This document shows, one piece after another, positions 1 to 64,000 of a stretch of 64,000 nt of DNA. Position numbers and translations under genes: made by a program. The notes beneath the pieces are model-generated. The model did no database searches. It saw only the letters and a list, made by a program, of their open reading frames with translations, and was not told where the DNA came from. How positions within the stretch are numbered: position 1 is the stretch's first letter; every line of letters begins with the position of its first letter. This DNA comes from Mixia osmundae IAM 14324 (lineage: Eukaryota; Basidiomycota; Mixiomycetes; Mixiales; Mixiaceae). Location of the stretch: NCBI RefSeq assembly GCF_000708205.1, contig NW_014575561.1:318299-382298 (forward strand), given 5' to 3'.

Positions 1-1012
1 CTCTACGTGTATAGGGTCGTAGATTCTCGCGTCATTTTCGATGTCCTCTGGTCGCTCGTCACGTTTGGACATCCCGAAGGACGCCCTTGGCCAGACTATA
101 ACAGTCCTACCGATCCCCAAGACGACTACTTTCGCATCCGACTTGTAGCCACTTTGCTCGACTCTGTCGGACCTTTCTTCGACAAAGGCGGTCTCAAAGT
201 CAAGCTCGACGGCTTTATGACCTTCTTTGAGCTCTACCTATTCTGCAAGAAGCCACTGCCTATCGAGGTTGAATTCCTCGTGTCTGATCTGTTCGAGAAG
301 CTCAGACCAGCAAGCGCGAGGGCGACTTCGTATGCAGAGGCAGCGCTAGCACTGGACGAGCTCGTTGCTCAGGCTAGTGACCAGCTTGACTTGCCAAGAG
401 CAGGCGATGAGCTCGATCGAAGGGAAAGTGATAGCTCAAGCTCAACGTCGAGCTCGAGCAGCGATGAGACGATAGAGGATATCGATCTCTCCGATGACGA
501 AGACGACGATGCCACTCCTATCGCACTCTCAGACGACGAAGAGGACATCAACGCTCGACCTCGTCACGTGGGCATGTCAGCGGAAGAAGAAGATGCGTTC
601 AGCCAGGAGCTTGCAAAGATGATGGTCAGCAACTCTGAAAAAACTCGTCAGATCCCAAAGACGACGCTGGCCGACATCGTCCTGCCTGTTCGCAAGCGAG
701 AAGCGTCGGGTAGTATGGCTCCTCTGCCTGTCGAGCAAGATCATATGAGCTTTACGCTTCTGTCCAAGAAAGGCAACAAAGCTCAGGTAAGCCTCACAGC
801 GCTTCATCACGGCTCGTGCTAACAGACACAAGCAGGCACGAACGATGCAGATCCCGTTGGCATCGACGATTGCAGTAAACAGCATGACGAAGCAAGCACA
901 AGACGTGGCGGAGAAGCAAGAGCTCAAACGATTGGTGCTCAATTACGAACACCAAAGCGAAGCGGATACAAAGTCAAGCCCCATCAGACAGCACCGACAA
1001 CGACCAACATAG
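1..1012 (+). CDS. UPF2: UPF2/NMD2, nonsense-mediated decay factor (3' end only)
   Basis: The reading frame is open from the first base, so the gene begins outside the window. The visible part covers the end of the third MIF4G domain (frame LYVYRVVDSRVIFD, then FRIRLVATLLDSVG), an Asp/Glu/Ser-rich acidic linker and the UPF1-binding region (DAFSQELAKMMVSNSEKTRQ and SFTLLSKKGNKAQ). A 48-nt GT-AG intron at 787-834 joins KKGNKAQ to ARTMQIPLASTIAVNS; the stop is TAG at 1010-1012. UPF2 bridges UPF1 and UPF3 in the cytoplasm to trigger decay of transcripts with premature stops. Domain order and the C-terminal UPF1-binding motif make the identity firm; the N-terminal two thirds are not in view. Confidence 0.92.
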
Positions 1013-1036
1013 ATTTATCAAGGCTACATGGACCAT

Positions 1037-2311
1037 CTAGACGGACGAGTTCTCGCCATCTGATAGCGACCAGAGATACCAGACGGCGATGGAGCGGTAC
1101 GGTCGCCAGGACTGACTGAGCTCTTCCATCTCCTCTGGCGAGAGGTAGATGTTGCCCTTGAGCTTCTTGTTGAAGCGGGCTTGCAAGACCGCGCGTGAAG
1201 CAATGGTCTTTGACGGCGGCAAGGGCGGCAGCTCGTACCTGCGCTCGACAGCAGGCGAAAGGGGAGTATGAAGCTGGAAATCCTCAATTTTGATGTTAGG
1301 CTTTGTGTCTGGCGTGCGAGGCAATGCAAAGTCTGGCATCGTGCCTTGTGATGACGTGCTGGGTGTGGCAGGCGGCGTGAGCAGAGTGGTTGCAAGTGTG
1401 AGTGGGACCTCTATTTCCTCTTTGACTGTTTCTGGCTTGATCTGTTCGATCTTGCGCGCTTTGATGTGAGGGTTGGCTTGGGTGAACCAAGTCAGCATAG
1501 CCTTTTGTACTCCCAAATCGCCAGACGGCATGATCTAGGCAGACTCATCTCAGCTCATCAAAGGCGGAGATAGGGAGAGACGCACGTCGGGACGCAGAAA
1601 GACAAAGATGAGAGCCATCTCGACGGTCCATCGGCCGATTCCTCTGACCTTAATGAGATGCTCCATGACCTCTTCGTCTGACATTTTGAGCATCGCCTTT
1701 GCGTCCAGCCAGCCCTCGACAAACTTTGATGCGAGATCTTGTATGTATTCTGCTTTCCTTTGGGACAGACCGGCCGAACGCAGGTGCTGTACACTGGCGC
1801 TGGCCACCTGGAAAGGTGTCGGAAAGGGCTCGACGATGCTATAGTCTGGCTTCTCCGGCAGGTCAGGGAACCAGAGTCGTATGAACCTATACTTGATCGA
1901 TCTTGCGGCTAACCAGCTGATCTGTTGGCCGAGGATGCTCGAGCAGAGCGATCTGAAGGGCGACACGGTCTCCTCGGGCATCTCAAACGGTTTGCAAGGC
2001 AGGCTGTCCATGAGATGACCAAAGCGAGGATCTGCAGCGATGAGGTGCTCCCGAGCGGCAGAGTAAGAGAAACTGAGCGGTTCTCGAGCGATTGTCTGAG
2101 CAGAATCGCTGTCGTGAGTCGTCCCCTGAGGGAGTGGGAGGAGGGCGGCGTTGAGTGCAGTCTGACGGGCTTTCTCGGTGGATGTAGACGCTTTCTTGGC
2201 TGCCCTCTTGCTGGCCGCTCCATCTTGGCTAGAAGCTCTCTTGGGCAGCCGAGGTCGTGCGGTCGACAGGCTAGCGACTGCTTCTATCGTCGAACTACGC
2301 AGCAGGACCAT
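1037..2311 (-). CDS. MAG1: DNA-3-methyladenine glycosylase (AlkA/MAG1 type)
   Basis: Two exons, 2311-1586 and 1534-1037, give about 407 aa. An N-terminal basic, Ser/Ala-rich stretch (possible nuclear signal) precedes the HhH-GPD fold: SSILGQQISWLAARSI, then the helix-hairpin-helix VRGIGRWTVEMALIF, then RPDIMP, which holds the catalytic aspartate. The 51-nt intron (1535-1585) falls exactly between RPD and IMP, and joining the exons restores the family signature RPDIMPSGDLGVQKA, which supports the splice. The enzyme removes alkylated purines to start base excision repair. The tail after YRSIAVWYLW matches the usual family end. It ends 25 bp from the convergent UPF2 stop and shares a 248-bp divergent upstream region with the next gene. 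Confidence 0.9.
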
Positions 2312-2559
2312 CGTTGACCTGGCTAGCTTCTCTCGCTGGGCGCTGAGCTGTCGAGCTGCCCACGAGCTCGCTGGAAGGCGGCCAAGTCAAGTCGAGCGAA
2401 CCGTCGTGGAGACAATCGCCAACCGAGCCGGCGACTTTGTGTGTAGCTCTACTCGGCCGAATGACTCGCTCAGCTAGGCATGCATGACTCCTCGTCAGCC
2501 ATCTACGCCATCGTCAGGCATCAGCATACCCTCAGGCCCGACCTTGGCCTGTTCTGAGC

Positions 2560-4221
2560 ATGGCAACGGCTCCCTTTGAGCCCGACGACACTTCCTCGTC
2601 TCGTTCAGAGAATGAGCCGCTCTTCTTCCTCGGTCCTCTCGGCACATACTCTCACCAGGCACGCATTGCGACTCCCATCGACAGCTTGGCCGAGCTGAGA
2701 CATGTGGACCCAGGCTGCGACTGCGCTCAACATCCACCATACGCAATTGGTGCCCTGTTCCTCAATCACAGGTCACTGACCCGCATTTGCATATCGGCCG
2801 AGCTCATTCATCGCCGAGCAGAGGTGATCGAGCAAGTAGTAGCTCGAAAGGGCAGCGGAGTTGTGCCCGTAAGGAACTCGACGGCAGGCGCAGTACACGA
2901 AACGAGCGAACGAGTGGATCTACATCTCCCAAGCCTGAGGTGTACTGCACATACCACGCTGGCTATCAACCATGCCCTGCTCGCTCTGCCTTCTGCTCGG
3001 CCACCCTTTGAGAGAATCTATAGTCACAGACAGGCGCGTCATCGTTCCTCACCCGGACCGTCATACCTGAGCTCGCAAGCGTGCTGCAGGCCCTTGCCCA
3101 ATGTCATGCCTACCTGGCTCAGCTCAAGCATCACAATCCGGACTTGCAAGTCATCGAGAGTGCTTCCACAGCAGGTGCCGCAGAATCAGTATCGCGCAAT
3201 CCAAAGTATGCAGCCATCTGCTCGTCCTTTTGCGCCAAGCTTTACAACCTGAGCGTGCTCGTCAGCAACGTGCAAGACGAGAAAATGAGTAAGCTCTGCA
3301 CATGCACATGATGAGAGTGCTGACAGCCTTGCAGCAAATGAGACCGCGTTCGCATTGCTCAAGCCAGCTTTGGACAGTCGCGACGCGCAAAGGCAGACGC
3401 AAGTCAGTCCATCGCTTGCAAATGTACATACGATCGAAATGAGTGCGTTTGTGTGGCATGGTATCAGCCCAGACGACTACGACATCCAGTCGCTCGTTCA
3501 TGCACAAGTGCCGCCTTCACCCTACGCAAGGCATCTCTTGCGCTCAGACAATCTCGCCTTGTCCGACGAGCTGCAGACTCGACTACGCAGCAATCTGTCG
3601 CAATTGCCAGCTTGGCCAAGCGAGCTCAGTGTGGCAGCCTTTGACGCTCAGACACTCGCATCGCACGGCAACATGCAAACACTGCTCCTCAGACGATACA
3701 CTCGCATAGACGGCCAGTGTACCATCAAACTCCATCCGGGCAGATACCGTCTGCAATGGTTCGTTCACCTCTTCGCCGTTCAGCCCGCCACGCCTGCGGC
3801 TTCTTCCATGACGTTCACGACGACGTGGCCAGCAGAGACGCATCGATCCGAAATCGACGGAAAGCTGAGGATGCGGCCTAGCATAAGCAACCCTCTTGGC
3901 TTCCCCACCAGACCGCTCGATCTTTTGCCCAGCTATCCCTCTTTGCCTCTCGATCTGACACTAGAGGTCACAGCACCGTCCGACAGGCTAAGGATTCAGC
4001 TTGATCAAGCCACTATCGAGGCGCATTGGTATGGCCAACACAGAGGCGGCTGGGTCCCGCTGCAATCACCTCGTGACCTAGAAATCAGCACAGAACAAGA
4101 GTGTACTGTGCGCATCCACGATCACTCGCCAGGTTGGAAGGGAGGAGCAAGACTGGGCGGTGTCAAGCTCATCCGATCGGACGCGCCCGCGCATGGACAG
4201 AGCACAGGCGTGTGTTGTTGA
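2560..4221 (+). CDS. Prephenate-dehydratase-like protein with altered active site and novel C-terminal half
   Basis: Model: exons 2560-3033, 3090-3288 and 3335-4221, giving 519 aa. The first ~260 residues follow prephenate dehydratase: FLGPLGTYSHQA, GSGVVPVRNSTAGAV, RIYSHRQ joined to ALAQCHAYLAQL, ESASTAGAAESV, VQDEK joined to TNETAFALL. Two catalytic signatures are changed: the usual ENS reads RNS (about 2872-2880) and the essential TRF reads TAF (3343-3351). No ACT regulatory domain follows; instead about 280 residues (TIKLHPGRYRLQWFVHL, PGWKGGARLGGVKLI) match nothing I recognise. The first intron (3034-3089) needs a GC donor, CAG|GCGCGT. It may be a pseudo-enzyme or scaffold. Alternatively a separate gene starts at the Met at 3438. 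Confidence 0.6.
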
Positions 4222-4272
4222 TTATACTACAGTGCATACAGCAAGAAACTATGTTTGGCTTCACACTTGCGC

Positions 4273-7200
4273 TCAACGTTTCGCCTGAGGCTGTAGATGC
4301 GCAGGCAGCTGCCTATTCAATGCTCTGCTGTTGTTGAAGATGTGACTGTTCTGCACTACAGCTGCTTGCTGTTGTCCCTGCACAGGTCGATAGGCAGACG
4401 CAGCACCGAATCCAGGTGCGGCGCCATAGGACGGTAGACGATCTGCAGCCGGCGGAGTCGGCTTGTGCCCATTTGCGAAGCTTTGGCCATTGGCCGAAGA
4501 GGGCAGCGGCGAATACGACGAGGCAGGCGCACCATAGCTTGGCGTCTGCAGCGCGCCGTTAAGAGGTACGAACGGTGCACCATATTGGGGCTGCTGCGGA
4601 GCATTGTATGCCTGCAGGTTGGCTCGCTGACTAGCGTTTTGGGGGTGATACGCCGAAGCGGAGGCTGCCTTTGCAATGATAGCCTGTAGCGAGCTACCAC
4701 CGGCGGCGCCGCTTGGAGCAAAGCTCGACTGTGCAAAGTTCTGACCATAAGCAGACTGCTGCTGGGCGTAAGCTTGCTGCTGCTGCCCATAGCCTGGCTG
4801 CTGTCCGTAAGCCGGCCGTTGCCCATAGAACGCTTGCTGGCCATATGCTGGCTGCTGTCCATAAGATGGCTGTTGCAGATGGGTAGGCTGCTGATAAGCG
4901 CCAAAGTTGTTCTGCTGCTGGTAAGGTTGTTGATAATTCTGTTGTTGCTGGTATTGCTGCTGGTTCGTAGAGGCATTATTTGCATAGTCGTATCGCGGCA
5001 CGCCGTAGTTCATGTCCCGCCGTTGCGAGTGGAAGCCTTCGCCATATGAGCCTTGCGACTGCTGCTGACCGTTAGTACCACGTCTGACGCTGTCCTTGTC
5101 TCTCGCAGTGAGGACGCGCTTGGCGATCTGTACGCCGGGCAGCAGCATACTGCGATGAGGCTTCAGCTGTGGCGGGAAATGGTATACTGCCGATACGGAG
5201 CGATCGTTGTTGATATGCGGCAGTCCGAATGAATCATCGAAAGGCGAAAAGAACGTGGTACCCGGTACACAATCAGGATCCGGTGCGGCTAGTCCAGCTA
5301 GTCCGTCGGAACTTTTGCTGTCAAAGGCTACAGGTATCGTTGATGGTTTCTTGCCATACAGATTCGTAAGCGCTTCGTACAGACCGTGGTTATCGTTGAC
5401 AAAGACAACATCGCTGCCGAGGCCGTTCCGCCGTTCCTCGTCCTCTGACAGCTCATGATAATGCAGATCGAGTGCCGCCAGGAGACGACTAGAGTCTATG
5501 AAAGGTAGCAAGGCCACGCCTTGCCAGAGCATCTTCTTGCCATTCATGTCGATCATAAATTCCTCTGGGTAAAAGTCAATGATGGGCGAATCTTCGCTCG
5601 TCATGAGGTCGTGGAAAGGCGCAGGTATGTGCTTGCGACTTGCTGCTGGGAAGACACCCATGAGCTGCTCAAAAGGTCTGAATGGCGCGCCTAGCTCGAA
5701 TTGAATGTCCAGCTTCTCCAAGTCAGTAAAATCGGAGGCGAAAGGCGCGAAATGCCACGGATAAAACCATTGCCAAGATGGGCAGCCCTGATAGTAATAC
5801 GCCAAGACCCACGAAAGACCTTCCATATAGTTTTTGACAATCCTGCGTTCCATATGTCAGTCGGATGAAAGCCACCACAGCCACGATCGCTTACTGATCG
5901 CGAAAAGCTTTGTCCTCGAGCGGGACGCCAAACTTTTGCTGGTAGTATCGCTCCTTGTAGCCTGGCTCCCATAATCTGTTACCACAGTCAGCCAGCGATA
6001 GTGGCAGGCAATCTGCGCCGACTTACTTGACGGTGTCATCCTGCTCAGCCACATTGCCTGTGATGCGCAGTGGAGCAGGCGCTACAGGTCCAGAGAGAAC
6101 AGAAGTATCTGCAGGTCCTTCTTCGTCATCGTCAAGCACTATCGCCGCGTCTTCTGCGACCTCACTCTCGTCTTGACCGGCCTGTAGGCCTGCAGCGACA
6201 GTATCACTGACTGCGGCAGCGATCGCGTGCGTCTCCGGTGTAGGCTCATCCGACACAGGCGCGGGGCCCGAGCTACGATCTGCTTCTGCCTCTTCGCTGG
6301 CCTTCCGCTTGACCCCACGAGCTGCGTTGTAGAGCTCCTGACTCGAGTCAGCAGACTCCGAGACTGTCTCTTGCGCATCGGTGGAGCTAGGAGGGACCCC
6401 ATCGCCGCTCGAGGAAGCGATGCCATAAAGCTGCTCATCGTCGTCCGAAACAGGCGCAGCTTCGCTGGACTGAGTGGCAGTAGTCTTGCGCGCTTTCAGC
6501 TCAGCTTTGAGTCGCTCTGCAGCCGAAAGGTTGGCAGAATTAGCGGCTGCGGTGACGCCCAATTGTGCTTTGAGCGATTTGGCTGCAGACTGGTTTGCAG
6601 CTCGGCTCGACTCAGCGATTGAGCTTGCCATCAACTGAGCCTGACTGACCGCAGGCACGATCGTCGTCGGCCTAGCAGGCAGGAAAGGTGGAAGGGGGCC
6701 ATTCTTATGGCCGACCATCGACGGTGTAGACCGGCCGCTTGAAGGCAGCGACTGAACCTCGACATATTCTGTTCCATTGGGCATTTGCATGGATCCTGGA
6801 AGGGGTTTGCGAGATGGCGAGTCGTCTGAAGCGCCATTTCCAAGCCTTCTCCGCTTCTCATTGCGGTCTTGGCGCTCCTCTGCGTCCCGCCGCCGTTGAA
6901 AGATCTCGTCTTCCCTCCTCGCAAGGCCATCGAGAATGAACTGAGCTGACTTCATGTTGACTTTGCCGTGAGAGGTGAGATAGTCTCCCATCTGAGGCAA
7001 AGATGTCCGCCATATCGCTAGCAATGTATCGATCGCGCCTTCCCGGATTTCGAGAGAGGGTAGATGGGGCAAGAAATCGTTGCCGACAAAGAAGATGAGA
7101 AAGACCCAATCGTCGATTGCTCGCTCGAGGTCGAAAGGAAAGGGTACACCAGGCACATTGAGCTCGATTTCGAGATATTCGCGCAGGACAGAGACATCAA

Positions 7201-8412
7201 GAAAGATGAACGGTTTCCGCTCTGTGATCTTGTTCTTCTCGTCGAACTCGCCTTGCTTTTCTTTGGGCGCACCCGTACAGTTGGAAGAGTGATGGCCGGG
7301 CTGGCCACATCGATGGCAGCCCCGGGGCTTTCGATCTTGTGCAAACACATCTTCTCGTAGCACTTTGAAGTAAGGCTCATGCGTTGCCAGTGAAAGCATG
7401 ATGAGATCGGCATCCTGTCAGATGATGCACGCTCAGCCAACGAAGAAGATTTCATGACCCAGCACGACTGACCAAGCCATAGATGACGTGGCGCGTGTTG
7501 GGATCGTAGCCCGCGTGACTTCTTTGCCTTCTGATATAATCCATGATCTTGTGCTCGCCTTCACCGGGAACGGAAGCGTCTGAGATGACGACTTGGAGCT
7601 GATGGCCATGTCATCAGCATCATGTTGCATAGCGTAAGTAGAAAGTACCTTTGACCAGCCTGGATCACTGTTGAGCTTGCTTGCGACCCAATACCGCAGT
7701 GAAGCGGCTAGCAGGTCCATGAAGGGTGTGCCGGGCGTGATAGCATTCTGATCCCAGGCCTTTTTGTCTTTGTACTCGTCGCTGACTTCCTTGCCCATGG
7801 CTATGCGTTTCAAAGCGTCAGCACAGCAAGCAAGCAATTTTACAGAGTAGCGACGCGCCTTCCCATTCTCTGATGGCTGCCTCTTTCTCTTCCGCCTTTG
7901 TCTTTGCTTCCTGAGACGCTCTGAAGCGACGACTACGCTGCTGATTCATCTTGGCTCGTGGAGCGACACCATCTGTGATGGAGGAACCGGTTCAGCTGGT
8001 GTCGAGCTGGAGGCAATCCTTGCAGACCTATGGCAATGAGAAGCAACTTGCGAGGTCTGATCATGTTGACGACACGCTCAGTGTAGGCGAAGATCTCTAC
8101 CATCATGTCTGCCTCCGTCTCTGGAGGCGGCTTGCCTTCTGGATGAGTACAAGGATGGACGATGCCGTTCATGTCGAGATAGAGACAATCGAACTCTTCC
8201 CCGTTCGGATTGGGCAGAGACATATCCACCGGTATCTCTACATCCTCTCCGCCCCCATCTGGGTCATCCTCACTGCCTGGCAAAGGCTGGCCAGTGACAG
8301 GATCGAGACGAGAAGCGCCAGGCTGAGCTTTGGTCGGCAGATCTTCCTTGACCGATGTGACGATATGAGGGTATTTCTTGCTCAGCCATCGAAACAGCGC
8401 TGGCACACCCAT
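4273..8412 (-). CDS. RAT1: RAT1/XRN2 nuclear 5'-3' exoribonuclease
   Basis: Starts [15 protein letters not shown] at 8412, the RAT1/XRN N-terminus. Exon 1 (8412-8028) joins exon 2 at 7972 to read [20 protein letters not shown]. Further pieces give [38 protein letters not shown], the CCHC zinc knuckle [14 protein letters not shown], and [15 protein letters not shown]. The conserved nuclease tail ([21 protein letters not shown]) follows a long acidic, Ala/Ser-rich insert. The knuckle and length favour the nuclear RAT1 over cytoplasmic XRN1. The enzyme degrades RNA in rRNA maturation and in transcription termination. The last ~230 residues are a Gln/Tyr/Asn-rich tail with YGQQ-type repeats. The intron at 7801-7858 uses a GC donor (AAG|GCGCGT). 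At least five introns. Divergent from MsrB (159 bp). Confidence 0.93.
4730..4990 (-). repeat. Low-complexity Gln/Tyr repeat tract coding the RAT1 tail
   Basis: On the minus strand this codes tandem variants of a PxYGQQ unit ([22 protein letters not shown] is typical in style) preceded by runs of [10 protein letters not shown]. The DNA is a degenerate repeat of tacggncagcag-like units, so it is imperfect at nucleotide level but clear at protein level. Composition (Q, Y, N, P, G) is that of prion-like or phase-separating domains. The mirror reading frames on the plus strand (Leu-rich) are shadows. Confidence 0.85.
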
Positions 8413-8571
8413 GACGTGCCCTAGCTTCTGTAGGGTGGGCGGTGGACTGACTTGGAGCTGGGATGCTGGAGTTCCTCAGCCTTGACTGTATATTTGATAT
8501 TCCAGATGAAACCAGAGTGCCACAATGAAGCTGACTCCGCGTCATGACTGCTCAGCGCCGCGCCGGATCGC

Positions 8572-9270
8572 ATGCTCAGCAGAGTCGCTCGCACAGCCTC
8601 CAACTCTACAAGACTCACAGCTTACCATCCAGCAGGCAACATTCACAGACGAGCCTGGCTATTGGCCGCCTCAGCACCTATCGCGATCTACGCAAGTCAA
8701 CGCTACTTCTTCAACCTGGGTTCCTCACAATCCACTAGCTCGAGCAAGATGGCTCCCACCGATTTTCCAAAGGGCCGCACAGACGAGGAGTGGCGTACTG
8801 TCCTCTCGCCGGAGCAGTTCAGGATCTTGAGGAAGAAGGGAACCGAGATGGCAGGAACGTCGGATCTCAACGATCATCAGCCTACTTCGGGTACCTACAA
8901 CTGCGCCGCATGCGATTCACCTCTGTACACTGCCAACCAGAAGGTATGCCTGATCCTCACGGGAGCATACTGCCACGCTGACGAGCGATCTGCAGTTTGC
9001 GTCCCATTGCGGATGGCCAGGTGAGCTCTTTTTGCCACCGTAGCTCTTTGATGCTGACGTCAACCTGTAGCCTTCTTCGATACCGTTCCAGGTGCAGTCA
9101 CTCGTCACGAGGACCGAACTTTCGGCATGCTGCGTACAGAGATTACCTGTTCCCAATGCGGAGGCCATCTCGGCCACGTGTTCAAGGGCGAAGGCTACGA
9201 AGCTGCCAAATCGACCGATGAGCGTCACTGTGTCAACGGCATCTCGCTCAAGTTTTCAGAGGACAAGTAA
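8572..9270 (+). CDS. Methionine-R-sulfoxide reductase (MsrB)
   Basis: Three exons, 8572-8943, 8996-9020 and 9071-9270, give 198 aa. Zinc-binding pairs CAACDSPLY and CSQCGGHLGHVF, the SHCGWPAFF motif (rebuilt across the 25-nt middle exon) and the catalytic cysteine in RHCVNGISLKF are all present. The enzyme reduces methionine-R-sulfoxide in proteins using thioredoxin. The first 59 residues are Arg/Ser/Ala-rich with a hydrophobic patch, as expected for a mitochondrial presequence. A second Met at 8749 (MAPTDFPKGRTDEEW) starts exactly where the MsrB fold begins, so a shorter cytosolic form from the same gene is possible. Both introns are GT-AG (52 and 50 nt). Confidence 0.92.
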
Positions 9271-9310
9271 TGCTAGGCCACGAGTGATTGTATTGAATAC
9301 ACATCCTATG

Positions 9311-10901
9311 CTATAATTTCGACCTTGCCGACGTGTCTGAATCTGCGAGCGAGATAACTCCTTCTTTGGCGAGCGAATCGAGCATACGCTCATCGATCCC
9401 TGCGCACAATAGTACTTCTCTTGTATCTCTCCCTGGCTCTAATGTGTAGCCCTCGCTGAACTGTCCGCGTGCCTGTCTGGCTGGTGTCCGTGACAGGATC
9501 GGACTGGGCTCGGGTATCGTCCCTTCATCCTCTTCTTCCTCCTGCATATCTCGTCCATATGCCTCCTCGTGTATTGTCACGCCATGACGCGAAACCTCTT
9601 CCTTTTCGAGCACGGGCGCAACGCAAGCATCGGTGCCCATAAAGACGCTAGTCCATTCATCTCTCGTACGCGTAGCAAATGCCGTGGTGAAGAACGTTCG
9701 TAGCTCTGGCCAAGTGGATCTATCGTGTTGTGTTGCAGGCGATGGGTATCTGTAATTCGAGGGTGCAGGCGCGGCTGTTGGCGTCAAGCTGTCCTTTGGC
9801 GGTGGAGAATCTAGCAGGCTCTTAATGAGGATCTGTCTGCGCAAAAACTTCAGCGTTGACTCTCGTGGGATATGCAACCTACAGGAACTCCTCGTAAAAT
9901 TGACTTTCGATGGCTCCGACGGACATGTACTTGCCATCGCGTGTTTCATATACGCCATACCCTGCTCATCGTCTGAGCAAATGCTCGTACCGGGCTCGGC
10001 AGAGGCAGACATACAAGGTGCCCCGCCGTCCAGTACATTATCGCCCGCTTTCTCGGACCAAATGGGCATGCCAACGCTCAGCTTGGACAGCATCAGAGGG
10101 AAACTTGATACGTATCGTGTGCCGGTAATCTGCAACAGCGTAAGCCAGCGTTGACGAGAGAGCTGGGACGGATTGACCATGTCAGCCTCGACGATCTGAC
10201 CCTGACCGCTCCTGGTCCGCTCGATGAGTGCAAGGAGGATCCCCAAGACGCACATCAGGCCTCCGCCTGCAAAGTCGCCCAGCAAATTGGCAGGCGGAAA
10301 GGGCGCGCTCTTGCCTTGGCTAGGCCGTAGCATCTGCTCCGACATCAGCGCAGCATCTAGCTAGGTCGGAGGTCCGCACAGATAGGACGCCGGAGAGCGC
10401 AATGTAGTTGATATCATGTCCTGCCATCTTGGCATATTCGCCTGCTTTCAGATGAGTGAGGCTTGCGAACGAGATGATAAGACCTGCCCGTCCTACGATA
10501 GCCGGTCAGACGAGCGACCACCACGCCAGGATTAGCAGCGAGCAGTACATCCGGGCCCAACCCCAGTCGCTCCAGTACACCAGGTCGGAAAGGGTCGATG
10601 ATCACATCTACTCCTTTCCATCCTTGCTGATTCGGCTTGATCAGATCAAGCAAGATCTCCTTCCCGCTGGCTGACTTGGGCGAGATAGATATGGACTCTT
10701 TGCCGCGACAGAGCGTATCTGAGTTGAAATTGGTGCCTGGCCGGTCGACACGAATCACGCGAGCTCCAAAGTCGGCGAGCACCATGCCGGCAAACGGCCC
10801 GGGCGCTAAGCCAGCAAACTGTCTCAGCGTCAGTGATGCTACATGCACGTTGAATGTGTATCTACCTCGAGCACTGTCAGACCATCTAGAGGGCGACCCA
10901 T
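9311..10901 (-). CDS. Family III CoA-transferase, alpha-methylacyl-CoA racemase-like
   Basis: Start chosen at 10901 because MGRPLDGLTVLE spliced to FAGLAPGPFAGMVLADFGA gives the exact CaiB/AMACR N-terminus; the longer open frame upstream reads through an intron. Further exons give RPGVLERLGLGPD, ARLTGYRRTG joined to EYAKMAGHDINYIALSG, PPANLLGDFAGGG and GGAPWYGVYETRDGKYMSVGAIE. The aspartate in KMAGHDINY is the family catalytic position. AMACR interconverts (R)- and (S)-2-methylacyl-CoA for peroxisomal/mitochondrial beta-oxidation; no clear C-terminal PTS1 tripeptide is seen (ends RSKL, which is only weakly SKL-like). The intron at 10442-10487 uses a GC donor (CGG|GCAGGT). Tail-to-tail with MsrB, 40 bp apart. 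Confidence 0.86.
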
Positions 10902-11083
10902 CTCGCTGAAGCGGTGCCCCTCGACAGAGACTTGGGCCCACTCGACTCGACGCGGAGAGTTTCAGAGCATTTGCCACGCGCGCGCTGTGATCTGTCTGAG
11001 TGCGTCATCATCCACGAATCAAATGGAGATTCTCCGAGTTGTTCCCTCTTTCCTGTTCTACAGCGCATTCGTCAGTCAACAAG

Positions 11084-12494
11084 ATGGCAATGAACGCAGC
11101 GAGCAACAAGGCAGAGCAAGCACTCGGTCACGGAGAGAATACGAAGATCCACGACGAGATCTCCAATCCTGGCAAGCAAGAGAGCAAGTATGCCGACCCG
11201 TCTGGGGAAAAGATGAAAGCGCTGGCATGGATGGGCAAGAACCACGTCGAGCTCGTCGAGACTCACAAGCCCCGGATCGTCGACGACAAGGATGTCATTG
11301 TCAAGGTCACAGGCACGACAATCTGTGGCTCTGACAGACATCTTTTCCATGGAGCCATTCTGCAACTCCAAAAGGGTGATATCCTCGGTCACGAGTACTG
11401 TGGCATCATTGAGAAGACAGGACCTGCCGTCAAGAACTTCAAAGTCGGTGACCGCGTCGTCGCGTCGTTCCAGATTGCTTGCGGTGACTGCGAATTCTGT
11501 GACCAAAAGCTCTCTTCGGTCTGTCAGCACACAAATGGCAGCACGGTCGAGAACACGCTGTACGGCAACCGTACGGCGGGTATGCTGGGGTACTCGCATT
11601 TCACCGGTGGTTTCAGTGGCGGTCAATCCGAATACGTTCGTCAACCTATCGCAGATTTCAACTTGCTCAAGATTCCAGACGAGGTGCCAGACGAGAAGGC
11701 ACTGTATCTCTCCGACGTACTCTGCACATCCTACCACTGCGTCGTCGATACGGGCATCAAGGAAGGTGACGTGGTAGCAGTGTGGGGTCTGGGTGCCGTC
11801 GGCTTGCTAGCTTGCCAGTGGGCTTTCCTCAAGGGCGCAGGACGGGTCATTGGAGTCGATTCCGGCTGGCGACTGGACTTTGCAAAGGAGAAGGTGCCCA
11901 AGCTCGAGCTCCTCGATTTCAAGAGCATCGACATGAAGGAAGGCGTATCCGGTCGTCTGCACAAGATGACAAAGAACGGCTACGGCGTCGACGTATCGCT
12001 CGAATGCGCTTCGGGCGAGTTTGCAAAGGGATTCATCCACAAAGCTATGATTGCCACTGGACTCGAGACCGATACTTCTGAGATTCTCAACGAAATGATC
12101 CTAGCGACCAAGCCCTTTGGCAGGATTGGCATCACAGGCATCTACGCAGGCTTCACCAACAATTTCAACATTGGCGCAATGTAAGACCGTCGACTCTGTT
12201 GCCCACTGCAGCTGACCGTCGAGCAGCATGGAAACCGGTATCCGCTTTATCGGCAACGGACAGGCGCCTGTGAAGATGCACTGGGAAACCATCATGAACG
12301 ACTACATTATTCCAGGAAAGCTGGACCCTATGATGGTCATGACTCACCGGATCAAGCTCGAAGATATCGCCAAGCTGTATCCTCTCTTCGATCAGCAAGC
12401 GCAGATCGATGGCAGAGGTATCGAAAAGCCCTACATCGAGACGAGGTTCTCTCAACCGGCTTGCAAGGGCAGCCCTGCTCTCTCCGTACTCTAG
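11084..12494 (+). CDS. Zinc-dependent alcohol/formaldehyde dehydrogenase-like MDR protein
   Basis: Exons 11084-12180 and 12227-12494 (46-nt GT-AG intron) give about 454 aa. Medium-chain dehydrogenase features in order: catalytic zinc ligands CGSDRHLFHG and GHEYCGIIE; structural zinc cysteines in ACGDCEFCDQKLSSVC; NAD-binding VWGLGAVGLLACQWA; then GIRFIGNGQAPVKMHWE near the end. The layout resembles glutathione-independent formaldehyde dehydrogenase and related fungal alcohol dehydrogenases; the true substrate cannot be read from sequence. Start taken at the ATG at 11084 with a good context (aagATGg); an in-frame ATG lies at 11000 but adds residues unlike the family. Shares a 182-bp divergent region with the AMACR gene. 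Confidence 0.88.
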
Positions 12495-12673
12495 TCAATG
12501 TTAATTGAAACCATCATGAACACGATGCATGCGTCTATAACGCGGATGCTTGCTCCCTGTCGCCCCGGCTTTGCCATCAAATGACGTGCATTGCATAAAT
12601 GAATCAGCATCGAATTACTCATAACCCTACAACAGCCCAAGAAAAGGAAGAATCGACACTGGTGGCCCCTGTA

Positions 12674-14456
12674 CTACATGTAAGGCTTCGCCTTGACAGG
12701 CGCAGTAGGTCGGACATGCGCGTCCGGCCCGACCCTTTGAAGCTTACTGACAGCTTCCAAGATGATGATAAGCGATGTGAGACTGACGTTGATGCCTTGT
12801 AACTGTAGAGGCGAGATCGTGTCCTTTGCGAACGGTATAAAGCACGAGACAGTACCCACTGCAAGTCTGAACGCAATGAGCAGACCACGCCTTCGGTGCG
12901 AATGTGTTGGCTTGTGGAGGAAGCCGATGCAGCCCATGAGGATGACGGCGAGCCCGAAACCAGAAGATTGGAAAAAGTAGATTGCTCTCGGTACTTCTTC
13001 GCTGTGCTCAGCTTCGACCAGTCTGGCCATTGCTGCGCTGGCAAGGAGCAAGGCGAGTGACAGTGGCAAGTGCAAAGTTGTATAAAGGAATGAAGTGAGC
13101 CAGTTGCGTCGCACGGCGTGGACGTAATGGTGGCAGACTTCGGACTCGGAATAGATCCAATTGAGGTTGAACGCGACCATGAGGCCGAGCACAGATCGAC
13201 CCGTTTCTGAATTCAGGCCTGGAGGTGATTCTGTCCTGAACAGGATATTGACGACGAGCTCGCCAAGGACGATGATGGTGAAGCAGGCCAGCCTCTCGAT
13301 GTGATGCTCGATGGCGACAGCAGGGTAGCGCTGGAGCGTCGTGGAAGCGGTCAGCATCTTGACAGGTGTAACATAGCCTTCCAATTTCTCCTCGTGAGGA
13401 GATGCTGAGGAGCTGTTCTGCGTGTTGTCTTGCGGCACGGCTTCCGCATCTTTGGCCTTGCGCCGGCGGCTTGTTAATGTAGAGATGAAGCGCAGTATCA
13501 TCAGAGCAGATATCCTACTCGGCATCAGCTTGATTTGCAAAGACATAAAGGACGATTCACTTGAGTGCGTATTCGCCCAAGATAGCCACGATGACGAGAG
13601 CGTAGATGCCAGTGATGGGCAACCAGATGGCGACGAGGTATGAGACCAGCAGGAAGAGAGTGACGAGCGAGTTGATCATCATGGCTCGTCTCGAGAGTGG
13701 CAAGTACTTCGCATAGGCAGATATGACAGCGATCCGGCTAGCTTTAGCGACAACGACGAAAGCGAGAGCATACTGTATGGCTCTATGCGATTGACGCGCG
13801 AGCTCCTCGCCTATCTCACCTTCTGGCTGTAGATTGGCCGATCCAGCGTTGACCTGATAGCCGACCAAGAGAATCATGGTCCAGATGATGTACAGACGTT
13901 GGAGCATATCATCATTGCCAAACTGGTTGATGAAGTCTCTCATGTCGCCCCAAATGCTGTACGCCGGGCAGAACGTCAAGACGAAGCGAGCGAGTCCGTA
14001 GCCATTGGGCTGCTCTGCGGTGGCTTCCGCCAGCTGGTGGACTAAACCGACAAAGAGAAGATCAAAGAAGAGCTCGAAGCGAGAAGTTGTCCGCTCGTTG
14101 ATGTCGCGGAAAATGCGGGGCTTGCCCACCTCCTCGTAAGATAGCCATTGGTGAAGTCGCGGTCGGTGAACAAAAGTACTGAAGTTGTAGCGATGCCAAA
14201 AGTAGTGGAGCCAGCCTCGCTGTCTCTGCTCATCCAGAGAGAGATTGTTCTCGTCCTTGACATTGACAAAAGTGATAAAGTCGCTGTGGCCAAACTCGTC
14301 TAGGTTCTGAGCAGTTCGGAGGGTAGAAGAATTGGTTTGTGCTTGGATTTCCTCTGCTCGTACGTCCTTGAGACGAGCTTCGAGCGCTGCGATGCGGAAG
14401 CGCAGCTCATTGACATCGCTGATGTCTTCTGCGCCATCCAAGCCTTCCATTGTCAC
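12674..14456 (-). CDS. LtrA-family (low temperature requirement A) membrane protein
   Basis: Exons 14456-13561 and 13514-12674, joined across a 46-nt GT-AG intron inside ...EYALK|ISALMILRF, give 578 aa. The N-terminus has a short coiled-coil-like stretch (ELRFRIAALEARLKDV) and then the LtrA hallmark RFELFFDLLFVGLVHQLAE. Many hydrophobic segments follow (for example LYIIWTMILLVGYQV, LVTLFLLVSYLVAIWL, FGLAVILMGCIGFL), so about 8-10 membrane spans are likely. IEHHIERLACFTIIVLGELV is the other conserved family patch. LtrA was named from a Listeria cold-growth mutant; the function in fungi is not established. Starts 96 bp from the divergent LACTB2-like gene. Confidence 0.85.
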
Positions 14457-14552
14457 ATCCGCGGCCTGAAGAGAGCCTTGGGGCCAGCCAGCAGCTCACG
14501 TCGCGCGCTTGGCGTTCTCGGTGTGTGTGGCCCCTCACGCCTCACAGAAATC

Positions 14553-15708
14553 ATGCAATTAGCCAGACTGGCCGAAGTTGAGCAGGTCAGCCATCGAGGC
14601 TCATACAAGACAATCAGCTGAGGCCTCCTTCTGCGCAGCTTTCGCCGCTTGTGACGCGTATACTAGGCGGCAACCCCTCCTCATTCACACTGAACGGCAC
14701 GAACGGCTATCTCATCGGCTCGGGACGGCGCAAGATCCTCATCGATACAAGCGATGCGGGAATCCCTACCTATCTGTCACGTCTCGAGCACACGCTAGGA
14801 ACAGCAGGGCCGAACAAGTCGGCTGCTATTATCGATCACATCATTGCAACCCATTGGCATCACGATCATGTCGGTGCTCTGCCAGAAGTGCTCGAGCTAT
14901 TGCATAAACGGAACAATGGTCCTGTGAGACTATCGAAGCATCGGGACGAAGAACACGATGAAGATATACTCGAGACGCTCACTGATACGCCGAGCGACAT
15001 CTTAGCTGAGCACACGCTTTCCCCGCTACGAGAAGGCGACCGAATAGCTATACCCGACAGCGACCTGCACCTTCGCATACTGAGTACGCCAGGTCACACT
15101 CAAGACTCTATCTCCCTCTATCTCGCCTCCCACACCAAGGAGCCCAACGTTCTGTTCTCGGCCGATATGATCCTAGGCAAGCTCAACCAGTCGGAGTGCT
15201 TCTCAGACGCTGAGACATACACAAAGGCCAGGGTACAGCAGTATTTGAAAATCTGACCCAGTACATGGCCAGTCTGCGCAAGACAGCCGCTTTCATCGAA
15301 GAGCAAAACGCATCACAGCCCACGCATATCTATCCTGGCCACGGCCAAGTCATCCACGACGCACTGGGCAAGCTCCGAGAGTACATTCAGCACAGACAAG
15401 ATCGCGAGGATCAGGTCGTCGATGCACTGCTCAAGCTCCAAGTGGGCGCACACGAGAAAGCCGAAGAGTGAGTCTCTCGATCGTGCATGCAGAACGAATT
15501 GAAACTGCAAGCTAGACTGACGAAGGTCATTTATCCCGACCTGCCCGACCAGCTGCATTTCGCAGCTACCCGCGGTCTGCTGCTAGTACTAGCTAAACTA
15601 GAGACCGAAGGCAAAGTTTCGCAAGAAACAGATAGCTCCCAAGAGACGGCATTTGCGCTGACCGATCTGGGCAAGAATGCAGCAGAAGCGCGAAGGGCAA
15701 AGATGTAA
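14553..15708 (+). CDS. LACTB2-like metallo-beta-lactamase-fold nuclease
   Basis: Four exons (14553-14585, 14639-15176, 15227-15467, 15516-15708) give 334 aa. The spliced N-terminus MQLARLAEVEQLSPLV then RILGGNPSSFTLNGTNGYL follows LACTB2. Metal ligands are the THWHHDH motif, STPGHTQDS, SADMIL and PTHIYPGHG. The C-terminal part (VIYPDLPDQLHFAATRGLLL, LAKLETEGKV) is the LACTB2 winged-helix tail. Human LACTB2 is a mitochondrial single-strand RNA endonuclease; the same activity here is inferred. The second intron (15177-15226) requires a GC donor, TAG|GCAAGC, which yields ILGQGTAVFENLTQYM in frame; no GT donor does. Ends 8 bp before the convergent V-ATPase gene stop. Confidence 0.87.
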
Positions 15709-15715
15709 GCATGCA

Positions 15716-18699
15716 TCAGATCTCTTCGTCTTCGATCTCTACAAAGTTGAGCGGCATGAATTGTGTTCCCGAACCGCCATAATGCTTTCCGTTAGATTCG
15801 ACCCTGCACTTCTGTGAGCATCGACTAAACCGAGGAAATAGACTGCACGCACCAGTGAAGTCGTAAAGCGTGCAGGAAGGCGGATAGGCCTTCCATGACG
15901 ACGAGGATCGCCACAGAGAGAGCGAACCAAGCGGCAAACATGAAGACGACAGCAAAGACGCCCAGAGGTCCTTCAAAACTGAACGAGTTCTTGATCGTCA
16001 TCGTCCATAAGACTTCCGATAGCTGAGCATGAGCCAGCGAAAGTGCCCACAGCCGAAGGTACGAGGCCGTGTTGGAGATACAGCCCAAGCAGAACTCGAT
16101 CGTATGAATGACTTGCTCAATCATGATCTCGCCCACTTGGAATTCTTCCTCGTGCTCCTCGCCGCCTTCACCACCTGCGTTACCATCCTCTGCATCCGCG
16201 TCATCCTCCGAATTGCGAGGACCGCTGACGTGCTCGTAGCCTTGAGCCTTGATCGCTTGATGCTTCTTATACATGATGTAGGGCTTCATAAGCAGCATCC
16301 AGGGTACGCAAACGAGCGCGAGTAGGATGAGCACGACTTGTACGAAGCCTTGTCCGGCGTAGAGCTGTTCGGAAGGATCGACAGTGCCAGGTGACAGAAA
16401 CATGTAGATGAGCATATTGAGAAGATCGGGCGGCTTTGTGCTTGCTTTGGACCAATCTGTAGCCCATTTGTACAAAACGGTAAGAACGAGGTAGCCAAAG
16501 ATGGACTCCATGAAGAGGATCTGGGGTAGCCAGACCGCAGTGATGAGGTATCGCTTGCCAAAGTGGATGAAGTTGGGTACTTGCAGACAGATTGCAAATG
16601 ACATGTGGATGACGCCGAGAATGATAGACATCTTCATCTTGAGCGAATTTGTAAAGATGAGTGCGTTGTCTGCGCCGTGCCATGCAGGATCGAGTCCGAA
16701 AGGATAGACCGTTCCCGTAGATTCGGCAGTGACGCTCTCGCCAGCTGGAAAAGACCAACCCGACTTGCCGATAACGAGAGACAGCGAGAAGATATCATTG
16801 TATATCAAGCCGGTGTACATGGCGAAGAGCTGAGATCAATTCATCAGCTTTGGCGTATAACGATGAAATCTCGACATACACCCATGAGCAAGATGATGTA
16901 ACGACCAAAGTAAGCGGTATCGAAGATCTCATTGCCCGTGCCTTTGCCAATCTTCTTTTCGTAGAAGATCATAGCAGCAGCAGACATGGCCATGATGAAG
17001 CCGTGTCCGATATCGCCAAACATGACGGCAAAGAGGAAAGGAAAAGTAATGACTGCGAAGATGCCGGGATTGATCTCTTGGTAGTCCGCAATGCCGTAAG
17101 CGTCAATGATCGCCTGGAATCCTTCCGTGACTTTGTTCGTCCGATGGAATGTCGGCGGATTCTTCGCGTTCCGTAATTCGTGAAGAATCGGAGGAACCGA
17201 AGAGCCAGCGTTTGTCTGCCGAGTGATGTCAGCAGGGACGAGACCAGCTATTGAAGGGATATACAGTAGCGCGTCGAAGAGCCATCTGGACGTTTCCGAT
17301 ATCTCGCGTAGGCACCCAGCCTTCCGCAATGAGAGTCCTTCTGCCGCGATCATACTGGAACAGGTTCATCGTATGGTACGTCGCCTTTTCCTTCCTGACA
17401 ACTTGCCACCAAGCCGAGATCGTCTCAGCCGTCTTGCTGAGTTCACCTTTCCGCGTGGCACTTGTGTTGTGCAGCACGGCAGAAAGGTCTTCGAGTCTGC
17501 TAGAGACCTCTCTGAGAGCGTTGTTGCGTTTTTCGGAGTCCGAGTCGACCGGGTACAGCGTTCCTCCCATGGATTCCGAGATCTTCCTGATCTTATCGAG
17601 CAGTTCTCTGCCGTGCCCGAAGATGATAAAGACGTTCTTGCGCAGATCGTTCTTGCCGCCACTCTTGCCTGGCTTGGAGAAAGGCTCTTGAATCTCCTGC
17701 AGGTGAGAGAGAGAGAGGGTCAGCGGATCCTACGACTCAGCTTGTGTGAACTTACTGCAAAATTCATGTAGAGATTGCCACGGAGGACACGCCAGAGAAC
17801 GCGCTCGAAAGTAGCCATCCGACTGCGCTCGATCGTACCCGCAACGAAGCTACCAAGCGTGTGATGAGCGGCCAAACGTGACATCGCAAGCGTGGACGTA
17901 CTCAAGGTCTACGCTGGCATAGCCATCGCCATCGCCTTGTTCCATCTGGTGATCGAGCAAGGGTGCGCTGGGCTCATCGAACGAGGCTCTGATGTCGTCC
18001 GTCTGGCTTTGCGCCTGCGTGTACCGTTGACCGCTCAGCTTTTGTTTCTAGGAAGCCAAGGGCAGTCGACACTTGCCTGACTGAAGAAGACGGCGGTCTC
18101 CCTCAGGACGTGGCGCGCTTCTTCCAACTCCATCGTTCTCTTCTGCAAAGTCTCTTGGGACTCGTTCATCTCGCTCATCCTGTTCTCTCTCTCGGCGAGA
18201 ATGGTCTCTAACTCGCTGACGAGCTGGAGCGAGTTTCTGCCTTGCACGAGATGCATCGTCTCTGTGAGTGGACGGATGTAGATCTCGCTCTCGTGAATCT
18301 GAGCGGTGAGGAAACGGAGTCGTCGTTCCATCTCATCGAGTCGGCGGATCTCTGAGACGTAGGTCCGTTGGAAGGGATTGACATCGGGATTGAGCTACAA
18401 AAGTGAGGATCAGGCACGATTAGCGCGATATCGACGACCAGAGACGAGAAGGGGCGTACATCCTTGAACTCCACCCGTCCCAGTTCGCCGAGCTCTGTCA
18501 AACATGCCAAAGTTTGAGCGGAGTCTCTCAAAGACCATCAATGCTGACCCTGGACAGTGTGGTGAGCTACATCGCTGGGGATGTAGAGCTGCACCAAGCT
18601 CATTTCCTCGCTCCCTGTTGATAGCGAGAGCTCGTCAGGACAGGATCGACACTGCGCATGAGATCACTGACTGAGGAGCGAGGGGTACTCGGACGTCAT
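15716..18699 (-). CDS. VPH1: V-type proton ATPase subunit a (VPH1/STV1)
   Basis: Exon 1 codes [22 protein letters not shown], the family N-terminus; later exons give [12 protein letters not shown], a coiled coil ([20 protein letters not shown]), [36 protein letters not shown], and [19 protein letters not shown]. The C-terminal membrane half has [18 protein letters not shown], which carries the arginine essential for proton passage through the c-ring. A short last exon ([20 protein letters not shown]) completes the protein at 15716. Subunit a sits in the membrane sector of the vacuolar/Golgi proton pump. An acidic loop ([20 protein letters not shown]) separates spans, as in other fungi. The start is 96 bp from the divergent eIF3l start. 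Confidence 0.94.
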
Positions 18700-18795
18700 G
18701 GCCGGCGATGGACTGGTGCGCAATGTGCCTCGTGCCGCGACGATGTGAGGTTTAGCCCCACTTACCAATCGAAAGAGCCGAAGCTGCCCCACTTT

Positions 18796-21088
18796 ATGGC
18801 TTCACGCGCAACGACGACCAAAAAGTCGAGGCGGTCAAGCATGTCGTTGGCCAGCCGTAGCTATACGCCCGAGCCAGAGTACGACTCCGGTGATGAAGAT
18901 GCGCCGGTACAGATCGACGGCTCAGGTATTCCTGGCGTAGACGATGAGGAGGAAGAGGAGCTAGGCACGTCGTTCACTTCCAGCAGGAAATCCTGCTTAT
19001 CTGAGACGGCGTGACAGATCCAGAGGTCGCACGCCAGAGAGCAGAAGAGGCAGCACAGCTTGCAAAGGAGAATGCAGAAGCGCTCGAGCACGTGCCTGAG
19101 CCAGTGAAAAAGGCGAGTCTCTTCACTTTCGAGTTTATCTTGTCGCTTGAGCAAGGATGCCCGAACAGTTCATCACCCGCTTACATGGGGCGATATCGAA
19201 CGGCAATATACAAGAGATGACGACAGCCTACGAGCGGACGTTCAACTACCTCTCGAATGAGTACTACCAGAAAGAAGAGTGGCCAACCGGCGCGGTCATC
19301 TCCTCGCTCGTCAAAGATGATCAGGTCTTCATCACGCTCTACAAAGAACTCTACTTTCGCCATCTCTACTCACGCTTCTCCTCTGAGGTCGACATAGAGT
19401 TCGCCGTCATCTCATCAGCTGGCAAGCCGCATTGACCTGGTGATGCAGTGATCGATTCGACTCTTACGAAAACTACTGCAATCTCTTCAACTACATTCTC
19501 AGTGGGTCCTAGCCGCACGACCATTCCTCTGACGCCAAGGCTGAACATCGATCGACAGATTCGGATGGACCAGTCTCGATCGAATTACCGGTGCAATGGC
19601 TTGCAGACATCATTGACGAGTTCATCTGGCAATTCGGTTCCTTTGCAGCCTGTCAGTAGCTGTCTGTCCCTTCCGCCGTGTTTGCTGACGTTCGATCCAT
19701 GTCGCCAGGGCGCAACACGAAGATCAACGAAAAGACAGATGATGAGGTTGCCCTGCTGGCCGAAAGCCCACAAGTCTGGTCCTGCTATTCTGTCCTGAAC
19801 GTCCTCTATTCGCTCATCCAGAAGAGCAAGATACAAGAGCAGCTTCGAGCGCAGAAGAACAACCAGCTCGAAGATCTAGAGTGCGCCAGCTTGCCATGCA
19901 CATGCCTGTCGCTAACGCTCATGCACAGGTCAATTGCAGGAGACTTCGGTGTGAGGCCCATCTACCGCTATCTCGGCATCTTCAGCATTCTCGGCTTGCT
20001 GCGTGTGCACGTCCTGCTGGGCGACTACACACTCGCTCTCAGGATGCTAGACGATATCGACATCAAGCATATCGTATCTCCCAATGTCGGCGAAAGGTTA
20101 CACAACGTCAACTCGGCTCATGTTGCAACTTTCTACTACATCGGATTTGCGTACATGATGCTGAGAAGATACCATGACGCTATCGAGAACTTCTCACGAG
20201 GCGCACTGCATTTCTTCAGAACCCGCAGATTCACCCATCAAGCCGACCAGGTTCGTACATCATATTCACTTCTGCTTACGTTGAGCTGAGAGTTTGCATG
20301 TGCGCGAACAGGTGAGCAAGATGGTCGATCGCATGATCGGACTCATTGCAGTCTGCACTTCGCTCGCACCCGTCAAATTAGAAGAAAGGATCCGCTCGGA
20401 CGTACACGACAAATACGGAGAACAGTCAGCGCGAATGCTTCGAGGCGGCTCAGAATCGCTCGAAGTCTTCGAAGAGCTCTGGCTGCGAGGATCGCCAAAG
20501 TACCTCTCACCTGTAGCGCCGCCTTACGAAGATATGTCTCGCATGCCAGACTATGTCAACTCGATCGCTGCCACCGATCCCACTCAACATCACCTCTCGC
20601 TCTTCCTTGCCGATGTCAAGGCTTTGCTCGTCGTGCCCGATCTGAGAAGCTTCCTCAAATTATATACATCGCTCGGTACAGCAAAGCTTGCCAACTTGAC
20701 CGGCAAAACAGAAGACGAAGTTCTCAGCGAGTTGGCCGTCACCAAGGGCGCCTTCAAAACGCTAAAATGGCACGATGGCATTGGCGAGGGCGGTCTGCTG
20801 GATGGAGAGGAAGAGGTCGCTGGCGACATCGGCTTTGGTATCGATGACAGCGTCGTCACTATTGTCGAATCAAAGAAAGCTCGAGCCTATGCCGACTACT
20901 TCCTTCGAAGAGGTCAAAAGGCAAAAGAATCGCTCGAGTATATTCGTTCGAGACCCTTGCCGCCGCCTGCTAAGCCAGAACCTACCTCTGCTCAGCAAAC
21001 GCAGCCAAGCGCTACTACCGCCGCTTCTGTTGCAGCCGCTGCCCCCGTAAAGCAGATGCGATGGGGCGCTACTGTCAAAGCTGCTTGA
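18796..21088 (+). CDS. Translation initiation factor eIF3 subunit L
   Basis: Model from MASRATTTKKSRRSS at 18796 with at least seven introns. Diagnostic stretches: EALEHVPEPVKK joined to FITRLHGAISNGNIQEM, KDDQVFITLYKELYFRHLYSRF, DRFDSYENYCNLFNYIL, SDGPVSIELPVQWLADIIDE, PIYRYLGIFSILGLLRVHVLLGDY, VSKMVDRMIGLIAVC and YGEQSARMLRGG. These follow eIF3l (PCI-like fold) along its length. It is part of eIF3, which brings the 43S ribosomal complex to mRNA. Two early introns (18965-19017 and 19113-19168) need GC donors, TAG|GCACGT and AAG|GCGAGT; the second restores VKKFITRLHG, a conserved join. The C-terminus adds an Ala/Pro/Gln-rich tail. Ends 48 bp from the convergent BRCT gene. Confidence 0.92.
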
Positions 21089-21136
21089 GCAATGCATGTT
21101 TACAGATGCGCGCTTTCATTTGCAACAACAGTGGAC

Positions 21137-23533
21137 TTAGTACAGATTCCGGAGCACTTCATGAGGTGGGCCGCCAACAATGACGCATTCGTAGAGATCA
21201 TCGAGCTTGATCAAGCGACTGGACTGGCGCTGTGCCGGGGTGAGCGCGTCTTCTGTGATGTCACAAAGCACGACAAAGTCGTAACCTTGCAGCTGCGCAT
21301 CCTCGTCATCTGCCGTGACAATCCTACTGTACGTGCATCCAAGCGTGAATAGGAGCTGTCGCGCGAGCTTGTTCTGAAGCGTCGCTATGGCTTCAGCGCT
21401 ATCCAAGACTATTGTATAAGGTAAGCCTACCTCTGCACTGTCTGGGCTGTTGCAGTAGCAAGCCGTAACCAAGCCGCTGAAGATGAGAGCGGCTCCAGAG
21501 CATGCTGCTCGAATCGCAAGCCAATCGGGATCGAGGGAAGCGCACATCTGCAGGCCAGCAACTTGACAATCGCGCGTAGTCGAATAGCCGCTGCCGAGTG
21601 AGCCTTCAAGGTACCAAGGTCGCATGCTGTTGCTCTGCGTGCATCTTTCTACCCAGGTGTGACGTACACAAGGGATCATGAGAGCCAAGCAGCGCACAAA
21701 GTCTGGCGTCCGAGCGGGTGGTGATTGACCAACGCAGAAGATGCCCTCGAATGAGTGTTGTTCTTGTCTGGGCGAGTTTGTTGCTCGAGATTGAGAGACA
21801 GAGACTGCAGTGTCACAGAGAGACGACACATCTGACCAGACTTTGCCTCCATGAAGCGTGATGCGAGTCTCCATTTGCTTCCTCAGTTGGTCCGGTAAGC
21901 AAAGCACGAACACGAAATTCTCGAATACTCGTGCTTGCCGCTTCCCCTTTTGGCCCCTATACTCTTGGTATTGCCGTACCATCTGCTTGGGCTGATCAAC
22001 AGATTGTCGGCAAGTCTGGTAGTCGAGTGCGGTCTCTGGCGTTGGCTGACGTGCTTCTTGAAGATCCTGTTGGACAGAGGAGGGCTTCTCGTGCAGTCGT
22101 ACCTGACCTATCCCATCTCCCTCATGCGGCCTACTGTTCTCAGACTCAGCAGAGATCGCCTCGATCGCGCTGCACTTTCGATCTGCCGCAGGTACAGCTA
22201 TCTCAGTGTCTTCAGCCGGTTGGGCATGCGATGAGTCATCTGTGGAAGGACGCTCTCGGCTAGGCCTTCTAAGTCGCGCAGACCTTCTTGCAGGTCTACG
22301 AGTTTCGCCAGAGCTTCGTTCGGGATCGGGCGCTGCACTTGCCGCTTTGCGTGGGACCGGTCTAACAGGCGATGCCTGACTTGCAACAGGAGCAGTGAAG
22401 GAATGCGATACTTCTGGTCGTTCCCCTGCTTGCCCATCGAAGTGCTCGTTGCCATCAAAGCTGGTTTGAGTAGCAGCGCGAGGACTAATGTCCGGTGAAT
22501 CCCAAGAATCGTGTGCAAAAATTCGTTTGCTTTTCCGCTTGACTTCCAGGTTGCGACCTGATCGCCAAGCAAACGGCTTCAAGATACGCTCGGCATGATA
22601 CGGCGACGTGCGAGATTGGCTTGTCAGCAAGAGCTTGCGCGGGCTCGTTTTCTCCTGTTTGATGACCTGTCGGCCAAAGATGCTTTTGGGCGATAGCTCA
22701 GGCGAGCTACCAAGTGTGATGATGTCGCGATCATGCGCAGCAATTGGTGTGAGATCGACACTTGCGAGCGAAGCGCTAGGCTGCGGAGCCTGCGAGGAGG
22801 CGGGGAGACCGAGATGACTATCGCCCTTTGAGCAACTTGACGTAGATGTTGGAGCAGACGGACTGTCCGCTTGCTGCTGAGGAATCGCAGGACTCGACTG
22901 CGGCGCAGGCCGGTCGAGGGGTAAGAGCGACGTCACATCAAAAGTAGCGGTCTGCGTATCGCCCGTGATAGTCGCGTAGCTGAGCTCGTCAATTTGCAAG
23001 CGCGCTCTCTTGCGTGATGGGCTCGATGACTCGTGCGATCTGCGTGCATCTGATGATGCAGATCCTTGCCCCGTGTCGTTATTGTCTTTGCGAGTCAGAG
23101 GGCGCTGCAAGGACGCAGCATGCTGCTCTTGCCTGAATGAGAAATCCTCGATAGGCGAGCCTGGTACTGATCTACTGTCTGTCTTCTCGGCGACATGTAC
23201 TTTTGTCTGGCAGGTCGGAATATGCGCGGGCGAATCGAACTGACCAATGGTCGTCTCATCCGCTTCTGTAGACTGAGCATCAGGCGCCTGTGTCACTGCG
23301 TCCATACGTAGAGGCTGTAGGTAACCGCTGAGCTGAGTCTGGGATGCGTTTCTCCGATGAATGGGCGCAGGCTTGCTTCGGCCAAGTGGCAGGGGCTTAG
23401 GTAAGGGTCTCGGGTTCTCGTGAGAGGAAGCCGTTGCGTTTTGCCGCGCCCGATCTAACAAAGCTTGCAATCGAGCAGGACCCCCAGGGGCACGGGCCCC
23501 AGCTGTCTCTCTCGCTTCGCTACCTTTGACCAT
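21137..23533 (-). CDS. BRCT-domain protein, possible Crb2/Rad9/53BP1-type checkpoint mediator
   Basis: A single open frame of 798 aa without introns. Residues 1-~560 are disordered (Ser/Pro/Arg-rich) with many SP, SQ and TQ sites, fitting a checkpoint-kinase substrate. The C-terminus holds a tandem BRCT pair: FENFVFVLCLP...ITLHGGKVW, FVRCLALMIPCVRHTWVERC (the Trp is the BRCT core residue), then a weaker second copy (SGAALIFSGLVTACY, DFVVLCDITEDAL, LIKLDDLYECVIVGG). The plan (long disordered N-terminus, C-terminal BRCT pair) is that of Crb2/Rad9/53BP1. I see no convincing Tudor domain, so the assignment to that family is inference. Other BRCT scaffolds remain possible. Confidence 0.65.
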   Translation of the reverse strand: MVKGSEARETAGARAPGGPARLQALLDRARQNATASSHENPRPLPKPLPLGRSKPAPIHRRNASQTQLSGYLQPLRMDAVTQAPDAQSTEADETTIGQFDSPAHIPTCQTKVHVAEKTDSRSVPGSPIEDFSFRQEQHAASLQRPLTRKDNNDTGQGSASSDARRSHESSSPSRKRARLQIDELSYATITGDTQTATFDVTSLLPLDRPAPQSSPAIPQQQADSPSAPTSTSSCSKGDSHLGLPASSQAPQPSASLASVDLTPIAAHDRDIITLGSSPELSPKSIFGRQVIKQEKTSPRKLLLTSQSRTSPYHAERILKPFAWRSGRNLEVKRKSKRIFAHDSWDSPDISPRAATQTSFDGNEHFDGQAGERPEVSHSFTAPVASQASPVRPVPRKAASAAPDPERSSGETRRPARRSARLRRPSRERPSTDDSSHAQPAEDTEIAVPAADRKCSAIEAISAESENSRPHEGDGIGQVRLHEKPSSVQQDLQEARQPTPETALDYQTCRQSVDQPKQMVRQYQEYRGQKGKRQARVFENFVFVLCLPDQLRKQMETRITLHGGKVWSDVSSLCDTAVSVSQSRATNSPRQEQHSFEGIFCVGQSPPARTPDFVRCLALMIPCVRHTWVERCTQSNSMRPWYLEGSLGSGYSTTRDCQVAGLQMCASLDPDWLAIRAACSGAALIFSGLVTACYCNSPDSAEVGLPYTIVLDSAEAIATLQNKLARQLLFTLGCTYSRIVTADDEDAQLQGYDFVVLCDITEDALTPAQRQSSRLIKLDDLYECVIVGGPPHEVLRNLY

Positions 23534-23924
23534 GTCTCCAAAGGTACGAGAGAGCGCCTCTTACACCTTTGCGTCTGCGCCAGAGCAGCTTTGCCTTGCT
23601 CCGCTCGAGCTGACGCGCTCTACGAATGAATGGCACTGTCTCGCGTCTCAGGTCCACCACACCGTGCCGAATCAGTCATGGCCTACATCCAGACCAGGTC
23701 ACCCTATAGGCTTCTCTTCGTCAACTCATCATACTCATGTGGCATCTTCGAGAACCACCAAACTTGTTCTTCGATCTTCTTCTTGGCTGCATCAATGTTA
23801 CGCGCATTAGCATACACGCACGAGCCCCTGGGACTGAGCGCAGTGGCACAATGCGCAATTCTGCTGCACAAACGACGAGGCATCTCTACACCTACAGACT
23901 CGGTTGACTTGCGGGCTCGTGGAT
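23534..23924 (+). promoter_or_regulatory. Divergent intergenic region, BRCT gene / glycosyltransferase gene
   Basis: 391 bp between two divergently starting genes. The open frames seen here lack homology and look like chance. It presumably holds both promoters; I could not identify a specific factor site. Confidence 0.4.
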
Positions 23925-26900
23925 ATGGCGAACAGGCGCAACCATCTCACCGGTGAGCTCACACTAGTCATTTCCAGGGCGAGCTGATGATGTGCAGTGG
24001 ACTCAACGGCTGACTTACGGTCTCGCATACCCACATCGCTAGCGACGCCTGTCTCCTGGACCTTCGCGGCTGGCTCTACTGCAGAACCTTGCCTGCCCTC
24101 TCCAGGATTATACCCAGCTGTAAGCGTTAGCAAGCTCAAGCACATCACTCGACCATCTCGAGCGCTGAGATGGACCGTGCTTATTGCAACCACTCTACTC
24201 GTCCTTTACGGCGTCTCACGGCCGTCAAGTATCGCCAAAGAGCGGTCAACCTTGCGCCAGCCAGCAATTATCGACGGCAAAGTACTTGACGAAAGCGATT
24301 TGAAAGGCCATGCATCTCTGGCCAGCTGGCACAGCTTGACTTTTGCAAGGCGACTGACACTGTGGCGTCAGGCTCCTAGCGTCAAGCAAAGTCATATCGG
24401 CTTTGAAAGCGTCGAGAAAGCATTTGACTTTACGATCTGCTTGGCCGGCAACGCGGAGACCGAGGACCAAGCACAGAGGGTGTACAACCAGTGGGCAGGC
24501 CTTTTCCCTTATGCTGCCTATGTTTGGGGCAATCAAAATACGACCACCCCTGGCTTCGAGAAGCGCGTCAGGCCTGCTCGAACAGATTCACTCCACTTTG
24601 TCCGTACTACCGGCAAATCGCACGCGTTCGCACATGGTCTGTAATCAGACATATGTCGATTATTTTGCTCATGCGGTCTGTGGGCAGGCTTACATCTCGC
24701 TGTCAAGACCATCAGCTCGCTTTACGAATGTGAATACATCTTCACGCACGATGACGATCTCTTCTTCTCCCAAGCGCCCCACCTACGCCTCGAGTCAAGC
24801 AGTCAAAGCCAAGACGAAGCTGTCCTGCTTGCTCGCCGATTGTATTTGCTGCTAGCTCAATACAGGCCTGCAATTGCTGGATTCCCTTGGGCAGTCGGTG
24901 ACGAGCGGTTCCCTGCCATGACGGCCCTGAAAACGCACTTCTTCGGACAGCCAGTCGCACCTCTGACTGGCTTCGACAATGGTATGGTCATCTATCATGT
25001 CAGTCTCCTAGAGACATCCCACTCCGGCGCGAGACTGACATGCTGGCAGAAAACGACGCTGGATCTTTTCTTTCCCTTTGCGCCAAGAGGCGAAGGCGGC
25101 TTCGTCGGTAAATGGACGCTTGGCGCTCATTTCCTTCAGCTCTTCGCTCCTCTGATCTTCAAAGAGCATGCTATAAGGCTCAATGCCATCGTATACACCA
25201 ATAGCGTCAATCTCGACAACCAACGTCCGAGCGCAAACGCCAAGATCGTCATCGAACACGGGCTGGCGCATATGTCGTGGTCAAGACATGAATACGAATT
25301 CCCGCAGAACGCTGCTTATATCGCCTTTTTGCGCTCTGGTCTGATCAATCGCACCCAACGTTTCGGTCGCTATATGACTCTCGCGGACGTGAGCTTACCA
25401 AAACCATATGGGGAGAAGGGCTATTCGCGCGAATGGATCGTCAGTCGTCTTGCAGAATTCTACGACCCCTTGCATGAAGCTGTCAGCAATGTCCCCATGC
25501 TTCAAGACTTCAATCGTGCTGAACTCGCATCGCTAAGCCCGACGGCATTCAGTATCAAAATTATCATGTTCACCTACAATCGCATCGATAGTTTCAAGCG
25601 AGCTTGGCGAGCAGTGTCGCAATCCCATTCGATCGATCTCCCTGTCGCAATCGAGATACACATCGACTACGATCCAGAGATGTCCCAAGAGCGCCGTGCC
25701 GAATATGCCGAGCTGCTCAATAGTCTGTCTTTACCTTGGGCAAATGTCACACTGCAACGCGTCGCTTCTCGTCTGGGTCTTAAGCAGCAAGTGCTAACAA
25801 GGTGAGCCGGATACATCGTTGCGTCGGCGCAAGGCTGACAGCAATCGCATTCAGCTGGCGCCCGACGAGTAACAACGAGTATGCAATTATGATCGAGGAC
25901 GACATCGAAGTTTCGCCCTACTTCCTGCAATACGCTCAGAAGATGATCTTAGCGTACGCGCATAGTCAAGACAGAGGAGATCATCGACTGTTTGGCATCT
26001 CGTTATACAACCTACGCTACAATGAGGCAACCGAAAGCTTCTTACCTGACACGCGGCCGAAAGGCGTCTTTGCCTTCCAATGTCCCGTCTCATGGGGTCA
26101 GTCACCACAATGCAACAAACCAAAGGCAGTGCTGAACTTCTAGACAGGGGCTATATTCTTCCCAGAGCCATGGCGCCGATTCCTGACGTACGAACGTGAC
26201 ATCTCGAAGCGGGGCATTGATCCAATAGCGCCAGATATGTTGACGAATCGATGGCCTTATCAGGCATCCTGGAAGAAGACATTCTACCGCTTCTTGATCG
26301 AAAGTCGCGGCTATCTGCTATTCAACAATTTGCCTGGCGAGCTATCGTTCTCGACGAACCATGTCGAAGTCGGCACAAACGACAAGCCTCACAATGCATA
26401 TGCCCATAAGCTCATCGAAGCCAAATTCACAGTACCTCTACTGCAAGACCTACAAGATCTACCATACGGCTACGAGCCTTTCGCCACGCCATCGCTTGCA
26501 CAGCTACCGATCTACTCACCCCAATTTGCTCAGCTGAACAGTCTGCACGATCTCACCGGCGGCGAAGACGAAGTATCATCTTTTGACAAGTGCACCATGA
26601 TCATGACAGTTTATAGCAGAAACGCCACCATCATCGATCGACTGAGGCACTATCATTCACTGCCCTATCTGGGTCAGATTGTCGTCATCTGGCAGAACCT
26701 CGAAGCGCCCTTGCCGCACATAACGGAAAGCGAGTTCAATGTACCGATTGCTTTCCTGCCAATGCAGCGGAACTCGATGAACAATCGCTTTGTAAATCAC
26801 CCAGAAATCAAGCATTCCTGCATTGTCAACATGGACGATGATTTCGACATGCCGCACGAGCATCTGAAATACGCTATCGAGACATGGCGCGGTCACTTCT

Positions 26901-27499
26901 GGAATCACTTGGTTGGCTTCAGCCATCAAGGCCGCAATCACATCGTTCTCCCAGCGAACGAGTCTTCGTCCGAGAAGACACTGTACTCACCTACCTTCAT
27001 GTCACCGCAGTTGCTAGGCGATAGGAAGCCATTCTATTCGATGGTCTTGCCGTCTGGCTTCATTTACCATCGCAAGTATCTCGTTGCGTACGAACACTTG
27101 CCATCCAGCGCCCATGAACTGGTGGACCGCACGAACAATTGCGACGACCTGCTTTTCAACTACCTTGTGGCCAATGCGACGCAATCTGGACCTATTCTGA
27201 TCGATGCATGGGCATCCATGATCCCTTCGCTCGGTGTGGCAGGTTTATGGTCACGACCGACTCACATGGGTGTCCGGACAGAATGCCTTGAAGACCTCAA
27301 TGCCATCTTCGGACACAATCCATTGCGGTACACCACCACGATGTTCAAAATTCAGCACGAGACGACAGTTCCTGGGTTGCATCACCACGCTTCGCAAATT
27401 GAACTACCGCATCGATATCCGTGCAACAGGACACTCTACGATCTTACCGGATCATGCTCGCTTGACATCAGCGCCAAAGCGCCAGCGATATGGGTGTGA
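23925..27499 (+). CDS. Large type II membrane glycosyltransferase with three GT-A-like modules (C-terminal GT64)
   Basis: Starts MANRRNHLT at 23925; a 44-nt intron (23953-23996) leads to the rest. One hydrophobic segment (WTVLIATTLLVLYGV) about 65-80 residues in predicts a Golgi type II anchor. Three catalytic-looking modules follow: (1) FDFTICLAGNAETED ... YIFTHDDDLFF (DDD at 24750-24758); (2) IKIIMFTYNRIDSFKRAW ... EYAIMIEDDIEVSPYF (EDD at 25897-25905); (3) CTMIMTVYSRNATIIDRL ... CIVNMDDDFDMP (DDD at 26833-26841) ... NCDDLLFNYLVANAT, the pattern of exostosin-type GT64. Introns near 24641, 24998, 25803 and 26098 are GT-AG. Each join was chosen because it keeps the motifs in frame. Total about 1,100 aa. 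Substrate unknown; cell-surface or secreted glycan synthesis is inferred. Confidence 0.8.
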
Positions 27500-27626
27500 G
27501 CGCGATCAAGAGCGAGCACAGACCCTCACCGCTCTTACTCTAGACAAGTAGGAACGGGCTCTCAATGCATGTCCATTCCTCATATCCCCATGTCCTTGCT
27601 GAAGCATCTCGCAATCGATTCAGACG

Positions 27627-29132
27627 ATGTGGCTGCTCCTTATTGTGCTTGCATCCATCACCTACGCGTATTGGCGACGACGCGCTCCTACATCAAAACA
27701 TGCGCCTTATTATGCTTCGAAAATTCCCATCGTTGGCGGAGCCATCGAGCTTGGTACGGATCAGGACAAGATGTATGAGAGTATCCAAGGTATGGGTGGG
27801 GTCGCGCGCTTGCGACTGCCAAGGCAAACGCTAGTCACCGACCGGAAAGCTATTCGCGCAATATATGCCACCGGTGGCGCTCAACTTTCCATGGAGATGA
27901 TCAGAATGGACATACATGCTTCCGTCTTCGGCACATCGAAAGCTGCCAACGTGATCGCAAAGATCAAAGGCATGCATTCCATTCACTCGCGTGGCATCGC
28001 TACCTCCAAGACCGGCGTATGGCTCGATCTCTTTGCCGATGTCATCCGCGACAAGCTCATGCACGAAGCCGAGCTTGTGCACACGCCCATTATACTTCTC
28101 GACTGGATCGGTGCCATCATCTACGAAAGTTCATCACGCATGATGTTTGGGCCAATGTACGACGCGACGGGCATGCTGGCTGCCTTCAGAGCATTTGATG
28201 CAGGTTTCCCGCTGCTCGCCGCTGGCGTACCTTCTTGCTTCTTGCCTGCCGCGATCAAGGGACGAGAGCAGCTTGTCGATAGCTTCGAACGATGGCTACA
28301 AGAAGGCGGTGATGCGTATGCCTGCCCAATGACGAAAGAGATGGCTGCCCATCTGCGTTCCTGCATGTCTCTACGCGACGCAGCGACCTTGCACATGGGC
28401 GACAATTGGGCTCTGCAAGGCAATACAACATATGCGGTCTATTTTTGTCTCATCTTCATCTACCAAAGGCCCGACCTGCTCGCTAAGATTCGCCTCGAGC
28501 TGCGAGCCCATCTGCAATCCGATCCAGAGCTCTCAGGCATCGAGGCAGCACGCGATCTGGTGCTGAACATCTCCAAGCTTGGCTCTGAGACTACCGATGC
28601 TTTGCCATATTTGACGGCTGTCTTGCTCGAAACGCTGCGTGTCTGTACGTCCACGTTCTCCATCCGCAAAGTAGAGCAAGATATGTCTATCGCGACTACA
28701 AAGGGCTCGTTTGCCGCAGCCAAAGGCGAGTACCTCATTTGCTGCGTTCGAGCTGTTCAGATGGATTCCGAAGTCTGGCGCGATCCGAAGATCTGGCGAC
28801 CTGAGCGCTTCCTTACAGACAACGCGGACGGCCACATGAATTGCACATTGCCTAGCAGCGATGACTTCTTGGCCTTTGGCGGCGGCATCTCTCGCTGCGA
28901 AGGCCGACATCTCGCCCAAGCGCAGATCAAATGCTGTCTGGCGCTCGTTCTGACATTGTTTGACATTGAAGTCTCCGGATGCGTCGATCAGACAGGTCGC
29001 GACAAGTCTTCATTGCCCTTGCCAGACGGCTCGGGAACAGGCATGTGGCCCGGTTTCGAGTCGTCGCGGGTCGGCATGGGCATGATGCATCCAGATGGGG
29101 GAGTCAGAGTTAAGCTTAGCACAGTATGCTGA
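27627..29132 (+). CDS. Cytochrome P450, CYP7/CYP8-like, intronless
   Basis: 501 aa in one exon. N-terminal membrane anchor MWLLLIVLASITYAYW, then the proline-rich hinge region. Helix K motif ETLR, the PERF-region WRPERFL, and the heme-binding loop FLAFGGGISRCEGRHLA with the cysteine ligand are present. The I-helix reads WALQGNTTYAVYFCLIFI in place of the usual AGxDT motif, a pattern known from CYP7 and CYP8 families, whose members oxidise sterols or rearrange prostaglandin-type peroxides. The substrate here is unknown. It lies 127 bp after the glycosyltransferase stop on the same strand, one of few same-strand neighbours, and has no intron in an intron-rich neighbourhood. Confidence 0.9.
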   Translation: MWLLLIVLASITYAYWRRRAPTSKHAPYYASKIPIVGGAIELGTDQDKMYESIQGMGGVARLRLPRQTLVTDRKAIRAIYATGGAQLSMEMIRMDIHASVFGTSKAANVIAKIKGMHSIHSRGIATSKTGVWLDLFADVIRDKLMHEAELVHTPIILLDWIGAIIYESSSRMMFGPMYDATGMLAAFRAFDAGFPLLAAGVPSCFLPAAIKGREQLVDSFERWLQEGGDAYACPMTKEMAAHLRSCMSLRDAATLHMGDNWALQGNTTYAVYFCLIFIYQRPDLLAKIRLELRAHLQSDPELSGIEAARDLVLNISKLGSETTDALPYLTAVLLETLRVCTSTFSIRKVEQDMSIATTKGSFAAAKGEYLICCVRAVQMDSEVWRDPKIWRPERFLTDNADGHMNCTLPSSDDFLAFGGGISRCEGRHLAQAQIKCCLALVLTLFDIEVSGCVDQTGRDKSSLPLPDGSGTGMWPGFESSRVGMGMMHPDGGVRVKLSTVC

Positions 29133-29185
29133 AAGCTACGCGCAAACAGATGAGGTGCAGTCGCGGTTGTACAATGTAGATGCGT

Positions 29186-31801
29186 CTAGAATGTCCTTGC
29201 GAAAAGCAGCGAGAAGAGGCCAAGCAGCAGCTCAGGCCGGAACAGAGTCATGTAGCTGCCATTCGTGGTCGTCGTTGTCGTCTGAATCTCCAGCCCTGTG
29301 CCCTGACAACGCTATTGATGAGAATATCATATGTCAGTCATTAGTCACTCAGGATGCGAATTACGAACGTTGTTCGCTGTAGTCGGCCAGCAGCTGATAT
29401 ATTTGCAAAATTCGCATGCGTTCTGTTTTGTTATGGTCAGCTCGCTCGGTCCATGTGGTGCTGATGTGCGTACATTTGGGTCGACAGTGTAAAAGTTGCG
29501 GATGAGCAGCACAAACATAAGCACGATGCCAGGCGCGGAGATTGCGCGCAACGTGTATAAGATGACTCGTCGACGCTTTGTATGGTGTATGACCGGGTAG
29601 AGCAGTATCGAGCACGTCAAACCCATTGCAAAACCCTACAGACACGCGTCAATTAGATCCTGACCGATATTCGAGGCACGTACGCCAATGTGAGAGAAGT
29701 TGTCGACGCCAGGTACATAGCCCAAGCCAAAGCCGAGTATGATTTCGATCAGAAGGAAGAAGAGTTTCTTCCTCGGCGACGGCTCCAATCGCCAGTGTGC
29801 GACCAGATCGACGAACACCGAAGCGTGTGTGCCATATATCGCGCCTGATGCGCCTACGCTGGGCAGACCGACAAGAGCAAAGTTGCCACCCAGAATAAAA
29901 CCGAAAATGCCAGCGGGAAAGTAGAGCAGACTGTCTGCACGTCAGGCTCATTCGCGCGCGAGAGGTAGGACGTACAAGAACCGCAAGGACCCCATCTGCC
30001 GTTCGACTTCGGCCGAGCTCGTCACTTGCACGAGCAGATTCAACGCCTGCGAGAGAGTCAGAGATGGCTGTTGCAATCCATGGACGATGCGCACGATGTG
30101 GACCAATCCGGCATGAACAAAGATGGGAAGGACGAAACGAAAGCCTTGATTAGGCACCTTGCCATCAAAGCCTCCAAATCCGCAGATCTGTTCCAGCGAG
30201 CACAGCGACGTTGCAGGATTGGCAGTGTTGTTCAGACATGGAAATTGTAGGCCTGGGTTGTCTGTGATCGTGGGCACTGATTTCATGCCTGCTCGAAGAG
30301 TCAGCTCGATGCAGAGGTCTAGCGAAGGGCGTACATGGATCAAAGCGTGCACCATTGTTGATGAGCACCCATGTGCTCGGCCCGAGCATTGGATTGATGG
30401 TTGGCTTGAACGAGAACGGCGAGCCTGTCGCTTTCGACTGTTCAGTCGTGTCAAGTCAGTGTTGCCCTCAAACAGAGACGATGAACAGACCTGATTGACC
30501 ATCTCGACAGCAAAAGTAGCGATCATGGCCAGACTGAGTATCCAGACGACAATGGGGTGCTTCTGCACGCCAATGCCGCGTCGATGATTGTCGACTTTTT
30601 GCTCTTGATCCGTCGTATCGCGTAGATTGCGCCAGAAAACATTCGGTCTAGGCGGAAAGACGGGTCTTGCTTGTCTACCCCGTAACCGGGGTGGATATGC
30701 GTGATCTCCATCTTCCATGTACTTCCCATCTGCAGCATCGTACTCTTTTGTCATAGCCGTATCTGTCGAGAAACGTTGCCTGCCTGCCGGCAGGATGGCG
30801 CAATTGACCAGTCGCTTCTCATCGTCATCGTCGTAGAGTGTCTGCGCATCTGATGGCCGTGGAGCATGTTGTGCATACGCAGCTGAACGATAGCTAGGCG
30901 CCTGCAAGCTCATCGTTGATCGCAGCAAATCATGCTGCTCGCGCGAATAGACATTATGCGGACTCGCTTCCTCCTCTTCCTGTCGATTAGATACTGCCCG
31001 TCCAAAGTAGTCCGGGTCTCGGCCAATTGTGGAACCCGGATACGGATCGTTCATGTCGATGCCTCGAGCTCCCGCTGCATGTGCTCGTATGGGCGTGTAG
31101 GTCGCCTCAGGTACAGCGGCAGGTGATCTCGCACCACCGACGTTGCTGATCGAGTCGTATGGATACAGCGATTCCGCGTCATCTAGGATATCTCGCGACG
31201 TTGATCGAGTCATTGTGCTGACGCCCAGGTAACCTTGCGGGCCTTGAGCCGGCTTCTGCCACTGATCAAAGCTCAGACTGTAATCAGGCTGGAAGCTGCT
31301 CGTGCGTGGCCGTCTCTCGGCTAGAGGGATCTGCGGCTCCGCACGTGTAGGCTTGCGTTGGCTGTAGAGCGCAGGTACGCTGGGAACAGGTGGTACAGCA
31401 GGATGCTGCGTGGTCTTCTTGCCGCTCTGACCTCTGCTTGGGCCACCCCTCGGCGCATCTGCTATCGTCTCTGCCACGCCGGAATAGTAGCGCGAGCTCG
31501 AAGGATCTTGGCGGGAGGAGGGTAGCGGGGAGGGTGTCCTGCTAGCATCACGACGAGAGGGCTGGGTTCGTTGTGGAGCATCTTGCCTACTTGAGCTGCC
31601 TGTATGCTGTGCATAGTCAAAGTAGCCGTCGTCGCCTTGGTCATCCTCGTCGAAGCTTCGATCGTGAACTCCCGAATAGTCAAGAGATGACTGCGCAGGC
31701 GAGTAGTAGGCATCTTGCTGCCACTCTGCAGCATTGAACACAGCTCGCTTATCAGGCTGCACTAGCTCATCATGAGCTAGTCGCCCGCCGTTTGCGAACA
31801 T
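29186..31801 (-). CDS. Rhomboid-family intramembrane serine protease
   Basis: A ~450-residue disordered, Ser/Pro/Arg-rich cytoplasmic N-terminus precedes the membrane domain. Key stretches: HPIVVWILSLAMIATFAVE (first span), ICGFGGFDG, FRFVLPIFVHAGLVHI, AEVERQMGSLRFL, the catalytic serine motif VGASGAIYGTHAS, and the catalytic histidine in VDNFSHIG. Both dyad residues are present, so an active protease is expected. The frame of the last exon, from RCQGTGLEIQTTTTT to the stop at 29186, was found by joining after CKYISCWPTTANN across a GT-AG intron and agrees with the Cys-rich tail of fungal homologues. Fungal rhomboids of this type act in Golgi or plasma membrane. Convergent with the P450, 53 bp apart. 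Confidence 0.88.
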
Positions 31802-32005
31802 TGGTAGCTTTGTGACGACTCGCTCTCGTCAAACGCTGCCAAGAGATGCTATCGCTTCTATGCGTCTGACATCTCGACAGCAAAACGGAAGGATCGCCGT
31901 CGCGTCTTTACCAGTCGCGTAGTCACGCGCGGCAATGGCCCTGCAGATCACTTGTCGGCGACAATACAAATGGGTATATGTGATGACACAACAGAGAAAG
32001 CCATG

Positions 32006-33587
32006 CTAGACTGCAGTGACGACGCTCGTACTTACAGCAACAGGTGCAGGCGCGTCAGAGGATGCAGGCGGATTCAGCTGCGGCTGGCTACGCGTCTGCA
32101 TAGGCTCGGGTCCGGCCTGACCGCGCTGATCGCTCGTCGGGGGCGATGGACGTGACAAGAACATGTTGCTTGATCGCCTGACCTCGTCCTGCGCTGGCGT
32201 AGATTGCACGAACGAAGTTTGCTGCGCGTAGTGCGATCCTGGGTGGTATTGCGGCTGAGCTTGAGCATAGCCGCTCTGGGGATGAGTCGGGTGCGCCGGG
32301 TGAGCTGGATGAGCGCTGGGATGCGGATGTTGAGCTTGTGAGCTGATAGGATGAGAAAGCGAGCCTTGCCAATTGATCGACGGCAATTGTGCTCTGCCCT
32401 GTTGGAAATTAAACCGGCTGCCAGCCTGCTGAAACTGTGCAAATGGATCGCCATACTGGAATGCAGGTTGCGAAGCCATGGTGAGGGCAGGCAACTGATT
32501 CAATTGAGCAGGATAAGTAGGCGGATAATCGTCCAGAGGGTAAAATTGGGACGAGGCAGCAGCAGCTAGATTGGGAAAGTTGCCTGCTCCTCTCTGCTCC
32601 GGTATAGGCATCCGACGACCGGCAAATCCAGATGGCTGTCCGATGTTACCGTAGCCGTTCGTGGGACCTTGATCAGAGCGCGATTGGTACATGGGTTGCG
32701 ACATTGAATATGCGCCGAGTTGCGCAGTCGATGGGCCGGCGTACGAGTAAGATCTCCCTATCGGTGGCGCATTCTGGAAATAAGGCAAGTGCGGCTGCAT
32801 GCTTGAGGAATGGTCATCTTCACCCTCGCCATCGTGTTCGGAATGACCGCCACCGGAAGCATGAGGCGATCCGATATCGGAGCTACCATCTGCTGATCGA
32901 ATAAAGTTGGCAGGCACGTCTGGCAAGGGCGTGTGAGTCCGCTTGATATGCTTCGATAGCGTGATCTTGCGACAGAATGATCTTTCACACGCGTCGCAGA
33001 CGTACGGTCGAGTACCATTGTGGACGCGACGATGTCTAGCGAGAGAGGATGAATCTGAGAAGCGTCTACCGCACTGCTCGCATGCATGAGGCTGTTGATG
33101 AGTGGCCAGAGTCAGCCGATCAACGCAACGATCTATTCGTGCGCACCTTTGCTCCGGTATGTGTACGATTGTGTACTGTCAATGCAGACCGCTGAATGAA
33201 GCTCTTGTTACATCGAGGCCAGTCACACTTGAAAGGCCTGTCGTTCGTATGAATCCGATTATGTCTGATCAGATCTGATCGACGCGCGAATGCCTTGCCG
33301 CATGTCTCACAAGCAAATGGCTTGTCCGATGGCTGGTCTGGGAAGTCTTCCTCCTCATCATCGTCCGGACGGGGCGCCCTTAGCGTTGGGGCAGGGCCGC
33401 GCTGACGAGGGCGATACTCTTGCTGAGGATGATACTCCTCTTCTTCGTCATCATCATTATCATCATCATGCTCTTGATGGTGAAGGAGGGAGCGAGATCT
33501 GGGGTGCACGTCTTGCTCAGGTTGCCAATCTGCATCTTCGTCGTAACGAGCCATCGGTGACAGTACAAACGCTTCGACTTGACGCAA
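32006..33587 (-). CDS. C2H2 zinc-finger transcription factor (four fingers)
   Basis: N-terminal acidic segment ([21 protein letters not shown]), then four C2H2 fingers in tandem: [65 protein letters not shown] and [27 protein letters not shown] intron just after finger 2 (HTGAK|PHACEQC) is removed. The C-terminal ~300 residues are Gln/Pro/Ser/His-rich, with a [11 protein letters not shown] run, as in fungal activation domains. The start could be the Met at 33587 or 33554 ([10 protein letters not shown]). The finger set resembles fungal Azf1-like regulators, but I cannot name an orthologue. Confidence 0.85.
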
Positions 33588-33896
33588 TAGTCTGAGCGGG
33601 TAGGTATGTTCGTCTGAGCAGACCCTCGAGGTTGTGCTCGGAGGTCCGACGAGAGCGCTCTGGGAGTGCGATCAATGCGAATGGCTATAAGAGTCACAGC
33701 AGGCTCGTTCGCACGCTCGGTGTTCCAAAGGCCCGAGCGATGACCTTGAAGCGGAAGCGAACAAAGCGTCTTCTGTGAGGCCTGAGCACGTTCGAGAAAG
33801 TCGAGATAGTCAGGATGTACGGATGCTGGCTGTCGGCTTCCATCGCAACGCGTGTCATGGTGAACGTTGCCCAAGATAGTCGCTTAGCAATAGGTG
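33588..33896 (-). promoter_or_regulatory. Upstream region of the C2H2 factor gene
   Basis: 309 bp between the start of the C2H2 gene and the RAD18 stop, both on the minus strand. It must hold the 3' end of RAD18 and the promoter/5' UTR of the zinc-finger gene. The short open frame at 33694-33900 has no recognisable motif. Confidence 0.4.
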
Positions 33897-35284
33897 TCAT
33901 AGCGGGTCAGCCGCTTGTTGGCTAGCCAGTTTTTGCTTCCTAATCGCTGCTATAAGCTGCTTGAACTGGTCTTTGTGGGTGTCCTGCCAAAGCTTTGAGC
34001 AAGCTCTCGTTTTCGAGACGCGGGAGAGCTCACATAATGGCTTTTGATCGCGCTTGTCGGGTTGGGCTTATCGCGTTCGGAAGAAAAGGTGGCCAGAACG
34101 GGCGCAAGCTCAACTGCTTGCAACCTCTCCCATTTTGCTAGCTCCTTCTTGATCTCTTCGTGCGAATCCGGCTTCTCCGAATCAAGGTTGGCGTTGTGTA
34201 GCATGATGAAGCGGTGATGACGATCTCGCAATGTATCAATCTCTCCTTCCGCAGGCAACATCATCTCCTGCTCGACCATTATCAGGCGCATATATATGTA
34301 TGCTCTGCTAGACTGACCTGTAGAAGTTTCTTGAGCTGCGGCTTTGTCTTGTTGGCATAGTTGACTTTTGCGATTCTTTTTCCAGCAAAGGGGAATACAC
34401 TGCTGCGCGTCAGCGGTGAGTGCTATCGATCGGATACTGGACTTACGGTGGAGCTGTAGATTGCATGCCTATGGATCCCCATCCTTGCTTCGCAGAGGTC
34501 TGCGCGGAAAGGCTCACACATCGCCCGACGGCATTGCCATGTTCATCCGGTTGGCCTTTGCAGACCGTGAGATGGTTGGCGGCATCGCCATTACGTAGCT
34601 TGCCGTCGCACACGGGGCACTGGACAATCGTCTTGACTGCACGTCACAAGGCGTCAAAAGCAGAAGCATTCAGGCGCGCCAGACGCACCATCGTCCATGT
34701 TGATGACTTCGAGGCTAGATGTCGGCTCGTCTACTGCTTCAACGGAGCTCGCTTTGCTGTCAGGCTGATCGTCGTCATCGAGTACGATGGGCTGATTGTG
34801 CTTGCCATTGCGCTGCGGCTTGTACTTACCCGAGCCATTGGTGACGGCTGGAGAGTGTTTGGGTCGCTTGGTAGAGCGAGACTCATTTGACGGACTGACT
34901 GATCGTCGCTTGGTCTTTGCAGACCTTGTGAATCGTTCCAAGAGGCTGGCCCTGAGCTCTTGGGTAAATAGAGCGGCGGACAGGTCAGAAAGGGACGTAC
35001 CTGGCCGCAATAAAGGCATTGACAGCTTGTTCGAGCGCCGGTTCCGCTCTGAGCTGTCCATCATTCGCTTTGACGTGACAGGTAGGGCATTCTGATTGAC
35101 GGGTCATGTATTCTCTGGCACAGATCGAGCAGAAAGAGTGCCGGCAAGTCGAAGCGAGCATGACTGGACGAGTATAGTAGTCTGAGCATATGGGGCACCG
35201 CAAAGCTTCGTCCAAGCTGGCAAGTGACCTGTCTGGCCAGTCTGAGGGCGTAGACACTTCGAGCCGGTCTTTGCTGCTCGACAT
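33897..35284 (-). CDS. RAD18: RAD18, E3 ubiquitin ligase of post-replication repair
   Basis: Start taken at 35284 because MSSSKDRLEVSTPSDWPDRS leads straight into the RING, matching family spacing; a longer open frame to 35467 would overlap the divergent gene. RING: CPICSDYYTRPVMLASTCRHSFC...CPTC. Next a basic, Ser-rich stretch, then the UBZ4 zinc finger CPVCDGKLRNGDAANHLTVC. The C-terminus holds a SAP-like segment (RIAKVNYANKTKPQLKKLL) and LWQDTHKDQFKQLIAAIRKQK, restored by a GT-AG intron after KSHY. This order (RING, UBZ, SAP) is unique to RAD18, which with RAD6 mono-ubiquitinates PCNA at stalled forks. Several introns, all GT-AG where I could place them. Confidence 0.9.
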
Positions 35285-35393
35285 GGCGCAGGAAAGGCTC
35301 AGAAGCTGGACAGAGGTCGACACGACTTGGTCGACCTTGTCGCGATCGATTGTCGACTGTCGGCTCGCTGCTCTCGATTGTGACCGGCTCAGC

Positions 35394-36490
35394 ATGGATC
35401 TGAACGTCAGAGACACCGTCATCTTCTTCGGCGTCGTCGGCGTCGCACTCTCCATAGCCAAAGGCATCTCAGGACCTCCTCATTTCCGCGACAGGCTTGC
35501 CGTCATCGTACGCCTTACTCTGGAGCGTCAGTCTACCTTGCTCACAATGGACATGTCTTCAGCCCGAAGCTGTGAGCGGACTAGACAATGCGTTCTATGA
35601 CAATCACGACTGGGACACGCCGGAGCATCCCCTGCTCAAAGTGAGTGGCTCTTTCTATCGCTATCAGGCTCGACTATCGCTGAATTGATTTGCAGCTCAA
35701 TGCAGCCAGACTGCCTTACTTTGCTCAAAAGCTAGAGCGACATCTTGCCACAGATCAGCCAGCCAAGATCCTCGACGTAGGCTGTGGTGGCGGAATCCTC
35801 ACCGAAGCGCTTGCACGTCACAAATCACCGTCATGGCACTTTACAGGTCCGTCTCGCACCTCCCCCATTCCTCGCAAAGCTCACACAGGACGAAGAGCAG
35901 GTGTAGATATCAGTGCACAATCTATAGATGCAGCGAAGAAGCATGCAAGCAAGGAAGACGTCGCCAATGTCGACTATCGCGTCAGTTCGGCTTTCACACT
36001 GCCTTTCGAGGACGCGAGCTTCGATGCCGTCATCTCGTCCGACGTCATCGAGCATATTCATGATCTGCGAAAGTACGCATCTGAGGTCACTCGAGTGCTT
36101 CGACCGGGCGGGATCTTCGTTTTCGACACGATCAATCGAACGTGGCAAGCCCATCTGTTCGCCATCGTACTCGCGCAACAGATCTTGCGAATCATACCGC
36201 CCAATGCACACAGCTCGGCCATGTTCGTCAAACCAGACGAGATACGCTATCTGCTCGGATCTCACCAGCTAGACGTTGCTCCCGAATCAGAACGAGTGGG
36301 AATGTATCCCACCCTTCGTCCCGGTAGATTCCTAGAAACTCTATACGGTTCCATGCGAAAGAGAGGGGTGCAACAGACTGCAGTGGCATACTACAATGGC
36401 GATATCTCGCCCGTACTGATCGGACCATTCAAGCAAACAGAGAGTTACAAGGAGGAATCGTATGCGTGGTATGCTGTCAAACGAGCCTGA
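35394..36490 (+). CDS. UbiG/COQ3-like SAM-dependent O-methyltransferase with N-terminal membrane anchor
   Basis: Four exons, 35394-35507, 35563-35640, 35696-35846 and 35901-36490, sum to 310 codons. Exon 1 codes a hydrophobic segment (TVIFFGVVGVALSIA). The SAM fold follows: ILDVGCGGGILTEALA (motif I), GVDISAQSIDAAKKHA, LPFEDASFDAVISSDVIEHI, VLRPGGIFVFDTINRTW. FYDNHDWDTPEHPLLKLNAARLPYF corresponds to the start of UbiG-type enzymes. COQ3 methylates ubiquinone precursors in mitochondria. This protein has the UbiG signature but an unusual short N-terminus with a membrane anchor, so it may be the ubiquinone enzyme or a UbiG-like paralogue of unknown substrate. Divergent from RAD18, 109 bp. Confidence 0.75.
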
Positions 36491-36505
36491 GAATGCACGC
36501 GCTTG

Positions 36506-37997
36506 CTAGACTTGGGCGCCCCATCTCTGGAGCTCCGATCGAAGTTTGCTCACTCGTTTGACGGTCTCTTTAGGGTCTGAGGATTGAAGTTTGGCCAGAT
36601 CTGTCCAGAGACCGAGCGCCAGCCTCGGATCGATGCCCGAGTTGGATAATATCCTGCCTTAGCCCTTTAGCTCCTGCGAACTGTCGGCAGAGAATGAACG
36701 TTACCTGAGAGAGACGGCATCCGCTTCCACTTCTCGATGAAACGAAGCACATCGTTCGCAGACTTCAGAGATCATACACTCTCGGACGGCAGACCGATCG
36801 GATTCTGATCTTGCAGCATTGACTCCCCAAAATTCATCAAGAGTGGCTTTGACGGCGTCATTGACGAATGGCCCGAAGAGAGCCGTGAAGGGATAGAGGA
36901 TCGTCCTCGTTACTGTCGGTCCGCTTCAGCAAAAGCCCGGCAAAGAGCGAGCAAAGGAACCGACTATCAACTGCTGCGTGCCTTACAGACGGCCACAGAT
37001 GCTTCATGGTAGAATAGGCTTCGATCGTATGATCAAGTATGAGATGGCTTAGCTCGTGCGAGAGTAAGATTGCCATCGACTTTGTTTCTGCTAAGGTCGG
37101 CTCATACTTTTGGGTGGGCGCGGATGGAGTAGCTTGCGTAGTGAGATCAGTGGGATGGAGAGAATTGAACAGGCCGCCAAAGAGGCCATGTATCCATCTG
37201 GTCTCCATCTGGCTTGCTGCAACAGGCTGTGTAGGAGGAGCTCTGACTCGTTCGGATGCATGCCGGTGAGTGATATAATCGACGAGACCTGAGAAAACGA
37301 TGATGACGCCCCTGTTGCCGATACCGAACGCAAACGCATTGACGTCGTCTTTCTCCACCAGCAAGACATCGTACTCTGCTCTCGCATTGTCCGGATCGAA
37401 TGGCATCTTCGGCAGCGGTTGTTGCAAATCATCAGGCGCGAGTAGCGTTTCGGTCGCGAGAGCATTGACGCCTAGCTGCAATTTACCCAGTGTATCTTTC
37501 AACCAGATATACCTCCAATCTGACTCCGGTATGATTCTACATGGTCTCTGCTCGTTCGAGTGATCGTCTGAAGAACGGAGAGGCTCAGAGCGTGCGAGAA
37601 GTTGATCGACGATAGGTTTCCACTGTTCGTGAGTTGCCGAGCCAGGCGGCAGGACAGTCTGCTGGAGCGCCCTCTTCTCTTCGTCAGAGATGTACAAAGT
37701 TCGCCAGCGACCGGTTATGGGCGTCTGTTCTGCCGCAGCTAGAACGGCGACGAGCATGAGTGCAAAGGGCGTGAGCAAGATCCAATAGACCAGTGTCTTC
37801 TTCGGACCGCGCTGGATACCAAACTTTGCAAGCGGGAAGAGTGACAGTGCAGTCTTTGATGCGACTTGCAGCGCTGAAGTGAAGGCGCTCGATTTGAGCA
37901 AGGCGACAATGACGACGGGCATTGCCGAACGAGACGCTGTATTACTCAAGTACCGTGCGGTCACCGGGCGCCATCGATGAAATGGACTGAAGGTCAT
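36506..37997 (-). CDS. OMA1: OMA1-like M48 zinc metalloprotease of mitochondria
   Basis: Start placed at the Met at 37997 (MTFSPFHRWRPVTARYLSN), which begins an Arg-rich presequence; the frame continues upstream to 38240 without homology. A membrane span (LVYWILLTPFALMLVAVLAA) precedes TPITGRWRTLYIS, the OMA1 family signature. LLVEKDDVNAFAFGIGNRGVIIVFSGLVDYI and the zinc site HELSHLILDH follow. A GT-AG intron after HLWPS and another after EVEADAVSL (the third zinc ligand region) give a C-terminus ending RSELQRWGAQV at 36506. OMA1 is an inner-membrane stress protease that cleaves OPA1/Mgm1 or misfolded proteins. Ends 15 bp from the convergent methyltransferase stop. Confidence 0.87.
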
Positions 37998-38594
37998 GTT
38001 TGTCCTATGCAGGTTCGGATGTTGAGCTTGTTTTGGAAGATGATGTGCGCTCAAGGGGCGATCGTGCGACTGATTGATCGAGAAAGAGCTCGAGAGGCTA
38101 TGACGTGTGAGTGTGCCCAAGGCGATAGATTGACTTGCGCCGATCATGCACGAGCTCGCTGCGAGGCACCTCCATCTTCCCGGAGGTTGCATGCCTATCA
38201 AGGGAGCCATGTTCGTACCTTCTGCCTGGGCAAGCCCCACTCACTCACTATCGTCGACGTTGGAGGCACGCGCGCGTGGTTTTGTGGTTTTGTTGGTTGG
38301 CTCTAAGTTCAGATCATCCGAGAGGCCAACGAAGCAAGGCTTGAGCGCTTCGAGCGATATATCCGAAGGAGAGGGGGAAGATGTAAGTCTGACTTGAGCG
38401 AGGGGCGAGAGAAGTGTCTCATGTCGAGCTCGGTTTCAGGTCTCGAAGGGGAGAATATGGCGAACGGTCAGCACTGCCACTCTGAGTGCTCGAGCAGATC
38501 AGCACTGACACTCTCTGGCTTGCTTCTCCGTCGACGCCTCCGCTGTCCGATCTGCAAATCATCATCTGCAACATGTCTTGGATCACCGCGCCCT
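37998..38594. promoter_or_regulatory. Divergent intergenic region, OMA1-like / SLA2
   Basis: About 600 bp between two divergent starts. Open frames on both strands (for example 38394-38753 and 38468-38791) are low-complexity and lack homology, so I read them as chance. Either 5' end could extend into this space, since both starts are the least certain parts of their models. Confidence 0.4.
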
Positions 38595-41500
38595 ATGCCA
38601 ATCACAATCTCAGTAACGGAGGTCAGCTCGAGCTCGGCCTTGTCTGATCTTGCAGTGCTCACCATCGTACTTGGCAGATCATCATTTTCCAACACGTCCA
38701 GTCGACAAGGAAAAGGTGCATCACATCCCTCGCCAGGGACGAGACAGAGCTGAATGTGCGAGCGGAACAAAGGCCGAAGCGGAACTGTCACTGAACATCA
38801 AGAAGGCCTGCTCGCCCGAAGAGACTGCTCCCAAAGCCAAGCATGTCCGAAGTTTGTATCCTTGCCTGTCACCTCTGTCGACGGTGACTGAGCTATGAGG
38901 ACAGAGTGCATCGTATACACCTGGGACTATCATTCGTCGCAGTCCATCTGGACTGGCCTGCGAGTCCAGCCTATCCTGTCAGACGAGATACAGACCTTCA
39001 AAGCACTCATCGTCGTCCATAAAGTGCTGCAAGAAGGTCATGCTTGCGTGCGTTGTACGCTTAGCAGCCTCGGTCGATGTACTCAACTCGGCGCGCTTGC
39101 AGGCGATCAAAGAAGGACAGGCGCAAACGGGCTGGCTCGAGACGTGCGCGAGGACCGTAGGCAATGATGGCGCGAGAGGTCAGCTTTGCGTAAGCGATGG
39201 AAGCGACGCTCATACTTGAGAGCTCAGGCTATGGCTCACTCATTCGGGCTTACGTCACACTCATCCTGCACAAGCTCAAATTCCACAAGAACCATCGCGA
39301 ATTCAACGGCTTGTTCGAGTACGAGGAATACATCTCCCTCAAAAACATCGACGATCCCAATGAAGGGTAACCCGCCTTGGTCTGCCTCGTCCTGCAGCTG
39401 ATGCCTTGGCAGGTTTGAGACGATATCGGATCTGATGAACCTACAAGACACCATCGACTCTTTCCAGAAACTCATTTACGCTCATTTCAGAGGCTCGACC
39501 AACAACGAGTGTCGAATCTCCGCACTCGTTCCTCAAGTCAAAGAGAGTTACGGCATCTACCGCTTCATCACAAGCATGTTACGCGCCATGCACAGACGTA
39601 TGCGTCAACGCCGTCGCCAGCTTTTGCTAACGTAAGTTATACAGGCACGGATGCAGCAGATGCACTCGCCGGGCTAGTCGATCGGTACAATGCTCAACAT
39701 CGCAACCTGCGCAAGTTCTATTACGAATGTGCCAATCTCAAATATCTCACTGGTCTGATCAATGTCCCAAAGCTGCCTCACGTAACTCTCTGCGTCACTC
39801 AGAAGCTATTGCTGACACGCTTCGATAGGATCCACCCAATCTGCTCGATAGCGGCGACGCGCCCGATCTTCCTCGACGGCCGCAAGCAGCCCAAACACCC
39901 AGACCACAGACGCCTAAAGATGACGTAGACGAACAAGCTCGCATGCTCAAAGAGTTTGAAGACAAGAAGCGAGAGCAAGAGCGTCTGCAGCGTCAGAGGG
40001 AGGAGGAAGCTGCCAGGCTTGCTGCCATGCAATCTCAGCAGCAACGCGACTTTGAAGAGCAGAAACGATTGCAAGCCGAAAGAGAACGGAAAGCGCAGGA
40101 AGACTTGCTCAACAATCAGTACAGCAATCAAGCTGCTGGACGTGCGGCAGAGCTTGAGAGAGAGATTCTTGCGATGCGTGGACAATACGAGCGGGATCAG
40201 ATGATGCTCGAACAGTACGACAGGGTGCGTTGCTGCTCCTGCTCCTGCTCATGATCAAGTCTGAACCTTCGTCGGGTATCGTCGGGTAGAGAGTCAAAGC
40301 GCTCGAGATGGAGCTCGCCACAATCGGACAGAATGTGCAGGCCCAGCTCATGGGCAAAGACGACATGCTCAGATCACTGCAAGATCAAGTCACGCTCTGG
40401 AAGAACAAGTACGAGGCTCTCGCGAAGCTCTACTCTCAGCTTCGAACGGAGCATCTCGACATGCTCTCGCGCTACAAGCAGATGCAACTCAAAGCGAATT
40501 CTGCACAGGAAGCGATTGACAAGATGGAGAGGATGGAGCGAGATCACAAATCTAAGAACCTCGAGTTGGCCGATATGATCAAGGAAAGAGATCGAGCGAG
40601 ATTCGATTCTGATAGAATGAAGTCAGGTCACAAGGACGAATTGGAACGATTACGACGCGATTTGCGCTTCGCCGAGGAGCGCGCTGACGATGCTACGCGC
40701 AACAAGAGCTCAGAGACCAAGAGCTTATTGGCCAAATACAACAGGCAGATGACGGAGCTCGAAGACTCTCTACAAGTGAGTGCAGAGGGTGTTCAGCCGG
40801 AATTGGCCAGCTAATACCTCGCACGACAGGCCAAGCAAGATGAGATCGAGAGATTGCTAAAGCAAGTCAACAATCACGAGACCGATATAGCCCGAGTGCG
40901 CGCAGAAAAAGACCAAGAGATCGAGATTATGCAGCATGGTATGGACGAGACTATACGGCAGCTCAGCGACGTGCAGATCACTCAAGGCGCTACGGATGAG
41001 GCTCTCAATGCGCAGATCGACATCATGGCGCTTGATCACAAGAAGAGCTTGAATGCCATCATCGATTCAGTCTTACAAGCCTGTATAGACAAAGTCGACG
41101 ACGCTCGCTACGAGATCGAGAGCCCTATGCACGCCGGCAATTCCAATGCAACGCCCGCAGTCACACTGTCCATTCTAGAAAAGGCCATCATCTCTACACA
41201 GGAATTTGGCGAGGTTTTCAAGAATCATATCGATCAAGTGCCAGGTGGCGAACATGTCGAGGTCATCAAGACTTCCAATGTCTTTGCTCAAGACATCGCA
41301 GACCTCTTGCTCAACACCAAAGGCATCACACGGTTGACTGCTCGCGACGAGGATGCAGACAAGCTCGTCGCCGAGGGAGCGAAGCCAGGCGCCATCGCTG
41401 TCGACTTTTTCAAAGCCTTGCAGTCATTCCGCTTGGTTGGGACGACAGACAAGCGGGGTCTTGTCGATAGACTCGAGAACAGCACAGAAAATGCACTGAA

Positions 41501-42333
41501 CGGTCTGAATGCGGCGATAGATCGCCTGATACCCAAAGCAGATCAGAACCTTGCAGGCATTTCTGTCGATAGCGCTTTACAGGGAGCGGCCAATGCTATC
41601 ATGGCAGCTTCTCGCAAGCTACAAGAACTGATGTCTCGTTCGCGAGATGGCACGCAATTCTCTGCATCAGAGATCAAAGTCCACGATGATATCCTGGCGG
41701 CCGCTCTAGCAATCACAGCTGCTATTGCTGAGCTCATCCGACGAGCTACAGCGTCTCAGAAGGAGATCGTCGCTCAAGGGCGCGGATCGAGCTCTGCGCA
41801 AGCCTTCTACAAAGCCAATTCGCGCTGGACAGAGGGTCTCATCAGCGCCGCGCGAGCAGTAGCAGACTCCACCACATTGCTCATTCGGACGTCTGATGGC
41901 TTGATCCAAGGCACGGCATCCCTGGAGGAAGTCATCGTTGCCTCCAACGAAGTGGCGGCTGCAACGGCACAACTCGTCGCCGCTTCTCGCGTCAAGGCAG
42001 ACTTGCGTTCGCCCACTCAACTCGCGCTCGAGCAAGCTGCACGAGCTGTCACTGACGCATGTAAGGCGCTCGTCAGGCAAGTCAGAGCTATCACTGCCGC
42101 CCAAGGGCAAGCGCGCGGCCTAGGAAATCTGACCTCCATGGAAGGCAAGTCTGCCTGCTTGCCCTCGCTGACTTTTCTGACAAGTTTTGCATGTGGTAGA
42201 TCACTCCTTCAAGACCCTCTATTTCAATACACAAGTTGATATCGCGAAACTTGAGCGAGAGATCGCAGAGAAGAGGCGGCAACTTGGCGAAATACGTAGA
42301 GAGGATTACCGCCGTGCGCCGCCAGAGATTTGA
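38595..42333 (+). CDS. SLA2: SLA2/HIP1R-type endocytic adaptor (ANTH, coiled coil, I/LWEQ)
   Basis: The ANTH domain reads SLNIKKACSPEETAPKAKHVR joined (intron 38852-38904) to KCIVYTWDYHSSQSIW, TFKALIVVHKVLQEGH, and ILHKLKFHKNHREFNGLFEYEEYISL. A long coiled coil follows (EFEDKKREQERLQRQREEEA; ELATIGQNVQAQLM; TEHLDMLSRYKQMQLKANS). The C-terminal actin-binding I/LWEQ (THATCH) module runs from about 41550 (AASRKLQELMSRSRDG, FYKANSRWTEGLISAARAVA) to NTQVDIAKLEREIAEKRRQL and stop 42331-42333. It links clathrin coats and PIP2 membranes to actin in endocytosis. The last intron (42145-42199) has a GC donor, AAG|GCAAGT. The exact start is uncertain; 38595 is a candidate consistent with phase. Confidence 0.88.
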
Positions 42334-42603
42334 GCCGTATATGCTCGCCAGTGATGTAACGAATGGTACAATTTGCTTCCTTGCCTTATAGGAGGGCACC
42401 ACCTTGCGCATAGTCGCTCATTTAGAGTGAGACGTCTTGTCTGTGGCGCACTGTGACAGCAGCAGTCGTCGCCCTCATCGCAGCGCCCCAGCTGATAATG
42501 CGAGTCTCGCACCATGCAGTCAGCGCACTGCAGCATCCGTGTTGCGTTCCTCAGCTTGCAGATGCAATTCGTCAACAACATCCTCCGGTTTATAGTCATC
42601 TAG

Positions 42604-45445
42604 TCATGTGTGTCCATTTTGCGACGGCGCATCTGGCGATCCTGAGCGCAAAGGAGCCATATGCTTCACGCGTTTCCTGAGCAGATCAAGCCTTGCCGAA
42701 TCGCCTTCATTTCGGATGCGCAAGTGATGATTGACATCCTGCCTTGCCGCATTAGTCTCGCCAATATGCAGCGCTGAAGAACTTGCATGCTTCGTGAGCA
42801 TGCCGGCAAGCCGACCGTGCTTCACAAAGATGATATGCCTGAGACCCTGTTGCCGATGTGAGCTTTACATCGTTCGCTCATGCACGAAGCGCGTACCATT
42901 CGTTGGAAGACCTGTATGACGACTTCCATTGGCATGCCTGGGGACATCACAAACGGCGTTTGCTCTACCCATGCGCGCAGATCGACGCCTTCATCGCGGT
43001 CATCAATAGTCGAATAGCCTCGCATAGGCATCGCAAGCCGACATATGCTGTCGTCCGTAGCGCCAAGCTGCGTACGTGCGTGTTCTACAGTAACCGTCAG
43101 CGCTGCGGTCGTCCGACCGCAAGAGACGCACCGAGAGCCTGACCAAGCTCTTCCCGCGTAGCGTAAGACAGGAATGTCTTTGCGTTGTCATTGTCAATAA
43201 CGGGGAAGCCTCGGTAGCGCGTCGCGTTGAGCAGACGCTCAACTTCGATGATGGACATCGACATGTCGCTTAGACAGGTTATTGCTCCAGCGCCCGTCAT
43301 GACATCGGACGCCAGTAGCGTATCGTCACGATACTCAATCTTTGTGTTCAAGAAGGGAAAGTGGCCTGAGTGAGCAGTCAGCAGCTGCCGCGCCATATGT
43401 GCAGAGACGTGCGCAAATTGATCCAAGCTTCGTAGATGCCATCCCTCGAAAAGAAGTCGCCTACAAACTTGGAAACAAGGACGCATAACATGACTTGCAT
43501 CACGAGTGAGACTGCGCCAGTGAGCTCCATGACGATGACGACGAGCGAGACTGTCATGCGAGTAACGCCGGCAAGAGCAGCAGCAGATCCCAGGACAGCG
43601 TAGACAGATGGCGAAATACAAGCTCCGTCCGCTGGACAGCTCGAGAAGATCCACAGATGAGCTTGTTCGCGTTGCCACTTTGCAAGCAATATGCCAAGCG
43701 CACGACCGAAGCAGCCGCCGATAGCGATAGTCGGCATAAACAAGCCTGCAGGCAGCTTCATGCCAAAGGTGACCGCCGTAAGTGCCGTGAAAACGAAGGC
43801 TGTTACTAATAGCGAGAAGACAACCGCTAGCTCGCCGTCGCGACTGCTAGCTGATCAGCAAAATATCACTGGCTGTGCAATACTTACTCGCAAAGTCCCA
43901 GATTGTCTGCAGTGGAGCAGGCTTGAAAAAGTGAAGCAACAAGCTCGGACATGGGCACCCTGCGCGGCAGTCAGTATTCTCCACTTGCCCAATGGGCAGA
44001 ATCATACCGCATGAAAGTAATGAGATAGCTTATGAAGGCAGTCACGAAGGCAACACCGGTGACTTCGAAGACGGGATAATGCCGCAGAAAGGAGCTTCGT
44101 CGGAAGCGAGCATACTCCGAATTGAGCTGAATGAACGCATGGCCGTATAGCCCTCCACAGATACCCAGAAAGACGAAAGGTACGAGCTCGAAGCCTCGGA
44201 GGATAAGGTTGGCAGTCACGGGAAACAGAACGAGTTTTCCGATGCTGTATTGAAGCGTCACTGCAGCAATGACCGCGCACACGAACGACTGCCAGAGAAC
44301 AGCGCCAGGGAAGAACGAAGAAACTTCTTCTGCTCATGATCTTGAGTGGGCTTTGTATTTCACAAGAGCAGTACGCACCTAGTGAGAACAGAACGCCACC
44401 AAGAGGTGCACCGAACGCGACGGACACGCCTGCTGCTGATGCTGCAGAGATGATCTCTCGTGTTCGGGCTGCACCATGTGTAAGTCTTACTTTACATATA
44501 TTGGAACATTGACATAACCGTACCTTCATTGTCGCGAAAGACTGCAAAGGAGCTGGCCGCAATGCCGCCAATGCACGAGGCAACATGTACAAGAGGCCCT
44601 TCCTTGCCCAGCGCGAGTCCAGATGCGACCGACAAGCTCTGTGCGGCGATAAGCAGACGCGACCGGGCTGATGTATAACGCACAAGCCCAACACTCTTGA
44701 TCAGCAAGACCCAAGGCGCGAGATAGCCGTGTATAATGAAGCCACCGAGGATCGTTTTGATCTCGGGTATGCCCGAATGAAAGGCATATGGCGCATAGAC
44801 TCTGACCAGAAACGCAGACGTAGTGGCGAAGCCAACGGCGAGCGTGACGTAAATTGTATAGGCCATCAACGATTGCCCGACTGAGCTTCGAAGTCCAAAC
44901 AGATTCGACCACGTCTTCCAGGAATAGCATATTTCTCCGGCTGCATGACAGTATGAGCGGAGCCGTTGAAGCACATAGCAACTGACGCTCAAGGCCCGCG
45001 CAACACGCGACTTGATCAAGCCAAACATCGTCTCCACAGACACCGAGTTTGAGCTGCGCGAGCCAGGCAGAGAGTATATCCAACGCAGCTGCTAGCAGTC
45101 CCACGCTTGTGCCTGTCTGAGAGTGAGCGCGAGTGGTCAAGCGTCGATATTGAGCTCGCCTGTTGCAAAGATGACGATCCAAGGTGTGACAATGTCTTGC
45201 CAAAGGAGGAGTCGCCCTCTTGGCCCAGGTATGGCTTGGATGTCTGCTTTGCGAGCTCGCTCCTTATCGTATTCGTGTGCCCAATCGATGGTACTAAAGT
45301 TGGAGTAGGCAACCCGATTGCGTTCGTCGAGATATTCGTACTCTTCCTCGGACGCATCTTCATCCCATTCGTCCGTGAGGGTCCGCGCGCCGACGAAGCG
45401 CCGACCACTCAGCCGACCGCTTCGAGCCGACTCTGGCGAGGCCAT
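42604..45445 (-). CDS. GEF1: CLC-type chloride channel/transporter (GEF1-like) with CBS domains
   Basis: Starts MASPESARSGRLSGRRF at 45445. Selectivity-filter signatures appear in order: SGIPEIKTILGGFIIHGYL, GKEGPLVHVASCIGG (gating glutamate present), AFGAPLGGVLFSLEE-type segment, LPAGLFMPTIAIGGCFGRALG. The cytoplasmic C-terminus has two CBS repeats (LASDVMTGAGAITCLSDM..RYRGFPVIDND; ETPFVMSPGMPMEVVIQVFQRM). The gene is cut by many short introns. The last one (42739-42786) has a GC donor, CAT|GCAAGT; removing it restores LTKHDVNHHLRIRNE, the conserved end of the second CBS. GEF1 acidifies the late Golgi/prevacuolar compartment and supports copper loading and iron uptake in yeast. Identity firm; exact middle exons not fully resolved. 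Confidence 0.88.
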
Positions 45446-45551
45446 GCCTCATCTGCGATGGACACTCTCCGTCTGTGTAGAGCGACGGCGGCTTGCGAGC
45501 TTGCGCGGTCAAGCGCTCGACGCTCGCTCGCGCTCTAGTAATTATCACGCT

Positions 45552-46194
45552 ATGGCTGCTGCATTAGCACCATGGCGGCCAGCTCAGGCGCCATAGACGA
45601 AACCGAAAGGCAATACGAAGAAGGGCAGAAAGCATGACATGATCAGGACTATTCGAGACTGTCGATCGAGCTCACGCAGGAGGTAGGCGCGAATGCTAGC
45701 GGACCGGCGCCTCTGAGCAACAGCGCGGCGAGCGATGGCGGGGATGTGCACAGTCGTCCGAGCAAGGCTGCTTTAACATTTGCTCAGCTGGCCGCAGAAC
45801 TTCGATTGGAAGAGGTGATGATGAGGACGATGAGGAAGGCGCCGGGGGTCTCAGGGCGGCCATCTCAAAATCAAAGCAATCCGTCGAGCCTGCTCTTAAG
45901 GAGAAGGATAAGAAGAAGAAAGGCAGGAAGGTAGCTGCTGCAGAAGACGAGGAATCTTATGGACGTCGATATACCTTCACTCGACTCCAAAGCGCCTATC
46001 GAGATGACAGCAGAGAACCTCATCGTTCAGGAATTTGAGCCTACAAAGTCACGAGGCAAGGAGAGCAAAGGCAGCACGAACGCTTGCTTCAGCAGGATTT
46101 TGCGCGTATCGTCGTTGCAAATGGCATGCCGAGCTCATCTGCTCCTGTCACGCTGCCCGCACCGCGAGCAAGACGACTTGTAAAGCCGCTATGA
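45552..46194 (+). CDS. Unrecognised spliced gene, acidic and lysine-rich protein
   Basis: Coding signal is clear but shifts frame, so several short introns are implied. Readable stretches: RLSIELTQEVGANASG and SKAALTFAQLAAEL; then an acidic run GDDEDDEEGAGG followed by AISKSKQSVEPALKEKDKKK and EESYGRRYTFTRLQSAY; then MDVDIPSLDSKAPIEMTAEN and EFEPTKSRGKESK; finally QHERLLQQDFARIVVANGMP ending at a TGA at 46192-46194. Possible starts are 45552 or 45573. The composition (acidic patch beside KKKK runs) suggests a nucleolar or nucleic-acid-associated protein, but I know no family for it. Start lies about 107 bp from the divergent CLC gene. Confidence applies to there being a gene, not to exact ends. 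Confidence 0.5.
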
Positions 46195-46711
46195 TTCAAT
46201 CGCGGCAGGGGTAGTATATAACAAGATACATATTGTACATCGTGCTCAGCAAGGTCGCCTCCGTGTTGTCGCTGTCGAATATAAGTAGCACGAGCCACTC
46301 GTGCTAGATATGACTATCGGAAGGTAGACGGACGGTGCCCGACCTACATGATCTCTGTCGTGTCGCGAGCCCTCCCGCTGACTTTGTAAGACTTTGTAAG
46401 GGTGAATGAGGCGTAGCATTTCGCGATCTGAGGATCGCCACACTGTGCGAGAATCGATGACTGAGATATGCGAAGAGAGAGTCCAAAGTAGATGCCGGCG
46501 GGTACATCAGGGGGACTGCTCCCGCACCGGCAACTTCCGGCAGCCTTCAGCAGGGAGGCCACCCCCTGTCAGGACTGCCACGTTGACAGCAGACCAGCAC
46601 GCGCACTATGGCAGGACTTGGGAAGCTGCATCCGGAAGGGAAACGATGAACAGATATTTTGTGCAACGTTGAAGATATATATATATCTTGTTTAGAGTGA
46701 CGCCTTAGTTC
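46195..46711. other. Intergenic region upstream of tRNA-Leu
   Basis: 517 bp with no supported protein gene. It holds a short direct repeat (gactttgtaa twice, at about 46379-46400) and the TATA-like run described next. Open frames here are short and lack homology. Confidence 0.5.
46675..46686 (+). promoter_or_regulatory. TATA-like (AT)6 element upstream of tRNA-Leu
   Basis: Six AT units within a perfect dyad (agatatatatatatct) lie 26-37 bp before the first base of the tRNA. Upstream TATA elements at this distance help Pol III transcription of tRNA genes in some fungi, such as fission yeast. Function here is inferred from position only. Confidence 0.45.
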
Positions 46712-46845
46712 GCTTGTGTGTCCGAGGGGTTAAGCAAGTGAATCCTTTTACATCGAGTGAACCCGACTAATCAGCTTAACACAGGGAGTTGGCCTTAAGA
46801 TCCAATGACCGCAGGGTCTCAGGCGTTCGAATCGCCTCGCAAGCA
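46712..46845 (+). tRNA. tRNA-Leu(UAA) with a 51-nt insertion in the D-loop
   Basis: Acceptor 5' strand GCTTGTG (46712-46718) pairs with CGCAAGC (46838-46844), discriminator A46845. D-stem TCC (46721-46723) pairs with GGA (46785-46787). Anticodon arm 46789-46805 has loop CTTAAGA with anticodon TAA (46796-46798); its only flaw is a C-T closing mismatch. Variable arm GACC/GGTC (46807-46818) makes it class II. T-arm AGGCG-TTCGAAT-CGCCT (46821-46837) keeps a good B box, and box A (TGTCCGAGGGG) is intact. A TTTTT terminator follows at 46850-46854. Between D-loop base 46733 and G46785 lie 51 extra bases. Without them the RNA is 83 nt, normal for tRNA-Leu. No intron sits at the usual 37/38 site. Confidence 0.85.
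46734..46784 (+). other. Intron-like insertion in the tRNA-Leu D-loop
   Basis: The 51-nt insert starts GCAAGT, has GACTAAT (46765-46771) 13 nt before its 3' end, and ends ACAG. These are the donor, branch-like and acceptor signals of the GC-AG introns in nearby protein genes; the CLC intron at 42739-42786 has the same GCAAGT and GACTAAT. Its ends are ambiguous by one base, because a G can be assigned to either side. A 7-bp complementarity (gttaagc 46729-46735 with gcttaac 46774-46780) spans the 5' junction. Confidence 0.75.
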
Positions 46846-46849
46846 ATTC

Positions 46850-46854
46850 TTTTT
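46850..46854 (+). terminator. RNA polymerase III terminator (T5)
   Basis: A run of five T begins five bases after the tRNA-Leu discriminator base, the usual place for Pol III termination. Confidence 0.75.
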
Positions 46855-47493
46855 GCGCCGTCCGGCTGCCCAGCTGTCCTTTTGCGCGCCGAAAATCGTT
46901 TCAGAGCCTGAAAATCGTCTGGGGAATCGAATGCTGCACGCGCGCGCGCATATTCACAGCCTCGCTGTCACCAAGTAGAGCGTTCGAAATGAATGTCCAT
47001 GCGAGTCACAACAGTGATCAGCCTGTCATCGTGTTGCCAAGGACTGTACAGACAGGTTTGACCGGAAATCTACCACAATGACCTTGAAAGCGTGTCAGCT
47101 GGCGCAAAACGTAAGAGAATCTCGCTCACAGGTCGCAATGAGAGCAGAGGAGTGGGGAACGAGCTCCTCTGTAGACCGCGTCAGCCCGTGTAGAACCTAA
47201 GTAACTGACTGACTCTTCTCGAGGTGGACCCATCCGTCTGCGACAGCTTGCACCGTGCAGCACTGCAGCGCTTCACGTGTAGGGACGGGTCAGCTATGAG
47301 TGCTCTGCCTACACTTGGCTGTACCTTCTGCACTCCATTGAGCCTTGAATCGTTCCGGTACATCTGTGGTGAAGCGAAGCAGGACACAAGCGACGACGGG
47401 TGATTCGGCCAAGCAAGCTGCAGTATCCTCTCCACGTAAGCTCTTTCATCCCGTTTGAGGGACTGACCATTGGCCGAAGACGTGACGAGCGTA
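46855..47493. other. Intergenic region without a supported gene
   Basis: About 640 bp. One 133-codon minus-strand frame (47181-47582) overlaps the end of the next gene. It shows no domain or signal peptide, so I do not call it. It might contain a 3' exon of the secreted-protein gene. No RNA gene or repeat recognised. Confidence 0.4.
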
Positions 47494-48089
47494 TTATGAC
47501 CGGCCTGCTGATATGTCAGGGCGCTCTGCCATTTTGTGCCTGGATCGTACAATAGTGACGGTAGGCTCGATATCCCATTCATCGTTGATCTCGATGATTG
47601 CGGTAGCCGTGGCAGGTTCTGTCTCGGGCCACGAAACGCTGAACTCGATATGAGCGCTGCTTGCTATCTCGGAGCCAGGCGTACTATCCCAAGCCCAGAC
47701 ATATCCCCTGTAATCGTGTAAGCGCCAGAACTGGGATCTGGCCACAGATGACATACTCCCACTGTATCTGAGCGAGACACGTGAGCAAGTATTTGATGAT
47801 ATGACTGAGTAGACATACATGCGATGTCGTAGGTTTGCGTGTCAATCTTGCGCGCATCCAATTTGTGATGAATGCGTGGTTGCAGGTTCTCAACGCAGTT
47901 AGACTGAGGCAGCGGCTTGTTTGCCGTGTTTGAGACTACAAGCAGCATATTCCAGCCCATGTCGAGCGATGAAGCAGAAGCCGCACCGAGCTGATATATC
48001 GGTGACGACGTTGGCAGGCTCTTGGTAGGAATACTACATGACAAGCCAGCTAAGAGGATGGAGGCAACTGCAAGGCGGTGGGAAAGCAT
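47494..48089 (-). CDS. Small secreted protein of unknown function
   Basis: The start MLSHRLAVASILLAGLSCS at 48089 is a classic signal peptide with a cleavage site near SCS-IP. The first exon continues ASASSLDMGWNMLLVVSNTA and NCVENLQPRIHHKLDARKI. A second segment reads VARSQFWRLHDYRGYVWAWD, then SSAHIEFSVSWPETEP and AIIEINDEWDIEPTVTIV, ending at 47494. The frame changes near 47820-47770, where a short intron fits (for example donor GTCTAC with acceptor GCTCAG), but a different donor would give an early stop at 47664. Alternating hydrophobic residues suggest a beta-sandwich. I recognise no family. Secreted, small and lineage-specific in look, it could be an effector or wall protein, which is inference. 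Confidence 0.55.
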
Positions 48090-48205
48090 AGTGATTGGCA
48101 ACGAAGGTGGGCAGACTGCAGACAGGATGACATGAGTGGAGCTCGCAAGACGCAGGTCGACGCAAGACGCGACGATGACGCTCTTACCTCTCGACTTTTT
48201 ATGCG

Positions 48206-49721
48206 ATGCGCAATCCACGACACCAGGGCAGCGAAGGCTTGACTATAGTGATCAAGCTAGGCGGGTTCCACTACAGCACAGCGTAGCCTTGGAAATATTC
48301 ATGCGTTGCTGCGCAGGCACCTCCTCCATCATCAACGAGTCGACATGGTTACCCCAGCTTGCTGTGCTGTCCAGTCTGGCAGAAACAGTCTGCGGCCTAC
48401 GCAAAGCGGGTCATCGAGTCGTCATCGTCAGTTCTGGAGCTATTGCTGTCGGCATGAGGCGCATGTCAGTCTACAAACGCCCAAAGATACTCGCAGAGAA
48501 ACAGGTTTGCGTGCACTCTAAACGTCCTGCATCCGCCTAACGTCAATGGCTGCAGGCGCTCGCGGCCATTGGACAAGGCCGCTTGATCGCCCTATGGGAC
48601 AGCCTGTTCACTCATCTTGATCAGCCTATTGCGCAAGTCCTGATCACGCGCAGCGACATTTCAGATGCAAGTCTTGCAAGACCAGTTTCGTAGCAGCTGC
48701 TAAGCTCTGTACGCTTGCAGAGACCGCGCTATCTCAATGCGACGAGGACGTTGACGGCGCTGCTAGCATCTGGCGTCGTACCCATCGTCAATGAGAACGA
48801 CACGCTTTCGGTTTCCGAGATCAAGTTTGGTGACAATGACACGCTCAGCGCGATAACAGCAGGCATGGTGGCAGCAGACTACTTGTTCTTGCTCACCGAT
48901 GTTGATTGTCTGTACACCGAAAATCCGCGCAAGAATCCGAGAGCAAAGGCAGTCACTGTCGTTCGCGATATCGAAGCTGTCAGGCAAATAGGCGCGTTTG
49001 ACTTGCACGTGCTTCAGACGACGCTGAATCGTAGCATCCAGTGAGTACGGCAACGCTTGGCTCGTCTCTAGGAACGGGCGGGATGGAAACGAAGCTCATC
49101 GCAGCCGAGCTAGCAATGGCAGCAGGCGTAGCTACCGTCATCACTCACGGCACGAAACCGGGCAACATCGTTCAAATAGTCAGTGCTGCACGAGATCCTG
49201 CTCGCGAGGGTCCGGACACAGAAGCAGACATCGACCTGGCTTCCTCCGTCGAACTACCACCCCGCGCGAGTCTAGACGAGGTTGCACTGCCCTTGCATAC
49301 GATCTTCATGCCTCGAGCGACGCCTTTACCCGATAGGCGATGGTGGGTTCTGCATGGTCTTGCGCCAAGGGGAAGGGTCATCATCGATGCTGGTGCGTAC
49401 AAGGCAGTCTTGCTGAGATCTCGCTACGACCAGTCGGAGGAGGACAAGCATGTTTCGGAAGCTGGCAATGGCGGCAGATTACTGCCGGCAGGCATCGTCG
49501 GTGTCGAAGGTGTCTTTGCAGCCGGACAAGCAGTCCGCCTAGCCGTGAGAACACAAGGGGTGGACACAGAAATCGCAAGAGGGCTAGCGAATTACAATTC
49601 GCAGGAGATAGACCGGATCAAGGGTATGAAGAGCTCAGAGATAGAAGCCACTCTGGGATACGTCGAGTCTGAGCATGTCATTGAAGCCATCACAGCTACA
49701 AGCGTTCCGGCTGCGCAGTAG
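48206..49721 (+). CDS. PRO1: Glutamate 5-kinase with PUA domain (proline synthesis)
   Basis: Five exons (48206-48260, 48317-48504, 48556-48666, 48721-48991, 49042-49721) sum to 435 codons with phases that all agree. Kinase motifs: [92 protein letters not shown] and THGTKPGNI. The C-terminal PUA domain is [47 protein letters not shown]. The enzyme makes glutamyl-5-phosphate, the first step of proline synthesis. Three of its four introns (48261-48316, 48667-48720, 48992-49041) need GC donors: TAG|GCGGGT, GAT|GCAAGT, TAG|GCGCGT. Divergent from the secreted-protein gene by 116 bp. Confidence 0.93.
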
Positions 49722-49810
49722 ATCGTACAGATGCTGCATGACACAGTACATTTCTAGAGACCGCTCGTGTTGTTGTCAATGTACACGCACTTCATGCTGA
49801 TGGTCGTGAT

Positions 49811-51264
49811 TCAGTCTTCTTCGCGTCCTACAGGATCGTAGGGATTCGTCTCTTCCGGCAAAGTGGGTCCGAGGCGGAGGAATGAGGGGAAGCTCGTGAT
49901 GCCATTGTACACGATCGTGCCTGTTCTCCTGATATAAGGAGGCGAAGTCTCACGAAGCCCGAGTCGACGTACCGTAGACGATGAACACGAAGCCAACGAT
50001 CTGAAGCAATCGGACCTCTTCCCAACCGACGAGTACGCTGACCGCCCAAATTCCCACTGTTCTAGATGTGTCTATCAAGCTACGAGCAGTCGCCGATAGT
50101 CGCCTCGTGACGCTGAGACCAGTCCAATTGAAGAGCGCGATCGAGAACATGATGGCGATGCAGAGGCCAAGGATCTGAGGGTCTGCGACGATCTGGTGCC
50201 AGCCAGCAGGCAGGTCGAAGTAGCCTCCCTGGTGGGATGGCTGTCTCCCAATCGCTGCCCAGAGTACTAGCATGAGGATCAACGTCATGATCAGTCCGAA
50301 GAAGCCTTCTAGCCCGACAGCAAAGAGCGGCGGAACGACGTAGACCGTCATGACTTTTTCTTCGATGACGAATTGCGATGCCGTGAAGACTTGTGCGAAT
50401 AGGATGATGAAGACGCCCACGAGACTCTTGCCTGCTTCTGCATCTTCTATTGCGCCTTTACCGCTGAGAGCGTTGGAAAGGCCGACGATAGCGACGCCCA
50501 ACATGACCACAAAGAGCGATGCGACTTGACTCTTTGTCAAGTTGCGTCCTAGGAAGAGATATGAGAACAGTCCGACCCAGAGGACGAGCGCTCCTCGTAG
50601 CATCTGCCCGTTGTATGAGCATAGGGTAGACAAATAGCAACGTAGGCTGACTTGGTATATTGAGACGGGTGTCAGGAACAGACCGACGTTCATCAGCGTC
50701 GTGCCCAAGATATCGCATCTGCTCAGACTCTCAGCGACGAGCAGCCGCAGATAAACTGAGCGCACAAGGCAGGCAGAGCGAAGAGGAACCGTCGCGGGCC
50801 GGTGAGCAACTTGCCGTCCGCTAGATCAGCTTGCGAACTCGCGTCCAGTGAGGCGGCAATGGGCGTGACAGCAGCGCCGTGTCCTCCCACAGGCGCACTC
50901 GAAGGACTCTTGATGAGCATCGGATCGGTCGGTCCAGGCTCATCTGAGCTTAGATGGGCGGATTCGCCCAACGCAACGCCTCGTCTGCTTGTCCCGAGTG
51001 ATGTGAGGATGCTGAAGGCTAGCAAACCTGCATTCGGAACATGAGCAATCCGCCGAGAAGGAGGCGAGATGGCTTGCAGAGTATCTCGCCTGCAAACATG
51101 TTGGCACTCTGCCATGTTGGCTGCTCGAATAGCTTGGGATGGACACTATCGCAGTCGGCTACACAGATGTTGTCCTGCAGTTTTGTGAGGAGCGAGTTGG
51201 CGCAACCGGTGACGAGCATGCCGACGACGAGAACGGGCACCAGCGTGGTGCTGCCATGGCTCAT
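49811..51264 (-). CDS. SLC35F6-like membrane transporter (drug/metabolite transporter superfamily)
   Basis: Start MSHGSTTLVPVLVVGMLVTG at 51264, followed by CANSLLTKLQDNICV, the SLC35F6 N-terminus; a longer open frame upstream lacks homology. Later exons give ILGTTLMNVGLFLTPVSIYQ joined to MLRGALVLWVGLFSYLFLGR, VASLFVVMLGVAIVGLSNAL, VFTASQFVIEEKVM, GLCIAIMFSIALFNWTGLSV and VTRRLSATARSLIDTSRT. About ten membrane spans are likely. The last exon continues VYGTIVYNGITSFPSFLR and ends PYDPVGREED at 49811, joined by a GT-AG intron. The human homologue is reported in lysosome and mitochondria with no settled substrate. Confidence 0.85.
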
Positions 51265-51485
51265 GCTGGCCTCGAAAGGCGAGGGTGCAAGGCGGCGCCG
51301 AGTTGGCTTCGAGATAGAAAATGACGCGATGCCATTCCGAATTCTATCGAGGACAATCTCGAGATCGACCCTCCATCGTCGAGACCAGCGCGTGACGATA
51401 CCCGACATCACCAGTCGATAGACAGACAGCTCCTCTTGCACTTTGTCCGAGCAAGTCAAACCACTTTAGAGGCAGAAAACCCACC

Positions 51486-52355
51486 ATGCCGTCGTGTGAG
51501 GCGACTGTCTACCTTTCCCCGCCTGATCTGACGCAATACATGCTTCAGCCAAGGGAAAGCGTACGGATCCCAAGCTAGCAGAAGAAGCCAAGGAAGAGGC
51601 AAAGGCTTCGTCAAAGGGTGGAGCAAGCGGGTGCGTCTATACCTCTGTGTATGACACTGGACCCTGTGCTGACCTGGCTGGCTCTATTCTTGCTGTTCGC
51701 GCGACACACAGCCAATGGACGGCCCAGAAGAGTGAATTACATTGACGAACGAGTCATACGTGCTGACGCTCGGGTGCAGGTGCTCAGATGGCTCAGATCT
51801 ACGAATCAAAGGGCGGTGACTACGAGGGCACAGCGGATTCTAAGAACGAACCCGAAAAGGGCGCACCCAAGGTTGTCGAGCCTCCATTCTGAGTATGAGT
51901 GATGAGCTCACAGAGATCATGAACAGGAGAAGCCGAAATCAGGAGGCGGCAATAAGCGCAAGGCTGCCCAGGGCAAAAAGTACGACGAGAGCAAGAAAGA
52001 GGATGATGATGAGGAGGAGGAGGAGGAGGAGGATGATGACGAAGAGGCGGAGGAGGAGCCAAAGGCAAAGAAGACCAAGGCTGCTCCCAAGAAGAAGCCT
52101 GCATCGAAGAAAGCAGACAAGCCAGCTTCGGCAAAGGCTGACAAGCCTGCAGCCAAGAAGCCAGCTTCTAAAAAGGCCGACAAGCCCGCTTCGAAGAAAG
52201 CGGATAAGCCGGCGTCGAAGAAGGCTGACAAGCCGGCCTCGAAACCTGCCTCGAAGAGCAAGTCCTCGACGACAAAGGAGTCAAAGCCGACCAGCAAAGC
52301 CAAGGCGCCCAAGTCGAAGGAAGCCAAGCCCAAGTCTGCCAGCAAAGAAGCTTGA
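51486..52355 (+). CDS. DUF5872-like protein with acidic run and lysine-rich repeat tail
   Basis: Exon 1 is only ten bases (ATG to 51495), then GT-AG introns. Spliced N-terminus: MPSSKGKRTDPKLAEEAKEE, SKGGASGQWTAQKSAQMAQI, YESKGGDYEGTADSKNEPEK. The KRTDPKL, GQWTAQK and GGDYEG elements are the conserved features of small proteins I associate with DUF5872, whose function is unknown. A later exon codes PKSGGGNKRKAAQGKKYDES, a run of Asp/Glu of about 20 residues, and a C-terminal tail built of repeats like KKADKPASKKADKPA, ending KPKSASKEA. The tail looks like histone H1 tails and should bind nucleic acid or act as a polycation. Convergent with nothing; tail-to-tail with the ABM gene. Confidence 0.75.
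52009..52260 (+). repeat. In-gene repeats: GAG/GAT run and KKADKPA-coding tandem units
   Basis: A trinucleotide run (gag and gat, about 52009-52060) codes Glu/Asp. From about 52110 to 52260 a degenerate unit of 21-27 bp (core aagaaggctgacaagcc) repeats six or seven times with frame kept. Such tracts change length easily by slippage. The mirror frame on the minus strand (Ala/Phe/Ser-rich) is a shadow. Confidence 0.8.
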
Positions 52356-52499
52356 GATCCGACCCTCTTGCACGCACAACGCAGGCCTACACTTGGGGCA
52401 TAGTCAATGACGGATCACGAAAGTTCTAGTCAAACGATACCATTTTCTGCCCCTCCATCTGATGCAATTCTTACAACTTGTCAAGTGCGAACCGGGTAC

Positions 52500-52993
52500 T
52501 CATAGCTTACTGCCAATCTCTGTGAAGAAGTGGATGATGGGCGCTTCCTGTTTACGCGCATTCACGCGCATTGAGCGACTTGTTCTACTTGGCGTCGGAC
52601 GCGCAGGACTCACAACGAGCAGATCTTCGTCCTTTGCGACCTTGCCGAGCGTCTGGAAGGCTTCTGTCCTGCCGTGCTCCTTGACACCCTGAGCACCGTC
52701 ATACTCCTCAAACACGGAAAAGGTTGTAGCTGCTCGATTTCAGTGAGCTGAGTGACCCGAGTGACTGAAGCTCACGCTGATCAAGAGATTTGACGGTTCT
52801 GTAGCTCTTGCATCTTGGCTCTTTGTCTGACTCGGCCGACGCTCGGACCTGTCTCTGCTTGTGAGCTCCATATTCGTTGGAAGGAGGTTTACAGTACCTT
52901 GAGCAGCAGCTCCTCTACACGCGCTGCTTTGCCTTCTTTTGGGATGATGCGCGCCACTACGACGATGGTGCCCTTCTCTGGAAGCCTGCCCAT
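52500..52993 (-). CDS. Small ABM-domain (antibiotic biosynthesis monooxygenase fold) protein
   Basis: Starts MGRLPEKGTIVVVARIIPKE at 52993. Exon joins give EELLLKVRASAESDKEPRCK, SLDQPTTFSVFEEYDGAQG and VKEHGRTEAFQTLGKVAKDE, then DLLVEAPIIHFFTEIGSKL. This is the ferredoxin-like ABM dimer fold seen in quinol monooxygenases and heme-degrading relatives; the pattern VVARIxPKxGK and FxxFEEYDGxxGVKEHxxTEAF is typical. About 120 aa. All introns placed are GT-AG. The reaction cannot be told from sequence. Its start is 84 bp from the THI20-like start, the tightest divergent pair here; co-regulation is possible but untested. Confidence 0.78.
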
Positions 52994-53076
52994 CTTAAAT
53001 ACTCGGATGTCGTCCGGTAATAAATGAGTTTTGGTCGATCCGAATTCCGAACAACGACGCGTTGTCGCTTCGACAG

Positions 53077-54966
53077 ATGACGACACCGGCACTGCTACCA
53101 GCAATAGGCAGCATGGCGCCCGTCCGCACGCTGACAATCGCAGGGAGCGATAGTGGCGGCGGTGCGGGCATTCAGGCTGATCTCAAGACATTCACTTCGC
53201 TCGGCACGTACGGTCTGACCGTCATCACAGCTCTGACCGCTCAAAATACTCTCGGTGTCGATGCGATCGAAGCCGTCAGTCCTGCCTTTGTCAGGCAGCA
53301 GCTCAAATCTGTACTCAGCGATCTCGGAGCGGATTGTATCAAGACGGGCATGCTTGCGAACAAAGACATCATCAATGCCATCGCAGACGCATTGGATGAA
53401 ACCTACGGAGCGCAATGGCCCGCACTGATTGTCGATCCCGTCATGGTCTCCACTTCTGGTCACAAGCTACTCGAAGATGATGCAATCGATGCCTTGAAGA
53501 CTCGTTTGCTCCCACATGCGACCCTTGTGACCCCTAACATGCCAGAGGCCAAGATACTCGCTAGCCTGGACACTCGCGACATTGATGGCCTCGCCGACGA
53601 GGAATTGATGCAGAGGTACTGTCAAGCAATAGCAGGCGCTGGCTGTGACGTGATCGTCAAGGGCGGTCATCTCAAGGGCGATATCGTCCTCGATCTCCTG
53701 TTCCAGCATGAAGATGACAGCTTCACGCGCATAGAGCACAGTCGAATCGAGACAACATCGTCCCACGGAACAGGCTGTACTCTATCTGCTGCAATATGCG
53801 CATACTACGCACAGACGCACAATGTCGAGCAAAGCGTAAGATCAGCGTCAGGCTACGTCCATCGCGCGCTCGCTACAGCATACCCAATGGGCAGCGGACA
53901 TGGTCCAGTACATCATACGCATAGCATAGAGCATCGTATTGTGCCTCTTCCCACTGCGCAAGATCCTTTCCCATTCACCTCAATGCTCATCGAAAGCTGC
54001 GATGATCTGTGGCAAAGGTACACGCGAACGAATGCCTTTGTGCGCGGCATCCAGACTGGCAAGCTGCCTGTCTCTGCCTTCGTGTACTTTTTACGGCAAG
54101 ACTACCTCTTTTTGCTCCAGTACGCACGTATCTTCTTGCTGGCCATCTTCAAGTCCACCACGCTTGAGGAAATGCAAGAGGCAGCTCAGACAGTGCTCAA
54201 CATCTTTCGAGAAGCCTCAATGCACATTGAGCGCTGTAAAAAGTGGGGCATCACAGAGCAAGAGTTCCACCAGACGCGCGAAGCCTTTCATACTGTGGGC
54301 TACACACGCTTTGTCATGAGCGAGTCCACCAAAGGTGGCTTGCTAGAACTCAAACTCGCTACTGCGCCCTGCCTCATCGGCTACGGTGTCATCGGCAAAG
54401 TCCTTGCAGCTGATCCTGCTACCAATACTACTTCAAATCCATATCTCGAATGGATACACGAGTATGCGGGCGAGGACTTCCAGCATGCTGTCGTGCTTGG
54501 CCAAAGCAGTCTCGAGAAGATCGGCAGAAAGCTGGTAGGATCTACAGAAGCTTTCGAAAACGCCAAAGCAATTTTCAGAGAAGCCGTCAAGCTCGAGATC
54601 GCATTCTTCGAGCAAGCCCTGCAAGAGCATCCCGAAGATCAAGAGATCGAGCATGAGTATGTGCCTGCCAATTGTGCCTCAGCTACTCGAGCGCCGCAAA
54701 CCAAACTTCATGCCGTGTTGTCCACGCCATTTATGAGTACTAGTGACACCTTCATGTCCGGCCGATGCTCGAAAAACGCCAGCGAAGCCTTCATCTCGCA
54801 GAGTAAGCTAGGCATCATAAGACTACGGTGTGATCGCATTGACACCAGACACAGCCTACATCATGTCCCTGTGTCTAGCAAGGTCAATGCTCAGCCTCTC
54901 CATGGCCCCAGCTTGCTGAAACTTCTCACGCAGGTGCATCGCCATGTCATTGAGCAAAGAGCTTAG
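53077..54966 (+). CDS. THI20: THI20-like bifunctional HMP-P kinase / TenA thiaminase-fold protein
   Basis: One open frame of 629 aa. The N-terminal ThiD domain has LTIAGSDSGGGAGIQADLKT, CIKTGMLANKDII, LIVDPVMVSTSGHKLL, VTPNMPEAKIL, VIVKGGHLKGDIV and the anion-hole TSSHGTGCTLSAAICAYY. The TenA domain follows: FVRGIQTGKLPVSAFVYFLRQDYLFL, ARIFLLAIFKSTTLEEM, APCLIGYGVIGKVL, YAGEDFQHAVV. THI20 phosphorylates hydroxymethylpyrimidine for thiamine synthesis and salvages base through TenA. Start taken at the ATG at 53077. The homologous part ends near 54660; about 100 further codons up to 54966 lack similarity and probably include a spliced or extended 3' end. Confidence 0.9.
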   Translation: MTTPALLPAIGSMAPVRTLTIAGSDSGGGAGIQADLKTFTSLGTYGLTVITALTAQNTLGVDAIEAVSPAFVRQQLKSVLSDLGADCIKTGMLANKDIINAIADALDETYGAQWPALIVDPVMVSTSGHKLLEDDAIDALKTRLLPHATLVTPNMPEAKILASLDTRDIDGLADEELMQRYCQAIAGAGCDVIVKGGHLKGDIVLDLLFQHEDDSFTRIEHSRIETTSSHGTGCTLSAAICAYYAQTHNVEQSVRSASGYVHRALATAYPMGSGHGPVHHTHSIEHRIVPLPTAQDPFPFTSMLIESCDDLWQRYTRTNAFVRGIQTGKLPVSAFVYFLRQDYLFLLQYARIFLLAIFKSTTLEEMQEAAQTVLNIFREASMHIERCKKWGITEQEFHQTREAFHTVGYTRFVMSESTKGGLLELKLATAPCLIGYGVIGKVLAADPATNTTSNPYLEWIHEYAGEDFQHAVVLGQSSLEKIGRKLVGSTEAFENAKAIFREAVKLEIAFFEQALQEHPEDQEIEHEYVPANCASATRAPQTKLHAVLSTPFMSTSDTFMSGRCSKNASEAFISQSKLGIIRLRCDRIDTRHSLHHVPVSSKVNAQPLHGPSLLKLLTQVHRHVIEQRA

Positions 54967-55366
54967 CCGCTTCGATCCAGACGTACCTACTCTTGTCGGC
55001 CACTGCCTCGGCACGGCAGCTAGTATTCGACAACTTGCTCAGGACCGCGGGGTAGCAGATGTCAGCAATGCGCAGCCCTCGGACATAACCAGTGCGTACT
55101 GCGGCTGGCTCATCGACATTGCTGTTTCCCGACCTCGTCGCTACATCCAGATAGCGATGTCGCTTCGTCTTCAGGAGCAGGAGATTATGTCATTACGAAA
55201 GTCAATTAATCGGGCAGGCCAGCATTACCCCTGCCAAGGAGACGAAGAAGCGCAGCAGATCGCAACGCACGAAAACGCCGCTCGCTTCGAGCGTGCTTTT
55301 GCAGACCAATTTGCTTTGTGTTGACAACAACAATCATAGACAGCAGCAAGTGCAAGATATTAGAGC
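54967..55366 (+). other. Region after THI20; one 126-codon open frame of doubtful status
   Basis: A plus-strand frame overlaps the end of THI20 (54944-55324; SKELSRFDPDVPTLVGHC, ITSAYCGWLIDIAVSRPRR). It matches nothing I know. It could be the real last exon of THI20 read in another frame, a tiny gene, or chance. The IMH1 stop follows at 55367. Confidence 0.3.
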
Positions 55367-58300
55367 CTACGCCGATGCTTTGGCGGCAAGTCGTCTTGCT
55401 TCCTGTGGCGTGAAGTGCAGAATCGTGCCGAGCACGCTCAGGAGATGAGGCTGCATGGAAAGCATCAGCTATCCAGTAATGGGTAATCCGATTCGACGTA
55501 CTCGCATTTCTTTGTGTTCGAGAAATTGCAGTATCACATTCCTGACATACTCGAAATTGAGCGCTTCTTCTGCTTTGTTAGGTGATCTGGGCCCAGGCGA
55601 GCCGGCGACGCTCGCCTGTGAGCCAGACACAGAATCTGCCGGATCCCGTGCTGATTGCGACTGCGAGAAGGTAGTAAAGTCTGTCTATCTCTGTCAGCTT
55701 GTCCCTCATCCGGCGGCCGACGAGACGTACATCCAACGCCGGGATTGCGCTGCTTCTCTGCGAGCATAATGCCCGATTGCACCTTTCGTAGCTCGTCTCG
55801 TAAGCTCTGTCACGAAATCACTTCAGCAAAACCCCGGATCCAGCAAAACGAGACGTACTTTGTTCTGTTGCTTGAGTGTACATTCGCGCTGCTGGGCGTC
55901 TTCTAATCTCACGTCGAGATCCGAGATACGCTCGTCGAGATGGCGCATGTCCTGTCGGAGTCTGCCTTCCTTCTCGATGGCAGTCTGAGCATCTTGCCGT
56001 AGCTTCACTGTATGCTGCTCGAACGATTGAGAGCGCGCAATTGCTTGGCGCAGCTTTTCTTCTGTCTCTTCGTGCGCCGTTTGTCTTTCGCGCCGCGTCT
56101 GCTCGCTTTCGACAGAGTATGCATCGCGCCGAGCGATCTCCTGCCGCAATCGGTCTGTCTCTCGTAATCGTTCTTGCAAGCGTCCAGCCATCTCTTCTTC
56201 AGCATCCGCGCGGTCCCTTTCGAGTCGCGTGATTTGCGTTTCTAGGGCAGCGACCTTGATGAGGTGACGCGCTTCGATATCGGCGGCTTTACGCAGATGC
56301 TGCGCTCCGTCCGAGCTACGTGTGTTCTGCGCTTGTCGAGCTTCGTCGACCTGGCTTTGCAAGGACTCCATACGTTCGCGCGCGCTTTCCAGCTCATACT
56401 CCATCTCTTTTGTGCGCGACTCGAGGGCATCTCGTCGTTCGCCCGACGATTCTGTCTCTGCTTGACGAAGCTGCAGCTCGTCAAAGATTGCATCCTTTGC
56501 TGTTGTCGCTTCCGCGAGCAGACTCTCGAGCTGCTGTATCCTTGCCGTCTTGGTGGCCAATTCCTTCGTATGTGCCATTTTGAGGGTGGTGATGTCAAGC
56601 TCTGCTTGTCCGCGTTGTGCGGCTGCTTCTCGCTCCAGCTGCTGTTTGACAGATTGGTGCTCCCGCTCGAAAGACGCTCGTAGTCTCGACACTTGCTGTT
56701 CCGATTGCGCACGCAGGGCCAAGACTTCCTGTTCCATCTTGATCTTTTCGTTGACGAGGTTTGCCTGGCTGATCCTCACTTGTCCCTTGACTTCATCGCG
56801 CTCCTTCTCCACGTCAGTCTTGTCCTTCTCTGCTTTGAGCATCTTCTGCCTGATCTGCTTCAGTAGATTCATGGCTTTGGTTCTTTTTTCCTCTTCCTCC
56901 TTGGCCGTCTTCTGAGATTCCTCGAGCGACTTCTGCAGCTTTGAGATTTCCGCCTTGCTGCCCTCGCCTTCCTTTGCCACTCTATCTTGCTTTGTCTGGG
57001 CTTCAGTCAAAGCGGTGATGGATGCATCCTTTTGCTCGAGCTGCTGCTTCAGCTGATCGATTTGAGCAGACTGTGACTGTCGCTCCATCCTATGCGTGCT
57101 ACTCATCTCTTCCATCCTGCCCTTTACTTGGTCAAGCTGTGCAGTCACGCGTTTCAGCTCGCCGAATGACATCTGCGCAAGCCTATCAGCTGCTTTGCCT
57201 AACTGACTGCAAGAAGCGTACATCCGCGCGCAAGATGAGGTTCTGCAAATGACCGCTCATCGCATCTGGATCTGAGATGCTTGTGAGCGGCGTATGTTGC
57301 TGAAGTACCCGATCGGCGGCTATCTTCTCTTTCTGTAGACGCTTGTAGGCCAGCATGACATCTGCCCGTTGCCCGTAAATCAGCTTGCGTCAGCTGCTGA
57401 TCCGGAGGAACCTGCCTGCTAGGCGATCTGCTGGCTTGCTCTGCTCTTCGTTGGATGGGTCATTCGCGGCTTGGTCGATCGTTGCGTGCACTGTGCTGTC
57501 TATCGATGGTACAGCGCCGTCCGTAGGCACAGGCGGCAGCGATTCCATCACTCTCGACGGTATCCTCGCGGGCGAAGTGGAGGTCTCCGAGCGGCTGAGG
57601 AGTGCAGTAGTATCCGCTGTCGGCTGACCGTCCTCAAGCGATACATTGCCGTTCGGCACGGGCTGTGAGGGTACAGCAGGCTCTTCAACTGGTTCCGGCT
57701 CCATTGACGTTCGAGCTTGGATGTCGTTCTCCTTTGTTTCTGTTATCACCGTTTCTACTGTTTCTGGCTCTGCCGGGTTGATCTCTGGGCTGGTCTTTAC
57801 TGGCTTCCCATTAGGCGTTTCTGTCTCTGCAGCAAGCGGTGTCGCTTCCGCTGATGCCAGATCTGCGCTCGCTACCGCTGCAGTATTTTCTGTGGATATG
57901 TTCGCCGGGATGATAGCTTTGGGATCCTCTACCGTGGCTAAAGGTGCGGTTTCCTCCGATACCGCGCGCACGCTGGGGGCTGGTTTTCCTGGCTTATCGA
58001 CCCCAGGTTGAGACACAACGTCGGCCACAACTTCCGTGCTTTCAGACGGCACGTCCGAAGCTAATGGCGCGGACACTGGCTCCGGCGCGATGAGAGCACT
58101 GTCTGCAGGGATGGTTGGCTCTGACTGCAGCGTGACAGCATCATCGACGGGCACAATACCGCCTTCCGCAGAGACTGTCTTTCCATCGACAGCTGATGCT
58201 GAAGAGGTATCGATGGTCGCTTTGGCCTCGTCGGTGATTGCTTCCTTTGCGCTCGCAAGCTGTTCGTCTACTGCAGGCAGATCGAGCTTAGTCTCATCGT

Positions 58301-58700
58301 GCGCGACAGGCGCGCTCTTCTCGGTCGTCTTGACATCTGGTGTACTGCTGCCGGAAGCGAGCAGAGAGGAGGTCGTGGGTGACGCAGTTGAGCCAGGTAG
58401 CGCTGCTTTTGAGCTCAAAGAAGTCTGTAGCCTCGATGCTAGCCGAGCAGATGAACTATTCAATGATGGCGCTCTGCTCGTGGGAGACGCAGTCGCTTGG
58501 ACCGGCTTGGCGGTCGGCTGCTTATGTGGCGTGACAGAGGGAGAAGCAGGTTTGTCTGCAGATGCACGTTCAGAGCCAGGCGAGGCAGTGGATTGAGCTT
58601 GACGCTGTTGCTGCGCCGCGAGAGCTTGTTGCTGCAGCGAGCTCTCTAGCTCCTGTAGCGTGCTGGAAACCTTGTCACCCAAGTTCTTGAGCGACCACAT
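55367..58700 (-). CDS. IMH1: IMH1-like golgin with C-terminal GRIP domain
   Basis: Starts MWSLKNLGDKVSSTLQELE at 58700, an amphipathic start seen in golgins. A ~430-residue Ala/Pro/Thr/Glu-rich disordered region follows. A long coiled coil begins DVMLAYKRLQKEKIAADRV and continues for more than 450 residues (QLKQQLEQKDASITAL; RERMESLQSQVDEARQ). The GRIP domain is NFEYVRNVILQFLEHKEMR joined to PHLLSVLGTILHFTPQEARRL, with the conserved tyrosine that contacts Arl1; the stop is at 55367-55369. GRIP golgins tether vesicles at the trans-Golgi. The first intron (57362-57415) has a GC donor, CAG|GCAGGT, and restores RLADVMLAYKRLQ. The GRIP part was found by joining short exons near 55400-55800. Confidence 0.88.
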
Positions 58701-58858
58701 TGCGCTGGGAGCTCAGCCGTGCCCGTCAGGCAGCCCAGCTTTTGCTCGGCAAGTGCCAACACGTCGCGCTGGGCGTAGGCGCGCTGCTCAACACGGTCAA
58801 GTGCTGCAGCTAGCCGTCTGATTCAGGAGGCCGAGACTCAATTGACAAGTCTATGCAT

Positions 58859-59513
58859 TCAGTCCTCTGATCCTTCACAGTGTGCCTTGTAGGCTTCCGC
58901 AGTCAGCAAGCCATCAAATTCGGTCGGTCGAGTCAATTTGATCTTGCATAACCAGCCTGTCACGCCGTATAGTGAGCTCAGTGTCGAAGCTATGAGAGGC
59001 AGGACCTGCCATCTTGTTCGGGAGACTTGTTGAGTAGGCTGCTCTGGTCAGCGAGTGCGGTATTGACCTCCTCTACCGTGCCTGAAACTGGCGCGTAGAT
59101 ATCGCTCGCTGCCTTGACGCTCTCTACGCTTCCTATGGTATCTACGCAGTCACATAAGCCTTAAAGCGTCTGCTACGCTTCAGCCTAGTGCGTACCTCCC
59201 GTAGCGATCTCATCCGACGGATTGGGCAGCTCGACAAAGACGACGTCCCCTAGAGATTTGGCTGCGTAGTCTGTGATTCCGATGGTGCCAATGTAGGTCT
59301 CGTCATCGTAGGTGATCCATTCGTGCTCAATGGTGTAGCGAGTGCCTGTTCATGAGTGGAAAGTTCAGCCGGGCATGAGCTGGGAGTCCTGAGCGACCGA
59401 CTTGAAGCCCATCTCCTGGCCGCGAACGATGCCGCGACAGGTCGAACAAAGCTTGCTCGAGCAACGGGCGAGGATCGCTTCGAGCGAGCAAAGGTTGAGA
59501 ACTGGCGCAGCAT
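58859..59513 (-). CDS. GCV3: Glycine cleavage system H protein (lipoyl carrier), mitochondrial
   Basis: Start [20 protein letters not shown] at 59513 is an Arg/Ser-rich presequence with no acidic residues, as for mitochondria. Spliced body: [55 protein letters not shown], then [20 protein letters not shown], where the lysine in ESVKAA carries lipoate. It ends [19 protein letters not shown] and [11 protein letters not shown] at 58859. The H protein shuttles the aminomethyl group of glycine between the P, T and L proteins. Introns are GT-AG (one is 52 nt, between ASS and TRYT). Same strand as IMH1, 158 bp before it; divergent from shugoshin. Confidence 0.93.
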
Positions 59514-59627
59514 GGTAACAGGCTGCAGGCTTCGAGTCGCCCGCACGCACTGGAGCAGAGACCCCTCTGACACGTGATCTACACGCGACTTGCTCTCTCG
59601 CACGACGGTGAGATCAGCTGAGGCAGC

Positions 59628-61471
59628 ATGGACGCCAGGCGCCGTTCTGGTGCAGTGTTGACGATACAACAAGGTCTGACGATCGCAAACGATACACTGG
59701 ACTCGTGTAAGCCCTGTCTGAGCTTCTCAGAAGCTTGTTGACTGCTTTGACAGTTCGACGAAAGCATGTCAGTCAAAACAGGGAGATCATCCACAAGAAC
59801 TCTGAGCTTCTCCGTACCAACACCGACTTGTCTCGGCAGCTCGCTCAGGTCCAAGCACAGCTCATGTCCCTCAAGGCGGACAATCTCAAATTGGGCGGCA
59901 AAGCCTTCCAGCTCGAGATGCAGCTGTTACTCCAAAAAGACGAGCTCGCGAGATCACAAACGAAGATCAGCGAACTGACTCAGGCTGGAAACGGATCAGT
60001 GATCAGAGTCCCACAGACTGCGCTCATTCAGGCGAGTCTCTATGGCTTCATCCCACGCGTACATGCTGATATGTTCATCGCGCCGGCAGCAGTTGCGCAT
60101 GCAATTCGAGGCTGTATTGACGCAAATGTCGGAAGCGCAACATACGTTGCAGCAAGTGAGCCTTCCGGTAGCCTCTCCATCAGCTAGCCAGCCTAGCGAT
60201 GCCGGCGAGCGACAAGCACGACGCGCCTACCTATCGGCACGATCATCAGCTGCTCAATCGCTCGTCCTGCCACGTGAGGGCCGCACTGTCACACTCACCC
60301 AACCAGCCTCGGACCTGCTTGCATCTGCAGGATTAGCACAGTCTGCCGACAAGGCGATCAGATCAGACATGCCGCCTTACCCCTACAAGGCGGCTCTGGC
60401 TGCTCAACCCGAGCTGGCTCGCTTGCAGGAAGATCCCAACGAATCGCTGCTTGCGAATAGTCAGAGGTCTAGAAGAGCATCTCCCGCACCGTCCGCTTTA
60501 CCAGAAACATCTATTGCGTCAACATCGAATCTAGATCAATCAGACCCGACGCTGCCCCCGCTCGATCTCAGCAGAGTCTCTACGAAGCGCAAAGTGACAA
60601 AGACGAGGCGAGTGAGCGGCTTGCTAGGCTCTGTCAGTACACCTCCGCCCGAGCCCGAATCGCCATTACCTTCGAGTGAGACGAATCTGCCAGACCCGAC
60701 CGAGCACAAGAAAGCACGCAGAATGCCTAGAGCGAGCAATATACCCATCGATCTCATCATACCCAATTCGCTCGATTCACCAGCTCGTTTATCGCCTCAT
60801 CGATCTCAAGTCGAGATCAGCATCGCAAGCCCGCTGGCGCAGGAGGTACGACCTGGCACAAAGCGACCCGTCTCGCCCATCAAGCAGTCTGTCCACAAGT
60901 TCTCACCCGTCAAGCCTGCTACAACACCTCTGCCGCTGCGAGATGTGACGACGCAAAGGATCAACCAGACCAAAGACACGCCTGCACCTCTGCTCGCGAA
61001 CGTCAAAGCGGTTAAGAAAGCGCTGGCGTATGTAGAAATAGACGAGGATGTTATCGCAGGTCAGCCAGGGCTGTTTTGTCTCACAAATTGAGCTGACCTA
61101 TGCAGGGATTGACAGCAAGCCAAGATGTAGAGCAAGCCGCGGATGAAGAACCTGAAGAGGCAGATGAGGCTGAAGCGCGTGAAGGACGAAGATCGAGAAA
61201 GCAAGTCAGCTACGCTCTACCGAGCCTGCGAGCGTTCGTCATCACATTGGAACCACATATGCACCGCGCTCACAGCAGTATATACAGGAAAATGCGGCAG
61301 CCTGAAGGCTACGTGCCCTCCATCAAGCATGCGAAGAAGCCTCGACGAACGTCTCAGCTGCACGCAGACCCGATGCGTCGTGCCTCAATGGCATCGTCTC
61401 AGGACTTTGAGGACGGACAGTCTCCACCGCATTCGAGCGCCAGAGATCTCGGCCTCGAATATGCGACATGA
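59628..61471 (+). CDS. SGO1: Shugoshin (centromeric cohesin protector)
   Basis: Five exons (59628-59706, 59754-60031, 60093-61059, 61116-61227, 61288-61471) sum to 540 codons in consistent phase. The N-terminal coiled coil, RRKHVSQNREIIHKNSELLR and QLMSLKADNLKLGGKAFQLE, is the PP2A-binding shugoshin motif. A long disordered Ser/Pro/Thr middle follows. The basic C-terminal motif GRRSRKQVSYALPSLKMRQP (Shugoshin_C, binds phosphorylated histone H2A) is complete after removing the last intron. Shugoshin shields centromeric cohesin from separase. Introns 60032-60092 and 61228-61287 use GC donors (CAG|GCGAGT; CCT|GCGAGC). The last is 60 nt with no in-frame stop, so its removal rests on the restored motif. 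Confidence 0.87.
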
Positions 61472-61543
61472 TGTAAATTCGTGAGGACTATGCATGTGCG
61501 GGCGTATCAATTACATATGCGATGCTAGTGACACATGTCATGA

Positions 61544-63964
61544 TCACTGGCGCGGCTGTCTGAGCAGCGGTGCATTGAAGTTCATACTTCTTGCGCGGGT
61601 CAGCTGGCCACTCCAATCGATCGTCGAAGCCAAGGACGGCTGTCTGCTCATCTTGAACTCGTTGACCGCTTCTGGCTGAAAATCTTTGACCTTTGCGCGG
61701 ACGGGCTGATCAGTAAAGCCTCTCGCTGCCGCCGATAAGTTGCCAACAGATACTGCGTGCGACAAACTGCGCCTACTCGCAGCGTTCGAGTGCAGGTTGT
61801 CGGAAGTGAGCGTCGGCAGGGCGAAGTGGCGTGAATCAGGCGTTTGTGCGCTCGACATTGATGACGATGACGGGTTGGAGCTGCAAGGCGCAGATTCCAG
61901 TCCTGGCGACTTACTGCCCGCTGACGACTCGCGTGATAGCGAAGGACGAACGCGCACTGGCTGTGACGCTGAAGCGAGCATGCCCTGCGAAGAGTGATGA
62001 CGCAAGCGAGGCTGGCTCTGACCAATTTCAGGCTTGACAGACTCGGATGCCTTTCGAACGACGATTCGCGGTGACTGATCCGTGGGTGGCTGCGGCAATT
62101 GTCTACTGACTCTGCGCGTTCCAGTATCTGGCGATACTCTGAGCGGGGTAGCCGGTGTCGCCAAGGCGAAGCCCAGGGTCGCACTGCCGCGACGCTGCAT
62201 GCTTGGCATGGCTTCTGCAGGTACAGCTAGACGAGGTAGCGGCGTTGGCATGTTGGCCTGCGCTCTAACTTGTGCGTCCTCTGCGTCGCTGCGGCGCAGA
62301 CTTGAAACGAACTGATCAATGGTACCTTCATCGTAGTACTGAGATGTAGCTTGCGATGCGCTGAGGATAAAATCAAGTTCATCGACCTCTCGCTTGCGAT
62401 CGTCTACTCGCAAGCTTCTTGACGGGCCTGCCAAGCTTTGTCGGCTAGACTTACTCGCCAGACTGCGTGGCCGTCCTGGCGTCGCAGCCTCTACTTCTGC
62501 CTCGATCTTGTCCGACTTGCCTGTACCCGCAGAATCTGTGCGGGACATGGCCTGCTGATATGCAATTTGAAGATCAGACAATGGCATCGAATCGCCAGAT
62601 TCGAGTCGTGCGAGGTTGACGGCTCGCTTGGTGGGCGACGTTGGTACGGAGCCAGACTCTGATGACATCGGCCTGACTGCTCTCTCGAGCGCTTTGGCCG
62701 CTTCGTGGTGACCAGGCGGAGGATCGATGGAGACAAAGTTGATGATCCTGACAGGCAGCTCTGCACTGACTTCGGCGGACAGTGAGCCGGCAACGGCGAC
62801 CTTGATCGAATAGGCCACTTCGAGGTATCTCCCGTGAGAGATGGACAAGCATTCGGGCTGTCCTTTTATCAGCTTTGGAGAACAAGCAAGAGTGGGCGCG
62901 TACAGGAATTGTGATCGAGTGGGTGCATTGGGCCGTCTCGCCACTCGAAACGCCCAGCCATGATCCTTTTGCCGTCACCTCGCCTCGCTGAGCCTTCTTG
63001 CCCATCTCGAGAACGCTCTCGATGAGCTTCTTCTTGACCACTTGGATTCTACCCACATCGTCGCCTGTCAGACTCGCCGGCCGATGGAGCTTGTTGCTTC
63101 TGATCAAGGTCAGGCTCAGTGACTTGATCTGGTCCAATATCAATAGGGGCGACATACGCCTGCGAAGCTCGCTCACCTTTTTGCTCGATTCGTTGCGGAC
63201 AGAGACGGTGACATAGCATTGCTGTCCTGCGATCCACACAGGCCGGTGCAGGCTGGCCTCCACATTGACTTTGCCATCGCCACCCATAAAGAGCGTCTTG
63301 GATGCTGTTGCGACGATGGGCTTGAGAGACGATGCTAATATGGCCGAAGGATGGAAATAAGGATAAACTTCGATGTGTCTGTAAAAGTGTGCAATCGATC
63401 TGGTTGTACCGCTTGCTGCCGATTTGAGCTTGATAGATGCGATGATGATGTATCGCACAAGACCCTGCTTGTTGCGAGATGGGCCCTTTGCGCCACTACT
63501 AACAGGCAGATCCATTTGGAAAGGAAATGCGAAGGAACCGGTCTTTGCCCGACTGAATCCTTCAGCATCGGGCTCAGAGTCGAAGCAGGGTAACGTGTCG
63601 GCACCATCAGGCGATGCAATGCTGTCAGTGTGCTGGAAGATGATGTGACGAACATTTGGAGATGAGATCTCTGCAGTGCAGCGTCAATCATCTCTCGATG
63701 AGCTCACTTAATTGAGATACCCTCAAAGCCAACGATGCGTGCTTTTGGCCTGCTCAGCCAGACCTGGTCAGCCGCATTGGCCGATTTGGCCGTTCTGATT
63801 TCCATCGTTCCTCTCACAGATCCGCCTTCAACGATCAAAGCAGATTCGAGTGCAAAATCGAGCTCGACTCGCGCCTTCTTGCTGACCTGTTGCTCGAGCT
63901 GTGCCTGCGGTCTCGGTCTATGGACTGTGACAGAAGCTGACAGACTTGGCAGCTGTGCTGACAT
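61544..63964 (-). CDS. Alpha-arrestin-like (ART family) trafficking adaptor
   Basis: First exon MSAQLPSLSASVTVHRPRPQ begins at 63964; the frame stays open to the window edge, so the true start could lie outside. Arrestin N-domain: VELDFALESALIVEGGSVRG, ARIVGFEEISSPNVRHIIFQ (joined over a GT-AG intron), FAFPFQMDLPVSSG. C-domain: GGDGKVNVEASLHRPVWIAG, CYVTVSVRNESSKKVSEL, GSWLGVSSGETAQCTHSIT, CLSISHGRYLEVAYSIKVAV, AELPVRIINFVSIDPPPGHH. The ~400-residue tail is disordered, Ser/Arg/Pro-rich. Alpha-arrestins bring Rsp5-type ubiquitin ligases to plasma membrane transporters; I did not find a clear PPxY motif in the visible tail, so that link is by family only. Convergent with shugoshin. Confidence 0.82.
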
Positions 63965-64000
63965 ACTGCGTGCAGGGGTAGACGTGGGATCGAGTATGCG

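Follow-up and report, generated by a model that had tools for sequence, protein, structure and literature searches.

The tRNA-Leu(UAA) gene of the fungus Mixia osmundae is split by a 51-nt insert that resembles the mRNA introns of the same organism in its length, its ends and a branch-site-like motif. The best reading, to which we give a probability of roughly 0.8, is that this insert and similar ones in three further tRNA genes are U2-type spliceosomal introns residing in tRNA precursors made by Pol III, in parallel to the intron of the fission-yeast U6 gene. That the inserts in all four genes are introns of one kind or another is very highly probable. An earlier note on this stretch of DNA had offered two alternatives, the first being that the tRNA precursor contains an intron of spliceosomal type. 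This first alternative is now strongly favoured: inserts of similar length that begin with GC or GT, end with AG and include a branch-like motif are present in three further tRNA genes, for which searches found no second copy.

The term “window” designates the whole stretch of 64,000 nucleotides that was analyzed, and positions given without a prefix refer to it. The tRNA-Leu(UAA) gene occupies positions 46712-46845 of the forward strand. The gene and its surroundings consist of the following features:

46675..46686, + strand: AT run (ATATATATATAT), seen in the sequence 26-37 bp upstream of the tRNA gene
46712..46733, + strand: exon 1, comprising the 5' strand of the acceptor stem, nt 8-9, the 5' strand of the D stem and the D loop through nt 22
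46719..46729, + strand: box A (TGTCCGAGGGG), with T for G at nt 10, unbroken in the DNA and lying wholly 5' of the intron
46734..46784, + strand: intron of 51 nt, GC-AG, judged by its signals to be of U2 type
46734..46739, + strand: 5' splice site GCAAGT; the identical hexamer occurs in 2 of the 25 mRNA introns described below
46767..46771, + strand: branch-site-like CTAAT, its A at 46770, 14 nt from the 3' end of the intron
46782..46784, + strand: 3' splice site CAG
46785..46845, + strand: exon 2, comprising the 3' strand of the D stem, the anticodon, variable and T arms, the 3' strand of the acceptor stem and the discriminator A
46796-46798, + strand: anticodon TAA, within exon 2
46825..46833, + strand: box B (GTTCGAATC), intact
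46850..46854, + strand: T5, the Pol III terminator

The coordinates and the sequence of the insert given in the earlier note proved correct: ARAGORN calls the 83-nt form lacking 46734-46784 Leu(TAA) and finds no tRNA in the unspliced form. A scan of the 64-kb window at the Rfam gathering threshold gave no match, the Leu(UAA) gene included. Three other details of the note needed adjustment. All arms do pair once the insert is removed, with the exception of one pair: the anticodon stem of the spliced form has four of its five pairs, C31.U39 being a mismatch according to ARAGORN. The spliced elongator tRNA-Met of the same genome has a U.U mismatch at what is, in our numbering, the equivalent position, so the leucine mismatch is no mark of decay. 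Box A, box B, the AT run and the T5 terminator, which had been described as intact, are all present, but nt 10 in box A is T, whereas it is G in all four other Leu genes. The D stem compensates for this, since pair 10-25 is T-A in Leu(UAA) versus G-C in the other four. Judged by the sequence, T10-A25 is a compensatory change whose two bases lie on opposite sides of the intron. Finally, the insert had been placed in the D loop; it is indeed in the D arm, but when the gene is numbered like the other Leu genes, the exact site is between nt 22 and 23, at the border of the D loop and the D stem.

The other interrupted genes were found in the rest of the genome (13.51 Mb in 19 contigs). Reading for tRNA genes covered approximately 305 kb, namely the window and 84 loci (240,993 bases with overlaps). 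The loci were chosen using an Rfam tRNA search and T-arm patterns, from the matches listed, and the resulting tRNA set is thus incomplete and biased to findable genes. Three genes of the set have inserts comparable to that of Leu(UAA):

C5:816290-816414, - strand: tRNA-Arg(UCU), with an insert of 51 nt, GCAAGT..CAG, at 53/54
C9:106295-106423, + strand: tRNA-Lys(UUU), with an insert of 55 nt, GTACGT..CAG, at 60/61; the gene end was obtained by arithmetic
C1:2140490-2140622, - strand: tRNA-Pro(AGG), with an insert of 49 nt, GTGAGC..TAG, at 52/53

ARAGORN calls the spliced forms Arg(TCT), Lys(TTT) and Pro(AGG). Removal of the insert restores the cloverleaf in all four genes, with a single mismatch in Leu (31-39) and in Lys (A4.C69), which suggests that the spliced products would be functional tRNAs. 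None of the inserts is at the canonical position 37/38: they lie at 22/23 (Leu), 53/54 (Arg), 60/61 (Lys) and 52/53 (Pro). Besides its 49-nt GT-AG insert in the T stem, tRNA-Pro(AGG) has a second intron of 12 nt in the anticodon loop, at 37/38. A pattern for D-arm introns matched three places versus six in the reversed control, one of the three being the Leu gene of the window, and thus indicated no further case.

That the leucine insert stays in the tRNA, as an extension of the D arm ending in a hairpin, is very unlikely. Such retention could not apply to Arg, Lys and Pro, whose inserts break the T stem or the T loop. In the predicted fold of the Leu precursor the acceptor, D, anticodon, variable and T arms are indeed all present, and the insert contains a 7-bp helix. 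This helix is formed by a 7-nt inverted repeat, GTTAAGC at 46729-46735 (+), across the 5' junction, pairing with GCTTAAC at 46774-46780. However, the fold is no better than those of shuffled sequences (z = -0.76; 45 of 200 shuffles fold equally well or better), and a comparable inverted repeat is present in 617 of 20000 shuffled Leu inserts. Lys(UUU) has a different 7-nt repeat, which pairs the 5' junction with exon 2; the repeats of Arg and Pro do not exceed 5 nt.

The signals required by Pol III are in place in the host genes as far as the sequence tells: box A and box B, T5 in Leu and T runs in the others, so that T runs follow all four genes. The AT run at 46675-46686 may be a TATA-like upstream element of Pol III. 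In Leu, Arg and Pro neither box A nor the 9-letter box B core is interrupted. Only a few bases separate the 3' end of box A from the start of the Leu intron. The introns of Arg and Pro have their terminal AG directly before (G)TTCGA, and the DNA still reads GTTCGAATC and GTTCGACTC. The Lys intron starts directly after GTTCGAGT, so that of the nine letters of the box B core just the final one differs in the DNA. These four cases suggest that introns adjoining the boxes, rather than within them, may be the only kind that a Pol III gene can bear.

The inserts were compared with introns of protein-coding genes of the window. The sample comes from three public Mixia proteins (predicted gene models) that were aligned, with splicing, exactly to the window; they are identical to its translation at 828 of 828, 1077 of 1077 and 1271 of 1271 residues. 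We take these proteins to be V-ATPase a, RAT1 and SLA2, going by Pfam and the source records; their genes contribute 9, 6 and 10 introns, respectively. For V-ATPase a, a translation joined from window exons at about 15.8-18.7 kb is 97% identical to a protein of M. osmundae IAM 14324. Joining of open frames was also tried as a route to mRNA introns and was rejected in favour of the exact protein alignment, having given no excess of GT or GC donors. The 25 introns are 46-65 nt long (median 54); 22 of them are GT-AG and three are GC-AG, all three located by exact protein alignment:

18015-18076, - strand: GC-AG mRNA intron
7801-7858, - strand: GC-AG mRNA intron
42145-42199, + strand: GC-AG mRNA intron

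Thus the remark of the earlier note that the insert has the signals of GC-AG introns in nearby protein genes is borne out by 3 of the 25 introns. The usual share of GC-AG introns is about 1%, and 3/25 in the three window genes is high for a fungus.

The lengths of the four tRNA inserts (49, 51, 51 and 55 nt) fall within the range of the mRNA introns. Their 5' ends, GCAAGT in Leu and Arg, GTACGT in Lys and GTGAGC in Pro, all fit the host consensus, and their 3' ends are AG. Each insert also contains the motif [CT]TRAY, taken on the motif alone, 14-24 nt from its end: CTAAT at 14 nt in Leu, CTGAT at 16 nt in Arg, TTAAC at 14 nt in Lys and CTAAT at 24 nt in Pro. By our count the same motif occurs 11-30 nt from the end in 15 of the 25 mRNA introns; because the other ten lack it, the branch site is no sharp criterion. 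The features were combined in an intron score, consisting of splice-site scores derived from the 25 mRNA introns and a hand-set score for the branch site. The tRNA inserts score 17.8-20.9, and the mRNA introns, each left out in turn, score 11.6-21.8 (median 16.3). For comparison, 200000 random segments, matched in length and allowed the same boundary freedom, were drawn from the window and therefore include real introns; as high a score was reached by 12 of them for Leu, 0 for Lys, 45 for Arg and 21 for Pro. The intron-like signals of the Leu insert are thus more than chance.

The boundaries of the inserts were considered independently of the splice signals. In a deletion scan, each deletion of 30-80 nt was scored by its tRNA fit only. 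The best-fitting product of Lys can arise by one cut, which is GT..AG; that of Arg by three equivalent cuts, one of them GC..AG; and that of Pro by four equivalent cuts, one of them GT..AG. For Leu the GC..AG product scores 85, the best product (cut AA..AG) scores 86, and several others are level at 85. Since the tRNA fit leaves the Leu cut unfixed, the boundary was placed with two other guides, the splice signals and the D arm as it is in the remaining four Leu genes. The fit scores of the four spliced genes (84-94) are like those of 19 of 20 other tRNAs (82-94). The remaining one is the initiator Met, which scores 30, as its length is unsuited to the layout, and 75 with one extra base.

A splice-and-scan search with the real motif gave 17 junction-spanning calls. 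Twelve rows are the four genes, with the Pro(AGG) locus present in four overlapping copies and also miscut; the other five are edge cases at intact genes (the Leu(AAG) locus L030 twice, L001, L011 and L015). With four control motifs the numbers of calls were 0, 6, 0 and 1; these calls fall at L029 (Pro) and its copies, L011, L016 (Arg) and L030, and are alternative cuts close to real genes. A looser version of the search did not discriminate (54 calls with GY..AG versus 41, 51, 23 and 92 with the controls), so deletion scans and intron scoring were used instead.

The main competitor of the spliceosomal reading is that the inserts are introns cut by the tRNA splicing endonuclease, with subsequent ligation, at non-standard sites, their GY..AG ends being a coincidence or a shared signal. 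We consider this improbable. It would fit the known occurrence of non-canonical D- and T-arm introns in cryptophyte nucleomorphs, Cyanidioschyzon merolae (C. merolae) and archaea: according to excerpts of PMC4090602 and PMC3978253, sites 22/23 and 53/54 are exactly on the archaeal list, and 59/60 is used in archaea and red algae. The Pro precursor could form the central 4-bp helix of a bulge-helix-bulge (4 of 4 pairs), the helix in the Leu precursor draws the junctions together, and the 5' junction of Lys could pair with exon 2. However, the full helix-bulge-helix-bulge-helix is formed by none of the four at cuts that give the right product. Three canonical introns that were tried also fail the strict archaeal form at their own cuts, and in the absence of a good positive control this test is therefore of limited power. 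Under this reading, GY..AG ends, a branch-like motif and the length of an mRNA intron would not be expected in four cases out of four. The canonical introns of this genome, when measured, look different.

We recognized 26 tRNA genes, each for another isoacceptor, with initiator and elongator Met counted separately: 21 called by ARAGORN, Val(AAC) and the four with an insert outside the anticodon loop. An intron at 37/38 is present in 20 of the 26, namely in 16 genes where it was measured and in Leu(AAG), Met, Val and Pro. The 16 measured introns are 9-28 nt long, and only one has GY..AG ends even if one base of slack is allowed. The Met intron, placed by hand, has 32 nt and starts with GC, and its end is not AG. 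Canonical introns, that of the Pro gene included, likewise reside in tRNA precursors made by Pol III, and they differ from the inserts in position, length and ends. The earlier note had named inserts in other tRNAs with no intron-like ends as evidence against its idea; all four inserts outside the anticodon loop have such ends.

It could also be supposed that the interrupted genes are decayed or broken copies without a function. According to an excerpt of PMC4090602, a eukaryotic tRNA gene with an insertion in the D or T arm is mostly a single member of a large synonymous set and is regarded as a pseudogene, and the mismatches C31.U39 in Leu and A4.C69 in Lys could be read in the same way. However, a synonymous copy was found for none of the four genes. 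The earlier note had pointed out that an intact tRNA-Leu(UAA) elsewhere would mean a decayed copy here; it was looked for by BLAST and by a Leu pattern, and none was found. BLAST searches of the genome with each spliced tRNA returned its own exons only (the short 3' exon of Lys was not reported), with one first-pass candidate each. A pattern of the Leu D arm and UAA anticodon with up to three mismatches matched exactly four genes, those of the other leucine tRNAs: Leu(CAA), Leu(UAG), Leu(AAG) and Leu(CAG). The control gave 0 matches. Such searches for copies of the four genes could miss a strongly diverged one. A fungus is expected to have five leucine isoacceptors, and the gene of the window completes this set. 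With no second copies found and all five leucine tRNAs accounted for once the window gene is counted, the interrupted genes have the appearance of working genes. Apart from the mismatches their stems are preserved, including the compensatory T10-A25 pair, and the corresponding codons are in use: among the 3176 codons of the three window genes there are 10 TTA, 52 AAA, 34 AGA and 99 CCT or CCC. By ordinary wobble rules, the decoding of UUA needs a UAA anticodon, and the interrupted gene is apparently the sole one for that tRNA. Decay is thus a most improbable explanation.

Returning to spliceosomal removal, we infer the following course of events for Leu(UAA). Pol III, directed by boxes A and B, would transcribe the gene as far as the T5 terminator, giving a precursor with a 51-nt U2-type GC-AG intron between nt 22 and 23. 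U1 and U6 would read GCAAGU, and U2 would read CUAAU, as they would for the mRNA introns of 46-65 nt. The predicted 7-bp helix of the precursor would mask the 5' splice site in part and would have to open for U1. The exons would then join as UUAA to GGAG, restoring the D arm. The same removal would take place in tRNA-Arg(UCU), tRNA-Lys(UUU) and tRNA-Pro(AGG). To judge by the sequence signals, the spliceosome is the probable agent in all four precursors. We also find it fairly likely that spliceosomal introns have colonized Mixia tRNA genes as a class, settling beside the Pol III boxes and leaving the promoter working. The decoding of UUA, AAA, AGA and CCU/CCC would then be spliceosome-dependent, and Pro(AGG) would need two unrelated splicing machines.

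Among the closest known systems is the fission-yeast U6 snRNA gene, which has an mRNA-type intron in a small Pol III RNA; the intron lies near the catalytic nucleotides and is attributed to reverse splicing (an excerpt of PMC10484740, citing Tani and Ohshima 1989, 1991). Both systems place a spliceosomal-type intron in a structural RNA made by Pol III; in Mixia the hosts are four tRNA genes, with the introns in the D and T arms. For the chemistry, U6 offers a genuine precedent, and the Mixia inserts would belong with it among mRNA-type introns in Pol III RNAs. In Mixia itself a U6 search gave one match above the cut-off (47 of 731 candidates scored), C14:256502-256610 (+). It spans 109 nt for 105 model positions, and therefore has no such intron. 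This match lies approximately 1.5 kb from tRNA-Leu(UAG) (C14:258145-258236).

The D- and T-arm tRNA introns of C. merolae and archaea rest on a bulge-helix-bulge and the tRNA endonuclease. In the Guillardia nucleomorph such introns have lengths of 3-24 nt, and many of them lack a defined bulge-helix-bulge. In the excerpts of PMC4090602 and PMC3978253 these introns occupy the same or nearby positions as the Mixia inserts, but none is described there as GT-AG or GC-AG with a branch site. The U2-type mRNA introns of Mixia share length, 5' splice site, branch-like motif and 3' AG with the tRNA inserts; their hosts are mRNAs made by Pol II, whereas the hosts of the inserts are tRNAs with an internal promoter. 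Among the papers listed by searches of the open PMC library, in which subscription journals are largely missing, none describes spliceosomal introns within tRNA genes, judged by title and the start of the abstract. A 2026 review treats tRNA splicing as separate from the spliceosome (PMC13149111). The title of the Mixia genome paper, as it stands in the reference list of PMC7181583, presents the species as a fern pathogen.

Should the inserts be spliced in the way their appearance suggests, the line that separates tRNA splicing from the spliceosome would be crossed in essential genes. Several codons would need the spliceosome for their translation, and it would act on short, folded Pol III transcripts, as it does with fission-yeast U6. 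Because insertions into a tRNA can be accommodated at only a few sites and the promoter is internal, such genes would also provide a natural test of how introns enter genes.

Genes interrupted in this way escape tRNA finders. ARAGORN misses all four when set to permit anticodon-loop introns of up to 120 nt. With the Rfam tRNA model, Arg is above the cut-off and Lys below it, and Leu and Pro are not among the matches listed (63 of 180 candidates scored). This genome search gave at least 18 matches (at least 19 at E up to 10) and missed real genes. Two unspliced calls of ARAGORN were rejected. Locus L030, which it called a second Leu(UAA) with its intron in place, is Leu(AAG) by the Leu register and by ARAGORN after splicing; L080, called SeC(tca), is Met(cat) once spliced. 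The tRNA-Val(AAC) gene (locus L038, 866-953, - strand) has no ARAGORN call and is not among the Rfam genome matches listed; it was found by covariance model and by eye. It contains a short anticodon-loop intron and lies near tRNA-Arg(ACG).
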